Shown here piece by piece: positions 1 to 64,000 of a stretch of DNA of 64,000 bases. The DNA lies in assembly GCA_015146655.1 (NCBI GenBank), contig VKHL01000125.1:21935-85934 (forward strand), given 5' to 3'. The notes under the pieces were generated by a model. The model saw nothing but the letters and a program-made list of their open reading frames with translations. It made no database searches and was not told the DNA's origin. This DNA comes from Ochromonas danica. Taxonomy: Eukaryota; Sar; Chrysophyceae; Chromulinales; Chromulinaceae. The position numbers were made by a program, and so were the translations under genes. Each line of letters starts with the position of its first letter. The stretch's first letter is position 1.

Positions 1-1842
1 ATTCTTCTGAAAGATGTAAGAAAGTTAATCCATTGGTTAAAGCAATACATTGCTTGATAGAATTCTTAATAAAGACAAACATACTTGTAGCAGATCCATA
101 AACACTTCCATTATGACCATCTGGACGAGATAAACTTTGATTTGAATCATGATGATGACTATCTTCACCATTACTACTATTCTGAGAAGTTAATGCAATA
201 ATTGCTTGATCTTCTTCTTGTATAACACGTTGTAACATATCTTCCATATTCTGTCTTACAAAGGTAACATAACAACCTAAGAACTTATCAAAGACACCAC
301 TAATTCCACCTGAAATAGCCGCATGTGCTAATCCAAGAAATCCACTTTCTGTCTCATCTTCTTGATTTTCCATATTATGATCTGTTGGAATATACATTAA
401 CTTACTTTCACGTTTTAATCTTCGTTCAGTTTCCATTTCTTGTACACGTTGTTTAGCAACAATAGCTTCATTCTCTTTTGAACGTTTTAATTCATTTAAT
501 AAATGGAAATGTTCTGCCATTTCTTGTTCAAATCGTAAAGCAGATTGTAGAGCTTTTAATAATTGTTGTACATCAGCTTGATCACGATTTTCTAAATCTG
601 TTAGAATAAGAATCAAATGCATTTTTGTCCTTTCTACAAATTCTAAACAAAGACGCAATGCCATACGCCAATGCTTTGGGAAAATAGTTCCAAACTTTGT
701 ATCAATATATTTTAATAATCGCTTAAACCATGCCCAACGACGATCTACTTGATCTAAACCTGCATATTGTTTCTCTTGTCCAAAGAGATTATCATAAGCA
801 ATAAGTTGACTTCGAACAAAATCTTCAAAGAAAGTTCTTCTTACTTGACCTCCTAAGGCATCAATAACTGCACATGCATCACTTAATGTACGTAATCCAC
901 CTGGTAAATCAGCTACTAATAACTCTGTATCTGCTACCGTATCAATCTTTTCAGAAACTTCTTTAAAGATTTGTCTAATTTCAACAATGACTTCTTGACG
1001 AATGGCTTCAATTCGTTTAATCAAATCAGAAATCACTGGAATATGACGATAACTTTCAAAATGACTCATAAATTGTTTAACAGCATCAAATAGATTAGCA
1101 ACTTCTTTATATTGATGATCTTTTGCTAGTAATTCTAATTGATTAACTGCATTAATCAACATTTGTAATCGATTTAATGAAGTAATAGAAGTTTGTAAAT
1201 GAGTCTTTGCACAATCAAGTCGTTTAATATCAGCACAAAGATCTTGTACCATAGCTTCTGATTCTGATGCTTTAGTTTTAATATCTTGAATCTGACTAAA
1301 GAGTTCTTCAATAAATTGTTGTGCTTCTTGAATATCTTTAGAAGCTTGACGACCAATAATACTTTGATGTTGTACTGCACGTGATATTTCCTGTAAAATA
1401 AGACAGACAAGACAGACAGTGGACAAGACAGACCATCACCATCACCAAACATACAAACACAGCGTGCCAACAATGAGTGTGTGTGAGAGAGACAGAGATA
1501 AGAGAGATAGGAGAGTTATTGGACGAACTGACTCACCTCATCCAAGACAGCAATTTGTTGATCAATAGTAGAAACAAAATGATCCAAATCCTCCAAGGAA
1601 GACTCTATAAAACAACAACAACAGCAACACCTCATTAAAACCTTCTTATCAACTCATATTAATATAATACATAACTCACATAACATTCAATCATCCCCAC
1701 ACATATTGACATTGACATTCACATACTATACTAGACAGACAGAGAAACTAGGAGACAGAGACTGACCTGTAGGGAATAAGTTATTAATATAATCAATTGG
1801 ATTAAAATCCTTCCGATCAAGAGGATCTTCTAAAGGATTCAT
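1..1842 (-). CDS. VPS53: VPS53, GARP/EARP tethering complex subunit (3' part cut off by window edge)
   Basis: Vps53 is a subunit of the GARP and EARP tethering complexes, which capture endosome-derived vesicles at the trans-Golgi or recycling endosomes. I rebuilt three exons: 1767-1842, 1537-1604 and 1390 down to at least base 1, with GT-AG introns of 162 and 146 bp and reading frame kept throughout. The N-terminus reads DPLDRKDF then DYINNLFPT, followed by a heptad-rich region ([20 protein letters not shown], then [20 protein letters not shown]). This is the conserved opening of Vps53, and the helical-rod region continues to the edge with [10 protein letters not shown]. About 510 residues are inside the window; the C-terminal part lies outside. 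The 5' end diverges from the choline-transporter-like gene. The family call is firm; the start ATG at 1842 is the only good candidate. Confidence 0.92.
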
Positions 1843-2156
1843 TATGAAACTAATATCCTCTTGAGTACTATTTTTTTAGGGTGGGAAAGCAAAGCAAAGT
1901 CAAAGAAGATCTAAATTACTCATCATCCTCCATCGAGACAGACAAACATTCCATGGATAGTGATCGGAAATGAAATGCATTCCATGGAATGACCCAGCTG
2001 GCTTTCTCCTGCAGGCGTTGAATCCCATTGCATTGATTGAATGTCTAAATTGAATAAACTATCCATATATATATTAATCAAAGATCATTTGTGAATAAGG
2101 AGGAACAAAAGCACTTAATATTTTATTTTTCTTCTTTCATCTACGCTGAAAAAGAC
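1843..2156. promoter_or_regulatory. Divergent intergenic region, VPS53 / CTL
   Basis: This 314 bp gap separates two divergent start codons and must hold both promoters. It contains a TATA-rich run (about 2062-2075) ahead of the + strand gene. It also carries the palindrome ATTCCATGGAAT at 1979-1990 and a near copy at 1948-1957, a motif that recurs in other intergenic regions of this window. No gene is seen in it. Confidence 0.45.
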
Positions 2157-4349
2157 ATGGAGAATTTTGATGAATTAGAAAAAGGTCAAAATGGTGTTTC
2201 ATCTCTCTCGAAACCTCTTTTGCTAGATGAAGAGAAAGAAGAACACGATCTGTTAGGTAATAATGGTATCATCTCAATAAATCCAAGACTAAATAGTCGA
2301 ACTCGTTTAGTTCGTATACTTGACAATGATGATGATAATGATCTAGCCTTTCTTCTTCAAAACCATCACAATAATAACAAGACAACAACAAGGAAGAATG
2401 ACCAACAAACATTAGCTCTAGGAGGATATGACAAAGATGGCCATTCTGATCCTCACGGTTCAGGTGATAATAGGAACAGTACCAACGGTGTTGCTGGGAC
2501 CACTTACCCTTCCCTTACAAGTGGTGGGCACATGAGAGAGAAGTACCAAAATGCCTTCTTCGCTTTCCTCTTCCTCATCCACCTTCTTCTCATCCTGGCT
2601 ATTGCCTTGACTTATGGTGTTGTAGCCTTGAGTCATATCTCTTCACATTACCTCATCATTAAATCTACAGTCACAATCTATGACTCCTCCTATGATTCCA
2701 TGCCCAATAAGTTTGTCTTAGGCATGATGTTAATCCTTGCCTTGGCAAGTTGCTTGTCACTTGGATGGGTCTATTTATTGGATAAGACGGCATCCTATAT
2801 ATACTATACTCTCTTACTTCTTCTAGTGGGTGGAAGTACTGCGGGAGGGTTAGGACTGTTATCCATAGGTTATCCCTTCCTTGCACTACCTCTATTTCTT
2901 GTTGTTGTGGGAGCATTAGTTAGTGCTTGGATTTTTCAAGATTATATTCAATTCGCTACTCTTCATCTTCAACTTGCTTGCAGGTCAATACTTTCAACCT
3001 CTTCGACAATTGTTATCTCTCTCACGGTCTTAGCTGTGGAGAGTGTTTATTGCATAATCTGGTGTATCGCAGTCGTGGGTTTCGCCACGAATGCTTACAA
3101 GATTACAAAGGTTTTTGGTGGTAATGAATATACGTTAGATGAATGTGTCACTTATCAATATGCCAATTCTTTCAAATTGGAAGATGAATCCACTACCTTG
3201 ACTTGCCCCAGTGGGCAGATATGCCATGCTTGCTTATGTGATAATGACACTGTCTTGGTGGCTAACAGCAGTTGCTCAAATCCACGTTTCTATATTGCTA
3301 CTTTCACTATTCTCGTGTTAAGTTTGCTCTGGACACATTCTGTGGTGACTAATATTGTTCATGTTACCACAGCAGGATCTGTTTGGGAGTGGTGGAGAAA
3401 TGGGTTTTGTCGTGTGGATCAGACATTACGTTATCTAACTCGAGCATGTACCACTTCTTTGGGATCGATATGTCTGGGATCTTTGTTGTCAGCCTTATTA
3501 CGTCTCGTGAGATTGATTGTGTATGCCCTTGTTCGCTTAATTGATGACAGAAAGAGGAACGATCCTGCGCTTAGGAGATCCTCTGGAATAATCATGATTT
3601 GTCGTCAATATTTCTTGCTTGCTTTACTAGATCTCATTTCCTTCTTGGATCATTTGCTCAGTGTATTTAATCGCTATGCTTTTTGCTACCTTGCAATTGA
3701 GGAAATGTCATATCAAGAAGCTTCTGCGGCAGCATCACAACTATTTGCATCACATCAATTAACTGCGTTAGGCAACAATGACATGTTGGAGGTTATCCTG
3801 CAGTTGATTGCAGCTTCCAATGGTGGAGCTTGTATGACAGCAGCTTATCTATACTGCAAAGTCGTCAATTTGACTCATGGTTATTCCTTCTTTCTCGCGA
3901 TTGTGGGAATGATCGCTGGGTATTTGATCAGCACGATCGTCTTTGCCCCTTTGACTTCAGCTGTTGCGACCATATATATTGCTTATTTAAGAGACTCAGC
4001 AGCCTTTGAGAAAGCCCATCCAGATATCTACCCTCGTCTTCACAGAGCTTGGCAAAGACTTTTCAATCAACGTAAATACCTCTCAGAAAGTCAGCAATTT
4101 TTCTCATCAAAGGGTGGTGAAGCTGTTATGGATAAAGAAATGGAAGAAAGCGGTGCTCGCTTTGTATATCGTGGTTCTTATCAACCTACTCCTGAGCCAA
4201 CACCTTCGAACTCTAAAGTCTTTGGATTTGCTGGTACAGATGGTTGGATGTCCACTCTCGCGAACAGCATTGTGAGTATTGCAAACCGTACTAAGTCACC
4301 CGTCGATCCACTGGACCAAGATCAACAAGAGCTTCAGGGTTTATTGTAG
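2157..4349 (+). CDS. Choline transporter-like (SLC44/CTL/PNS1) membrane protein
   Basis: Probable member of the SLC44/CTL family, multi-pass transporters of choline and related substrates in plasma, mitochondrial or internal membranes. The 730-residue protein starts at the first ATG (2157); the frame is open upstream to a GTG at 2091 but has no earlier ATG. About 130 hydrophilic residues precede the first membrane segment, then roughly ten hydrophobic segments follow. The C-terminal half carries the family signature order: WTHSVVTNIVHVTTAG...WEWW, SLGSICLGSLL, LSVFNRYAFCYLAI, and a last helix pair ending in APLTSAVATIYIAYLRDSAAF. A cysteine-containing loop (about residues 330-395) with N-glycosylation sequons fits the family's large extracellular loop. 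No intron is visible. The substrate cannot be inferred from sequence. Confidence 0.85.
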   Translation: MENFDELEKGQNGVSSLSKPLLLDEEKEEHDLLGNNGIISINPRLNSRTRLVRILDNDDDNDLAFLLQNHHNNNKTTTRKNDQQTLALGGYDKDGHSDPHGSGDNRNSTNGVAGTTYPSLTSGGHMREKYQNAFFAFLFLIHLLLILAIALTYGVVALSHISSHYLIIKSTVTIYDSSYDSMPNKFVLGMMLILALASCLSLGWVYLLDKTASYIYYTLLLLLVGGSTAGGLGLLSIGYPFLALPLFLVVVGALVSAWIFQDYIQFATLHLQLACRSILSTSSTIVISLTVLAVESVYCIIWCIAVVGFATNAYKITKVFGGNEYTLDECVTYQYANSFKLEDESTTLTCPSGQICHACLCDNDTVLVANSSCSNPRFYIATFTILVLSLLWTHSVVTNIVHVTTAGSVWEWWRNGFCRVDQTLRYLTRACTTSLGSICLGSLLSALLRLVRLIVYALVRLIDDRKRNDPALRRSSGIIMICRQYFLLALLDLISFLDHLLSVFNRYAFCYLAIEEMSYQEASAAASQLFASHQLTALGNNDMLEVILQLIAASNGGACMTAAYLYCKVVNLTHGYSFFLAIVGMIAGYLISTIVFAPLTSAVATIYIAYLRDSAAFEKAHPDIYPRLHRAWQRLFNQRKYLSESQQFFSSKGGEAVMDKEMEESGARFVYRGSYQPTPEPTPSNSKVFGFAGTDGWMSTLANSIVSIANRTKSPVDPLDQDQQELQGLL

Positions 4350-5344
4350 ACACAGGGGTGGGGGTACATGATGATAATTCAATGAATACGGGAGGAATTG
4401 TAGATAAAGTAGGGGCTATATTTTACTGTGGCTCCCATCGTTGCCACAAATAACAACCAAGGATATACGGTCGGTAGAAGGAGAACATATTGACTTGCAC
4501 ACTGCTGTTATTTATTTTTTTACAATGTCATGACTATATATAGCTTAGAAGCCTTTCCGATCTTCACTTCCAACAAGTTAGTATAGTCACATTCACTACT
4601 TTTCATGACCATAATAATAAGCAGAGATGGCAATGTTGTTTCCTTGCATGTTGATCATGTCATGGCTATCTCTGTCACTTTGCTTGTGTTTTGTGTTTGC
4701 CTTCGCTTCTGCTTTGTTTGTGTGTTTTGTGCTTATAGAGAATTAGTACTGTCTGAGAGATGGCATTCAGGTGCTGCTTGACGGTGGCGCTTTGACGTGG
4801 GGAAGGTCAACAAGCAGCTTGGATTGATCCTTCCTCACTGTAATAATCAATAATTTAATGAATTGCATCTTGCTGTATTTGCTATTTCAACTCAAGACTC
4901 AGACCAATCGCTGTAGTTTGATTAATATTCTATGGACATTACCCCCCTCCACAAACATAATGACGACGTTATACTAAAATCTAACCCAACAATATCATAT
5001 GTTGGACAAGAATAAGCCTATAGGTATCACTTGGTAAACATCACAAGAAGATACGAACAGATTCAAGCTGTGTTTACAACTAAACACAAGCAATATAAAC
5101 AGTTCTTGTCTTTATTAAAAGATTCTAGAGAGATTAATTTACTAACAATCAAACTAATGCTAAACTAACACCACTTGCAAACCACAACGCGGATCTTTTG
5201 CCATTACCATTCTTCCAGATTGTACTAGTATACTGTACGAGTATCACCAGAGGGACAAGAGATCCAGATCTCCAGATTTCTATCCCAGGCAGCATGTGGT
5301 CTTGAGAAAAGCATGGATGGCATGAGCACGAGGAGGGGCAGTGC
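4350..5344. other. Intergenic, about 1 kb
   Basis: Contains no coding-like frame. The first part is the presumed 3' region of the CTL gene; the last few hundred bases upstream of 5345 would hold the topoisomerase promoter. A 74-codon minus-strand frame at 5149-5373 shows no recognisable protein and overlaps the next gene. I see no RNA gene or repeat. Confidence 0.4.
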
Positions 5345-5768
5345 ATGCAAAGCATGATTTCCAGTCGAACCATTCCAATTACTATTACTACTACTACTTT
5401 TCCTTCTTCTTCTTCTTCATCTTCTTCATCCTATCCTCTATCATTGCTTTTTCTACTCTTTCTCTTCTTCTCTTTTCATTGCACATTGATGCAAAGTCTC
5501 TACTTCTCAACTTCTTCTTCAATTTCCTTCACTAAGCCTTATTGGCCTTTACGACAACGACGTTTACAAGTTTATCTTAAACAACAACTTCTTACAACAT
5601 CATCATCAATAACAACAACAACTTCTAAGAAGAAGTCAACACTTCTAGATCATAATAATAATAATAATAATAATAATAAAGGAAAAGTTTTAGTTATTGT
5701 TGAATCACCTGCTAAAGCAAAAACTATTCAAAAATTTCTCAACGAGCAAGCAGCAGCAGCAGCCGCTA

Positions 5769-5803
<35 letters not shown>

Positions 5804-6152
5804 ACAGATGAATCTCCTTCTTATATTGTAGATTCTTGTGCTGGACATATTCGTGAGATTTCCAATGAAATCACTAATAACACATTAGTTCATACAGCAT
5901 TTTCATTACGATTATCTGATTTAGGAATTGATGTATTTAATCAATTTAAACCTGTCTATAAAGTCATTAATAGTAAAATAGAGATTGTTGAACGATTAAA
6001 AGAAGAATCAGAACATGCTTCTAAGATTATTTTGGCTACAGATGAAGATCGTGAAGGAGAAGCTATTTCATGGTATAGTCATAGTCTGATCATCATCATC
6101 ATCTCTATCATTGGCAGCATCTTTTTTCTTGTATATAATAGGATCTGAATGC

Positions 6153-6195
<43 letters not shown>

Positions 6196-9100
6196 TTATG
6201 TGCGTATATTTATATGTATGTGTGCCTATGTATTAATGTTTGTGCGTGTCTCACGTGCTGCTGTCTTGTACTCTACTATTGGACTATATGTCTAAAACTT
6301 TATTATGTGCACATGCGTGTAAAAAATGTATATGTTGGTTCTAATGCTCGGTTTTGTACTGTTTCTAATAGGCATTTGATTGATGTACTCAAACCAACAA
6401 TTCCTTATGAGGTTTGTAACATCCCCTTATCATCCTTATTATATACCACACAACTAACTTGTACAATTACTTCTCGATTAGAGAGTTGTCTTCCATGAGA
6501 TCACACAAAGTGCCATCAAGAATGCCTTTGCCAATCCCAGATCAGTTGATTTAAATCTAGTTCATGCTCAAGAAGCAAGATCTGTGTTAGATAAGTTAGC
6601 AGGTTTTACACTCTCTCCTTTATTATGGAGATTTGTTAGTGCTGGTTTAAGTGCTGGACGTGTTCAATCTTGTGGTTTGAAACTCATAGCAGAGGTAAGA
6701 CTATACCGTAGTATGATCTCATCATTATGTATTGAAGAATATGATCTGATCTGCTATTGTTATTGCTATGATTGTTTGTTGTTTTGTTGTTTGCTGTGAT
6801 AGAGAGAGAAGTTGAGATGGTCTTTTGTTTCCTCACAGTATCATTCTTTATCTGCTTTATTAACCCTCCCATCCTCATCCTCCTCATCTTCATCTGTTAA
6901 CACTATTGAAGCCAAGCTTTATTCTTTAAATGGTTTGAAAGTTGCTACAGAAAGAGATTTTGATGGAAATACAGGAGAGATTCGATCCTCTTTGACTGAG
7001 AAAGTACATGTTTTACATGGTGAAGAATGTGATCATGTAATGCAATGGTTAAGTCAAGACAACAATAAGGTGACATTTACGATTGACCAAGTACAAAGTA
7101 AGGAGATTCATAAAGTCCCTCCTCCTCCATATATTACTTCTAGTTTACAACAAGATGGAAGTCGTAAACTTGGACTTAGTCCTTCTCGTACTATGGCATT
7201 AGCACAAACTCTTTATGAACGTGGTTATATTACTTACATGCGTACAGATTCTCCAACATTATCATCTAATGCACGACAAGCATCTATTGCAATGATTACT
7301 GAACTCTATGGTAATAATTATCTTCTATCAGAGAAAGATGGACAACATGGGAATAAAGGAAAGAATAATAATACACCAAAGAATGCACAAGAAGCACACG
7401 AAGCAATCCGTCCTGCAGAAATTGAAGGACGATTTCGTCTACCAGAGACATTATCATCTGAACTTGCACCAGAAGAATTAAGACTTTATGGTATGATTTT
7501 TCGACGAACATTAGCTTCTCAAATGACATCTTCTCTATCACTCTCTGCTACAGTAACTATTCAAGCTTGTAGTGATAACAATAGTAATAGTGGTAGTAAC
7601 ACAGAGAAGCAATGGCAAGAGGCGACTTTTCGATGCTCTGAAACATCTATTGTTTTCCCAGGTTATTTAAGAGCTTTATCATCTCGTTATAGCTCAGGAG
7701 AAGCTGAAAAGAATCTATTACATAGCTTGTGTAAAGGTCAGAAACTATCGTTGAGTAAAGACTCAACCTGGACGAAGTCGTCTACCACTATGAATCAATC
7801 GTCTCTAACTGAGACTGTAGGAGAAGCTGGCGAGGTTGAAGAAGTAGTGGAAGGTAGTGGTGGAATGAGTGCTACTGGGGTAGAAGCATTAGCAGAAGAA
7901 GAGGAAGAAGAAGGAGCAGTGAGTCTATCAATGCCTGGTTTACGTAGTGTAAGCCATGATACTCGTCCTCCTAGTAGATTCACAGAAGCTTCCTTCATTC
8001 GAGAATTAGAGAAGATTGGAGTTGGTCGACCTTCAACCTATTCATATATCTTATCTGTGTTAAGAGATCGAGATTATGTTTTGGTCGACAAACAAAGTCT
8101 CATTCCTACTGTACGAGGACTACTTGTTGCTTCCTTTCTTAGTGAACATTTTTCATCTTTTGTTTCCGAAGCATTTACAGCTCAAATGGAAGAACTATTA
8201 GATGGTGTAGCTAAAGGTGAAGTAGAGAAGGCAACCTTCTTACAAAGTTTTTATTTTGGTGATGATGATAAGAAGAAGAATATGATGGAATCAAAGGAAG
8301 ATGAACTAGCAGATGATGAAGAGGTTAAGCAGACGCAGACGACGAAGAAGAAAGGTCTATTAACAGCAGTAGTTGAGTTATTAGAAGATGAGAAGATTGA
8401 TCGTCGTGATACACGTTGTTTAACATTGTCCTATCTATCTGATTTAGGGAAATTACGACTTTCTCGTAATGGTGTGCTTTTCGAAAAACATTCAATAACA
8501 ACAGCAGCAGCAGGAGATACGACAATAACGTCTTCTTCTTCAAGTGTTTCTGATAATACAGATGAAGCAAGTGATTTAGTATGGAAGTTACCGCTTGATA
8601 TGGAAAGAGATTTACGAGAGATTACTCGTGAAAAGATTACAGAAATTTTAACTTCTCAACCTTCTTTACAAGGTCGTAGTTTAGGAATACATCCTGAAAC
8701 AAATGAATCTATTTCATTACGTTCTGGTAGATTTGGTAAATATTTGGAATTACGAGAAAGTCAACAACCGCAGTTAATAGATGAAAATCAACAAAATACA
8801 AAATCAGGTCGTCAAAAGAAAGCTGTTGTTCGTACAATGTCAGTACCCTCTTGGTTGACTGAGGATACACCATTAGAAGATGTATTAGAGCTTATGACTT
8901 TACCTAAAGTCTTAGGTAATCATCCTGAGAATGAGGAAGAGATAATATCATTAGAACTCTTCTCAGGTGACCTTTGTGTAGTAGTACGAGGAGAAGAAAG
9001 TCTCTCTCAAGCAAGTATTCTTACACCAATCTCATTGAAACATTTCACTCTAGATGATGCTTTACATGTCATACAAGAAGCACAACGTAATACTGATTCA

Positions 9101-9955
9101 AAAGAAGGTAAAAGTTTATTACGTAAACAAGTGATTTCATCCTCAGATTTACGAGAATTAGGTGAATGGGAAGGAAAGAAAGTGAGTATTCAACTTGGTA
9201 GATTTGGTCTTTATCTTCGAAGTGGAAATATTGTTGCAGGATTGGGTAAATTTGATGCCAAATCAATTACACTAGAAGATGCCATTACAATCTTGACACG
9301 TAAACAAGCAAGAAAGACTAAGATGTCTTCAGCAAAGAAGGCAAAGAAGACCAAAGCAACAGCAGTAACAACCAAAACAGCGAAAGTGTCCAAGTCACCA
9401 GCTGCTAGTGCTGCTAGTGGTGTCTTGAAAGCGAAGAAAGCAACATCAACAACAAAGAAGACGAAAGCTGTCAAGAGTACGACAGGAGCGACGAAAAGTA
9501 CGACCAGCAGGAAGAAGAAGGCAACTGCTACTACTACTACGAGTGAGGAAGAAACAACGGCTAGTTTGACGTTGAATGATGATGACGTTGGAGAGGAAGA
9601 AGGAAAAGTGGTGATAGGTAGAAAGAAAAGTAAGGTGGGAGTCAGACGATCGGCAAAGAAATCAGAAAGTCTTATTGATGGTGAAGAACCAATTGTCACG
9701 CCTGACACTGTGGTTGAGGTGAAGAAACCCAAAAGAACGAAAGCATCAACAACCAAGACAACCAAGACCAAAGTGACAAGGAGAAAAACTAGCAAGGTAT
9801 CATCTGTCAATGCTGCGGAGGAAGTGGATGGAGAACATGTTGTTGGGGTAGAGCAGAAGGAAGACAAGGAAGAACAAGAGGTTCAATCGGGTGGAAAACG
9901 AAGAAGTACTAAGTCTTCCGCCATAACTACCCCATCAACTTCTTCTTCTTCATAA
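5345..9955 (+). CDS. Type IA DNA topoisomerase I (bacterial TopA type), organelle-targeted candidate
   Basis: Relaxes negatively supercoiled DNA by transient single-strand cleavage. Four exons join in frame: 5345-6072, 6372-6411, 6482-6694 and 6803-9955, giving about 1377 residues. The Toprim domain opens with [14 protein letters not shown] (Glu near 120) and continues to [11 protein letters not shown], whose final Trp codon spans intron 1. Exons 2-3 give [13 protein letters not shown] and RVVFHEIT...GLSAGRVQS, the canonical TopA order. The active-site tyrosine is in [10 protein letters not shown] (about residue 472). Two C-terminal TopA repeats are seen ([20 protein letters not shown]), followed by a Lys/Thr-rich tail of about 200 residues. 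The first about 110 residues contain a hydrophobic stretch and a Ser/Thr/Arg-rich segment, consistent with an organelle presequence; plastid versus mitochondrion is undecided. Intron 1 holds a (TG)n run. Confidence 0.9.
6155..6193. repeat. (TG)n microsatellite in topoisomerase intron 1
   Basis: Uninterrupted TG dinucleotide run inside the first topoisomerase intron (6073-6371). It produces spurious Cys-Val reading frames. Confidence 0.9.
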
Positions 9956-10249
9956 AAGAAGAACACCTTGTGCCTCTGTATATAGCCTAACTGTAATAAC
10001 AAGATAAATTAACCTATTAATGGAACGAACAGTAGAGTCAATGAACACATGCTAGTCTAGTTGTTGATGTTGTTTGGTATTGCATTACAATATTGACAAG
10101 ATATGACATCATCATAATTGCCAATTATAAGTTGAAGTACACCACTCATACCACACCTATAATAACACCAAACACAACAGCTGCTTTCTATCCGATTCAT
10201 TTCATTATTCACCTATTCGATGGACATTAACTATCAGACTCCAGACGAT

Positions 10250-13200
10250 TTACTTCTTCTTTGGAGCGACATGGCTAGGACGCATATGCTGGAAACTCTT
10301 CTTGGGCTTGTCCATGGTAGCTTTAGTTTCTTTCCCAGAAACTACGACGACAGACTGTTGCGCCACGGCAGTCTCGGCATTGAGAACAGCAGGAGCAACA
10401 ACAGGTGGAATAGATGCCTGCTGAGCTTCATTATCTGAAATCTTCAAATCTCCTTCGAAACTGTGTTCAATCTGTTTGAGTTTAGCTTCAAGTCCATCAC
10501 TGGGCTTGATAGATAAACGATGATGAGAACTACTATGATGTGCATGATCACCATCCACTGTTGGGGCAGGGATCTTCTTAGCATTGCTTAGCATTGTCGC
10601 AATACAAGGTTTTGCAGCACCAGATGAAGCAGCAGCATCAGCAGCATCAGAACCAACAATGACAGGGGTAACATCAACGGTCTTTACATCACCTTCTGGT
10701 GTTTGGGATCCAGCCAATTCCATGGCAGCTTTTGCTTTATGCAATAGATTTGTAAGATGCTCATCTCCTAGACTGACAGCACGATGCACTGCTGGCTTGT
10801 GCTCGCCACCTGCAGTGGCAGGCTTATTACTGGCTGTACGGGCAACAAGTGAATGGCTGCTTTGAGCATGGTTAACATTGACAGGATTGGCTGAAGACTT
10901 CTCTCGTAACTTTGCAGCCATGTTACTCTTTGCCTTCTGAAGTAAGACATTCAACTTTGTAACAGGTGGTGTTGGAGCTTTGGGAGGGGATAAGAAAGAT
11001 GGTGATCGATCAGAAGGGGGTGGGATAACAGGAGAACCAGAGGGCGGCACAGAAGACTGTGTGGTGATAGTTGGAGAACTTCCTTCACCCCCAGCTGAAG
11101 GAGGGGCAGGTGGTGGACAAGTAGGAGTCTCCTGACCATTTCCTTCCACAGGCCTCTTAAGTAATTGTAAGATCTTGGCTCCTTTCTCTTTACTTGAACC
11201 AAGTGAAGCCTTAACAGGTGGTTGAGCTGGTGTAGACTTTGAATAGTGTGGAATATGGGAATTCTTCGCATCTGATGAAGCATTAGCACTGTGACCTGTG
11301 CCACGGGCAGAGCTTGTATTGGAGGAGGTACTCTCTCTTGCATGTGGTAAATGCGAGCTCTTCGAATCAGAAGATGCCGTCGAGACAGAGGAAGCACTAT
11401 CTCTTTTGGCATTGCCATGGATACCCAATTGATGCTTTACCATACGAGTTGCAGCTCCTTTATCCAAGATAGAAGTTGTTGTTGTTGTTGTTTTGGATGT
11501 CGCAGTATGAGAATGAGAAGAAAAGGAAGAGTTAGCACTACTGGGCATTGCAGGAGACACTTCATGATGATGATGCTGTGATGCAGCTGCGGATGTGGTT
11601 AAACCATGTTTTTGAATAGTGATGACACGAGGAGGCTGAGCATTAGAAGACTGTTGATGGTGTTGATGTTGTTGTGGCTTATTCAATCCAATGGTTAGCG
11701 CTTGTTTTAAAGCTGCTGTGGCTTTGGAAGCAGTCGTATGAGAACCACTCGAAGCTGAAGCGGTAGTAGAAGTGACTTGTACATTTGGTTGGAATGGTTC
11801 TCGTCGAGAAGGAATAGTAACCCCAGCTAAAGCAGCTAGCTTAGCTAATCCACTTCCATCAGATGGCTTCCTTTTCGCAATTAAAGCTAATATTTCTGTC
11901 ATATCTGAAGATTGAAAGAGTTCATCTAATCCATCATCACCTTCCGCTTCTCCTTCGACTCCACCACCATTACAATCATCATAGTTCACAACGAGGTCAT
12001 TAGCATTTTCAAGTACTTTATCTAAAGCAGCATCTTTACTAGCAACTGTACCACTTGCGATAACAACAGTAGTACTGGAAGAAGACATTCGTTTATTACT
12101 ATTGTGACCATTACTACCAAAAGACTCCCTTGACTTAGTAGAGGTAGATGTAGATGAAGCAGTTGCTTTCTTGTTCGCACTTGAAACAACTGCAGACGAA
12201 TTTAATAACAACAAATCAGACCATGCACAAAGACGTCCACGAAATGGTGAACATCCTCCTTGTAAATTCTTTCCACCCATAAACTCTTCATCAAAGATAA
12301 CATCAACAAAGCGACCTTCATGGTGTATAGCGACTACTGTTCCTTTTAATCCTAAAGGAACACCTAAACAACTTAAATTCACGATACGATCACCTAATGC
12401 AGGTTCAACAGAATTAAACGTTAAAGCAAGATCATTGGCTGTACGATGAAGATTGCAATAAAGATGTTCCAAACGAATTCCACGAACAGTTAGAGTACGA
12501 TATCCTTTAGTCTGATTTAAAGTTGTATGAACATCTGCAGCACGTTCAATTGCTGCCATAGCTTCTCTAGATAATGAAGTTGTCGTTAAAGGACTACGAG
12601 GAATATGAAAGAAAGGTTGACTTTGCATCCAACGAAGAATAGGATCAACTGTATTTTCCTTTGTCAATTTATTTGAATTGACTAAGCCTTTACGACCACC
12701 ACTACCAAAAAGATCAGAAATCTGATAGACAGGTTGATGAGGAAGTTGTTGTAAAGCTTGGAAGACATGAGGAAAAAGAGATAAATATTCAGCTATAAGA
12801 AGAATTGCTTTGGAAGAATATTCCCAATAAATTGCATCTTTTTCAAACCCTTTTTCAGCAAGTTTTTCATCTTGACTTAGGATACCAATAATATCCACAC
12901 TATCTTTAGCTTGCCAAGCATTACGACTATGAATTGGTACTCCAATAACACTAGGTGTACTGTTGTTTTGTTTGGGTCCTTTCCTACCAGCAGATGCTGC
13001 TGCCCCGGGGGCATTATTAGATTCTACACGTCGAACATAACCTAACAACTGATACATGCCATTACGTTTAAGATTTAAGCCAATATCTAAACGACCAGGT
13101 TCAATAAGAATACTTCCTGCAATCTTTCCTAATAAACTTGGACTAATCTGTAATAATTGACAACAATCACGTGTACCAAAATATTCTTCTTGAACAGAAG

Positions 13201-15982
13201 CACGAATTGCATGACCAAAAGCAGGAGCAGGATGTGGAATAAGAAAGTCAACATCAACAACTCGCTTCTGCTTTGTTGTACTATTACCATTCTCACCACG
13301 TTGAACTGATTTACGTTGAATATGATCTTCTAAACCATAACCATGTGGACCTACCACCATTCCAACACATCCTTTCAATGGCCCTTTTACTGCCACTAGT
13401 TTCACACCTAATGGATATAATTCTTCTACAGATAGTTCAGATGTTTCAACAAAACGATCATCTTTAGCTAATGGTTTCCATAATGCTAATTGAATAGGAA
13501 CATCAGCTAACAGATCTTTAGAGAATATCTTGACTGCTTGACCAGTGGAAGCATTTCGTTTCATACCAATTAATGGACGACAAAGAAGACGAATACTAAT
13601 CCAACCAACACCTAGACCACCAGTTCCTGGAAGACTTCGACCAGATAAGTAATCTGTTTCTTCTTTCGTTGCTTGAGTCTTCCATTTTAAGGCTGTGACA
13701 TCATCATGAACAATAACTTCGATCTTGTCTTCTTCATCAGCTTTAGTCTTTTCAGTCCAATGCCATTCTTGTTTCTCCATAGACACTCCTACTACTTTTG
13801 CTTCATGCATATGTGGATAATTAATGAAAACTGATCTACCAAGAAGTTTTTCAACAACTTTCTGATCAAATGAAGTCACATCTGGGGAATTGACTTCAAT
13901 AGCAAGAGTATTATATCGACTAGCAGAACCAAAGACATTCACTTTAATCTTCTCTAATTGTACAGAAGCTAATGGTAAAGAAGATAAACTAGGATACCCA
14001 GCAATAGGATATTCAGTGCCTTCTAAGAGACAAGATTTAAAGAATTCACCAGGTGCTAAAGAAAATGGAAAAGGAGTTACTCGTGTAAAACAATGAACAA
14101 TATCAGGTAATCCAATCTCAGGATTACAAGACAGATAAGTCTCCATCACTGTAGGATCATAAGTATGACCAAGTAAAGCACCAAATTGATTACGATGAAC
14201 TTCAGCTTGAGATAACTTATTCACAGGACAATGAATCATTTCTGCATGACGAAGACGTTCTTCATCAAGAAAAGGTAACAAAACAACAGCTTCCCAAGGA
14301 TTTTTCTTTCCATCCATATCAACAGAGAATTCTTCTGGATAAAATTCAATCACAGGTGATTGTGCATTAGTCATAAGATATTGATAACATTTTGGCATGA
14401 GATTACAACTTGCAGGAGGTAAACAACCTAATAGTTGTTGATAAGGAGTGAAAGGTTGACCTAAAGAAAAGGAGATTCTTTCAACTAATACTTGTAAGTT
14501 CTTCATATCTTGTAACATGGGACCATAGTGATATGGATAAAACCAAGTCCAAGAAATACAACCTTTGACATAATATGCCAAACACCACATTAAACCTTGT
14601 AAATAGTTTTCCATAAGTGTTTCAAGAAAGACATCCCCAGTAGATGATCCACGAATCACTTTAAACTTCTCATAATAGTATCTTCCTGCAAAGTCCTTTT
14701 TTTCTTCCACAGCTTCTTCTTTCTTCTCCTTGTTGACACTCGTTAACTCAGCAGACGGCGTGTCGGCAATTGCTTCTTTCAAAGCAGCCTCAAAAGCAGC
14801 TTGAAGGGCCTCTTCTTTAGCCTCTTCACTTTCTTCTTCCTCTTCAATGTCTTCCATCATCCTTCCACGCTGCTTAAGACGAAACTCTTTGCTTTCTTGC
14901 TCTCGCTTTGCTAAGATATCACCTTCTTGCTGACCAATGATGGCAAAAAGATCTTCCAAACGCTTCAAATCTTGGATCTCACCATTTTCAACGATATACC
15001 CAGCTGATTGACTCCACAGCTCACGATAAGCGTTAATAAGAGTATCAAAGGCATGCTCACTAATATCAAGCGTTGGCAAATGAGGCAAGAAGTCATTGCC
15101 TACCAGAAATGTCAAAAAGATAAAATCATCAATGACTCTTTCATGATCCATTACTAATTCTTGATTATGACCAAAGTCCAGCGCAATATACTCACGTAAG
15201 AGAGAAATATGAAGAAGTTGAAATTGAGCTTCAGCAGTTTGCTTCATTACCACTTCACGAGCAGAGCGGCGTCCACGATTAGTATTGAAGTTGATAACTT
15301 CACGCAATAAAGCAAAATGTGGTTCATGTGTGGCTAAAGCAAGCATAATTAAATCTGCATCTTGGCCATACATACAATGGCGGAGATTTGGTTCATACTT
15401 GGCATTAGCACGCAAGTCACGAATATAGGTCATAATTTTATGCTCTCCTTCACCAGGGACATCATGACCACTATAGATAACTTCCAATTTCGACCAGAGA
15501 GGATCTTCCTTCATCTTCTTACGAATAAACCATTTCAAATGTCGATTTACAACTTCCATAAATTCTGTTCCGGGTGTAATACAGTTCGAATCAAAGAGTG
15601 TATTTTCATCAATAACCTCCCCACGTTGTTTTGCTTTTTCAATACTTTCAGTACGATCTTGTGCAGCACGGAAACGACGTGCACGTTGTTGATTTAATTT
15701 AGCACGTGGTGCAACACCATCAATCGCAAGAAAAAGCAATTTCTTGGGTTTGACAATCTCCGTGACAATACGATCAATATATCGAAAGATAGATAACATC
15801 ATTTCTCTCATGGTAAGTGAATTAGCAGCATGATTATCATTAGGATGTGTACAAGCATGAATAATACCATTCATATCCAAGTATAAGTTATCAAACTCTG
15901 GAAGAATTACAGTGCCTGAAATCAATTGATTGATTAAAGGATATCTTTCTGAAAGCCAACGATAAAATTTTGGAACACCCAT
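10250..15982 (-). CDS. XRN1: 5'-3' exoribonuclease, XRN1 type
   Basis: Processive 5'-3' exoribonuclease acting on decapped mRNA, presumably cytoplasmic. The 1910-residue protein is encoded in a single exon. It begins MGVPKFYRWLSERYP, with the acidic active-site segment DMNGIIH at 36-42, DGVAPRAK near 85-95, the PGTEFM segment, the GHDVPGEGEHKIM metal-binding motif near 175, and GQDADLIMLAL near 205. A second conserved block starts at GNDFLPHLP. The long middle region fits the XRN1-specific PAZ/Tudor, KOW-like and SH3-like part rather than the shorter nuclear XRN2. About the last 600 residues are low-complexity (Ser, His, Gln, Pro), as in XRN1 tails, which bind decapping factors in other organisms. 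Convergent with the topoisomerase gene (294 bp between stops) and divergent from the TIR protein. Confidence 0.95.
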   Translation of the reverse strand: MGVPKFYRWLSERYPLINQLISGTVILPEFDNLYLDMNGIIHACTHPNDNHAANSLTMREMMLSIFRYIDRIVTEIVKPKKLLFLAIDGVAPRAKLNQQRARRFRAAQDRTESIEKAKQRGEVIDENTLFDSNCITPGTEFMEVVNRHLKWFIRKKMKEDPLWSKLEVIYSGHDVPGEGEHKIMTYIRDLRANAKYEPNLRHCMYGQDADLIMLALATHEPHFALLREVINFNTNRGRRSAREVVMKQTAEAQFQLLHISLLREYIALDFGHNQELVMDHERVIDDFIFLTFLVGNDFLPHLPTLDISEHAFDTLINAYRELWSQSAGYIVENGEIQDLKRLEDLFAIIGQQEGDILAKREQESKEFRLKQRGRMMEDIEEEEESEEAKEEALQAAFEAALKEAIADTPSAELTSVNKEKKEEAVEEKKDFAGRYYYEKFKVIRGSSTGDVFLETLMENYLQGLMWCLAYYVKGCISWTWFYPYHYGPMLQDMKNLQVLVERISFSLGQPFTPYQQLLGCLPPASCNLMPKCYQYLMTNAQSPVIEFYPEEFSVDMDGKKNPWEAVVLLPFLDEERLRHAEMIHCPVNKLSQAEVHRNQFGALLGHTYDPTVMETYLSCNPEIGLPDIVHCFTRVTPFPFSLAPGEFFKSCLLEGTEYPIAGYPSLSSLPLASVQLEKIKVNVFGSASRYNTLAIEVNSPDVTSFDQKVVEKLLGRSVFINYPHMHEAKVVGVSMEKQEWHWTEKTKADEEDKIEVIVHDDVTALKWKTQATKEETDYLSGRSLPGTGGLGVGWISIRLLCRPLIGMKRNASTGQAVKIFSKDLLADVPIQLALWKPLAKDDRFVETSELSVEELYPLGVKLVAVKGPLKGCVGMVVGPHGYGLEDHIQRKSVQRGENGNSTTKQKRVVDVDFLIPHPAPAFGHAIRASVQEEYFGTRDCCQLLQISPSLLGKIAGSILIEPGRLDIGLNLKRNGMYQLLGYVRRVESNNAPGAAASAGRKGPKQNNSTPSVIGVPIHSRNAWQAKDSVDIIGILSQDEKLAEKGFEKDAIYWEYSSKAILLIAEYLSLFPHVFQALQQLPHQPVYQISDLFGSGGRKGLVNSNKLTKENTVDPILRWMQSQPFFHIPRSPLTTTSLSREAMAAIERAADVHTTLNQTKGYRTLTVRGIRLEHLYCNLHRTANDLALTFNSVEPALGDRIVNLSCLGVPLGLKGTVVAIHHEGRFVDVIFDEEFMGGKNLQGGCSPFRGRLCAWSDLLLLNSSAVVSSANKKATASSTSTSTKSRESFGSNGHNSNKRMSSSSTTVVIASGTVASKDAALDKVLENANDLVVNYDDCNGGGVEGEAEGDDGLDELFQSSDMTEILALIAKRKPSDGSGLAKLAALAGVTIPSRREPFQPNVQVTSTTASASSGSHTTASKATAALKQALTIGLNKPQQHQHHQQSSNAQPPRVITIQKHGLTTSAAASQHHHHEVSPAMPSSANSSFSSHSHTATSKTTTTTTSILDKGAATRMVKHQLGIHGNAKRDSASSVSTASSDSKSSHLPHARESTSSNTSSARGTGHSANASSDAKNSHIPHYSKSTPAQPPVKASLGSSKEKGAKILQLLKRPVEGNGQETPTCPPPAPPSAGGEGSSPTITTQSSVPPSGSPVIPPPSDRSPSFLSPPKAPTPPVTKLNVLLQKAKSNMAAKLREKSSANPVNVNHAQSSHSLVARTASNKPATAGGEHKPAVHRAVSLGDEHLTNLLHKAKAAMELAGSQTPEGDVKTVDVTPVIVGSDAADAAASSGAAKPCIATMLSNAKKIPAPTVDGDHAHHSSSHHRLSIKPSDGLEAKLKQIEHSFEGDLKISDNEAQQASIPPVVAPAVLNAETAVAQQSVVVVSGKETKATMDKPKKSFQHMRPSHVAPKKK

Positions 15983-16638
15983 TCTCTTTTCTTATTTCTT
16001 GTCGAAGTTATTGCAGATTAGGAATGAGATGTTAGTTAGTATTACTAATTGTGTGTTAAAAACTCTTGTTTGAATCTTCTAATTTTTTCCCCCCCCTCTT
16101 TGTTTTTCTTTTATTATTACCAAGAAAACTTCAAAGTAAAATCCTTTGAGAAATCGTCACTATTGGACAAGGTAACAATGTGATTCAAATCAATTGATTG
16201 TTGTTGTTGTTGCGGTGCTCTCCAACTCTGAACGGTCTGTCTGCGTGGCCCTTCCCTCTTCTCCCTTCACAACAGACGTGAACTTTAGGAACATTAACTT
16301 TAAACACCCTAACTTTCTGAGGTTGACCGGCATTTCGAAGAAGATGATTGGTAAACAGTTATTACTTTCTTTTATCACTCAGATTGACTAGGAGATGATT
16401 CTCTCATAGCATTGGCTCAAATGACAATGAGCTTTCTTTTCACTTGTCGTGGGTGTTGTTGATGTTTGCGCAAATGTGGTAAAATGTGAAGTTAACCATG
16501 ACAAGAAATGACCGTTTCAAACAAAGCAATAATTTCCATCAAATATCAGGCCACTCTACTTGTAGGTGTTTTGGTTATTTTACCTCCTTATTTTATTCGT
16601 AACTCAGATTTTTGTATTATTAGAATCGATTAATTGAG
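15983..16638. promoter_or_regulatory. Divergent intergenic region, XRN1 / TIR-ARM
   Basis: 656 bp between two divergent starts. A C-rich run (16089-16097) and AT-rich stretches are present. The 62-65 codon frames on either strand (16190-16391) have no recognisable features and are mutual shadows. No repeat or RNA gene is seen. Confidence 0.4.
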
Positions 16639-18585
16639 ATGGGTGCAGGTGCATTAAGTCAAATCCCCATGCATATTGACAAAGCCACCTTCCGTCAGTT
16701 ATCTGGTGGAACAATCAATGATGCTATCTTTGATGCCAATGCTGAACATGGTATAATGACAAGAGATCGTCTAATTGAACTCTCACATATGCGAGATTGT
16801 TACATTTCTTGTGATTCTGGTGCTGTGGATGTCTATGGACGGAATATACATGAACGTGTTCGTGCCATTGGTGCTGGATTAAAGGCAAAAGGTCTTTTAA
16901 TTTGGTTCAATGAAGAGCCTATCACCAAAGATACTGTTATCACTCATGTTTGTGCTGGTATTGATCGATCTCGTAGTATGCTTTGCTTCTTCACCAAGTC
17001 ACTGTTTGACAGGATTATGAGTGCTGTGCCAAACGAACACTGTGCTTTAGAGTTCAACTATACAATTTCAAAGAAACATCCTGACTATATTATCCCTGTT
17101 GTGTGTGAAGAACAACTACTAGATCCTGCTACATGGCCTGGTAGTATTGGTCTTGCTTTAGGCCAGGCTTCATTCCTCAATTTCGTCGATGACAACAATT
17201 GGGATGCTAAGATTGATGATCTATATCGAAGAATTGTGAAGATATCCAAAGCTGGCGAGAATTTGTTTGCTGTCGATGGTGTCAAGCATGTCACATTGTT
17301 ATCACAAACCAATAAATCAAAAGAAGAGCAACAGTTCTTTCAATGGCTTGCTCGTTCAACTAATATCGATGAAAGTCGACGAATAATTTATTGTACTTCT
17401 TTTGTTCGAGCAGGTGTGAATAATGTTTTCACGCTTGCTAAAATGATGAATGCTCAACCAACATTTTTGACGTCGATTGGTCTAGCAGAGGCTGATGCGG
17501 ATCAGATTGCTTTAGCAGTGCGAGACCTAGGATTGGGTTATGTTCCTGTGCGAGAATTTGATAAAGCCCTGACAATTGAGAGTGTCGTCTATGCCTTACG
17601 GAAGGCTAGTCAACAGGCCGAAGATCCTACATTAACCGAAAACGCTCTTGCATGTGCTGCTCGTATTGCAGCCTCCAACAAAATTATGCCCACGGTAATG
17701 AGTGATGCTGGCATTGGAGAAGCAGTCCTTAAGCTGATGCAACATCATCTTGCTCATGCACCTTCTATGGAACAAGGCTGCTTGACGGTTTTTAATATGA
17801 CTGTTCATAATCCAGACATTGGAGAAAAAATGGGAGCCTTGAATGCTTGCGATATTCTACCACGAACAATTCGAAGTCATCCTAATAACCTTGCGGTCAT
17901 CCACAATGGATGTTGTGCTATTGCTTCATTGGCAGTATCATCAGACAATCGTCAACGATTTTGCTATACAGGAGCGTGTGATGTCGTCATTAAAGTGGTC
18001 AAGAATGCTCTACAAGCTCCTGAGGTTGTGGCCAAATGCTTTCTGGCAGCGAACCGACTTGGCGAGCATCATCAAGAAAATGTGAGCAAATTAGGGCTTG
18101 CTGGTGCTTGCGATGCGATTGTTGCAGGCTTACAACAGCATTATGGAGACCCTCAAGTTGTTGATCAGGCTTTCCGCTTAATTCTCATTCTGTCTGTGGA
18201 ACCATCTAATCGGACTGTTTTGGGTCAAGAAAGCTGTTGTAAATCGTTTGCACAGGCATTGGGATGTCAAAATGATCATGCTGACATTGTGCAAGCTGGC
18301 TGCCATGCTATTGCTTCAGTAATCATGGGAAATGCTTATAATCGCAGTGTGTTTTCTAAAGTGGGCACTTGTGAAATTGTTCGAGATAGCATCCTGAAGC
18401 ATCCATTTAATCTAGGCACTTTACACGGTGCAAGTCGAGCAGTCTTCGCTTTATCGGCTGGAACACTTGAAAACAAGCACAAATTTCAAGGAATCCAACC
18501 TATTCTCCAACAAGCCCTGGCTCAGAATCCACAACTACCTGAACCAGTTAAGAATGACTTCAAAGCTGCTCTATCTAAAGTTTAA
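16639..18585 (+). CDS. TIR domain - SAM-like - armadillo-repeat protein
   Basis: Single-exon 648-residue protein with three parts. Residues about 53-205 look like a TIR domain: DCYISCDSGAVD (strand A), GLLIWFNEEPI (strand B/BB loop region), IDRSRSMLCFFTKSLF, then NEHCALEFNYTI and IIPVVCEEQ. The Glu of CALEF (residue 138) sits where NAD-cleaving TIR domains keep their catalytic glutamate. Residues about 228-300 resemble a SAM domain (FFQWLARS...FLTSIGLAEADADQIALAV). Residues about 335-640 are helical repeats of armadillo type (for example HNGCCAIASLAVSSDNRQRF, VQAGCHAIASVIMGNAYNRS). SARM1, the animal NAD hydrolase, has the same modules in the opposite order. Enzymatic activity is inference; it could instead be a scaffold. 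The domain boundaries are my reading only. Confidence 0.7.
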   Translation: MGAGALSQIPMHIDKATFRQLSGGTINDAIFDANAEHGIMTRDRLIELSHMRDCYISCDSGAVDVYGRNIHERVRAIGAGLKAKGLLIWFNEEPITKDTVITHVCAGIDRSRSMLCFFTKSLFDRIMSAVPNEHCALEFNYTISKKHPDYIIPVVCEEQLLDPATWPGSIGLALGQASFLNFVDDNNWDAKIDDLYRRIVKISKAGENLFAVDGVKHVTLLSQTNKSKEEQQFFQWLARSTNIDESRRIIYCTSFVRAGVNNVFTLAKMMNAQPTFLTSIGLAEADADQIALAVRDLGLGYVPVREFDKALTIESVVYALRKASQQAEDPTLTENALACAARIAASNKIMPTVMSDAGIGEAVLKLMQHHLAHAPSMEQGCLTVFNMTVHNPDIGEKMGALNACDILPRTIRSHPNNLAVIHNGCCAIASLAVSSDNRQRFCYTGACDVVIKVVKNALQAPEVVAKCFLAANRLGEHHQENVSKLGLAGACDAIVAGLQQHYGDPQVVDQAFRLILILSVEPSNRTVLGQESCCKSFAQALGCQNDHADIVQAGCHAIASVIMGNAYNRSVFSKVGTCEIVRDSILKHPFNLGTLHGASRAVFALSAGTLENKHKFQGIQPILQQALAQNPQLPEPVKNDFKAALSKV

Positions 18586-18762
18586 AATAGGATGCGAATA
18601 ATAGTTTAAATATTAACACTATCACTACTGCATACAGTTATAGCAATAGAAAGAAGCTGTCTACTGCTAAGAAAATTCATTGATAACTGTTGGGGAGTTG
18701 TACCGAGCTTTCCACAAACTCCATAATAAAGAACGTCTCAGCTCAAAGATGTCATTGATTGT

Positions 18763-20124
18763 TTACTTATTGTTGACTCTCAAAGCTGCCAAGCGCTCAG
18801 TAATTCTTGCGTTCTTATTGTTCACACGACCACTGTCCATACTCTGACTGCGACCACCATAAGCAGCTGCTGGCTGTGTTTTGAATGGGATCGCATGCTC
18901 AGGCCCCTCCTGATCACCATCTTCAAACCATTCGTGAGATGCAGCCATGGCACCAGCTTCAAAAGGAACCCCACTAGTTGTGGACACTGTGCGTCTGCCA
19001 CGCCAACCATAAGAATCAACCGTGTATTGAGGATCATTGCGAGAGCGATGAAGGAAGTCAGAGAAGGAGCTTCTACGATTAACTGGCTGAGAAGCTTGAG
19101 ACCCAGTCAACCAAGCAGTCAAGCTGCGTGTCCAAGGCTCGTTAACACTGGTGGTACGAGGAGGAGGAATAGAAAATGAGTGGCGTTGTTGACGCTCAAG
19201 TTCATGAGCCAGCATTTCTTCTTTCGCTTTATGCTCCAACTCTTTAAATACAGCATTGATCTCGGACAATGGGCTATAGTTGTCAGCTTCCGTACTGTGA
19301 TGAACATCTTCTTGAATGGAGCGCTCACTATGATGGCCAACACGTTTGAAACGGATATCATAAGTGGTCTGATTCTCAGTGATAAAGGGATCAGAGTTAA
19401 GATGCATATCTAGATCCGCCATTTGGCCTTCGCCTAAAATAACTTCTTCAGCGGGCTTCTCTTCTATGTTGATGTGCTCTCGTACAGTTGCAACAAGCTT
19501 ATCAGCACAAACTTGTTTCAGGACAGGATAAACCAACATGAGAAATGCATCCCGGAGAACTTTCGAAACACGAGTGACTTGAATACCAGCAGGATATCCG
19601 CTTCCCTCAGTTTTCTTCAAGCTCTTAGCCCAGGCAATGAAGTAATCTCTCTACACGAAGAAACATTAAAAGACAGTTAAAATGTCAATAATACCGTTCC
19701 TCCTTCATGAACCATAAAATCGACCAAAACCTCTCACCTTTGCCTCATCATCAGACCATGTGGACAGCACATTCCGCACCACAGGAGAGTCAATTCCAAA
19801 GGATGGAACATGAGTGTCTTCAGCATAGGGCATCCATTCGGAAATCTTCTCATCACTTTCTTTCTTTTCAGAACTCTCACGCTGTAAACCATTCTTCTTA
19901 GCATGCCTTTTCAACCTACTGATCGCATCAAGGATGCGAGAATTGATTATGCCATAAGTCTCTTCAGTGAGGCTGTCTAATTTGATCTCTTTTTCTTCAA
20001 TATCAAGTGCATCAAGCGTAGCTTGTAACAGCTTGACATAGAGAAGAGGGGTAATAGAAGCAGCGGGAGAAGCTTTTTCTCCGTCCAATTGAAGCAGGTC
20101 AGCAATTTCTCCGGTGGTTGTCAT
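18763..20124 (-). CDS. Unrecognised two-exon protein
   Basis: I do not recognise this protein. Exons 19738-20124 and 18763-19650 join across an 87 bp GT-AG intron to give 424 residues. The N-terminal third looks helical and charged (LLYVKLLQATLDALDIEEKE, then ISRLKRHAKK), leading into WAKSLKKTEGSGYP across the exon junction. The middle has a helical segment (SEINAVFKELEHKAKEEML), and the C-terminal 170 residues are Ser/Arg/Gly-rich and probably disordered. There is no signal peptide or membrane segment. It converges on the TIR-ARM gene (177 bp between stops) and diverges from WDR60. A second, broken copy of its 3' end lies at 59749-59913 and 63898-64000, showing that the gene was duplicated. 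Confidence 0.75.
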
Positions 20125-20706
20125 GATAATACCAAATTGCTTCTATAAAAAAAAATAGGAAATCAAGAATCAATTTGAGACAACTTCTTCGTATTCCTCA
20201 TCAAAATTATCAACCCACCTCTTCTTCTTTTTTTTTGTCTTGCTACAGTAAAAGTAGATGGTGGTCTTGGTTTGTTATAGATTCAAGGCAACTTCTCGTC
20301 TTGTTCCTCAAGCTTGTGTTGTCTGTCACTGTGTCTGTCACTGTGACGAGTGAGGCGGCACCACTGTCTTTCTGTCTGTGGCGCGGGGCTGTGCCAGTGA
20401 TTGAAGAGTTGAAGTTGGAAAGCACAGGAAAAAGCATCAGCAATTGCGCGGGCCTCGTATCGACCGAGACTGATCTTCATTACTTCAAAAGTGGAGTATA
20501 AAAGTCTACTTTAGTCTCGTCTCGGCTTTTTATGGCAACCGATCAGTCTCGGTCTCGTCTCGGGTGAAAAACGAGACGAATAGATCTGGTTCATCTGGCT
20601 GCCTGGATTTTGGGGCAAGGTGGAAGGAATTTGAAACGCCATCACATCACGTCAATAATAATCCGGTCATCGTCTCTGAAGAAAGAGAGCATCATACAGA
20701 GAGTCA
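20125..20706. promoter_or_regulatory. Divergent intergenic region before WDR60
   Basis: 582 bp between divergent starts. It holds a poly-A/T run (20145-20156) and a local series of GTCTCG/CGAGAC words around 20510-20580 that can pair with each other. No conserved reading frame is seen. Confidence 0.4.
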
Positions 20707-23540
20707 ATGAATGATCGTGTTTCATCTATGGCACAATTATCCAAATGGACTGAATTAATGACAACCAATGATGGAGATATGAAATCTCTAGGAAGTCATA
20801 GTGGTGATGGAGGGGATAGTCGAAAACAACAACAACAATCATCTTCCAGTAAATCAATTCCATCCAATCATAATTATCAATCACAACCATATCCTTCTAA
20901 TTCTATAAAAGCAGCCGATTCAAAGCCTATGCCAGCTATGGAAGAAGAAGAATATGATGAAGAATTTGAAGATTATGATGAAGATTTCGAAGACGAACCA
21001 AGTCCAGTCAAAGCAAAACCTATCCAACCCACTGCATCAGGTAAACCCCAGCAACAATCACAATCACTATCACAATCACAACAGCAGCAACAGTATCAAC
21101 AACAGTATCAACAACAGAGTATACAGCAACTGCAACAGTCCCTTCCTCCATCCAAGTTTGAATCAAAACCACAATTACAAGAAAAACAACTTTCCTCTAA
21201 TCCACCCCCTTCTTCAGCAAGTGAATCAAAAAAGTAAGATGACATGAAAAATATATATCATGTCCAATTATCTGTTTTAACATTAATTTCGCTTGATATA
21301 GAGTCACAAGAAATGAGCCACCCCCAAGCAAGGCACAAAGGAATCGAAACTATGATAGTATTGCCGGCTCTTTGGCTAGATCAATTGCTGACCCTCGTTT
21401 GGTAAGAATCCAACGCATTCTAAATAGCAACGTGCTGGAAATGCAAGTCGAGAAGTCAACCCTTTTTTCTATTGCACCAACCCATCCTTATGATTTCTAC
21501 ACGACCAGCCTAAGGAACCCACAAGCAACTATTAGGCAAATGGGTGTTCCGGTTGATTTGGAGGTTCGAGAAATGGAAGTCAATACAGAGGAGATTAATA
21601 CGGACAATAAATCTGTCCAAGTTTGTTTTGGTGATGACACCCAATTTTATAAGTTAATTGAGGAAATGAAACTACGTCGCAAAGGTAATACGAATGGAGA
21701 AGGCAAAAGCGGTGCTGGAGAAGTCACAAATATATCTTCTACTGTTCAAACTGAGTCAAGAAGCACGCAATTGGCGGAAGACATTGCTGCTAATGCTGGA
21801 AGTGTTGGCTCTAGCACTTTGTCTGCTTTTCTCCAGCGTACCTCTAGTCTTTGTGAGGCAATTCTTTCTGAAGAGAGGCAAAATGAACTTGGTGATCGAG
21901 GTGTGGGATCTGAAAGCAAAACTGACACTCGTGGTCTTCTGGAACCATCTAGTTCATGGACAACAATGGGCCAAGATCGTGGCAAAGGCGAAAACGAGCT
22001 AATTCGTAGTCGACTTACCACAGCTGTTCGCTTTAGTTGCTTACAACCTCACATTCTTTTGGCTGTTCATCCATACCCACTACGTGAAGAAGATGCAGAA
22101 TTAGATCTACGTGCGAATAAGGGCCTTATTAGTCTCTGGGATGTGATTGCATCTCCTGGCTGCCCATATTTACTACTTGAATGTAGTAGTCAACCAAGCT
22201 GCGCCACATTTTCAAATGCTCAAAGTCATCTAGTAGTTGCAGGTACTTATGATGGTGCTTTACATCTTTGGGACTTACGAGAAGCGTCATCCCTACACCA
22301 AGATAAAGATTCATTAGACTTAAAGATCACAAAAGGGATTCGAAAACCAAGCTATTCAACTTATCTATGCTTGTCCATCTCCACGGATACAGATGAATTT
22401 GGAGATGAAGTTCAACACACGGCAGGAGTAGTGCAAATTGAACCATTAGGCGAAGTTTCTTATGGAGATCGTTCCTTGGGTGCTTCGTCTTCCCAGTTCG
22501 TCTCTTTGGATGAAAAAGGAACACTCGTGTTCTGGGTTGCTTCTGAGGCACCATCTCGTGTTGGAGAGACCGAAAATCTGAAACGAAGTCCCTGGGGACG
22601 AGTTCTTTTGAACGCAACGAAACAAGTGAACACTCAATACTTGTTAAACCATGATCTCCGAACTGATTCTACAAGTATTAGTAGCAGCAATAAGAATCTG
22701 CTGTGGTTACAAACTGACTATAGTGTTACATCATTATTGCTACCGGAGGTTATTTGCTGTCCAGTTGTTGGAGATAGTGCTACGGTGTTGGTTGGAATGT
22801 GGAAAGGTGAACTTGTTAAAGCCATGAGGATTGGAGAGCCAGCAGCTCCTCGTGTTTTGCAGCGCACAACAGAGTCTGGATTCGCTCATATCACATGTAT
22901 TTCAGTCCGTTCTACTCCATTGAGAAGCAATCGAAGCACCACGGATACTCCATCAACCACTAACTCTTCACAAAAGGATGAACCCCCTTTAATATTAGTT
23001 GGCCGTGAAGATGGCACCGTCGATCTTTTCCAGTTGGACATCTTGTTCCCTCTTTTGACATGGGATATCGCAACCATTTGTAATGACAATCGTGGTAAGG
23101 CAAACAATGTGAACAATGTGAAATCTAATCAGATTGCATTGGTTCGATGGATTGAGATAAGAGGACAACCTGATGTTTCATTTGCAGTACTGACTGATCG
23201 TGGAACTCTGTTGAAGTTCGATTTGTTGAAAAATCTTTATCGACCTGAGCAAATAGAGAGTATTGAATGGAAAGGTAAAATTCGCCCTTCTGAGGTGGAT
23301 TTGTCTATTTTGCAGAGTCGCTTAGATGCATGCCGCATAGCGGTATGCAATCGCAAGGATACCTCTTTATCATTAAAGTTTCGCAAGCTTAATACTCCTG
23401 CATGGTTCAGAAAAGAGAATGATGAATGCAACAATGAAAAAAATCTGAGGGAAAAGTTAGCACATGCCATCTCCCCGATCTTAATGGCTGGGTCGAAGAA
23501 TAGTGTGGAAAGATCTGACAGAAATGAAAATAAAAAATAA
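20707..23540 (+). CDS. Cytoplasmic dynein-2 (IFT) intermediate chain, WDR60/DYNC2I1-like
   Basis: WDR60 is the dynein-2 intermediate chain that links heavy and light chains of the retrograde intraflagellar-transport motor. Exons 20707-21233 and 21302-23540 join across a 68 bp intron to give 921 residues. The N-terminal region is disordered, with the acidic YDEEFEDYDEDFEDE block seen in WDR60 proteins and a Gln-rich tract. Exon 2 begins the conserved region (RNRNYDSIAGSLARSIADPR, then MEVNTEEINTDNKSVQVCF). WD-type repeats follow: LISLWDVIASPGCPYLLLE and VVAGTYDGALHLWDLRE match the first blades of the family propeller, and LVGREDGTVDLFQLD a later one. Its presence implies the organism builds motile cilia or flagella at some stage. 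Converges on the 24012-25142 gene. Confidence 0.82.
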
Positions 23541-24011
23541 ATACTACCAGTAGTTGCGTTGTGTCTTTAGTTAATAAACTGTCAGTAATTACTGTAACCA
23601 CTGTCAACAACCCTTTGCAATGGCTCCTACAAAGTGTTACCTTTGTAATGCTTCTTGAATCATGTTACTATCGGGCTTGAAATGCATCTTTCTGGGGAGG
23701 ACTGACAACCAGAATGGTCATTACAGATTTTACAACAAAAAAGCTGCACTGGTCGCACCTCCTCGTCCAGTTAGATCACACTTTCCCTTGAACATTTCAT
23801 AATATGCTCTATATTGATACGATACACAAAAAGGTTCAGCACTCCATTTTGCACACAATAAAATCATCATTACTTGGAGGCAATAAACTTTCCATCACAA
23901 TCATCATTGCCTATCATTACGATTCATAACTGCGCACAATATAAGTGTTAACAAATCGAAATACCAGACAATTCACTACCACAAAGCTTTCTCTTATGTA
24001 GCATATCATAT
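23541..24011. other. Convergent 3' intergenic region
   Basis: 471 bp between two converging stop codons. Only 3'-flank-like AT-rich sequence is seen; no gene or repeat is recognised. Confidence 0.4.
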
Positions 24012-25142
24012 TCAAGTGGCATTGACATGGAGTCGACCATGAAACTCCAAACGATAGATACGATTGTCATTATCTACATGGAAAACAACCTCTGCTTCAA
24101 TGAGGACATCAAAGAATGATACCATACAACCTTGTATATACTGTCGATCAGTGGCACCATCCAGCTTTCTCATAAACATTGGTAATTGCCCTGCCATACT
24201 CAACGCATCTACAATAAAGAATGGTAATCGACAGACTGTACTTGGCATCTCCACTAAATGCTCTCTCGACAATGTGCCTTGTACCTTGACTTTGGCGATT
24301 ACAGCACTACCTGGTGTATTTAGTTGATGTCTTATCCATGACTTCTCTATATGACTTACAATATCCGGAAAAGAGCCAATGCGTTTGGACAGGATGTTCG
24401 TGACATTGTCTAGACCTCGAATAGTTAATGGTTTCATCGCTTTCAATGTCTGACAAATGCAGCTGTCGTCAAGGTTATCCATCATACAACAACTACCAAC
24501 ACAGAATTCAGATAGGAATCGTTGGTATAAGGCCATATCCCCAGAATTAACGGTATTGAAGTACATCTGAGGAAGTATACGTCTTATATCATTTTTGAAA
24601 ATACGTGGAAAAAGGTTTGCTCTTGGGCGATTTCGTTTTCGTCGCTTTTTAACAGGTTGAAGGTTAACATCATCGCCAAGAGGTTCTTCTGAGAAGTCAG
24701 AGGAGGAGGATGGACACAAGAAACTGGAAGAAGAAGAAGAAGAAAATGAAGAAGACACAGAGAAGGGTATTGACAATGATTCTAGGCTAGTGCTGTTGTT
24801 ATTGGTATTCACAGTGTGGATGGTTGTGGAAGAGGAGGAAGACAAAGCGAAGCATGCATCAACTTCGTTAAATGTCATTCCCAAAGGCCACTCATCATCT
24901 AAACGACAAAGTACAACAAGATCAAGAAAGAGAAATGTCAGAGAGTGTCACGGGGCTGAAGAAGAATGCAAAGGCACATACATAATCCAAAATAGTCCAA
25001 AAATCCAAAGACACCACTCACTACCTGATGGAAGAAATTCGAGGAGCAGATCATCCAATACCATTTCGTCATAGTTGTGATTACTGTGATCATAATCGTC
25101 ATCACCTTTATTCTCAAGAGAACAATCAAGCAAACTCTCCAT
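24012..25142 (-). CDS. Unrecognised nuclear-regulator-like protein
   Basis: Two exons (25025-25142 and 24012-24898) join in frame across a 126 bp intron to give 334 residues from the ATG at 25142. An in-frame upstream ATG at 25259 would add 39 residues. The N-terminus is acidic with hydrophobic clusters (VLDDLLLEFLPSG), resembling an activation region. A Ser-rich tract follows, then a basic cluster (VKKRRKRNRPR) that could be a nuclear-localisation or DNA-contact segment. The last about 190 residues form a compact alpha/beta-looking domain starting FKNDIRRILPQMYFNTVNSG and ending in strand-like VVFHVDNDNRIYRLEFHG. That pattern suggests a SnoaL/NTF2-like fold, but this is only a visual guess. 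The domain name and function are not established. Confidence 0.65.
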
Positions 25143-25437
25143 GACTATTCCCAGAGAACTATTCTCATTTGATAAATTCTGTCTTGAAAATGGGGGCTTT
25201 TCCCAAAAACAACACGTTTTTTTGATCCGGCTGTTGGTTTTCGTGCGCGTAGTTCGCATGTTCGACTATTGAAAGAGAAATAGCTGAATTATAACTCAAT
25301 AAAAACGCATTTTCGGACGAACACTGTGGTGCACGCGCACCGCACGCGCTCCTCAAAAAAGGAAAGCAGTCGTCCTCAAAAAAAGATCATCTGCTGTCAT
25401 GTGATGACAAAGCGTCCATCAGACCTCCGGAGAAAGC

Positions 25438-25902
25438 ATGACCTGTAATCAATTACCTCCTTTATTTGAATCCGTACGAAGAAATATGCTTAAAATTAGC
25501 GGACAACACCTTGATTGAAATTTTTGAGCGGAGGAGAGAAATTCTACTAGAGCACAGGTGAGCTTCAAATTTGCCAAAATACATTAAAGATGATTTTTAT
25601 GATTTAACTTGACATGCAAAGAAGATGAAGGACTTTGATTTGGATCGTTTATCCGCGGAGAAGAAACCAGATCCTCGAGATTGGAAAGGTTTTCTGCTGT
25701 CAGTAGTAAATCTCGCCTTCCGAGCCGTGGGATCGGAGAGGCTGCCTCAGGATATCACTATCGAGTTAATGAAAGTGAAGTTCGAAGATTTGGACTATGA
25801 GGGTAAGTATTACTTCAGAGATTTACTGGAAGAAGAGTGGAAAGTACTATTGGACTACCATAACTATCTCCAGACCTCCTTACACTATGTGAAAGGAAAA
25901 TT
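25438..25902 (+). pseudogene. Truncated copy 1 of the 26459-28582 gene family
   Basis: Partial copy of the adjacent gene. It starts with an aligned ATG (residues NQLPPLFES versus DQLPPLSEC in the full copy), but a 2 bp insertion shifts the frame to a stop at about 25516. A segment equivalent to about 50 codons is missing before base 25578, and a TGA replaces AGA in the DLT-R-HAKK stretch. From 25578 to 25895 the DNA is almost identical to 26684-27001 of the full copy, with only two differences seen. It then ends abruptly after the HYVK codons. An open frame of 105 codons from 25625 remains, so expression of a fragment is possible but not shown. Confidence 0.8.
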
Positions 25903-25942
25903 ATTCTCTTTTCTTGCTCGCGATTCTGAGTGTGAGTTTTGA

Positions 25943-26458
25943 CAATGTGGCAAGCAATATTCTAACGACAATAATATTGCGGAGTTTTATCCTGTCTAAA
26001 TGCATTTTGGAGATATGGTGACTGACAGTGAGGTCGTAATTACACTGGAGTATTAATTGACATTCTCTGGCACTGAAAACTATATCGTCTTCTAATATAG
26101 GCAAGACATGTCGTTTCCAGCGGGCCAATTGTTCGATTTGTGAATATTTCTGATCTTCGTCCCTTTCCAATATTTTCATATTTCATTATTTTCACATTTC
26201 AATATGTATTTTTATATTTTATTATTTCAATATATTTCCATCCATGTTGTACAAGACTAACAAGATTGAACAAGTTATTATAAAAGCGTAGGGAGGGACG
26301 AATTGTTGTTATGGCCTGGTGGAAGTGGTGGTTGGGAGTACGCTTGGCCACGCAGGCAGGCCGCCCAGCAGCAGCTCACCTCGCGAAAAACGTCTTTTTT
26401 TGAGGTGCCGCCACTCGCACTCAAAAACTCTCACCATCAGAACTGATGACCAAGAAGC
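25943..26458. other. Spacer between copy 1 and copy 2
   Basis: 516 bp, very AT-rich around 26180-26250, more GC-rich near 26330-26400. A 92-codon minus-strand frame (25901-26179) has a protein-like composition but matches nothing I recognise and overlaps the end of the pseudogene. The last 80 bp would be the copy 2 leader. Confidence 0.35.
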
Positions 26459-28582
26459 ATGAAGCGTGATCAACTTCCTCCTTTATCTGAATGCTGCCAA
26501 GATAAATATATAAAAATAGTGGACAAAACGCTGATTGATATTTTAAGACATGGGGAGAAGCAACGAGTCCTTTGTAAATCTCTCGAATATTTAAAATGGG
26601 ATAGCTGTGAGAAACGTTCCGAGTATTACAAAGTGCTCATGGAGGTTTATATGGATTTGTCAATCTACATTAAAGATGATTTTTATGATTTAACTAGACA
26701 TGCAAAGAAGATGAAGGACTTTGATTTGGATCGTTTATCCGCGGAGAAGAAACCAGATCCTCGAGATTGGAAAGGTTTTCTGCTGTCAGTAGTAAATCTC
26801 GCCTTCCGAGCCGTGGGATCGGAGAGGCTGCCTCAGGATATCACTATCGAGTTAATGAAAGTGAAGTTCGAAGATTTGGACTATGAGGGTAAGTATTACT
26901 TCAGAGATTTACTGGAAGAAGAGTGGAAAGTACTGTTGGACTACCATAACTATCTCCAGACCTCCTTACACTATGTGAAAGCTGATACGAATGATCTGCC
27001 TTTGATGGAGAGCTCAGCATTTCTAGCGGGAATTTACAAATGTCTTCAAGGCAGCTTCAAGAGTCTCGGCAAGGAAGCTAAACGACTTCATATTATCTAC
27101 AAAGAGTTGATCAAAGGACAGGAGAAGCCTAGTAGAAAAGTCAAGGGTTCTGAACAAGCATCTTTGCTGTCCATGATACCTCGGACAATCAGTTCTCATG
27201 ATCTAGATGATTGGGAAATTGCAAACGTTCTTTGTAATATGGCATCCATGCCTTTGGAGGAATATTTGAATGATCATGACGATAATGACAACGAAAGCGT
27301 AGATTCAAACGAGTTCTCTGGTCCGATTGGAGGCTTCACGGAAACAATAAAACCTTATGTGAAGAAGGACTCTTCAACGACAGCTCTTCCTCCAGGCAAT
27401 AAAGTGATGGAAATGCTACATACCTTCAACGGAACAAGTGGCGCTTCTTATCAGCATGAGCTACCCAAAGGAGTATATCTCCCAAAGGAGTATCTCCAGC
27501 CTAACAGCAATAAACGCCCTGGGGTGTGGTACAATGAACCATCAATATATGCCCCAACGGTGAAGCGCAGAAGAGAGGAAACCCAGGGAAATGATAGGAG
27601 AGGCATGAAGGATGTGGATGGTGATGATTACGCTGACGATGAAAGCATTGATTCAAATACAAAACTGGAACATATTGGAAGCTTCACAGAAGCAATTAAA
27701 AGCGAGGTGACCAAAGACCCTTCAGTGGCAGTTCTTCCTGAAGATACTACAGTGTTGTGGATGATTCATTCACTTCATCATTCTTCTTCTTCTCAGTATA
27801 AGGAGCCCAAAGCTACGATTGCCAAGCAGAAGAGAACGAAAGAAGATCTTCCAAAGGGGGTTCTTCAATCGGACAGCAAGAAGCACTCGATCAGCCGTGC
27901 ACGGGGCCAGTCGTCTGAAAATGTCATTCAGGAGAAACGCATGGAAGAAGACCAGGGAAATGATAGGGAAGGCAAGAAGAATGCTGATAGTGATGCGATC
28001 GGTAAGGAGGGTCTCAAACTAACATGCCTGAACGGAGGCAGTAAGGAAGCTTTCGCTCCCTTGCCGAGGGAGAATCTACCCAAATTGGAGTGCGATTATT
28101 CTATGATGCCGGAGTCGTTAAAAACTCTTGCTGAGTCGGGTGTTTCTTCTTCTCACTATGAGGAACCTAAAGCTATGATTGTCAAAGAGGAGAAAACAAA
28201 AGAAGATCCTCCGAAGGAGTCTCGTCAGTCTGACAGCAAGAAACGCCTAATTGACGTAGCTTGGTACAATCAAACATCTACAAACGAGAAACGCAGAGGA
28301 GATACAGACGAGGTAAACGAGAGTGAAGGCAAGAAGAATGTTGATCAAGGTGGCGTGAACCTTGTCAAATATCCTTCTCCGATAGGAGATATCACTGAGC
28401 CACTCCCTGGGGTGAAATCATCCAATGAGAAGACAACAACTGTGAAAAATTGTCTCACAGCTAGTGATGTTGTTCCAGGCGCAGCTATCGTTTCTCGAGA
28501 AAATTCTTTGTTGGAGTTGGGATGTGCGGAAAAAACCTCGAATGATAGGATAGATCACATTACCCTTCCTCTCTCAAAGTGA
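26459..28582 (+). CDS. Unrecognised family protein, copy 2 (full length, with internal repeats)
   Basis: I do not recognise this 707-residue protein. Residues 1-235 form a predicted helical, charged N-terminal domain with paired cysteines (SECCQDKYIKIVD, RVLCKSLEYLKWDSC). Its core is WKGFLLSVVNLAFRAVGSER...YFRDLLEEEWKVLLDYHNYL, identical in all three copies in this window. After residue about 240 the chain is hydrophilic. From about residue 279 it is built of imperfect tandem units of about 116 residues, each with S-(V/I)-DSN, an IG-x-FTE-x-(I/L) motif, a KDxS...LP segment, QSDSKK(R/H) and a GND-R-x-GKK end. There is no signal peptide or membrane segment. Single exon. Copy 3 (60322-61707) shares the N-terminal domain and one repeat unit and lies beside a transposase, so a mobile-element link is possible. 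Confidence 0.75.
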   Translation: MKRDQLPPLSECCQDKYIKIVDKTLIDILRHGEKQRVLCKSLEYLKWDSCEKRSEYYKVLMEVYMDLSIYIKDDFYDLTRHAKKMKDFDLDRLSAEKKPDPRDWKGFLLSVVNLAFRAVGSERLPQDITIELMKVKFEDLDYEGKYYFRDLLEEEWKVLLDYHNYLQTSLHYVKADTNDLPLMESSAFLAGIYKCLQGSFKSLGKEAKRLHIIYKELIKGQEKPSRKVKGSEQASLLSMIPRTISSHDLDDWEIANVLCNMASMPLEEYLNDHDDNDNESVDSNEFSGPIGGFTETIKPYVKKDSSTTALPPGNKVMEMLHTFNGTSGASYQHELPKGVYLPKEYLQPNSNKRPGVWYNEPSIYAPTVKRRREETQGNDRRGMKDVDGDDYADDESIDSNTKLEHIGSFTEAIKSEVTKDPSVAVLPEDTTVLWMIHSLHHSSSSQYKEPKATIAKQKRTKEDLPKGVLQSDSKKHSISRARGQSSENVIQEKRMEEDQGNDREGKKNADSDAIGKEGLKLTCLNGGSKEAFAPLPRENLPKLECDYSMMPESLKTLAESGVSSSHYEEPKAMIVKEEKTKEDPPKESRQSDSKKRLIDVAWYNQTSTNEKRRGDTDEVNESEGKKNVDQGGVNLVKYPSPIGDITEPLPGVKSSNEKTTTVKNCLTASDVVPGAAIVSRENSLLELGCAEKTSNDRIDHITLPLSK

Positions 28583-28975
28583 GCTGTAGCAAAGTTGTAT
28601 AATAATATAATATATAAATATATATAACCTGATTCGCCAATCCACGAGTGGAAATGTCCGTAACCACTAGAAACTACAAACTACTGTACTGTAGAATGGT
28701 GGAGAGAGTGCAAAGCAAGCTTTAACTTCACAAAGATTCGTGGATTCCATGGAATTGTTGTACTGTGGTGTGCGCAGTGTGCGTTGGGTGTGGGGTGTGT
28801 TCAACGGTCGTGCTGGGAAAGCAGAAGGGGAGCACGTCCGGGAGGTGAATTTCCGTCGATTCTGTCATCATCAGATCTTTTCCTGATTGATAGACTACTT
28901 CAACTAGTAATAGCAGTAGTAGCAGTAGTAGCTATAACTTAAATTGATAGACAATCCAATATCAATTAATAAACA
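28583..28975. promoter_or_regulatory. Intergenic region before the four-helix membrane protein
   Basis: 393 bp. A TATA-like AT run at 28600-28626 probably belongs to the upstream gene's 3' end. The palindrome ATTCCATGGAAT is at 28744-28755, about 220 bp before the next ATG. An AGTAGC-type trinucleotide run lies at 28905-28931. Confidence 0.45.
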
Positions 28976-29506
28976 ATGTGTAGTAGATTTAAGCTATTAT
29001 ATAATATTAAGACAGCTACTATTGAAGAAATTATTGAATATCTTGTCCATTTAGCTCGTCTTTATATTATTCTATGTTGTGTTTCCATTGCTTTAATTAT
29101 TGTGGATGCTAAACGAAATAAAAGTCCTGCATGGAATATTGTTAGTGTAATTCTTTATATTATCAATCTTTGTGCTTTGTATCGAATTACTTGTGCTGCA
29201 AAACCAAAATCTGAGCAGATGTTTTTCCTGAAAGGTGCTGCCACTTGTTTAGGTGTTTTTGATCTTGTGGAGTTGGTTTATAATGCTCATTTTCATCAAT
29301 ATCAATATATTTATTTAATCTTCCCTATTTTGATGCAGGTGTCAACTGTTTATCTGGCAATCGAACTGCAGCTGAAGATTCGTGAGAATGATAACAATGA
29401 TGATAAAATGGTCGATGCTGTTCCTATTTCATCACCGTCTGCACCACCACCATTGGTTGAAGTCAAGGTGATCCCTCAAACTCCTCGTGGTCAGGAAGAA
29501 GTTTGA
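28976..29506 (+). CDS. Four-helix membrane protein, unrecognised
   Basis: 176 residues, single exon. Four hydrophobic segments can be seen at about 27-46 (LARLYIILCCVSIALIIV), 53-73 (WNIVSVILYIINLCALY), 84-103 (LKGAATCLGVFDLVELV) and 110-130 (YIYLIFPILMQVSTVYLAI). A short polar tail rich in Asp, Asn and Pro follows, probably cytosolic. There is no cleavable signal peptide; the first 26 residues are polar with a predicted helix (TIEEIIEYLVH). The layout resembles small tetraspan membrane proteins, but I cannot assign a family. Coding-like composition and an intact frame support it as real. Confidence 0.6.
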   Translation: MCSRFKLLYNIKTATIEEIIEYLVHLARLYIILCCVSIALIIVDAKRNKSPAWNIVSVILYIINLCALYRITCAAKPKSEQMFFLKGAATCLGVFDLVELVYNAHFHQYQYIYLIFPILMQVSTVYLAIELQLKIRENDNNDDKMVDAVPISSPSAPPPLVEVKVIPQTPRGQEEV

Positions 29507-30072
29507 ATTATGAAGAGTAGCAAGGCTCTCATACAATATGAATGAGTTGTTGTTGTTGATTTACACAACCAGGCTGTTTTGAACATTCATGTTCTTTTAT
29601 CTTCTGTTTGTTTTAAAATGATCATTGCTTTTGTTGAAGCTATACTAGACTATATTTTGGTTGGTTGGTATGTTTACCCCAGGCAAGTTAGTTGCTGTAT
29701 TATGGAATTTTGCTATTTATAGATTATCATCTTGTTGATTCAATATCAGAACTCGCATCTCATTGCTTGTGATGATATTGGTGATTATGAATTTTTGTAA
29801 GCGTAACAGGTTTTTTATTAACTGTATTACAATCACATGAGTGACAAGTCTTACCGTGTGCTGCTGGGAGAAGGCGGGAGACATAACTTATTCAGATGCA
29901 TCAGAACGAAAGAGTATATTAACAGTGCAGATCTTCACCATTATTCTCCTTAGACTCACCACTTTAACTTTTCAAACCCCTCTTAACTTCCTCCAGATTT
30001 CCAGAGTTTCAGATCTCCAAAGTTTGGCTAACTGGGAGTTCAGAGAGGGTGGTCATGAATTGAATTGTTTGG
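29507..30072. other. Intergenic, 566 bp
   Basis: 3' flank of the membrane-protein gene and presumed promoter of the WD40 gene. A 92-codon + frame at 29841-30119 has no ATG near its start that improves the next gene and no recognisable sequence. Nothing else is seen. Confidence 0.35.
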
Positions 30073-31038
30073 ATGGCAACGCTACCTTTACACATCGATT
30101 GTTTAGATCTCTCTGGTGATCATATTGTTGTTGGTCTATCAGCATTAGAAGGAAATATTTGGGATGGTGGTATAGCATTATTAACAGTTGAAAATGGTTC
30201 ATTAGAAAGTTATGCAACGACACCGACAGGCATTCCATCTATTGCCTTCTTAGGAGATGATAAAAATCTGATTGGTGCTGGAAGTGATGATGGTTATCTA
30301 CGACTTTATAATCGAGATAATTTAATCTTCCGTGAAGCTGCTTATCTTCATGGTGATATAATTTCGACTATTTCTGTTTTGCCTAAAAAATCAACACAAT
30401 TTTTGACATCAAGTTGGGATGAAGATATGAAATTATGGGATTTAGAAAATTTAGCTGATCCAATTGTATGGTTTAAAAATGCTCATTCTGGACCTATTCA
30501 TGACTGTCAAGCATCCTATCATGAACCAACAAAGATTGCTTCTGTTGGAATGGATGGATTATTACGATTATGGGATTTACGTCAAGCTAAACCAACAGAT
30601 TGTCTTACACTCTATGCACATAATCTATCACTTTCTTGTGTAGAATGGGATCAACATAATCCAGAACGTCTATTAGTTGGTACAGATGGAGGTGAGATGT
30701 TGGTAGTAGATTTACGACAAAAAGATCAAACTTTACATTTGTCTACTTCTTATTCTATTGGACAACATCGTGTCCGTAGAATTCTTTCTCATCCTACCTA
30801 TAAGGATATTGTGACAAGTTGTAGTGATGATGGAAGTCTATGGATTGGCAAAGTAGAGGAGGATAAACATGCCAAGACTATTCATGTGGATAAACTCCAT
30901 CACCTTGAAATCCACGAGGATCAGATTAGCGATTTAGGAATCTTACCAACTGCTATGAAGCAAGATGATGAACGGGATTTGACAGTCTGTACCTGTTCCT
31001 TTGACAAGACGGTGCGAATCTCAGAGTTGACTGTCTGA
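30073..31038 (+). CDS. WD40-repeat protein, MEP50/WDR77-like
   Basis: 321-residue single-domain beta-propeller. Blades are seen as GIPSIAFLGDDKNLIGAGSD / GYLRLYN, HGDIISTISVLPKKSTQFLT / EDMKLWDLE, HSGPIHDCQAS / GLLRLWDLRQ, SLSCVEWDQHNPERLLVGTD, and a final HEDQISDLG / DKTVRISEL. The opening (LSALEGNIWDGGIALLTVEN) and the blade order with HGDIISTISVL resemble MEP50/WDR77, the partner of the PRMT5 arginine methyltransferase in spliceosomal Sm-protein modification. WD40 proteins are hard to separate by eye, so the subfamily is tentative. The start ATG at 30073 is the first in frame. It converges on the dihydroxyacetone kinase gene. Confidence 0.7.
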   Translation: MATLPLHIDCLDLSGDHIVVGLSALEGNIWDGGIALLTVENGSLESYATTPTGIPSIAFLGDDKNLIGAGSDDGYLRLYNRDNLIFREAAYLHGDIISTISVLPKKSTQFLTSSWDEDMKLWDLENLADPIVWFKNAHSGPIHDCQASYHEPTKIASVGMDGLLRLWDLRQAKPTDCLTLYAHNLSLSCVEWDQHNPERLLVGTDGGEMLVVDLRQKDQTLHLSTSYSIGQHRVRRILSHPTYKDIVTSCSDDGSLWIGKVEEDKHAKTIHVDKLHHLEIHEDQISDLGILPTAMKQDDERDLTVCTCSFDKTVRISELTV

Positions 31039-31155
31039 TGACATATCACCATTAACCTTCCTGTTGTAGTCCAATTCGTAGAGAGAATTTAAAGATAGTA
31101 AGCTTTCACGTCACTCTTCAATATCTTTTAGTAATAATTTCCCCTGTTTGAAGGG

Positions 31156-33028
31156 TTACAATAAAGCAGCGAAAGCCATGGCAACTGCTGCAGCACCTGG
31201 ATCAGGAGTGCCTTGAAGAAGCTCATACGAAACATAATTAGCACGACCAGCTAGACTATGCATTGTCTTGGTTTCCTCTTCACCACCTTTTGCAGCCGCA
31301 ATAGCTTCGCTGAGAGAGCCACCATTCTTGAAGACATCAATAGCTGGAAGGAAGGCATCTACCATAGTTCGCATTCCTCGTTGAGCTCCACCATAGAGTT
31401 GAATTGCTTGCACACCAGCAATTAAAGCATCAACCCAATCTTGTGCCTCTGATTTCCCTCTCTAAATGAAAGAAGAAACTGATTTAGAAAGACGTAATGT
31501 ACAAATAAGCATGACAAGCTAACCGACCTTGTTCGAGAAAGTGGAGGCCTTAGCACGAAAGAGAATTTCCAATAAAACACCTGAAGTACCACCCATAACT
31601 TCGCTAATACCATCAGCAATTGAGTTACACAATATCATCGTATTATGAGAGGTTCTTCCTGACTTCTCAATATCATTGAGAATCTTCCATACTTTTTCAG
31701 CACCTTTCTTCATGACAAGACCACAATCACCATCACCACAGATATTATCATACGCTGTTAATTGACTTTCTGCATTGATTAACACTTCACAAATACGTTT
31801 TCCTAACTCAATTACAGTATTATCAGTGAATGAGAAATTATCCGGTGATTGAGATTGGATAGAGGATGATGAGTTTGATTGTACACTATGCGTGCGAGCA
31901 GACAGATCATTGATCACATCTTTTGCATGACTTCCAGCTTGCCATCCAGGAGCATCTGTTACTGTATCAAGATATTGTAAAATACTATCTTCATTTGTCT
32001 TGACTCGAAGAAGTGTCAAAGATAAACCAATCATATCTAAAGAGGTCATGAAAGGTCCACTGTACAGACGAACCACTCGAATGCCTTGCTTTATCAGAGC
32101 TTCTACAATAACTTTCGTCATAATAGATAGTTCCAATGCAGGTAAAGAACCAAGATTATTAACCATGACTGCAGCTGTTTCATCATTACCGATCGGCAAA
32201 CGTGCCAGAACACCTTCCACAAGAATAGTCGCTACTGAAGAAGCAGTTTGACTTGCTGGTAGGATCTGCTTTTCTCGTCCTGGTTCACCATGAATACCCA
32301 TACCTACCTCACAAGAGTGTGCTTCATGAAGACGTTCAGTGGTAGCTGTGCTACCAGGAATCGTGCAAGTCGACAAGGCAATACCCAAAGTTCCCATATT
32401 AGAGATGGCAGATTGGACAATGTCAACAATTTCATCCAATGAAGCTCCTCTAACAGCTAAAGCACCAGCAATCTTATGAGCAAAGACAGTTCCAGCAATA
32501 CCACGTCCTCCTGTAATACCCTTGCCAGGAGGAAGAGCAATATCATCATCAACCACCACCATACGTGTCTGAATACCTTCTGTTTTCGCTTTTTCAGCAG
32601 CAATGCCAAAATTCAGACGATCACCTGTATAGTTCTTGACAATCAAAAGCACTCCTTTTGGTCCAGCCACTGCCCGAATGGCAGCTAGAATAGAGTTAAC
32701 AGAAGGAGAAGCAAAAACATTTCCAAGAACAGCACCACTTAGCATTCCTTGACCAATATATCCTGCATGTGCAGGTTCATGACCAGATCCACCACCTAAA
32801 CAGTCAAATACAAAGTCTATTAAAAGGAAGTTCTAATACCAAAAACATCATCATTCTTTTACCTGAAAGTAAGGTGACTTCTTGTTGTTTTACAGTGTCA
32901 ATATCATGACGAAGTAGAACATTCCATCCTTCTAAACGAATTAATTGTGGATATGCATAAAGCATACCAATTACCATGTCATCAACACAGTGATCTACAT
33001 TATCAATAAGCTTCTTGGTATTATTCAT
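31156..33028 (-). CDS. Dihydroxyacetone kinase (DhaK-DhaL fused, ATP type)
   Basis: Phosphorylates dihydroxyacetone to DHAP using ATP, feeding glycerol and DHA into glycolysis. Three exons join in frame: 32863-33028, 31528-32795 and 31156-31461 (introns of 67 and 66 bp), giving about 579 residues, the usual length for the fused enzyme. The DhaK domain shows TLLSGGGSGHEPAHAGYIG across intron 1, then GMLSGAVLGNVFASP and GMGIHGEPGR, the last with the His that binds substrate covalently. The DhaL domain shows NICGDGDCGLVMKKGAE, GGTSGVLLEI and, in exon 3, YGGAQRGMRTMVDAF with the DPGAAAVAM ending. Animal and plant homologues can also have FMN cyclase activity; that is not decidable here. Diverges from the glycosylasparaginase gene with 179 bp between starts. 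Confidence 0.92.
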
Positions 33029-33207
33029 TGTAGACGAACAACAAGGATTGATTAGATTTCCTGGCTTAGACTAATTCTATTCAACAACAATGCTGCCGCA
33101 CAAGATCAACCAGAGCTAAAACTTACATCTTCCTCACTAAAACACCTAAAAGTAAGATATATAACCATGACTCTATAATTAACTTAAGAAGAATTTGACT
33201 GACTAAC

Positions 33208-34302
33208 ATGGATGCAATAACAACGACAACAACAACCACAATGAGATCTGTCAGTATTTTGAATGGTCTTCTTGCTATGATTGTCGCATTAGATCCAACA
33301 GTAGTAGAATCATCAAAATCTCTTACATTAAAGACACCTTGTGCAGTTGCTACTTGGGATTTTGGTAGATTAGCACTTGAACAAAGTGCTCCTCTGTTAG
33401 AAGCTGGAAAAACTGCAGTTGATGCAGTAGAAGTTGGTATTCGAACTGTTGAATTAGATACTCAGGATCAATACTATGTTGGAGTAGGTGGATTTCCTAA
33501 TGCATTAGGTGTAATGGAATTAGATGCTGCTATCATGGACCATCATTGTCGTTATGGAGCAGTAATGAGTATTCCACGTATTACTACACCTATTTCAGTT
33601 GCACGAAGTATTATGGAAAAATGTCCACATAATATTCTTACTGGAGAAGGTGCCTTTTATTGGGCAGAAAAGATGGGTTTCCATGCAGAAGAAGTTCTTA
33701 CACCAGAAGCACGAACTGCATGGGAAGAATGGATTCGTACGAAACAACAATCACCATCACCTACTTCTATAGGTAATAGTATTAATAGCAGAGGCATAGA
33801 TGATGATGGTGATGATGAGCAACATGATACTATAGGAATGATCTGTCTTGATCAACATGGTCATCTCTCTGCTGGAACATCTACTTCAGGTTGGCGATTT
33901 AAATTACCAGGACGTGTTGGTGATTCACCTGTAATAGGAAGTGGATTATATTGTGATGGTGAAGTTGGTGCAGCAGTTGCTACAGGAGATGGTGAAGAAA
34001 TTATGAGAACGTGTGCAACCTGTTTGGTTGTAGAGTGGATGCGACAAGGTGTGGATGTGCAAGAAGCTTGTCGACGTGCTATTGATCGTATCATGCGATT
34101 AACACCATCGCATCCAGAAGGTATGCATGATACACGAGTTGTAGGGATTGTGGCAATGGATAAAGAAGGTAAAATAGGAGCTGCCTCATCATTAGATGAG
34201 AAGAATCCTCATCGTGGACGACCATTCTTCCCTGTTGCCTATTGGAGACCTTCCACTGGTCATGCTATCTTAGAAGCTTCTCGGGAAGGAGCATCCATAT
34301 AG
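33208..34302 (+). CDS. N4-(beta-N-acetylglucosaminyl)-L-asparaginase (glycosylasparaginase)
   Basis: Ntn-hydrolase that cleaves the GlcNAc-Asn bond in glycoprotein breakdown, normally in lysosomes or vacuoles. 364 residues, single exon. A hydrophobic segment near the N-terminus (ILNGLLAMIVAL, residues about 18-28) fits a signal peptide. Maturation by autoproteolysis should occur at Asp207-Thr208 in HDTIGM, making Thr208 the nucleophile; the surrounding signature is intact (LSAGTSTSGWRFKLPGRVGDSP, then GAAVATGDGEEIMR). The alpha chain has VGGFPNALGVMELDAAIMD. An acidic insert (GIDDDGDDEQ) precedes the cleavage site. Stop codons of this gene and the convergent LAS1 are only about 30 bp apart. 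Confidence 0.93.
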   Translation: MDAITTTTTTTMRSVSILNGLLAMIVALDPTVVESSKSLTLKTPCAVATWDFGRLALEQSAPLLEAGKTAVDAVEVGIRTVELDTQDQYYVGVGGFPNALGVMELDAAIMDHHCRYGAVMSIPRITTPISVARSIMEKCPHNILTGEGAFYWAEKMGFHAEEVLTPEARTAWEEWIRTKQQSPSPTSIGNSINSRGIDDDGDDEQHDTIGMICLDQHGHLSAGTSTSGWRFKLPGRVGDSPVIGSGLYCDGEVGAAVATGDGEEIMRTCATCLVVEWMRQGVDVQEACRRAIDRIMRLTPSHPEGMHDTRVVGIVAMDKEGKIGAASSLDEKNPHRGRPFFPVAYWRPSTGHAILEASREGASI

Positions 34303-34333
34303 CAACATAGCAAAACAACTCTTGGTTGTTCAT

Positions 34334-36235
34334 TTAGCTTAACTGAGAACTAGTACTAGTATCATATTGAATCAGATGTAACTGAGGTGCTTCTGACCGA
34401 CCTGGTAACAATCCCATAGGCCAAATGGGGTAATCAACACAAATACTGACAAAGTCTTTCTTCTCTCCAAGTCGTAACTCATTGATAGTAACATCATGTT
34501 CTTCCTTCTTTACCTCATTCTTCTGTTGTATTCCCATAGTTGATGATACCTTCTGTTGTATATGTTGTACTGGAGCATTATTAGATGTCTTTGCACGCTT
34601 GGATGGTCTAGAAGAGATAGAATTAAGCCATGCTTCCATCTCATCAATTGTTTTCCTATCTTCACTGTGTTCTTCTCTAGGAATACATGCTTCTTCCTCT
34701 TCCTCCTCCTCCATCATGACTAATGGCTCTACCTTCTCTTCTTCTACCTTCTCTTCTTCTACCTTCTCTGCTGGTCGTTTCTGATCTTTCCTAATTCGAG
34801 TAGCAGATCCAGTTCGAATACTAACTTTAGTTAAGATATCAATCACAGATTTTATCTTAGCCTGTAAGAGAGTAGAATGTTGAGCTGAAGATTGTAAATC
34901 AATCAATAATCCTTGTAAACATGGTAAGAAAGGTAAGGTCATTCGTGATGCATGACTACGAATTAATCTTTCACATTCTAATAACCATTCAATCAGAATA
35001 TCCATCTTCAATACTTCTGCTTGTTGATCAATTGAAGACTCATCACCAAGTCTAGAGAGATGACATGATGTTTTGACTAATTGCTCTGCAATCCCATAGA
35101 GTAATTGATGTAAAGCACCAGGAAGAACTTGTTGTGGTAATGATAGAAGACTTTTCTTCCATCCTTGAATATGATTTCTCACTTTATGAAGAATTGATGT
35201 CTTCTTTTTGTCTTTCTTCTTCTTTGTCTTCATCTCTACATCTGCTGATATTACCTTGTCATTGTCATTGTCATCCACTACACCATCACCACCACCTTCA
35301 GTAACAGTAGCATTCTCTCTTTCTTCATTTACTATCTCATTAACAGCTTCTTCTTCTTCTTCTCTTTCTCTCTCTTCTACTCTGGCTTCAACTTCTTCTC
35401 CTTCTTTCTCATTCAACGTAGAGGAAGGTGGCAGATGTTCTGTTTCATCACCACCACTCATTATAACCTCATTACCACTACCACCAGTGTTATCATTACC
35501 TACACCATCATCTCTAGTTACAACCTCACTATTAGCATGCGTGGGAAGGATTTCTTCGACTACTACCTCTACCACCTCAGTGAGTTGTTGTGTAAAGGCA
35601 AGAGAAGAAGAAAGCAAACAAGGCACTAAGAAGTCACTAAACCAGATAGATGAACAATCTTCAACTTTCTCTTTTTGAAATGATCCTTGCATAGACTTTT
35701 TATTCAACTTCTCTAATTCTTCATATTGTGGTTTCCAATAATGTTTTTCATACCAAGTAAGTAGATAACGACAAGCAGCACGTAAAACAGAAAGGGATGG
35801 GAGATGACCATGTGTTGCATCATGTCGTAGTTCTACAATCCATCCTGGTAATCCTAATTCTTCAGCAATAGTTAAAATAGATCGAACATAATAACCTTGT
35901 TGACTAGGTTCTGTTATTCCATTAATAGCACGAATGATAGTTAAAGAATAAAGCAAAGTTAACTCATGATCTTGATAAAAGAAGATTGGGTGAGGAATGT
36001 GCTCATGTTCAAGATGAAGTTGAGATAAGACAGGATCTTTCATCATAAGGTCAACCATCTCAGCTGTGATATCAACAGAATGAGGAATATGTTGTCTTGC
36101 TCGCCACATAGCAATCACATCTTGACAATGAACTAATTCGAAAAGTCGTTCTTTTGGAGACAGATCTAATAGAACACGTTTAACATAAAGCCATTCATTC
36201 CATGAAGAAAATGAACCAAGTCGAAAACAAGCCAT
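34334..36235 (-). CDS. LAS1: LAS1, pre-60S rRNA ITS2 endoribonuclease
   Basis: Las1 is the HEPN endoribonuclease that, with the Grc3 kinase, cuts ITS2 during 60S ribosome maturation in the nucleolus. The first true ATG in frame is 36235 (633 residues); the frame reaches upstream to a GTG at 36244. The N-terminal domain starts FRLGSFSSWNEWLYVKRVL, and the HEPN catalytic motif is intact as LRHDATHGHLPS (about residue 135), followed by RYLLTWYEKHYW. A long acidic, Glu/Val-rich linker occupies the middle, and a Lys-rich segment follows. The last 30 residues (YPIWPMGLLPGRSE) look like the Grc3-binding C-terminal tail of yeast Las1. Single exon. Confidence 0.88.
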   Translation of the reverse strand: MACFRLGSFSSWNEWLYVKRVLLDLSPKERLFELVHCQDVIAMWRARQHIPHSVDITAEMVDLMMKDPVLSQLHLEHEHIPHPIFFYQDHELTLLYSLTIIRAINGITEPSQQGYYVRSILTIAEELGLPGWIVELRHDATHGHLPSLSVLRAACRYLLTWYEKHYWKPQYEELEKLNKKSMQGSFQKEKVEDCSSIWFSDFLVPCLLSSSLAFTQQLTEVVEVVVEEILPTHANSEVVTRDDGVGNDNTGGSGNEVIMSGGDETEHLPPSSTLNEKEGEEVEARVEEREREEEEEAVNEIVNEERENATVTEGGGDGVVDDNDNDKVISADVEMKTKKKKDKKKTSILHKVRNHIQGWKKSLLSLPQQVLPGALHQLLYGIAEQLVKTSCHLSRLGDESSIDQQAEVLKMDILIEWLLECERLIRSHASRMTLPFLPCLQGLLIDLQSSAQHSTLLQAKIKSVIDILTKVSIRTGSATRIRKDQKRPAEKVEEEKVEEEKVEPLVMMEEEEEEEACIPREEHSEDRKTIDEMEAWLNSISSRPSKRAKTSNNAPVQHIQQKVSSTMGIQQKNEVKKEEHDVTINELRLGEKKDFVSICVDYPIWPMGLLPGRSEAPQLHLIQYDTSTSSQLS

Positions 36236-36707
36236 GGTTAACACTTTTGGTTTGATTTGATGATTTGATGGTTTTGAAGGGAGGGAAAACGAAAAACTCT
36301 CCGAGAAACAGTTTCATAAACTCGTTTATCGAAAACATGCATGTGGGATGATTGTTGAGAAGCTTGGGTCTAAGACTACTGACTATGCGAGGTCTAGCCC
36401 ATCTTGTGAGTCTCAAAGCACAAACTTGTCAATGTTCTGTATTGACGTTGATAAACAATTAAATAGTGAGATGGTTGGTCACACCAATTAGCCACAGCCA
36501 CACTATACGTAAGTGAACTCTATTTTACTTAAACTGGGATTAACTTAATAGCTTAATTCCCAACAATGATGTATGATTCCCAGCGGTTGGATTAGTAAGT
36601 CTAATAAAAGAATAGCCAACTAGGCAATAATTTTTGAGTTCTATTTCATCTTTAGATAATGGTAGTTGAGATTAGTAGTTATACAATTAGTTATGTTTTC
36701 TCGTTTA
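36236..36707. other. Intergenic, 472 bp
   Basis: Between the LAS1 start and the sulfotransferase stop. No coding-like frame is seen; a 73-codon minus frame overlapping the LAS1 start is a shadow. Confidence 0.35.
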
Positions 36708-38510
36708 TCAAAAGCAAGCTATGCTAGATGAGCAGTTTACGAAAACATGATGATGAGAAAGACGACAAACCTCTTTCTGCAAGATAACAACTAAGGACTT
36801 ATTAGCATATAGACTGCCATAATCAACAAAAAATAACAACGGAATTTCTTGTCCATATCCAACATCTCGTGGAGTAGAATAGAGAATACGATCACGATAT
36901 AACCCATCCAAATCTAGTCGAAATTTCATACTTACATCATGCCAGAGTGATAATGAAGTCGGCTTGACAGGAAACATCTCAATCAAATATCGATATTCGT
37001 GTAATAACTTGGCTATCTTATCAAAAGAGTGAGGAAGTTCATCATAGCTTGGATGAATGGAACAATTATGAACATAAGCAATGGTGCGTAATGCAACCAA
37101 GCTATCATAAGCAGTTTTACCAATCGCAACATTCTCTCGGTGACGAAAAGCAGTTTCAATATCAGGAATCCCACTACAATTTAACCCAATGACCTCACAT
37201 AATATCACTTGTGCGATATCCTTTTGAGCTATTCGTACTCCAGCATAATCAATAATAGTCAAAGATTCCTTCCCAAACACTTGTTCAAATCTTGGTAGAA
37301 TTCTACTTAAACTATCTAATCCATAATCTATTTTAAGACTATCATAATATGTTGTAAGGAATTCAGCAAAAGAGGATAATTCACTATAAGATCGTTTAGC
37401 TTTCTCTGCGTAAGCAGATTGTAAACGAAGAAAATAATCTCGAGCAACAGCAATGACACGAATTATAACTTTCTTGTTGTTAGACAATGATAAAATAGTA
37501 GATTGAAACCTTCGAAGAGCATCTGCATCAAACCTATCAAAGGTTTCTGAAGAGATGACCATAGAAGGGTAATGTTGATAGCAATGGCTTATTTTGTCTA
37601 GTATTGTTGTCAGAGTGTGAAGAGATTTGTTTTCGTAGATAGTTAAAGCTAAATCATGAAAGCGTTTGGAATGATCGCCAGGCCAACACAATCCTTGACT
37701 TTCAAGAGAAGTTGCAAAAGTGTTCAAGATTGATTGAATATGGGTTGTTCCTGTCTTGTGTGGACCAATATGGAGATATATCGTTGTCGTTGTTGGTACT
37801 GGTGGTGCTGGTGCTGATACTGGCTGAGTTGGTACTGGCTGTGTTGGTACTGGTACTGGCTGTGTTGGTACTGGTACTGGCGCTAGCTGCGTTGGTACTG
37901 GTACTGGCTGTGTTGGTACTGGTACTGGCGGTGCTGGTGCTGGTACTGGCTGTGTTGGTACTGGTACTGGCGGTGCTGGTGCTGGTACTGGCGGTGCTGA
38001 TGCTGGTGCTGGCGGTTCTGGTACTGGCACTGGCTGCGTTAGTACAGGTACTGGCGGTGCTGGTACTGGCACTGGCTGCGTTGGTACTGGTACTGGCGGT
38101 GCTGGTACAGGTACTGGCTGCGTTGGTACTGGTACTGATACTGGCGGTGCTGGTACTGGCTGCGTTGGTACTGGTACTGGCGGTGCTGGTGCTGGTACTG
38201 GCTGTGTTGGTACAGATACTGGCGGTGCTGGTGCTGGAACTGGCTGCGTTGGTGCTGGTGCTGGTACTGGCTGTGTTGGTGCTGGTACTGGCGGTGCTGC
38301 TGCCGACACTGGCGTTGGTACTGGTACTGGCTGCGTTGGTGCTGGTACTGGCGGCGTGGGTGCTGGTACTGGCGGTGCTGGTGTTGTCATCGTTGTCGGG
38401 TTAGAAGGAATGGATAGGGGCGAAGATGGCGGAATGACTTGATCCGACAAGCTTCTTGAAAAGCAGGTTATGATCAGTAATAATAGCAGGCATGGCGAAA
38501 ACAACATCAT
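36708..38510 (-). CDS. Secreted or Golgi-type sulfotransferase with proline-rich stalk
   Basis: 600 residues from the ATG at 38510; the frame continues upstream without that start being needed, and the chosen start gives a clean signal sequence (MMLFSPCLLLLLIITCF). About 200 residues of Val-Pro-Ala-Pro-Thr-type repeats follow, a probable rigid stalk. The catalytic domain begins IYLHIGPHKTGTTHIQ, where GPHKTGTT is the 5'-phosphosulfate-binding loop for PAPS. VISSETFDRFDADALRRF and VIRVIAVARDYFLRLQSAY fit the 3'-phosphate-binding region (Arg and Ser of the RxxxxxxxS pattern). This resembles algal carbohydrate sulfotransferases that decorate extracellular polysaccharide. The acceptor is unknown. 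Its start is 232 bp from that of the light-harvesting gene on the other strand. Confidence 0.8.
   Translation of the reverse strand: MMLFSPCLLLLLIITCFSRSLSDQVIPPSSPLSIPSNPTTMTTPAPPVPAPTPPVPAPTQPVPVPTPVSAAAPPVPAPTQPVPAPAPTQPVPAPAPPVSVPTQPVPAPAPPVPVPTQPVPAPPVSVPVPTQPVPVPAPPVPVPTQPVPVPAPPVPVLTQPVPVPEPPAPASAPPVPAPAPPVPVPTQPVPAPAPPVPVPTQPVPVPTQLAPVPVPTQPVPVPTQPVPTQPVSAPAPPVPTTTTIYLHIGPHKTGTTHIQSILNTFATSLESQGLCWPGDHSKRFHDLALTIYENKSLHTLTTILDKISHCYQHYPSMVISSETFDRFDADALRRFQSTILSLSNNKKVIIRVIAVARDYFLRLQSAYAEKAKRSYSELSSFAEFLTTYYDSLKIDYGLDSLSRILPRFEQVFGKESLTIIDYAGVRIAQKDIAQVILCEVIGLNCSGIPDIETAFRHRENVAIGKTAYDSLVALRTIAYVHNCSIHPSYDELPHSFDKIAKLLHEYRYLIEMFPVKPTSLSLWHDVSMKFRLDLDGLYRDRILYSTPRDVGYGQEIPLLFFVDYGSLYANKSLVVILQKEVCRLSHHHVFVNCSSSIACF
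37790..38395. repeat. Coding minisatellite (Pro-rich stalk of the sulfotransferase)
   Basis: About 600 bp of imperfect tandem units built on GGTACTGG(C/T)(G/T)G(C/T) words, coding on the minus strand for repeated Pro-Val-Pro-(Ala/Val)-Pro-(Thr/Pro). The opposite strand is also open for 230 codons, an artefact of the repeat. Length variation between strains is likely. Confidence 0.9.
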
Positions 38511-38742
38511 CTTTCCGATTGTGACAATGAAAATCGGATGTTGCGCGGTTTCTTGCCCATCCGAGACAAGGCGTTTATCAGCGGGGAGAGGGTGTTTGTT
38601 TAGACTGTTTCTGTGCTGACGTCGCCTCCCTTCTGTCTGCTGGCCTTCTTGAAGATCAACTGCTTGGCGATCTTTCGCCGTCGGCATCGCCATCATCCTT
38701 CTGCTCATAATCAAAACCAACCCTCAACCAAGTCAAATAAAA
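38511..38742. promoter_or_regulatory. Short divergent promoter, sulfotransferase / light-harvesting gene
   Basis: 232 bp between divergent ATGs, serving a presumably highly expressed antenna gene and the sulfotransferase. It is locally more GC-rich than most intergenic DNA here. No defined element is recognised. Confidence 0.45.
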
Positions 38743-39336
38743 ATGTTCCGTGCTCTTGCTATCATCGCTTCTCTCATTGGCGCCTCTGCCTTCGCCCCTA
38801 TGGCTCGCCGTGCTACCTCCTCTTCCCTCAAGATGTCCTTCGAGACCGAGGCTGGTGTGACTGCTCCTGCTGGTTTCTTCGACCCTCTTGGTCTGTCCAA
38901 GGACATCGACCAGGCTACCTTCGAGCAGTACCGCGAGTCTGAGTTGAAGCACGGCCGTGTTGCTCAGTTGGCTGTCCTCGGCTACATCGTGCCTGAGATC
39001 TTCAAGTTCCCTGGCGATATCGCTCCTGGCATCACCTTCGACTCCATCCCCAACGGTGTCGCTGCCATCCAGGCTGTCCCTGCTCTTGGCTGGGCTCAGA
39101 TCTTCTTCTTGATCGGTGCTGTGGACTACCGTGGCTACTTGGTGTTGGGTGATACTGAGGGCAAGGGCAAGACTCCTGAGGAGCTCAAGAAGGCTCGTGA
39201 CCAGGAGTTGAACCACGGCCGTCTTGCTATGTTGGCCATCTTGGAGCTCCTCCGCCACGACTCTCAGCAGTTGATTGGCGGTCTGTACCAGGGCGAGCAC
39301 TTGATCACTGGTCTTCCTTTCCTCTATGGCAACTAA
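38743..39336 (+). CDS. Fucoxanthin/chlorophyll a/c-binding light-harvesting protein, plastid-targeted
   Basis: Antenna protein of the thylakoid membrane. 197 residues, single exon. The N-terminus is a signal peptide ending in GASAFAPMARR, the stramenopile bipartite plastid-targeting motif with Phe at the cleavage site. Helix 1 carries ESELKHGRVAQLAVLGYIVPE and helix 3 DQELNHGRLAMLAILELL; the Glu/His and Arg residues there are chlorophyll ligands and helix-pairing residues in the LHC family. Helix 2 is the hydrophobic WAQIFFLIGAVDYRG segment. Codon use is strikingly different from all neighbours: C-ending codons dominate (for example TTC, GAC, ATC, GGC), as expected for very high expression. 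It is the only clear plastid gene marker in the window. Confidence 0.95.
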   Translation: MFRALAIIASLIGASAFAPMARRATSSSLKMSFETEAGVTAPAGFFDPLGLSKDIDQATFEQYRESELKHGRVAQLAVLGYIVPEIFKFPGDIAPGITFDSIPNGVAAIQAVPALGWAQIFFLIGAVDYRGYLVLGDTEGKGKTPEELKKARDQELNHGRLAMLAILELLRHDSQQLIGGLYQGEHLITGLPFLYGN

Positions 39337-40073
39337 GCGTCTGAGTGGTTGGTTCTGATTAACCATCCCTTATTCATGTTGCTTCTTTTCCAAACATTCC
39401 AACGACCCAACCACCTTCCTTATTAAGCAAAGCTTCTGTGTGGATGACACAGTTTGCCAAGCACTCCCTTTATACCTATTCTACTTAATAAGCACCAAAC
39501 TATCTTTGCTGATGACGTTAGTGCAGTCAATGTCCCTTCACCATTACATTTAACACCTTAAGCAAAGTCACTTTGCAACCCCAACTGAAGATATTGTGAA
39601 TTGTTTTCTCTTGAGTAGGAACCACATTGTTAAACAATGCAAATGCCTGAAGTTCAATCGAACGGATTTCTCGCCACTCTGGGCTTTGAGTGATGCGGGT
39701 CATCTCAAATGCTTGCTCTGGTAAAGAAAATGTAACTGCTTGCTCTGGTCTGCCTAGAATATGACCGATGTGGAAGCAATCTGAGCAGATATCACCTACA
39801 ACACCTACAATATGTGATCTTCAAAGAACAAAAGAAGCTTGAGATCTTGTTTAGTTCTTTGTTATTTCCAAGTCGATGGCTTTGGTGAGGTTTCTAGCAG
39901 GGCTTGTCCGGGGAATTCCGTGGAATTCCATGGAAAAAGTGCCGAAACTGTCAATTTGGAATTCGTTGCTGCATGACACAATAAATGACAACAAAACAAA
40001 TAATAAATAATACAAACAAACAATCAAATAAATCTCCAAGTTTAATATTAATAATCAAGAATTACTACTGTCA
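39337..40073. other. Intergenic, 737 bp
   Basis: 3' flank of the light-harvesting gene, then promoter of the LRR-IQ gene. At 39912-39936 two overlapping near-palindromes (GGAATTCCGTGGAATTCC and ATTCCATGGAA) match the recurrent motif seen elsewhere. The direct word GAAGCTTGAGATC near 39833 is unremarkable. No gene is seen. Confidence 0.4.
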
Positions 40074-43000
40074 ATGATGAAGAAGACCAAGAAATCTCTT
40101 TTGTTTTCAACAACTCTTCCACCTCTCAAGAATAACAACAACAGCAGTAGTAGTAAATCAACAAATGATCTCATCTCACACGCTGCTAACAATTATGATA
40201 ACACTCAATATAACACCTTACCCCACACAACAACAAGAAGAACTGCTTTCACTTCTACCACGTCTAGTACTACTCGTCATCATGGTGATGATGATGGTGA
40301 TGGTGATGATGGCGGTATGACTGGTAGTGGTGTGAGTCATAACAACAATAACACAATGACCACTACGATGACCATGTCTCCTCCTCCTCCACCACCACCT
40401 GCTAATATTACTGTCTCTCACCACAGCTTCTTAACAGACTATATCTATCAAATAGAAGATATCACCTTTCCTCTCAAACTACTCTTTGATGACTTTCTCT
40501 ATACTAAACCTCTCAAAGCTATTCATCTTAAAGATTGGATTCTCTCTGAGGAAGTCTTCTATCATCTTGCACGATCTTGTACTTCAACTACTTTAATGAA
40601 TTTTGATTTTTGTCAAAATATTACGATTAACTCATTTCGACATCTTTTACGTCATCCTTCATTAAGAAGATTATCATTACAAGGTTTACAAGGTAATAGT
40701 AGTAGTAGTGGTGGTAATAGTGGTAATAGTGGTGGTAATAATGGTAATAGTGGTGGCAATAATGGTAAAAGTGGTGGCAATAGTGGTAATAGGATGATCA
40801 TTAGTCGTGAGATAATGGAAGTAATAGGTAGTTTACCTAATTTAATCACATTAAATCTAAGTCAAAATATAATGATGAAAGATATCTTTAACATCTTATC
40901 AACAAGTTGTAAAGTATTAAAATCATTAAATATATCAAAATGTGAAGGAATTGATGATTTAGTATTATATGCATTAGGACAATGTATAGAACGTTATCAT
41001 CAATTAGAAAAAATTAATTTATCTTATTGTTTAGATTTTACAGATGAAGGATTTTTATCTTTATTAGGTGCAGGACAATCTCTATTAAGAGAAATCAATT
41101 GTCAAGCATGTCAACAATTAACAAATCTATCATTAGTTGGATTTCGTGGGAAAATGAATAATTTGAAAATATTAAATTTAAGTCAATGGCATATAGAAAT
41201 TTCATTATTTGATTATCTTGTTGAAAGTTCGAAAATGTTTATTGAATTAGATTTATCTCATAATCCACAATTACAAGATACTGCTTTAATATTAATTGGG
41301 AAATATTGTAAATATTTAGAAAATATTAATTTTTCAGATTGTAATGGAATTACTGATGAAGGATGGTTGAAATATTTCTCTTATTATCAACCTAGAACAC
41401 TCTCACTACAACAACTTCAACTTCAACAACAACAACAACAACAACAGTCAGGGAAGGTATCATCATCTCATTATAATAGACCTATAGAAGAACAAGAAGG
41501 GGAAGGAGAAGGAGAAGATGATGAGAATGGAGGAGCAGGAGGAGAAGGAGAAGGAAGGAGATTAAAAGGGAACAACAACAACAAGAAGAAGAAGAAAAGC
41601 AAAACCAGTGGAAATGGTAGTGGTAATAGTGGCAATGGTAGTGGTAATAGTGGGAATGGTGTGTATCCACTGTGTTTACTTAAGAAGGTCAATGTGAGTA
41701 ATTGTGCTCAATTAGGTGATGGAATAGTTAATGGATTAGCTAATTATTGTCCTGATCTAGTTGAAGTTAATCTTGATGGTCTATCTCGTGTACGACCTAA
41801 TGCTTTACAAGCTTTATTATCTCAATGTAGAGAATTAAGACATTTCTCAATGTCATCTCTATTAAGTACATTAGCAACACATCGTCGAAGTACTATGCCA
41901 CATCTAACAGATCATGTAATCTTATCCTCTTGGGGTGCACAAGGTACTACTACACTTCCACTACCATTAGAAAGGTTAGAAATATCAGGTGCTTGTCAAT
42001 TAACAGATAAAGGAATTGAAATAATAATGAAATATTGTTATAATAGTTTACAATATCTTAATCTATCTTATATACCAGGTATAACAGATAAGACATTAAT
42101 TACAATAGCGAAATACCTTAATAGTCAATTACATACCATAAATCTAGCAGGTTGTATACATATTAGTGATATAGGATTAATGACATTAACAACTGGTAGA
42201 TATAAAGCTTCATTACAATCATTCTCTATTAATGGATGTAATAAACTTACTAATAAAGGTATTAAATCATTAATAGTATTTAAACAATTAACCTATTTAT
42301 CAATGCGTTCTGTAGATTTAATAACAGATTATTGTATGATAGAGATTTTTAAAAAATTACATTATTTAATCTCTGTTGATCTAACAGGATGTGATTTATT
42401 ATCAATTAAAACAGTTGAAGTATTATTTCAATTTAATCGTAATTTAGAATATGTACGATTAGAAAAATGTAATATTTCGACATTTGAATTTTGTCAACAA
42501 CGGATAGATTTTCAAACAATGTTACCATTTGTTAGACCACAAAAATCTCATTTAACATTAATATTACGTCCATCCTCTATACGTGTCTATAATCGTTATG
42601 TTAATACTATTAACGATATATTACCTGCTGTTAATATCTTACAAAGATTAGCACGTTATATCTATCGTACAAGATGGCATCGTATAATACGTGAAAATAA
42701 AAAACAAGCTATATTATTAAAACAAAAAATATTTCAAGCATGGTATAGTTATTTACAAAGTAATTATCGTTCAATAAGACAAAAGAAAATGTTACATGCT
42801 GTTTATATCATACAAAGTTTTTTCATACGATGTTATATTTCTGATCAAGCAAAACGAAAATTACAAAGATTAAAATTAGAATCTTATTCTAGTTTATGTA
42901 TACAAACTCATTTTCGTGGATATCGTATACGAAAACGTTTTATGAAAAGATATCAAAAATATAAACAATATAAAGAAAAATGGTATAATCTTGTCAATCA

Positions 43001-44624
43001 ATATTATATCATTTATTATAGTCGTTTATTAAGAAAGAAATATCTTATACATTTACAAGCTTTTATACGAATGATACCCTATCAACAACGTTATCAAAGA
43101 TATTTAAAAGGATTGATAAAATTACAAAAGAAAATGAAATTATTATATCGTGTAAAATGTCATCAAGAATTACAATTAAGACAACAAGAAGAATTACGAA
43201 TTCAAAGATTAATTTTTGAAAATAAACAAGCAATAATATTACAAAGAAATTTACGTGCTGGTTTATGGAATCGTTTAATGAGTAAATTTATCTTAATTTG
43301 TTGTATTTATTATCGTAATGAATATGATGATCAACAATATTATAGTAGTATAATACAACGATATTATCGTGGTTATTATTGTCGTCTTTTATTAAAAAGA
43401 CAACAAGATTATCAATCTAAATCATATACTGCTAGTTGTCGTATACAAGGTTGGTATCGTATGATCTCATGTTATCAGAAATTTCAACCGATTTATCAGA
43501 AACATCGTAAAATACGAGAAAAACAACGACTTTTCTTACTAAAAAGTCGACCAAGATTACGTTTGGGACAAATTGTCAAGAAAATTCAAAAATGTTATCG
43601 TTTATATCTTTTTCGTCTTGCAAGATATTATGCTAGTATTATTATACAACGTGTTTATCGTGGATATCATGGTCGATTACAATGGAAACAACTTGTCATT
43701 GATTTATATCATCACTATGCTTGTCGTATTCAACGAATTATACGAAAATGGATAGCAAAGAAAAATCGACAAATGTTAGCAGCACGTCAACATATGGCAG
43801 CTTATCGTATTTATTTAATGGTGAATAAACCATTTGAAATAAAACGAAAACAAAAACAAAAACAAGAAGAAGCAAAACAAAACTATGAAATAGCACAAAA
43901 TACAAAAGCTCTATTAGTACAAAAACGACGTGAATTTTTTGTATCCAAAATTAAAGATGCTTATTTAAATAGTCAAGTAATGAAAATACAACGTTGTTAT
44001 CATTCCTATTGTCAAAGGAAATTAATAAAAGAGAAACAAGCATTATTAGAAAGAGGAGAATCATCTTCTTGGTCAGAAAGTGCTAAATCAATTACAACGA
44101 CGACAACTCGATTAACTAAGTTAAGAATGAGATTAGCACAAGGATTAGCTTTACCTGGAAGAATATTAAATCATCAAGTTAACTTTGTTAAACAATTAAT
44201 TAAACCTCAAGAGGTAAGACAAAGATGGATGTTAGCTAGATTTATTCCATGGAATGAAATTCTCTTTCCATGGAATTACACAGTGTAATCTTCATCACAT
44301 ATTTTTGTGTATATGAATAATGAATGAATGTATGAATGATGATCAATAGTTGATAACTGAAGGAGAAGATAAGAAGTTAACTAATGCTGTGTTAAACTAT
44401 CAAGTGCGTTCAATTCTTCAAGAAGGGTTAATTGATATTGTTATGACTATTGGAGAAGTTGAAACAAAAGCATTTGATAGTCAACAACGACAATGTAAAA
44501 ACTCACATCTACCTTATTTTATTCAGGTAAGAATAGAATATCCCATACTGTACTATATACACATCCTTGTTTCTATGCTAATGTGATGTATACTGTTCAT
44601 GTGTGTGCTTTGTGTGCTTTGTGT

Positions 44625-44667
<43 letters not shown>

Positions 44668-44676
44668 TGTGTGTGC

Positions 44677-44714
<38 letters not shown>

Positions 44715-46419
44715 TGTGCTTTGTGTGTGTGTGTGTGTGTGTGTATGTGTGTGTGTCTGTGTGTGTGTGTGTGTATGTGTGTGTGTGTGTGTATGTGTGT
44801 GTGTGCTTTGTGTGTGTGTGTGTATTTAATAATAGCTAAAGGAAGATCTATCTGGTATATTACAAATGGATGTCTATCTCTGGTTACAATATGGTTCAGG
44901 TATGAATTGTATATGTCAATTAGAAGTTCATCGACGTCCATTACATACTTCAACTTCAGCAATGAAAGTACGTGAACAAGCATTAGCAATGGAAAAACAT
45001 ATTAAACTAATATGGCATCCAAAATTACCATTTGAAATACATGCTGAACGATCAATCTTACAAGGTAAAGCATCCTTTGCTATACAAAATCTAACCATTA
45101 CAACAAAATTAGAAGATATGGAAAAAATGCAATTACCTGAAGCACGTATGTCATTAGTTGCTGATTTATCAATTGTAGGTATACCAGGTGTTAACTTATG
45201 GTGTACACAACGTCAACCACCTATGAATAATACAATCTATCGTTATCATAGATTAAATGTTTATGATTGGTTTGATGAACGTTTAGAACGTACAATGAAA
45301 AGTTTTACTTTATCAGAAGATGATGTTTTTACAATCTATCAAACTGTTTTTCAACGGATTATTAATGGACGTAATCGTAATACAATTCGTATAGAAGAAA
45401 TATTTTATTATTTAAATCATATTAATAATGAAGTTAGTCGTTGGGCAGTATTAGCAATTGAACCATTACATTCTAAAGAGGTTACCTTTTCAGAATATTT
45501 ACATTTTGTATGTTATTTTGTGATGTTAAGTGCTAAAGATTTAGGACGTTTTCTATTCCAACAAGCAGATACAGAACATAAACATTATTTAAGGTTAGTC
45601 TATAGTCTACTACTATACAGTACTATATGGTATACTGTACTATACTGTACTGTAGTGTATTACACAGTATATAGTTTACTGTATAGTATAGTATACACTA
45701 TACAGTGCTATACAGTATACAGTACTACTAGTAGTATAGTGTACTATACTGTACTATACTGTACTACACAGTATATAGTGTACTGTATAGTATAGTATAC
45801 ACTATGCAGTGCTAACAGTATACAGTGCTATACAGTACTTCATAGTGTATACAGTGCTATACAATACTATACTTTACTGTATACTAGTGTATACTGTGCT
45901 ATACAGTATACAGCACATCGTCTATGCAGTGTTACATCATCCTCTACTACTACATCTTGATGATCTTCTTTAACTTAACACTGACATGTTAATGTTTAAT
46001 GTTTGATGTTGACTATCTAATCTAATAGACGTGATGAGTTTTGTGCTCTTATGCAAATTCTTGCTACAGAAAGTCCTTTTAATGCACGGATTTGGGAAGT
46101 ACAATATGAAACATTCCATGGTAATTACCACTACCACAACAACAACAATTACTATTACTATTAACCTTTTGATTAACCATCATAACTAACACAACGATGA
46201 TGATGATGATTATGATGATGGTGTCTGTTAGATCATAAGCTACATCATCAATTTATTCGTAACTTCTTAGATTTCATGGCAAGTAATCCAGGTATTCTAT
46301 GGCAACCACAGAAGTTACAACATCGATTACAAGAAACTCATTTGGGTAAAGCTTATTGGAGTAAGAAGATGGAACAATATCGTGTAACACGTGCTGAACT
46401 TGGTATCAAACTAATGTAA
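40074..46419 (+). CDS. LRR - IQ-motif - EF-hand-like protein (5 exons)
   Basis: Five exons join in frame: 40074-44213, 44350-44526, 44836-45593, 46029-46120 and 46232-46419, giving about 1784 residues. A disordered Ser/Asn/Thr N-terminus is followed by AMN1-type cysteine-containing leucine-rich repeats (for example LKSLNISKCEGIDDLVLYAL, LQYLNLSYIPGITDKTL) interrupted by low-complexity inserts. The second half of exon 1 has at least six IQ motifs (CIQTHFRGYRIRKRF, IIQRYYRGYYCRLLLKR, IIQRVYRGYHGRLQWK, CRIQRIIRKWIAKK), which bind calmodulin-type light chains. The last exons hold EF-hand-like helices (FLFQQADTEHKHYLRRDEF). Such LRR-IQ proteins are common in flagellates and may act at the cilium or cytoskeleton; that role is inference. 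Without splicing the first exon would end at 44288. Confidence 0.8.
44623..44824. repeat. Long interrupted (TG)n array in intron 2 of the LRR-IQ gene
   Basis: About 200 bp of TG dinucleotides broken by TATG and CTTTG words, nearly filling the intron 44527-44835. All six frames look open because of it; these are not genes. Confidence 0.92.
45594..46028. repeat. Intron 3 packed with TATAC/GTATA and TACTGTA palindromes
   Basis: From 45600 to about 45915 the intron is made almost entirely of alternating words TATACTGTAC, TACAGTATA, CTATACAG and their complements, so that it can fold on itself at many scales. The rest of the intron is ordinary. Splice sites AG|GTTAGT and TAATAG|AC flank it. Confidence 0.85.
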
Positions 46420-46884
46420 TTCCATCTAAGATATTCTCATAGATGTCTAGGGTGAACTACTGTACTCCACTGTACTGTACTGTACTGTATTGTATTGTAT
46501 TGTATTGTATTGTATTGTAGATACATATACATATACTGTACACACTGCTGTATACTGCTGTATACTGCCGTATACGGTAAATATGGGTGGCTAAGCAGTT
46601 AGGGGTTTAGGATTTATAAGGATTTGGATTAGGGTTAGTCTATGGGGTTTAGGGTCAACTTATGGCTGACCACCAATGAAATGTAACTTTGCTCCGCTGT
46701 TTTTAAGAAGCATCATCATCATCATCATTTTTGTGTGTGTGTTAGTGTTAGTGGGATGTTAGTGTAGTGTTACTGTAGTGACTTCTCTATGTTAACAGAA
46801 TGACTCTGTAAGACTATAGCTATAGCTATAGCTATGTTAATCAGTATGTTAATTAATTAACTCTTTATCTATTTTCAACACACG

Positions 46885-46929
<45 letters not shown>

Positions 46930-47042
46930 ATGATAGATGATGATGATACCTTTCCTCTTTTCATCTTAACTAGTCTACTACTAGACAACAACTACCCTGT
47001 GCCACATGAAGAACAGATGTGAGCAATAGTGTCTAGATATTA
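46420..47042. other. Repeat-rich convergent intergenic region
   Basis: Between the LRR-IQ and PX-DEP stop codons. It contains TACTG then TATTG pentamer runs (46468-46517), degenerate telomere-like words (GTTAGGGG, TTAGGGTTAG, GGGTTTAGGG at 46598-46655), a TAGCTA run (46815-46832) and a CAT/ATC trinucleotide array (46886-46929). No gene is seen. Confidence 0.6.
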
Positions 47043-50000
47043 TCAAATACCTTCTTGACCTTTTGTAGAAGGTGACAGATCTCCTCCTTCATTATTAATA
47101 CGTAACTTGGAGAAGTCATCATCTAAGAAGGTTGCCATGACTAACAAAGCTTTGTCATCATCTGAATCAACTGTAGCTTGTATAGCAGAACGGAGATATT
47201 GTTCCAATCCAAGTCTACGATTATCATCTACAGTTGGTCCACGATAGAATGGTTTCACTCGACTCTTGGCAGGTAACTATACCACACCATACAATGTCAA
47301 TGCCAATGCCAATGAAAAACAAGGTTAGCGTAAGTGTATAGTGTAGTGTAAGTGCAGTATAGTGTATATGCATATAAAGTATGTTAGACAAGTGTAGTAT
47401 GTAGTGTATAGAGTATAGAGTAGTGTAAGTGTAGTGTATAATAGTGTATATATATAGTTAGATGAGTTAGACAAATGTAATGTATAGTGTAGTGTACATA
47501 TACAGTATGTTAGACAAGTTAGACAAGTGCAGTATATAGTATATAGTGCAGTGTGTAGTGTATATATACAGTATGTTAGTCAAGTTAGACAAGTGTAGTA
47601 TATAGTATATAGTGTAGTATGTAGTGTATATATACAGTATGTTAGACAAGTTAACTTACCCCAACATCTGCTTTAATTCCTTCTTTCAATAATTGTTTTT
47701 GAAGTTGTTCAAATTCACGATAACGTTTAGTAATTTGCCATGAATCACCTCCATGATTAATATCAATAATATATCGTACAATAGTACCACCTATAGCAGC
47801 TTTTTCAACATTTCCCACTAATCCACCAATATTACCACTATTGCCATTATTACCAGTATTGCCACCAATATTACCACTATTGCCACTATTACCAATATTG
47901 CCACTTTCCTTCCCACTCACTCCTTCTTCCACACTTTCATCACTTATCGTAGCCGTGGCAGTGTTAGTGATAGTAGCTTGATTAGATGGCATAATAATAA
48001 CACCTACCATACTACTTTCTCGACCTAGTCGACTAGTTGTTTCATTCTCTTCACATAGAATCATCTTGGGTATATTAATTGTAATAGTTGCACCAAAGAG
48101 TGACCAGGATCCAGCTGTACCTGATTTACCAGGGAAACGATAGACATAACCTGGTTGAATGATGAAACGACGAAAAGATGATGAGGTAGTGGTAAGATCT
48201 CCTCCTCCTCCACCACCACCACCACCTGAACCATTTCCTACCATTAAAGAGGATCGAACATCATCAACGGCTAGTTCACCATCTAGTCCTGCTACCCTTT
48301 CAATTTCTTCTACATCACCTTCATCACCTCCTCCTCCTTCTTTGTCTTCAAACCCATCACAAACAGTCATTAATAACTTACAATTAACTAATTCTTGTCC
48401 AATTGCACATGCTTCTATACGATCTCTTGCTATACCTACTACATCATTATCTGCTGCTATTGATCCAAAATTATTCTTCATTAACCAAACAACCACATCA
48501 TCACCTGAAATTACACCTTCAAATAGTCGACAACGTATAGCAATATCATGTGGTTTTAATCGTATTCTCATTTGCATAAAGAGTTTTCTCCATTTCTCAC
48601 GTCCAGAGGATTGCATTGAAGTCATTACATTATATTCTGCAGCTCCCATAAGAGATTGTTCACGACGATCATCATAGGATAATAAGGATGATGAAGGATG
48701 AAGATTGTCATCATGATGACGGAGATGTTGTTGTAGTTGTTGTTGCTGTTGTTGTTGTTCTATTATCATCATCTTAACAAGTGTATGTATAGATAAGAAG
48801 TCTTGTACTTGTGGTAATTGATATAATTTAGGTGTACGTAGAATTGATGACAAATACACTATTTACACAATCATTAGTCTATTAGAGGAAGCAAGTTAAG
48901 TTAAGAGCAGTTGGTAACTTACATGTAATAGATCGCATATCCATGTTAAGTTCAGCATTTGTGAGATTATGTGTTAATTCAATTTGTGCAGATTTTAATC
49001 TTGGACGACGTGGTGCATAATCTCCTTCTAAACTGACTAAAGCTGCATGTAGTCGTAATAGCTCACTTGCTGTATGCCATACTGTACTACGATGACTATT
49101 ATGACTCGTCCCTCCTACACTACTACCACCACCACTACCATTACCATTACCACTACTACCCATCATCATACCACGACGTGTAGTTACATCTCCTTGATCA
49201 AATCCATTAGTACTACTATTACCCACACCTGCAGTATTGTTGTTATTATTGTTGTTATTATTGTTGTTGTTGTTGTTGCCACTACTACTACCCATCATAA
49301 TACTATTACTGTCAGTTGGTAAATGCTGACCACGAAGAGTAACTTCAATTTCAAACTCTACCTCATTATCAACAGAAGTGGAAGCTACGGTACCACTACC
49401 ACTACCACTACCACTACCTTTCGACACCTCCGAGGTAGGAGAAGCAGTCATAAGACGACTAGCTAAGCTATCACCACCAAGAGCAAGAGCTGCAGAGCTA
49501 CTATCTCTCTCATCAGATTCTCTTCGTAGACTATAATGTCGATTACTGCGTATTCCCCAACGAGATACTACTACCTGCCAGACAGAAGCTCTTCGTTGTT
49601 CCCAAGCATCAGATGCTTCTATTCCTCCATTTCTACCCTTTGTTGAAGTAAACGAGACATTACTACCACTACCACTACCTTTTGGTTCAACCATAGGATT
49701 TAATGCATTGACTTTAGCACGATGTTGATCCATGACTTGTAATAAGGCTCGACTCATCGTGCTGGAGTTAGAAGACAGACTTGAACTTCTCTCTCCTAGC
49801 CCTCCTCCTCCTCCTCCTCCACCACCATCGGAAGAGTTAGTAAAGGATTCCTTTGGATGATATGTCTGTAAGGAGACATCATCTTCAAGGAAGGAAGAAG
49901 GCCTCATATCACTGTCATCGTCACTCTTGCGACCACTTAAACGATACCAGAAAGACCACCAACCAGACTCATGCTTTGAAGAGGAGCCATCAACACCTCC

Positions 50001-50990
50001 TCCTCCTCCTCCACCTTCTTCTTCCTCAGTTAATAAGGCAACATGACCATCTTTGAAATGGGAAGGACGACTCCATCGCCACCAATTATGATCTTCATAG
50101 ACCTTCATACTACGAACATTCCTATGACTTCCTCCTCCTCCTCCTCCTCCTCCACCACCACTAGCCCTAGTAGTAGCACTACCATTTACTAATCCAACTC
50201 GATCTAAATCATCGGTCATACCGTCTATTTCTCCTCCTCCTCCTTCACCTCCACTTCCAAATAATCGATCTAGTTTGAGTGCCTGCCAAGCTAAGGTCAT
50301 GATAGGAGGAGGTGGTAGAGTATTATTAACTACCGGGTTAGTAGAGTTAAACTCCCATGATTGTCTATAAAGTTCTTCTCGTAATTCATTTCTTCTCCAA
50401 AACACTTTCACTAGACTAACTATGAGAAGAAACAAAGAGCCAACGAAGCGACAACAAGCAAGAAGAACAACAGCTACTCCTTCCTCTTGTTGTAACCCAT
50501 CATCCTCCTCTTCCTCTTCATTAGAGGAGGATGATGATCGATGATAGAGAAGGATAACTTGTATCATAATCAAGAGATTCCATAGAAAGGATAAGATAAA
50601 GTAAATCCATAGAGAAACATGTGGCCAAATAATAATACGATAAGCTTCTATTTTGATTAAGACACCCATTAGAAGATAAAGAAGAACTTCTATAGAGAGG
50701 AAGAAGTAAGAAAGAATATTATTGTTTTGTTGTAAAAATAGACTAAATAGGAATGTTAAAATAGCCAAACAGATAGCTATTCCACTTAAAACAATTGCTT
50801 GAATTTTTAATAAAGGATCAATAAAATCAAATTCTATTAATTTAGCATATTGTTGTAGAAGATAAAGGAAATAGAAGAAGAAGAAAATATCAATAGGAAA
50901 GAGTAAAGAAGATAATAGAAAACATAATGAAGGTCCATGAGAGAAATCCCATAAATCTTCATGATAAGGACACCAACTAATTGCTGTCAT
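47043..50990 (-). CDS. Multi-pass membrane protein with PX - DEP - PX domains
   Basis: Three exons (48923-50990, 47660-48858, 47043-47276) join in frame to give about 1166 residues. The first about 210 residues hold six to seven hydrophobic segments with WDFSHGPSLCF near the start. A long Gly/Ser-rich linker with poly-Gly and poly-Asn tracts follows. A PX-like domain spans the exon 1/2 junction (EFEIEVTLRG...TASELLRLHAALVSLEGDY...QVQDFLSI). Exon 2 then has a DEP-like domain (RCRLFEGVISGDDVVVWLMKN...CAIGQELVNCKLL). A second PX domain runs from VRYIIDIN through WQITKRYREFEQLQKQL into exon 3 (RRLGLEQYLRSAIQ). PX domains bind phosphoinositides, so a role at endosomal or plasma membranes is likely. 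The first PX assignment is less certain than the second. Confidence 0.7.
47330..47650. repeat. Minisatellite in intron 2 of the PX-DEP gene
   Basis: Imperfect tandem units of roughly 75-80 bp built on CAGTATGTTAGACAAG followed by TAGTGTA/TATATA words, about four units. The intron (47277-47659) is mostly this array. Confidence 0.8.
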
Positions 50991-51504
50991 TTAGAGAGAG
51001 AGAGAGGGGTTTATTCTATGATTAGAATACAATGAGGGGTTTGATTAGACTAGAACAGAGAATCAATTGAGATTGAAGGAAAAGCAGGCAGGAAGGAAGA
51101 AAAGTCGTAGTGAATGCTCAATGAAACCATAAATTACTAGTTTTAACCACCACTCAGTTCCTCGATGCATCCAAAGCCAAAAGTCCATTAACTTAAGAGG
51201 ATAATTAACTTAAGAGGATAGTTAACTTAAGAGGATAGTTAACTTTAGAGGATAATTAGCTTAAGAGGACAGTGAACTTAAGAGGATAGTTAACTTAAGA
51301 GGTGTATCACTGCCAAGTGTGTGTGTTTCTCGCTGGTTTGATCAACCTCAACAACAATAACAATAACAACAATAAACAACAATTAACACATTTAAACTAA
51401 GCTCTCTTTGACTTGTGGTCTCTCTTTAGCTTGCTTTTACTGACTATAAGAGAAGATACCTATTGACCTCAATATTCATCTTATTAAATCATCATCATCA
51501 TAAT
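50991..51504. promoter_or_regulatory. Divergent intergenic region with a 17 bp tandem array
   Basis: Between the PX-DEP start and the Sec14-like start. 51188-51302 holds about seven copies of a unit close to TTAACTTAAGAGGATAG. A poly-purine GAGA run lies next to the PX-DEP ATG (50994-51006). A TATAAGAG word at 51445 is 60 bp before the + strand ATG. Confidence 0.55.
51188..51302. repeat. Tandem repeat, about 17 bp unit x 7
   Basis: Unit TTAACTTAAGAGGATAG with single-base variants (GATAATT, GACAGTG). Each unit contains the palindrome CTTAAG. Position 200-300 bp upstream of the Sec14-like gene. Confidence 0.9.
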
Positions 51505-53229
51505 ATGCAAAGCAACAGCAGCAGTAGCAGAAGAAGAAGATCTTGTCGTAGTACTAGTACTATTAGTATTAGTACTAGTGGTAGTAGTAGTGGTGGTATT
51601 AGTGTGGTTGTATTAAGAAGTTGTTTACTATCGTTACTTGTCTTGTCTATTCTGGCTAGTCAATCCTCTTCTATCGAAATCATTTCTTCTTCTTCTTCTT
51701 CTTCACGGGAAGATTCTCTGAGAAATCTCTCTGTCACAGGTCATCATCATCTTAACCACCATACAGTCAGACAACATCATCGTGATGAATACAGTGACAA
51801 TGACAATGACCTAATGATACAAGCGATCTCTCCTCTTCCTCCCTCTACATCTACTACATCTACTACATCTTCTCTTATGACTTCTCTTAATAAGACAATA
51901 AATCATGTTGTTGAGAGACTACGACAAAGACTATTTCATCTTCTTTCTTCTTTGAAGAAGATCTTCTTGACCTGTTGGGCATTTCCCAAAACAACAACAA
52001 CAACAACAACAACGACAGCTGATGATGATGGTCATGACAGTGATCATCGTCATCGTCAGTCCTCTGTAGTACCACCCAATGACTATTCCTCTGCTGACGT
52101 CTCTGACTCCTCCTCCTCCTCCTCCTCCTCTGCCACCACCACTGCTAACCTTCCACTCTCTGAGATCTCATGGGGTGGTAAGACCATTACCTCCTCAGAA
52201 CAACAAAGTCTAGTCGAACTCCGACAGCTTATCAAAGACTATCATAACATTCAATCTAAATGGTTAAAACAAGGTCCTCATGATATAGAATTACTTCGAT
52301 TTCTTAGAGCTCGACATGGTCATCTACAACAAACATGGAAGATGATAATTGCACATGATAAATGGCGTGTTAGTCAATTTGGTGCAGAATCATCTTGGAT
52401 TAAGACTGTCTATTATGGTAGTCCTTTAGAACAAGAGATCTTTTGGTTAGAGAAGAGTAATAAAGAAGAATGTGCTACAGTTGTGTTAAGGACACAATTA
52501 CATGATGGATTCTATTATAATGATGATCCTAAGATCTACACGGGGTAAGTGTATTCCTTCATTTTGCTTCATTTTGAGATAACATGTACAGTCCTCATCA
52601 TCATCTGCTACTACTACTACAACATGTATTATAGGAAGATAGTAGCTGCATTAGAAGAAGGACGAGAACGATTTGGTGTAGGAGTGCATAAACAAATTTG
52701 CATTTTATTAGATCGTGCTGGTACAGTCTATAAGAATGGTCATAAGAAAGTTGATAAACTAGATATGAGTGTTATCCCAGCATTAATTGAACTTGTTCGT
52801 CATCTTCATGGTGTCTTAATGGATAACTATCCTGAATTACTTCATAGTGCTTATATTGCACCTGCTTCATGGTTCTTCTCAATGTGTTACAAGGTAACTA
52901 GTCGTGTTATGAGTACACAACAACGAGAGAAGTTTCTTATGATTAAATCAGAAGAAGTGATCAGTAAGTTACATCCTCATATTCACCCTTCTCTTTTACC
53001 TGAACATTTAGGAGGATATAGTACTTCTTATACTTCTCTTGTATATATTGATTTCCATCCTGAGAAAAGTTTATATCCTATTGATAGTAAGAAAGTACAT
53101 AAGCATAAGAAAGATTTACAATACCCTATGAATGATAATGTTGAGACTATCAATAGTAGTAGTAGTAGTACTGGTGATGATGATACTACTACTAGCATGA
53201 ATAGCTCTCAACAACAGGAAGAGGAATGA
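51505..53229 (+). CDS. Sec14-like CRAL-TRIO lipid-binding protein
   Basis: Exons 51505-52544 and 52635-53229 join across a 90 bp intron (544 residues). The first in-frame ATG is 51505. Residues about 30-60 carry a basic cluster (RRRRSCR) and a hydrophobic segment (VVVLRSCLLSLLVLSILA), a probable signal anchor or targeting sequence. A low-complexity Ser/Thr/His region follows. The CRAL-TRIO N-terminal helices appear as LLRFLRARHGHLQQTWKMI, and the lipid-binding core crosses the exon junction (KIYTGKIVAALEEGRERFG), then ICILLDRAG, LVRHLHGVLMDNYPELLHSAYI, and the closing LLPEHLGGYSTSY. Sec14 proteins exchange phosphatidylinositol and other lipids between membranes; the ligand here is unknown. 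The tail is acidic and Ser/Gln-rich. Confidence 0.85.
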
Positions 53230-53343
53230 CAGAAGTGAGTGATGGTTAGTTTGGGTGGGGGAGCTTGGATGTCACTCCAGTAGAGCAACACTTTTCATAC
53301 TGTATGTTGTGACTTGGGTGACATGCATGGTTCTAATTGTGAT

Positions 53344-53376
<33 letters not shown>

Positions 53377-53737
53377 TGGTTGTTCAGTTATTTGTGTGTC
53401 ATGCCTATTAATGGATCAGACCACATGCTTTAAGAAAGAATAATAAAATAATAAAAGATAAAACTAGACTATAGCTTTCCAATAATGTGTTGCGACTTTA
53501 CATGAACACAACATTTCCCTCTTTCTCTAACTATTCGAGAATATTGATACTACCAAGAGCACAAAAGGAGAGTGTATTAACGTCTTTCTTATGACGATTA
53601 GGGCTCACAAGATAGACGACTGTATACACAAGCAGTAGAAGAAAATAGAGTGAGAGAAGAGAGTAGATAACAAGCATAAAGAGAAACTGCTGGTCGATAA
53701 AGACCAGATCCAATTCACTAGATAACCGTATCGTCCA
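53230..53737. other. Convergent intergenic region, 508 bp
   Basis: Between the Sec14-like and FtsH stop codons. A (GAT)n run lies at 53345-53372; AT-rich polyadenylation-like words (AATAAAATAATAAAA) at 53440-53455. No gene is seen. Confidence 0.45.
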
Positions 53738-56280
53738 TTAGGCGGTGGGGATGGGACCTAATCCACCGACATGAGAATCTTCTTCCTTTTCTTCCTTCTT
53801 CTCCTCATGTGCATGCTCTTCTTCCTTAGGCTTCTCTTCAGGCTTCCAACCAGCATTGATGTATTGCTCGTAGTCTTTGCCAGCAGAGAAAGGACGAGCA
53901 CCAATCACTTTAGCAATATCAGCATTGGTAATAGTCTCCTTATCCATCAACAACTCCGCAACACGACGCACATCCTCTTTCTTTCCTTCAATCAATTCTA
54001 ATGTGCGCTTGTATGCCTCGTCAATGATTTGACGAACTTCAGTATCCATAAGCTCAGCCGTGGCATTGCTGTACATCTTGTCATTCGGCCAACTACCTTC
54101 TTCACGTGGGAAAGCCACTTGTCCGATACGCTCATTCATACCATAGACTTGAACCATCTGATAAGCAATTTGTGTTACTCTACGCAAATCATCTGCAGCA
54201 CCAGTGGTAACACGACCAAAATTGACCTGTTCCGACGCACGACCAGCCAACGCCATACAGACCATATCCATGATCTGTTCTCGAGTACGCAAGAAAAGCT
54301 CCTTTGGTAAATATTGAGCAAATCCAAGAGCACCTGAGCTGCGAGGAACAATGGTAACTTTGAGAAGAGGATCAGCATATTCCAAGTGCCAACCAGCCAC
54401 AGCATGACCAGCTTCATGGTAAGCCACCACACGCTTCTCTTCGATAGACATCACTTTACGAGACTCTAATCCGCCAATAATACGATCAGTTGCTGCTTCA
54501 AAGTCAGTGATATCAATTTGTTCTTTGCTCTTTCTTGCCGCTTGAATGGCAGCTTCATTGCAGATGTTTGCAATATCAGCACCAACAAAGCCAGGAGTTA
54601 AGGCAGCCAGACGATTGGAGAACGTATCAGGTGGCGCGTTCAGCTTCAAATTCTTGAGATAGACATCAAAGATGGCCTTTCTGCCAGCGATGTCAGGCTT
54701 GTCAACTGTAATCTGACGATCAAAACGTCCTGGACGAGTTAACGCAGAGTCCAAAATATCGACACGATTGGTACCAGCCAATATAACAACATTCGTAGTA
54801 GCATCAAAACCATCCATCTCTACTAGGAGCTGATTAAGTGTGTTCTCGCGCTCGTCATTAGAGCCCGAAAGCCCACCTCGTCCTCTCTGACGACCAACTG
54901 CATCAATCTCATCAATAAAGATAATGCATGGTGCATTCTCACGTGCTTCTTTAAACAAGTCACGAACACGAGAAGGTCCGACACCAACGAACATCTCCAC
55001 GAAGTCTGAACCAGAGATAGAATAGAAAGGAACACTAGCCTCTCCAGCAGTTGCTTTGGCGAGAAGAGTCTTGCCAGTTCCGGGAGGACCACACAGTAAT
55101 GCGCCTTTTGGGATACGAGCACCAAGGTTGGTAAACCTTTGGGGTTCTTTCAAGAATTGCACAAACTCCATAATCTCTTTCTTGGCTTCATCACATCCTG
55201 CGACGTCAGCAAAAGTAGTCTTGACTTGCTCCTTGTTGATTTTCTTCGCATTAGATTTTCCCACACGGAAAATACCTCCAGGACCTCCAGAACCACCAAG
55301 GCCACCAGAAGATCCAAGTACATTCTTCATTGTGTACATCATCACGCCAATAAGCAATATCGTGGGCAAAAAGCGCATAATCTCCTGGGTCCATGATGTT
55401 TCCTGGACATAGACCACAGGAATAAAATCACGCGGTGCAATTCCTAAAGCACGTTGAGCCTCCTCCAACTTTCGCTCAAAGCTCTCAACAGTTCCAATCT
55501 GGAAATAGTAAGGAGCACTTAAAGAAACTGGGGCACCTACAGAAGGATAGCGACCAAACTTTTGTCCTGTAGCATCGCCCTCTCCATCAGTGGAAGGTGT
55601 AAGAAGAGTATCACTGGCCCAACCAAATTGAGTGTCAGTCTTTTGAGAAGGGTCAGTCAGAGGAGATGGTTTCTCGGGACTTTGGGACTGTGCACGAAGA
55701 ACCACACGTGCAACATTCTTGTTTGAGACGATTATACGATCCACTTGGCCAGTCTCCAAGAGCTGCTTCTGGAAATCTTGCCAGGTAATCTCTCTATAAC
55801 AATCAAGATAATCAGTTGTCAATAAAAACGCTTCAGTACAAGATCTGATAATGCAGCTAAACACAGTGATTACCTGCCAAAGTTGCCATCATTAAATAAG
55901 TATGAAGCAAGACCAAGACCGCCTATCATGAGAGCTATTTTTACCATGCTTTTCTCAGGATCAAAGGGGTCAGGCTTCTTTCCTCCCTTGTTGTTCTTAT
56001 TGGTGCTATCAGACTTCTTCGTCTCTTGTCCCCCTTCAGAGGCCTTATTAGTCTCTGTTTTCTCTGACGAGAAACCTTCCTTTTTGCCAGAAGAAGATGA
56101 GGAAGGTGAGTTGTTGTTCTTACGGAAGTAACGATCAAAGCCTTTGGGTACTTCATTGAGGAAAGCAGGACGCAATGCAGACCAGGTAAATGCTTGCGCT
56201 TGTAAGAGTTGATGTGTGGTCTGATGCTTTTGAAGAAATCTTCGAGCAGATTGACTAATTAATGCGTTCTTTCTTAGCAT
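53738..56280 (-). CDS. Mitochondrial m-AAA protease, FtsH/AFG3-like
   Basis: ATP-dependent zinc metalloprotease of the mitochondrial inner membrane, degrading misfolded membrane proteins. Exons 55874-56280 and 53738-55793 join across an 80 bp intron (820 residues); start is the ATG at 56280. The N-terminus ([18 protein letters not shown]) is a typical basic mitochondrial presequence. The segment [13 protein letters not shown] is characteristic of AFG3-type proteins. Two membrane segments lie at about 115-132 ([15 protein letters not shown]) and 278-290 ([16 protein letters not shown] in frame). The AAA domain has Walker A GPPGTGKT (371-378), Walker B IIFIDEID (426-433) and the second region of homology (about 476-495). 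The protease motif HEAGH is at 595-599. A Glu/Lys-rich C-terminus ends the chain. All catalytic residues are present. Confidence 0.95.
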
Positions 56281-56764
56281 ATTCAAGGAAGGAAGATTGA
56301 TTTGATAGTAAAACTTGTTGATATTTGGAAGAAATGGTCTTGGAATAAGAAATGAACAAAATTAAGCAGAAAAGATAATATCAAGAATATCAAGTAGCTA
56401 AGAAGAAGAAGAAGTAGTGTGAATCAAAGGTCTAAAAGGAGATGAAGGAGAAGCAAGAAGAAGATTGCCGTACAAGTAGTAGCAGTAACAGTGGTAGCAG
56501 TTCTTGTTGATGATGATGCTCTAAAGGCAAGCAAGCAGCAAGAAGGACTTCTTCCGAAGAGTTCTCCTTCCCTCACCCCTCACTCACTGCCCTGTGCTGC
56601 TGCTGCTGTGCTGCTGTGCTGTGTGTGTGTCAGTGTGTTTGCTGTATGACGGGCTGCGAGGACTTCTGGGACTGTTGGGTTGTGGACCACAACGCAGCGC
56701 TGAAGGAGCTGCGGCACTAAGAATCGGAATCTTCACCACGCAATAATAATTAGAGCCCCTTTTA

Positions 56765-56810
56765 ACTAAACGTTTTGCTCTAATAATAATTAGAGCAAAA
56801 CGTTTTTAGT
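56765..56810. repeat. Near-perfect palindrome
   Basis: Arms ACTAAACGTTTTGCTCTAAT and ATTAGAGCAAAACGTTT(TT)AGT around an AATA centre. A partial direct copy of AATAATTAGAGC precedes it at 56745-56756. Confidence 0.85.
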
Positions 56811-56847
56811 CTAGGTTTCCTAGTCCATAACCAAAGTTTAGTTTAGT

Positions 56848-56871
56848 TTAGGGTTAGGGTTAGGGTTAGGG
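56848..56871. repeat. Interstitial TTAGGG repeats (4 units)
   Basis: Four uninterrupted TTAGGG units preceded by degenerate TTTAGTTTAG. The G-rich strand is the + strand. Too short for a telomere; an internal relic or seed. Confidence 0.85.
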
Positions 56872-56965
56872 ACAGGTGCAGGGTTTAATAATCTAAAGTG
56901 TATGACGTGTAAACCTCCGTGAGACTTTTACACTTCCTGTCAACTGAAGACTAATAACGCATGAT

Positions 56966-57128
56966 CGGATGTGATAGTGAAGCAATGGTCTGCGAAGCCA
57001 TTCTGGACTTGGATTGACATCAAGTTGATGCACATGACGTCTAACACCTGTCAACGCATCAACTTGATGTCAATCCAAGTCCAGGATGGCTTCGCAGACC
57101 ATTGCTTTTTCTTTCACTATCACATCCG
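56966..57128. repeat. Long near-perfect hairpin (inverted repeat, about 66 bp arms)
   Basis: Left arm 56966-57031 and right arm 57056-57128 are reverse complements, with a 24-base loop. Over the 51 bp stem from AGCAATGGTCTGCG to GTTGATGC I see one mismatch; a few extra bases (TTTTCTT region) separate the outer 15 bp pairing GATGTGATAGTGA / TCACTATCACATC. Could be a small fold-back transposon, or a hairpin-RNA precursor if transcribed. Confidence 0.85.
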
Positions 57129-58171
57129 AATCTTCACTATATATACTTATGTCCGAAGTTAATTAGACGTTATAACTTGCAGATGAAATCAATAATCCCT
57201 ATCTTGTTTGGCACATTACGCAGGGAAAGCCAAATTGAGACATTTTTTATATTTTCACCATTTTCGAAGAATTCTCAATGGCTACTTCATTAAAATCGCT
57301 GAAAGTTTGACCATATATTTGAATGGTTATAGAAAATAGAGAAACGGTGTTTGCTGTGCAATATCTGCAATTGAAGCCTCAAAATTGTAATCTAAAAATG
57401 CTTTTTAAAATTCGTCAAAAACTGAGATACAGTCAACAATGAATCGTCAAACTGCGTCCGTTCGTATTACTAGTCATGTTTTATCTCTGGTTAAAAAGGA
57501 TTGCAGACATGCCTCATTGAATGTCGAGCAAATGTCTGAAGAAGATCAAATGACGAGGAAATGTCAGTTCCGCTGAGTGAATTGCATAACTTTTAGTGTA
57601 TTACATACATTTCCCACGCACTAATACTACTTCAAAGGTTAGAAGTAAAAGACCTTTTTGCATTTAAGAGCCAAAAGACTTCCAACATTGACGATTGAGG
57701 GTACCCAAAACATGTAGCATGTCCAATTGATGCCAATCACCTTTTTACCGCCGAATGGAAACAAGTTACACGACTGTAAATCGACTTGGAAAGAAAAACT
57801 AATATGATTTTGAAAACTGAATATCGACATCATTACGCCTCATGTAACTAATCGATTCAGATACGGTGAAGAATGCTCAGTCTTACTTCCAAATTAACTT
57901 GTTTAACATGAAAAGGAGGGATCCAGATGAAGTTGTAGGAGTTTGAGTACACTTGACTCTTTTTTATGTATGGGTGAAAATACAATTGCAAAAAGTTATT
58001 GTTTTGAATACAAAAAGTTATTGTTTTGATGAATATGTTCTTACTTAGATTCTGAATCAAACGCAGTTGAAATTATTGCATAATATTAATTACATCAAAA
58101 GTTATCTACAATAAACATTTTGTCTCAATTTCGCTTTCCCCGCGTGCATCAATCATAACCACATATCATTA

Positions 58172-59395
58172 TCATATGTCCATCCCACGCTCAGTAGGGA
58201 AAGGCGAAACTTCGCTTTCTTCAATCCCTGCATCTTCTAATCGTTTGCGATCCTCTTCCACCATTTTCAAAGGATCCCAATATTCCTGCTCTTTACGTTT
58301 TGCTTCCATAAAAGCAGCTTTCCTTTCTTGATGAGTAATCATAGCAAAAGAAGGACGATACACTTCCGGCTCTTGAAAGAACTGTGCACAAAAGACACAC
58401 ACACCAACTTCATCATAACACAATGGCACTGTATCATAAGAAGCTGCTGTCCCACTCCCATTCCCTCCACCTCCCGTCCCTTTCCCACTTTCACCATTCC
58501 CTTCATTCATCAAATCACGATAACTTAAACCAAGAAATACTGTTGAAGAAGAAAGCTTTCCAGACCATTTAATACGAATATCTACAATAGCTTTACGTGA
58601 TACCTTCATCGGAAGATTGACATAAAGGAAATCTTGTGTACAACATCCACAAGGGATTTTCTTTGTAACATCTAATGATTCTTCCATTTTGGCACGTTGT
58701 AAATCAGATACCAAAAGACGTTTCATCTCTCTTGCTAAAGAATTTTCTAGTTTCATTGTATTCTCCAGAGTTTCTTTGGCAAACATGATATTACGTTGTA
58801 TGGTACGCATACGTGCATCCTCTGGAATCCAATTTTCAACGGATGGTTTAGGTTTCGTTTGAGAGAAGCGATCATAGTTATCCGTCAATCTTCTTAATAT
58901 CATAGGCTTATTATTAGTGTTAGCAGTGTTGTTGTTATTGTTATTGTTGTTGTTATTGTTAGTAGCCGCGGTAGTGATAGCAGAGCGAAGGGGTGGTGGT
59001 CGACGAGGAGAAGCTAAAGGACTATCAGGTCTCACAACTGTTTCTATAGGAGGAAGTACACTAGGAGTTTTTGGCATCATAGCTAATCCTGAAATAGTGA
59101 CTTCCGCTGTCCGGCGATTACGAACAGATGATTCTTTCACTAAGGCAGAAACAAGATTAGCTAAGACAGTATCATCCTTACGATTCTGCTCTATTAACTC
59201 AGGAAGACGTAACCGCAATGCAATATCATACCATGAAAACATTGTTGCTTCATCTGATGGACGATTCCATTCTTGTCGGAAAGTTGATAATGTTTCTTTT
59301 AATTGTCGTCGAGAAAGAAAATCTTCTATCACAAGACAACAAAAATTTTCTAAAATAGCATCTGGTGGTAAGGGAAGAGCTGCGGTAGTGGCCAT
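58172..59395 (-). CDS. LisH-domain protein, unrecognised family
   Basis: 407 residues from the ATG at 59395; the open frame runs upstream to an in-frame ATG at 59458 (428 residues). Residues about 10-40 fit a LisH dimerisation motif (ILENFCCLVIEDFLSRRQLKETLSTF). A disordered stretch with poly-Asn follows, then a predicted coiled coil (AKETLENTMKLENSLAREMK). The C-terminal half has two cysteine pairs (CGCC near KKIP, and VCVFCAQFF), which could bind zinc, separated by a beta-rich KAIVDIRIKWSG segment. The end is charged and helical (ERKAAFMEAKRKEQEYWDP). LisH proteins often act at microtubules, centrosomes or cilia, but no specific family is recognised. Palindrome ATTCCATGGAAT lies 115 bp upstream (59509-59520). 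Confidence 0.65.
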   Translation of the reverse strand: MATTAALPLPPDAILENFCCLVIEDFLSRRQLKETLSTFRQEWNRPSDEATMFSWYDIALRLRLPELIEQNRKDDTVLANLVSALVKESSVRNRRTAEVTISGLAMMPKTPSVLPPIETVVRPDSPLASPRRPPPLRSAITTAATNNNNNNNNNNNTANTNNKPMILRRLTDNYDRFSQTKPKPSVENWIPEDARMRTIQRNIMFAKETLENTMKLENSLAREMKRLLVSDLQRAKMEESLDVTKKIPCGCCTQDFLYVNLPMKVSRKAIVDIRIKWSGKLSSSTVFLGLSYRDLMNEGNGESGKGTGGGGNGSGTAASYDTVPLCYDEVGVCVFCAQFFQEPEVYRPSFAMITHQERKAAFMEAKRKEQEYWDPLKMVEEDRKRLEDAGIEESEVSPFPTERGMDI

Positions 59396-59748
59396 TATCA
59401 CCAAATAATAATTTATCTTTCTCCAGTTCTTGTCAACAGTAAATCTCTCGACCAACAAAGCAGCCGTTACGGTTTACACCACGATCACACACTCATGAAC
59501 GATCATGGATTCCATGGAATAAACAAATCCACAGCCTGATGATGGTTACTGGTCTCGAATATGTAAAACAAAAATCATTATGCTATATCTGGATGTGCTA
59601 ACGACCTACTCAATAGGATTCTCTCCTATACATTAGAGGACGTTGAGCTTTGACGACTAATAAATATGCAACGGGTTGACTATGAGCTGTGGTGGCTCAA
59701 CCAAATCATATCATTTGAAAATCGAAATTAACTGCCGATATGACCAAG
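59396..59748. other. Intergenic, upstream of the LisH gene
   Basis: 353 bp with no gene. It contains the recurrent palindrome ATTCCATGGAAT (59509-59520) in the presumed LisH promoter. Confidence 0.4.
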
Positions 59749-59913
59749 TTTCTCTTTTCCTCACACCTTCATTGTTAATGAGTCTTGGACATGCGGCTTG
59801 ACTGCATGGTTGACTGGATCTCAATCTTCTCAGCCTACTAATCGTAGAAGCTCCTTCTCAGACTTCCTTCATTGTTTTCGCAATGATCCTCAATACACTG
59901 TGGGTTCTTGATC
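59749..59913 (+). pseudogene. Fragment A of a paralogue of the 18763-20124 gene
   Basis: About 165 bp that match, on the + strand, the coding sense of the intact gene from the SFSIPPPR region to RNDPQYTV, at roughly 85-90 percent by eye. Shared words include CTTCTCAGCC, AATCGTAGAAGCTCCTTCTC and CGCAATGATCCTCAATACAC. The match ends sharply at about 59913, and the paralogue resumes some 4 kb further on at fragment B. Small indels break the frame at its start. Confidence 0.8.
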
Positions 59914-60321
59914 GATCGCATCTGTCTGCTCCGCTAACTCACACTTTTCTGAATGATGCTTGAATGCGATGTTATTTATGGAAGGTGTTGATCCCCGATG
60001 ATGATGCAAGATAAATTTATAAAAATGGACGTATATTTTCGAATGCTGATGTTAAAGAATTGAATCAGTATAACGCCTAATTTGGAGATTGAAAAGAAGA
60101 ACAAAAGGAAGTTCAAGAAAAGCAAATATAGTGGACATTTAAAAAAAATCAAAATCTCCTTGACCATGTATGTTTGCATTGGGTCATGTTACTTAGAGTT
60201 TGGAAATATTAAAACACAATCACTACAATACAAGAGGACAACAATAATAGTGTGACTTCAATAATGTGTCTAAAGAGCAGAAGACCCTTTCGCTCCTTTG
60301 ACAACAATGAAAATTGTCCAA
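59914..60321. other. Non-coding stretch downstream of family copy 3
   Basis: 408 bp, AT-rich, with a 67-codon minus frame (59976-60179) of hydrophobic composition that is not recognisable. Presumed 3' flank of copy 3. Confidence 0.35.
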
Positions 60322-61707
60322 TTAGGATAGGGAAGCAGGATTTGTAAACATATCATACATCGTAAAATAACCAACACGCGATTCTTGCTCGGTTGCTTCA
60401 TCATCCGTTTCCTTCTTTGCTTCCCAGCAAGATCGTGAAAAGCTTTGGGCATCTTCTTGTCCCATGTTGGTTAAAATGAGCGCCTTTCTCTGTCTAACTG
60501 GAGAGAGATCCTCGGCAGGTCGTTTTTTTGGTCTCTCCTGTTTTTCATCCTGACAATACGAAGAACCACTTGTTCCATTGAAGGTATGTAGCATTTCCAT
60601 CACTTTATTGCCTGGAGGAAGAGCTGTCGTTGAAGAGTCCTTTTTCACATAGGGTTTGATTGCTTCTGTGAAGCCTCCAATCGGACCAGATAATTCGTCT
60701 GAATCTACGCTTTCGTAGTTATTATCATCATGATCATTCAAAGTCTTATCAGTATAATCGTCAAGATCAGTACAATCCATATCAGTACAATCTTCGATAT
60801 TCACATGGAAATCCTTAGCCGAATCACGATGAGTAATTACACGCTTCTTAGAGACTGACTGGTGAGACTCCTTCGCATCATTATTATTATCATTTGATGT
60901 TGTTGTTGATGATGATGATGATGATGATGACGACGACGACGACGATTTCATCAACTCTTCGTGAGATGGAAGCTCTGAAGAGACGACAGGAACAGGCTTT
61001 TCTTCTGAACCCTTGACTTTTCTGCTAGGCTTCTTCTCCTGACCTTTGGTCAACTCATTATAGATAATATGAAGTCGTTTGATCTCCGCTCCGAGACTCT
61101 TGAAGCTGCCTTGAAGACATTTGTGAATTCCCGCTAGAAATGCTGAGCTCTCCATCAAAGGCAGATCATTCGTATCAGCTTTCACGTAGTGTAAGGAGGT
61201 CTGGAGATAGTTATGGTAGTCCAACAGTACTTTCCACTCTTCTTCCAGTAAATCTCTGAAGTAATACTTACCCTCATAGTCCAAATCTTCGAACTTCACT
61301 TTCATTAACTCGATAGTGATATCCTGAGGCAGCCTCTCCGATCCCACGGCTCGGAAGGCGAGATTCACTACTGACAGCAGAAAACCTTTCCATTGACGTG
61401 GTTCTAGTTTCTTCTCCGGATTGTCGGATAAACGAGTCAAATCAAAGGCCTTCATCTTCTTTGCATGTGCTGTTAAGTCATAGTGTCCATCTATGAAGTA
61501 GTTTGGCAAAGCCTCTAAAACCTCCAGTAATAGTTTATGATATTCGATGCGATTGAGACAGCCATTCCATTTCAGGTGTTCGTAAGATTTACAAAGAACT
61601 CGTGGATTCTCTGTTGTGCCGCAAAGACCAATCAGCTTTTCATCCACTTGTTCAATATATTTCTTTTGGCAACATTTTGATGGAAGAAGCTTTTCATCAA
61701 GTGTCAT
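60322..61707 (-). CDS. Unrecognised family protein, copy 3
   Basis: 461 residues, single exon, same family as 26459-28582. The N-terminal 110 residues are recognisably related but diverged (CCQKKYIEQVDEKLIG against CCQDKYIKIVDKTLID; RVLCKSYEHLKWNGC against RVLCKSLEYLKWDSC). From WKGFLLSVVN to FKSLG the protein is identical except for one residue, and the DNA differs at only a few bases. A poly-Ser/Asp linker follows (not in copy 2). Then a block GPIGGFTEAIKPYVKKDSS to EMLHTFNGTSG is again near-identical in DNA. The C-terminus is unique (KKRPAEDLSPVRQRKALI, ending MYDMFTNPASLS). It has one repeat unit where copy 2 has three or more. Lies 203 bp downstream of the transposase stop on the same strand. 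Confidence 0.75.
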   Translation of the reverse strand: MTLDEKLLPSKCCQKKYIEQVDEKLIGLCGTTENPRVLCKSYEHLKWNGCLNRIEYHKLLLEVLEALPNYFIDGHYDLTAHAKKMKAFDLTRLSDNPEKKLEPRQWKGFLLSVVNLAFRAVGSERLPQDITIELMKVKFEDLDYEGKYYFRDLLEEEWKVLLDYHNYLQTSLHYVKADTNDLPLMESSAFLAGIHKCLQGSFKSLGAEIKRLHIIYNELTKGQEKKPSRKVKGSEEKPVPVVSSELPSHEELMKSSSSSSSSSSSSSTTTSNDNNNDAKESHQSVSKKRVITHRDSAKDFHVNIEDCTDMDCTDLDDYTDKTLNDHDDNNYESVDSDELSGPIGGFTEAIKPYVKKDSSTTALPPGNKVMEMLHTFNGTSGSSYCQDEKQERPKKRPAEDLSPVRQRKALILTNMGQEDAQSFSRSCWEAKKETDDEATEQESRVGYFTMYDMFTNPASLS

Positions 61708-61910
61708 TTTAATAGCAATTATTTTTGACTAATTTTTCTTTTCTTTTCTTGTTGTGTTTGTGTTTTTGTTTCGTTTGATGGGTTGTGATCTCATTCTTGT
61801 GAGAGTGGAGCGCCCCGCGCAATTACAACATGTGTACGCCAAAAAAGAAGGAAATGTTTTGCTTTGGGATTTCTTTTCAATATTAGTTTAGTAAAGTTGA
61901 AAAAATCAAG

Positions 61911-63344
61911 CTACTTAGATTTTCTTTCACGTTTCTTCTTGTTTGTGGGACCAGGCTCAAAGTTCTCTCGTTCTTCACCAAGAGCTGGACTCACATTTCT
62001 GCTTTGGAAAGCTATCCTTCCTTGGCCAAAGGCTTGCCCCCTTTTTCTTTTTACAGCTTCAAGAATAGCCTCAAACTCTCTTAAGACCGAAGCTGATCGA
62101 AGGGGCACGTCTCTATTGATTGGCCACAAGCCTGTGCGTTCCCAAGAAGTCTTGATCGGTAGAGGGGAATCTGCTGTTCGCAGACAATCAGCAAGAATTT
62201 GCAGATTGTGGTCCCTTCTTGTACCTGCATCTTCATTTTGACTTTGATTGTCTTCTTTGCTCTTTTGAGAGTAATACAGCTGCTTGAAGTGAAGATTTAC
62301 TCCGAGATCAAGCGGCTGGAGCAGGTGCGATGAATGGGCAGGAATAAAGAGGATTTCAATACCATTAGCCTCGAAATTTTCATGTTGCTCAATGATTGCA
62401 TTTCGCGAGCTGTGATTGTCGAGGATCAAGAGCGCTCGACGGTCTCCTAATCCATGTGTTTCTCGGATTTTCTTAACATCTTCAATAAATCCTTTAATAA
62501 GCACATTCTTCAGAATTTCGCCTGTGATAAACCCAGTTGACGACCCGGCAAGATTGAAAGCGCTCACAACACTGTCAGATAGAGTAGGGAAGGTCTTGAG
62601 AGGTAAAATTAGAAGAGGAGTTAGCAATTTGCCCGCTGCGCTGATAGTCAATAAAATAGTAGCGTAGTATGTTTGTCATTTTCCAACTCATCTTTTCATA
62701 CCGATCAAAGAACTCCCTAATAGTTGCAGCAGGAAGCAGCCGCTTCTAGCAGAGCGCATCGATACATTCAAAATCAAAAATCAAATTGCAAATTGGTCAC
62801 TGATAACGACTCTACGGGTCACTTACTTTCTCCATCGGCCGGGGTACGCGGACTCGAATCCCGTGCGCCTTAAGCATTGCCCTAGCAACTCCGGGGGTTA
62901 CCTCATGATAGGTTTCTAAATGTTGTTGCCGATGCACCTTCTGGATACTATTTGCCTGAAAATGAGGAAGGTTATTATGTGGAGATTCGACTTCAACACC
63001 GTGCTTACAATGTTTGCGGCCACTTTGTAAGTGACCGGAACTCCATTATCAGCCTCTCGCTGACACTCTTCTAAGAATTGTTGCTTTTCCTCTTTATTCA
63101 AGTGAGATGGATGCCCAACAACGCCCAAATCTCTTCCTTCTGAGTCTGCTTTCAAAGCTCCTTCAACAGCTGCCCTAGTCAAAGAAACCGCAGATGCAGC
63201 CTTCTGATGGCTGAAATGGTACTCATTTACAAGTTTTACAGCTTGATGATGTGGTGAAAGACCTCGAAATTCACTCGTACCGAGCAGCAGTCGAGGATCT
63301 TCCAATCTTTCCCCCCTGGCGGTGTTGTCAGGAAAGCAGCACAT
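61911..63344 (-). CDS. pogo/Tigger-like DDE transposase, probably incomplete
   Basis: Four exons can be read: 63009-63344, 62827-62955, 62702-62745 and 61911-62640, with introns of 53, 81 and 61 bp that start GTAAGC, GTAAGT and GTATGA and end in CAG, TAG and CAG. The joined frame is open for about 412 residues. The N-terminal part has a helix-turn-helix region (QAVKLVNEYHFSHQKAASAV) and a second helical DNA-binding region (VTPGVARAMLKAHGIRVRV). The C-terminal part is DDE_1: AAGKLLTPLLILPLK, LLILDNHSSRNAI (second catalytic Asp in LDNH), LFIPAHSSHLLQPLDLGV (third acidic residue). A segment with the first catalytic Asp, expected just before AAGKLL, is not seen, so this copy is probably inactive. 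The start is uncertain; the open frame extends to 63383. A Lys/Arg-rich tail (KKKRERKSK) ends it. Confidence 0.65.
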
Positions 63345-63383
63345 GTTGTAATTGCGTGGGGGCGCTCTATAGGGCCACCCCAC

Positions 63384-63897
63384 CCCTCCACCCCTCCAGA
63401 CTGTTGCAACATCTGGGAATGTGAAGAATCTGGCATTTTGGACTGCTTTTCGCGAAGCATCACCTATGGCAAAAACCCATACTATATGGCATATGAACCC
63501 ATGAACCTGCTGAATTACTGTACCGATCCAGCCCTCTTGAAACGGAGAAGCTGGCTCTCCGCTATGGAATTTCTAATCGCAGTGTTCGAAAGATTCGTGC
63601 AGGAATGAGCATGGATATGTTTCGACTCTCTCTTTATTCATGCGGATTGAGGAGAAAGTTGAAGACTTCATCGAAATCTTACGAATTAATTTCTTTCCTA
63701 CTAGCAGTGTCAGTGAAAAGAACTTACTATTTGCAAAGACAAAAAATATCCTCGAAGAAAGCTGTAATAACAGTCGCGCCAATTCAAAAAGTAGTGCCCA
63801 TTTGCAAGCACCTAGCAAAGTTTCGTCGAAGATAAGATATCGATTTCACTACTCCTCATGGCGAAGCTGATGAACATAGTCGAGTCGATCATGCTCC
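63384..63897. other. Non-coding right part of the insertion
   Basis: A 75-codon minus frame from the ATG at 63463 overlaps the transposase 5' end in another frame and might be a leading exon. 63605-63870 has overlapping + frames (76 codons) of unrecognised, charged sequence. A C-rich run (63377-63399) is present. No terminal repeat is recognised. Confidence 0.35.
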
Positions 63898-64000
63898 CAA
63901 AGTATGAACCGTGGCCGTGTGAGCAATAAGAACGCAAGAATTACTGAGCGCTTGGCAGCTTTGAGAGTCAACAATAAGTAAACAATCAATGTCATGAGAG
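63898..64000 (+). pseudogene. Fragment B of the paralogue of the 18763-20124 gene (runs off the window)
   Basis: About 100 bp matching the last codons and stop of the intact gene at about 95 percent by eye: the words AATAAGAACGCAAGAATTAC, TGAGCGCTTGGCAGCTTTG and AGAGTCAACAATAAGTAAAC are shared exactly with the reverse complement of 18756-18838. The reading GRVSNKNARITERLAALRVN versus GRVNNKNARITERLAALRVN includes the same stop codon. Same orientation and order as fragment A. The copy continues past the window edge. Confidence 0.85.

What the first reader, a model, noticed from the sequence alone, without database searches (positions are those of the whole stretch)
25438..28582. Gene family with near-identical DNA cores but diverged ends
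Three copies (25438-25902, 26459-28582 and, 34 kb away, 60322-61707 minus) share a core of about 300 bp, from the codons for WKGFLLSVVN to FKSLG in copies 2 and 3, with only a handful of differences. Silent positions are identical too. The N-terminal 110 codons of copies 2 and 3 are only about half identical in protein. A second short block (GPIGGFTE to FNGTSG) is again near-identical. Identity at silent sites inside blocks, next to strong divergence, points to gene conversion or block shuffling rather than simple constraint.
Basis: seen in the sequence. Interest (0 to 1): 0.75.

Follow-up and report, generated by a model that had tools for sequence, protein, structure and literature searches.

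The report
Copy-pasted core in diverging sister genes
Sister genes in a small-genome microbe share an almost identical DNA stretch although the rest of each gene has drifted far apart, best explained by one copy overwriting the matching stretch of another, a well-known kind of DNA exchange.

Summary
The window has three related copies (relic c1, c2, c3) and another contig of the same unnamed 31.2-Mb genome a fourth (c4). Silent divergence falls from pS 0.39-0.56 in the first 104 codons to 0.05-0.13 in a 100-codon core (0 of 10,000 permutations for each of three pairs). Tract borders are sharp and differ by pair. Relic c1 carries 316 bp with 2 differences from c2 (three edge differences set outside the tract), about 100 bp of it in sequence that is diverged in c3 and c4; silent-site constraint does not explain that. 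Best explanation: ectopic gene conversion, persisting in the core because it is the conserved domain of a wider family (seven distant loci) and stays similar enough to recombine. The second block is a clear tract only for c3/c4, weak for c2/c3. High GC3 in the core fits GC-biased conversion but is not diagnostic. No Pfam, NCBIfam or PDB match was found for the members scanned; function is unknown. A clean new example of a known process.

The parts
25439..25895 (+). c1: decayed copy; diverged, frame-shifted N-terminal remnant followed by a recent tract from c2; no C-terminal part found
   Evidence: (two TGA); its 3' flank 25897-26440 matched only itself in the genome by DNA
25580..25895 (+). 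c1 conversion tract, 316 bp, 2 differences from c2 (25610, 25849); at both, c1's base is in none of c2, c3, c4; only at 25849 do the other three agree
   Evidence: left border set by me after three differences at 25574-25579
26459..28582 (+). c2: 707-aa open reading frame
26666..26981 (+). part of c2 that matches the c1 tract
26768..27069 (+). c2 core tract shared with c3 (3 differences in 302); with c4 the tract runs 26770-27108 (10 in 339)
   Evidence: change-point fit; core found at 4 places
27265..27451 (+). c2 second block (GPIGGFTE...FNGTSG): 187 bp at 92% to c3; 134 bp of it at 95.5% to c4
27326..28345 (+). c2 C-terminal imperfect tandem units (codons 290-311/406-427, 376-389/499-512, 443-474/563-594, 492-510/610-629; offsets about 116-123 codons)
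60322..61707 (-). c3: 461-aa open reading frame
61091..61392 (-). c3 core tract (counterpart of c2 26768-27069, by the codon alignment)
60556..60742 (-). c3 second block; 139 bp of it 97% identical to c4
59758..59909 (-). fragment downstream of c3, 85.5% to window 19011-19162 (part of a neighbouring minus-strand gene)
63898..64000 (-). another copy of that neighbour gene's 3' end at the very end of the contig (98 bp at 94% to 18749-18846)

Best explanation
c1-c4 are old paralogues of a family with no named domain, known here only from this genome. Short stretches have been copied non-reciprocally between them (ectopic, interlocus gene conversion), mainly inside the conserved domain core and, between c3 and c4, also in a second short block, so that silent sites were reset there while the flanks kept diverging. 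Shown: sharp, pair-specific drops in silent divergence; alignment in register on both sides of the core; a fresh c2-like tract inside a decayed copy. Inferred: the non-reciprocal copying itself; the direction c2 to c1; the role of a similarity threshold, under which the constrained core keeps the identity needed for strand exchange while the flanks (N-terminal DNA about 66-74% identical) have escaped it; a possible GC bias of repair.
For: pS core against N-term: c2/c3 0.047 v 0.391, c2/c4 0.110 v 0.561, c3/c4 0.126 v 0.496; 0 of 10,000 permutations each. Piecewise-constant fits find 6, 5 and 6 segments with borders that differ by pair; 59 of 60 site shuffles stay at one segment, 1 gives three. 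The closest pair changes along the gene: c2/c3 at nt 201-312 (23 sites v 11 and 6) and in the core's nt 401-618 (9 v 5 and 1), c2/c4 at nt 619-660 (5 v 3 and 0), c3/c4 in block 2 (9 v 4 and 0; the two ranges summed share one position). c1 is a relic, yet its tract differs from c2 at 2 of 316 sites. Tracts of about 300 bp fit published values: most estimates 50 to several hundred bp, conversion mainly above 80% identity though possible below (PMC3924818, passages seen). Core GC3 0.52-0.54 against 0.37-0.43 in the N-term of the same three copies; 0 of 182 overlapping 100-codon windows from 13 other ORFs of the window reach 0.53.
Against: No orthologues from a sister species were available, so direction and dates are inferred; c2-to-c1 rests on the decay of c1 and on one clearly polarised site (25849). 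The silent-codon run test is not significant for c3/c4 (379 of 5000). N-terminal relationships are only weakly resolved (31 v 23 v 20 sites). Beyond the core some short stretches also have low pS (c2/c4 codons 205-232 0.12 on 15 codons; c3/c4 codons 233-270 0.10 on 12 codons), and the tails align poorly, so borders there are uncertain. High GC3 is not diagnostic: distant paralogues L015 and L017, for which no tract was sought, have ORF GC3 0.53 and 0.58, and c2 codons 451-550 are as high as the core. The genome is a draft; c4 starts 158 bp from its contig end and c3 lies 2.3 kb from its own.
Confidence: 0.86

Rival explanations
1. Nucleotide-level purifying selection: silent sites of the core are held by an overlapping function (RNA structure, antisense gene, regulatory site).
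For: The core is also the part best conserved as protein in distant paralogues (6 of 10 invariant columns of the 8-row alignment lie in it), so constraint of some kind acts there.
Against: The relic c1 keeps the sequence, and its tract includes about 100 bp outside the common core that is diverged in c3 and c4. Borders differ by pair. Predicted RNA folding of the core is no better than shuffles: z 0.55 on + (140 of 200 shuffles fold at least as well) and -0.51 on - (57 of 200). No Rfam family in the window at the gathering cut-off.
Confidence: 0.04
2. Assembly artefact: the cores were duplicated or blended by the assembler.
For: c4 begins 158 bp from its contig end and c3 lies 2.3 kb from the end of C125; near-identical repeats of 300 bp can mislead short-read assembly (general knowledge). 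How this genome was sequenced is not known here.
Against: Each core has its own differences (c2/c3 3 in 302, c2/c4 10 in 339, c3/c4 10 in 297; c1/c2 2 in 316), and the matches in c2, c3 and c4 hold no stops.
Confidence: 0.05
3. Insertion or exon shuffling: a recent core piece was inserted into diverged or decayed genes rather than converted in place.
For: c1 loses homology right at the 3' end of its tract. Fragments of a neighbouring gene lie next to c3, next to c4 and at the contig end, and the tail of c2 has tandem units, so DNA blocks do get copied about in this region.
Against: In c2, c3 and c4 both sides of the core align in register with the other copies, and c1 aligns in register on its left side, as expected for replacement of an existing homologous stretch.
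Confidence: 0.05

Closest known systems
Interlocus (ectopic) gene conversion between duplicated genes, general (reviews PMC3924818, PMC3924837; passages seen)
   Same: Tract of a few hundred bp, low divergence in the tract and high outside, mainly where identity exceeds 80%; uneven divergence along a duplicate pair.
   Different: Here low-divergence islands sit on the family's conserved domain in otherwise diverged genes; the opsin example in PMC3924837 is the reverse, a peak of divergence in a homogenised pair.
Recombination or gene conversion among RXLR effector paralogues of Phytophthora ramorum (PMC3820680, passages seen)
   Same: Multigene family of a eukaryotic microbe with recombination between paralogues, repeat gain or loss and a truncated copy; relationships among copies change along the gene.
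   Different: Nothing here links these proteins to RXLR effectors; no tool looked for an RXLR motif or secretion signal, and no host interaction is suggested by these data.
Blastocystis duplicated gene blocks (PMC3129679, passages seen)
   Same: Conversion was proposed there as one possible reason for the high identity of copies.
   Different: There paralogous blocks of several adjacent genes average 99% identity in coding regions; here only short stretches within genes are near-identical.

Membership tests
Interlocus gene conversion | Silent divergence much lower inside a bounded tract than in adjoining aligned sequence | tested here: met
   0 of 10,000 permutations for each of three pairs
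Interlocus gene conversion | Sharp tract borders that differ between pairs of copies | tested here: met
   the 5' borders of the core lie within a few bases of each other, the 3' borders and the c1 borders differ
Interlocus gene conversion | Homology in register on both sides of the tract | tested here: met
   for c2, c3 and c4; c1 only on the left side
Interlocus gene conversion | Relationships among copies switch along the gene | tested here: met
   informative-site counts; N-terminal part weakly resolved; no trees or bootstraps were made
Interlocus gene conversion | Homogenisation also in sequence not under selection | tested here: met
   relic c1; that c1 is without function is inferred from its stops and missing parts
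Interlocus gene conversion | Paralogues within a genome closer than orthologues between species in the tract | not testable with these tools
   no relatives of this genome are held (note)
GC-biased gene conversion | Raised GC at silent sites of the converted tract | tested here: inconclusive
   GC3 0.52-0.54 in the core against 0.37-0.43 in the N-term, 0 of 182 overlapping windows of 13 other ORFs; but two distant paralogues and part of the c2 tail are as high
Known protein domain family (Pfam, NCBIfam, PDB) | Significant profile or sequence match | tested here: not met
   Pfam: c2, c3 and five distant paralogues, only sub-threshold hits; NCBIfam: c2, c3, L015, L019, only sub-threshold hits; PDB with profiles A1 and A2, best E 0.52. 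c4 and loci L030, L032 were not scanned against Pfam or NCBIfam

The most novel reading that the evidence does not exclude
The pattern is maintained by selection and not only by chance similarity: a protein family in which conversion keeps a shared interaction core uniform while N- and C-terminal parts are free to diversify and re-order their modules, as in recognition or regulatory repertoires, with GC-biased repair raising GC in the exchanged core.
Probability: 0.1. Interest if true: 0.55.

Novelty: new member of a known kind. Interest (0 to 1): 0.3.

Why it matters
It is a compact, well-bounded case in which conversion can be told from constraint without a second species, because a decayed copy carries a fresh tract. 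It warns that trees or ages built from the conserved domain of this family would be wrong. If the GC3 peak is due to biased repair, these copies could serve to test it in a compact, probably eukaryotic genome.

Tried and rejected
Rejected or led nowhere: RNA structure in the core (no better than shuffles); relatives of the 102-aa c2 core in viral contigs (8 pattern matches, 0 confirmed) and in prokaryote genome contigs (60 pattern matches, 0 confirmed); solved structures by profile (none; one hit at E 0.52, taken as chance); Pfam and NCBIfam, only sub-threshold hits. The structure prediction from a two-row alignment has mean pLDDT 44.8, all helical, and was judged unusable, so no fold search was run. 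The organism could not be identified: the ribosomal RNA family search did not complete. Rfam on the window found nothing at gathering thresholds and ARAGORN no tRNA. Paper searches gave listings; passages of four papers were read, no paper as a whole.

Full report
What is there. The window is part of contig C125 of an unnamed 31.2-Mb genome of 337 contigs. Its size and some of the domains found in 9 ORFs scanned (TIR, Dak1/Dak2, DDE_1, choline transporter) suggest a small eukaryote; this is inference, as the ribosomal RNA search that could have named the group did not complete. Four closely related copies were found: c1 (window 25439-25895 +), c2 (26459-28582 +, 707 aa), c3 (60322-61707 -, 461 aa) and c4 (G000:C13:321872-323230 -, 453 aa). 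A search with the core alone found these four places; the tool says that its counts are lower bounds.

The pattern. Over the first 104 codons of c2 the pairs differ at silent sites with pS 0.391 (c2/c3), 0.561 (c2/c4) and 0.496 (c3/c4). Over the next 100 codons the values are 0.047, 0.110 and 0.126, and replacement divergence pN falls from 0.25-0.29 to 0.004-0.017. Shuffling codons between the two regions never gave so large a difference in pS (0 of 10,000 for each pair). Piecewise fits put the core tract at window 26768-27069 for c2/c3 (3 of 302), 26770-27108 for c2/c4 (10 of 339) and 61390-61094 for c3/c4 (10 of 297), with more diverged sequence on both sides; 59 of 60 shuffles of the sites gave a single segment and one gave three. 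The longest identical run passes a shuffle test for all three pairs (0 of 2000 each). The longest run of unchanged silent codons passes for c2/c3 (0 of 5000) and c2/c4 (60 of 5000) but not for c3/c4 (379 of 5000).

The second block. Its silent divergence is 0.027 for c3/c4, 0.191 for c2/c4 and 0.232 for c2/c3. It is a clear tract for c3/c4.

Why conversion and not constraint. Protein constraint does not lower silent divergence, and three further facts speak against silent-site constraint. First, c1 is a relic: it has two TGA stops in its matched stretch, a frame shift and a 66-column gap in its N-terminal remnant, and no recognisable C-terminal part. Yet 316 bp of it differ from c2 at only two sites. 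I set the left border after three differences at 25574-25579; with them the match is 327 bp with 5 mismatches. At both sites c1's base is found in none of the other copies; at 25849 c2, c3 and c4 agree, while at 25610 c2 differs from c3 and c4 too, so only the first is cleanly polarised. Second, the tract reaches 102 bp upstream of the common core into sequence that is diverged in c3 and c4. Third, the 3' border differs by pair: c2 and c4 stay near-identical past the point where c3 departs. The closest pair also changes along the gene, though the N-terminal part is weakly resolved (31 v 23 v 20 sites). Predicted RNA folding of the core is unremarkable on both strands.

Why conversion and not pasting. 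In c2, c3 and c4 the sequence on both sides of the core aligns in register, as does the left side in c1. Pasting or duplication does occur nearby. Pieces of the minus-strand gene at 18749-20124 lie downstream of c4 (241 bp, 97%) and of c3 (152 bp, 85.5%), in the same orientation relative to c4 and c3, and at the very end of the contig (98 bp, 94%), where no c gene is known. That suggests an old duplicated unit of 'c gene plus neighbour tail', and perhaps a fifth copy just beyond the contig end (inference). The c2 tail holds imperfect tandem units about 116-123 codons apart, and a 24-bp module that follows the core in c2 and c3 follows block 2 in c4 (0 of 100 codon-shuffled c2/c4 pairs gave any hit at E 0.01).

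Why in the core. Seven further loci encode distant relatives, 26-41% identical to c2 or to the relative on C203 over the matched parts (C203, C101, C25, C53, C126; C42 and a second place on C25 only by way of the C203 protein). In an alignment of five of them with c2, c3 and c4, 6 of 10 invariant columns lie in the core and 2 more just after it. Published work puts conversion mainly above 80% identity, possible below, and most tract estimates at 50 to several hundred bp (PMC3924818, passages). The core is above that level and the N-terminal flank below it (about 66-74%), so the simplest account is that selection keeps the domain similar, similarity keeps conversion going there, and the flanks have escaped. 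This last step is inference.

GC bias. GC3 of the core is 0.52-0.54, against 0.37-0.43 in the N-terminal part of the same three copies. In 182 overlapping windows of 100 codons from 13 other ORFs of the window the mean is 0.25 and none reaches 0.53 (I picked the ORFs from the long ones, and not all need be genes). This fits GC-biased conversion but does not prove it: two distant paralogues have ORF GC3 of 0.53 and 0.58, and codons 451-550 of c2 are as high as the core.

What the protein does. Unknown. No match above threshold was found in Pfam (c2, c3 and five distant relatives), NCBIfam (c2, c3 and two relatives) or PDB sequences (two profiles); c4 and two distant loci were not scanned against Pfam or NCBIfam. 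The predicted model is of too low confidence to use (mean pLDDT 44.8, all helical). N-terminal dN/dS of roughly 0.36-0.59 (from: 0.325/0.552, 0.372/1.033, 0.306/0.811) shows weak constraint and no sign of positive selection on average; the tails align too poorly to judge.

Verdict. It is a good example of a known process in a family that matched no library searched here.

Noticed in passing
window 18749-19162; 59758-59909; 63898-64000; G000:C13:321454-321694: Fragments of a minus-strand gene (18749-20124) are copied downstream of c3, downstream of c4 and at the contig end; a fifth c copy may lie beyond the contig end.
   Followed up: partly
window 61911-62651 (-): DDE_1-type transposase ORF (Pfam PF03184, E 3.1e-14) about 200 bp upstream of c3.
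   Followed up: no
window 26459-28582 and 60322-61707: GC3 of c2, c3 and c4 parts (0.36-0.54) is above that of 13 other ORFs of the window (windows average 0.25).
   Followed up: partly
window 16639-18585 (+): A 648-aa ORF with a TIR domain match (PF13676, E 2.9e-8) and weak armadillo-repeat matches below their cut-offs.
   Followed up: no
window 47357-47904 and 51187-51302: Short tandem or nearby repeats seen in the self-comparison.
   Followed up: no
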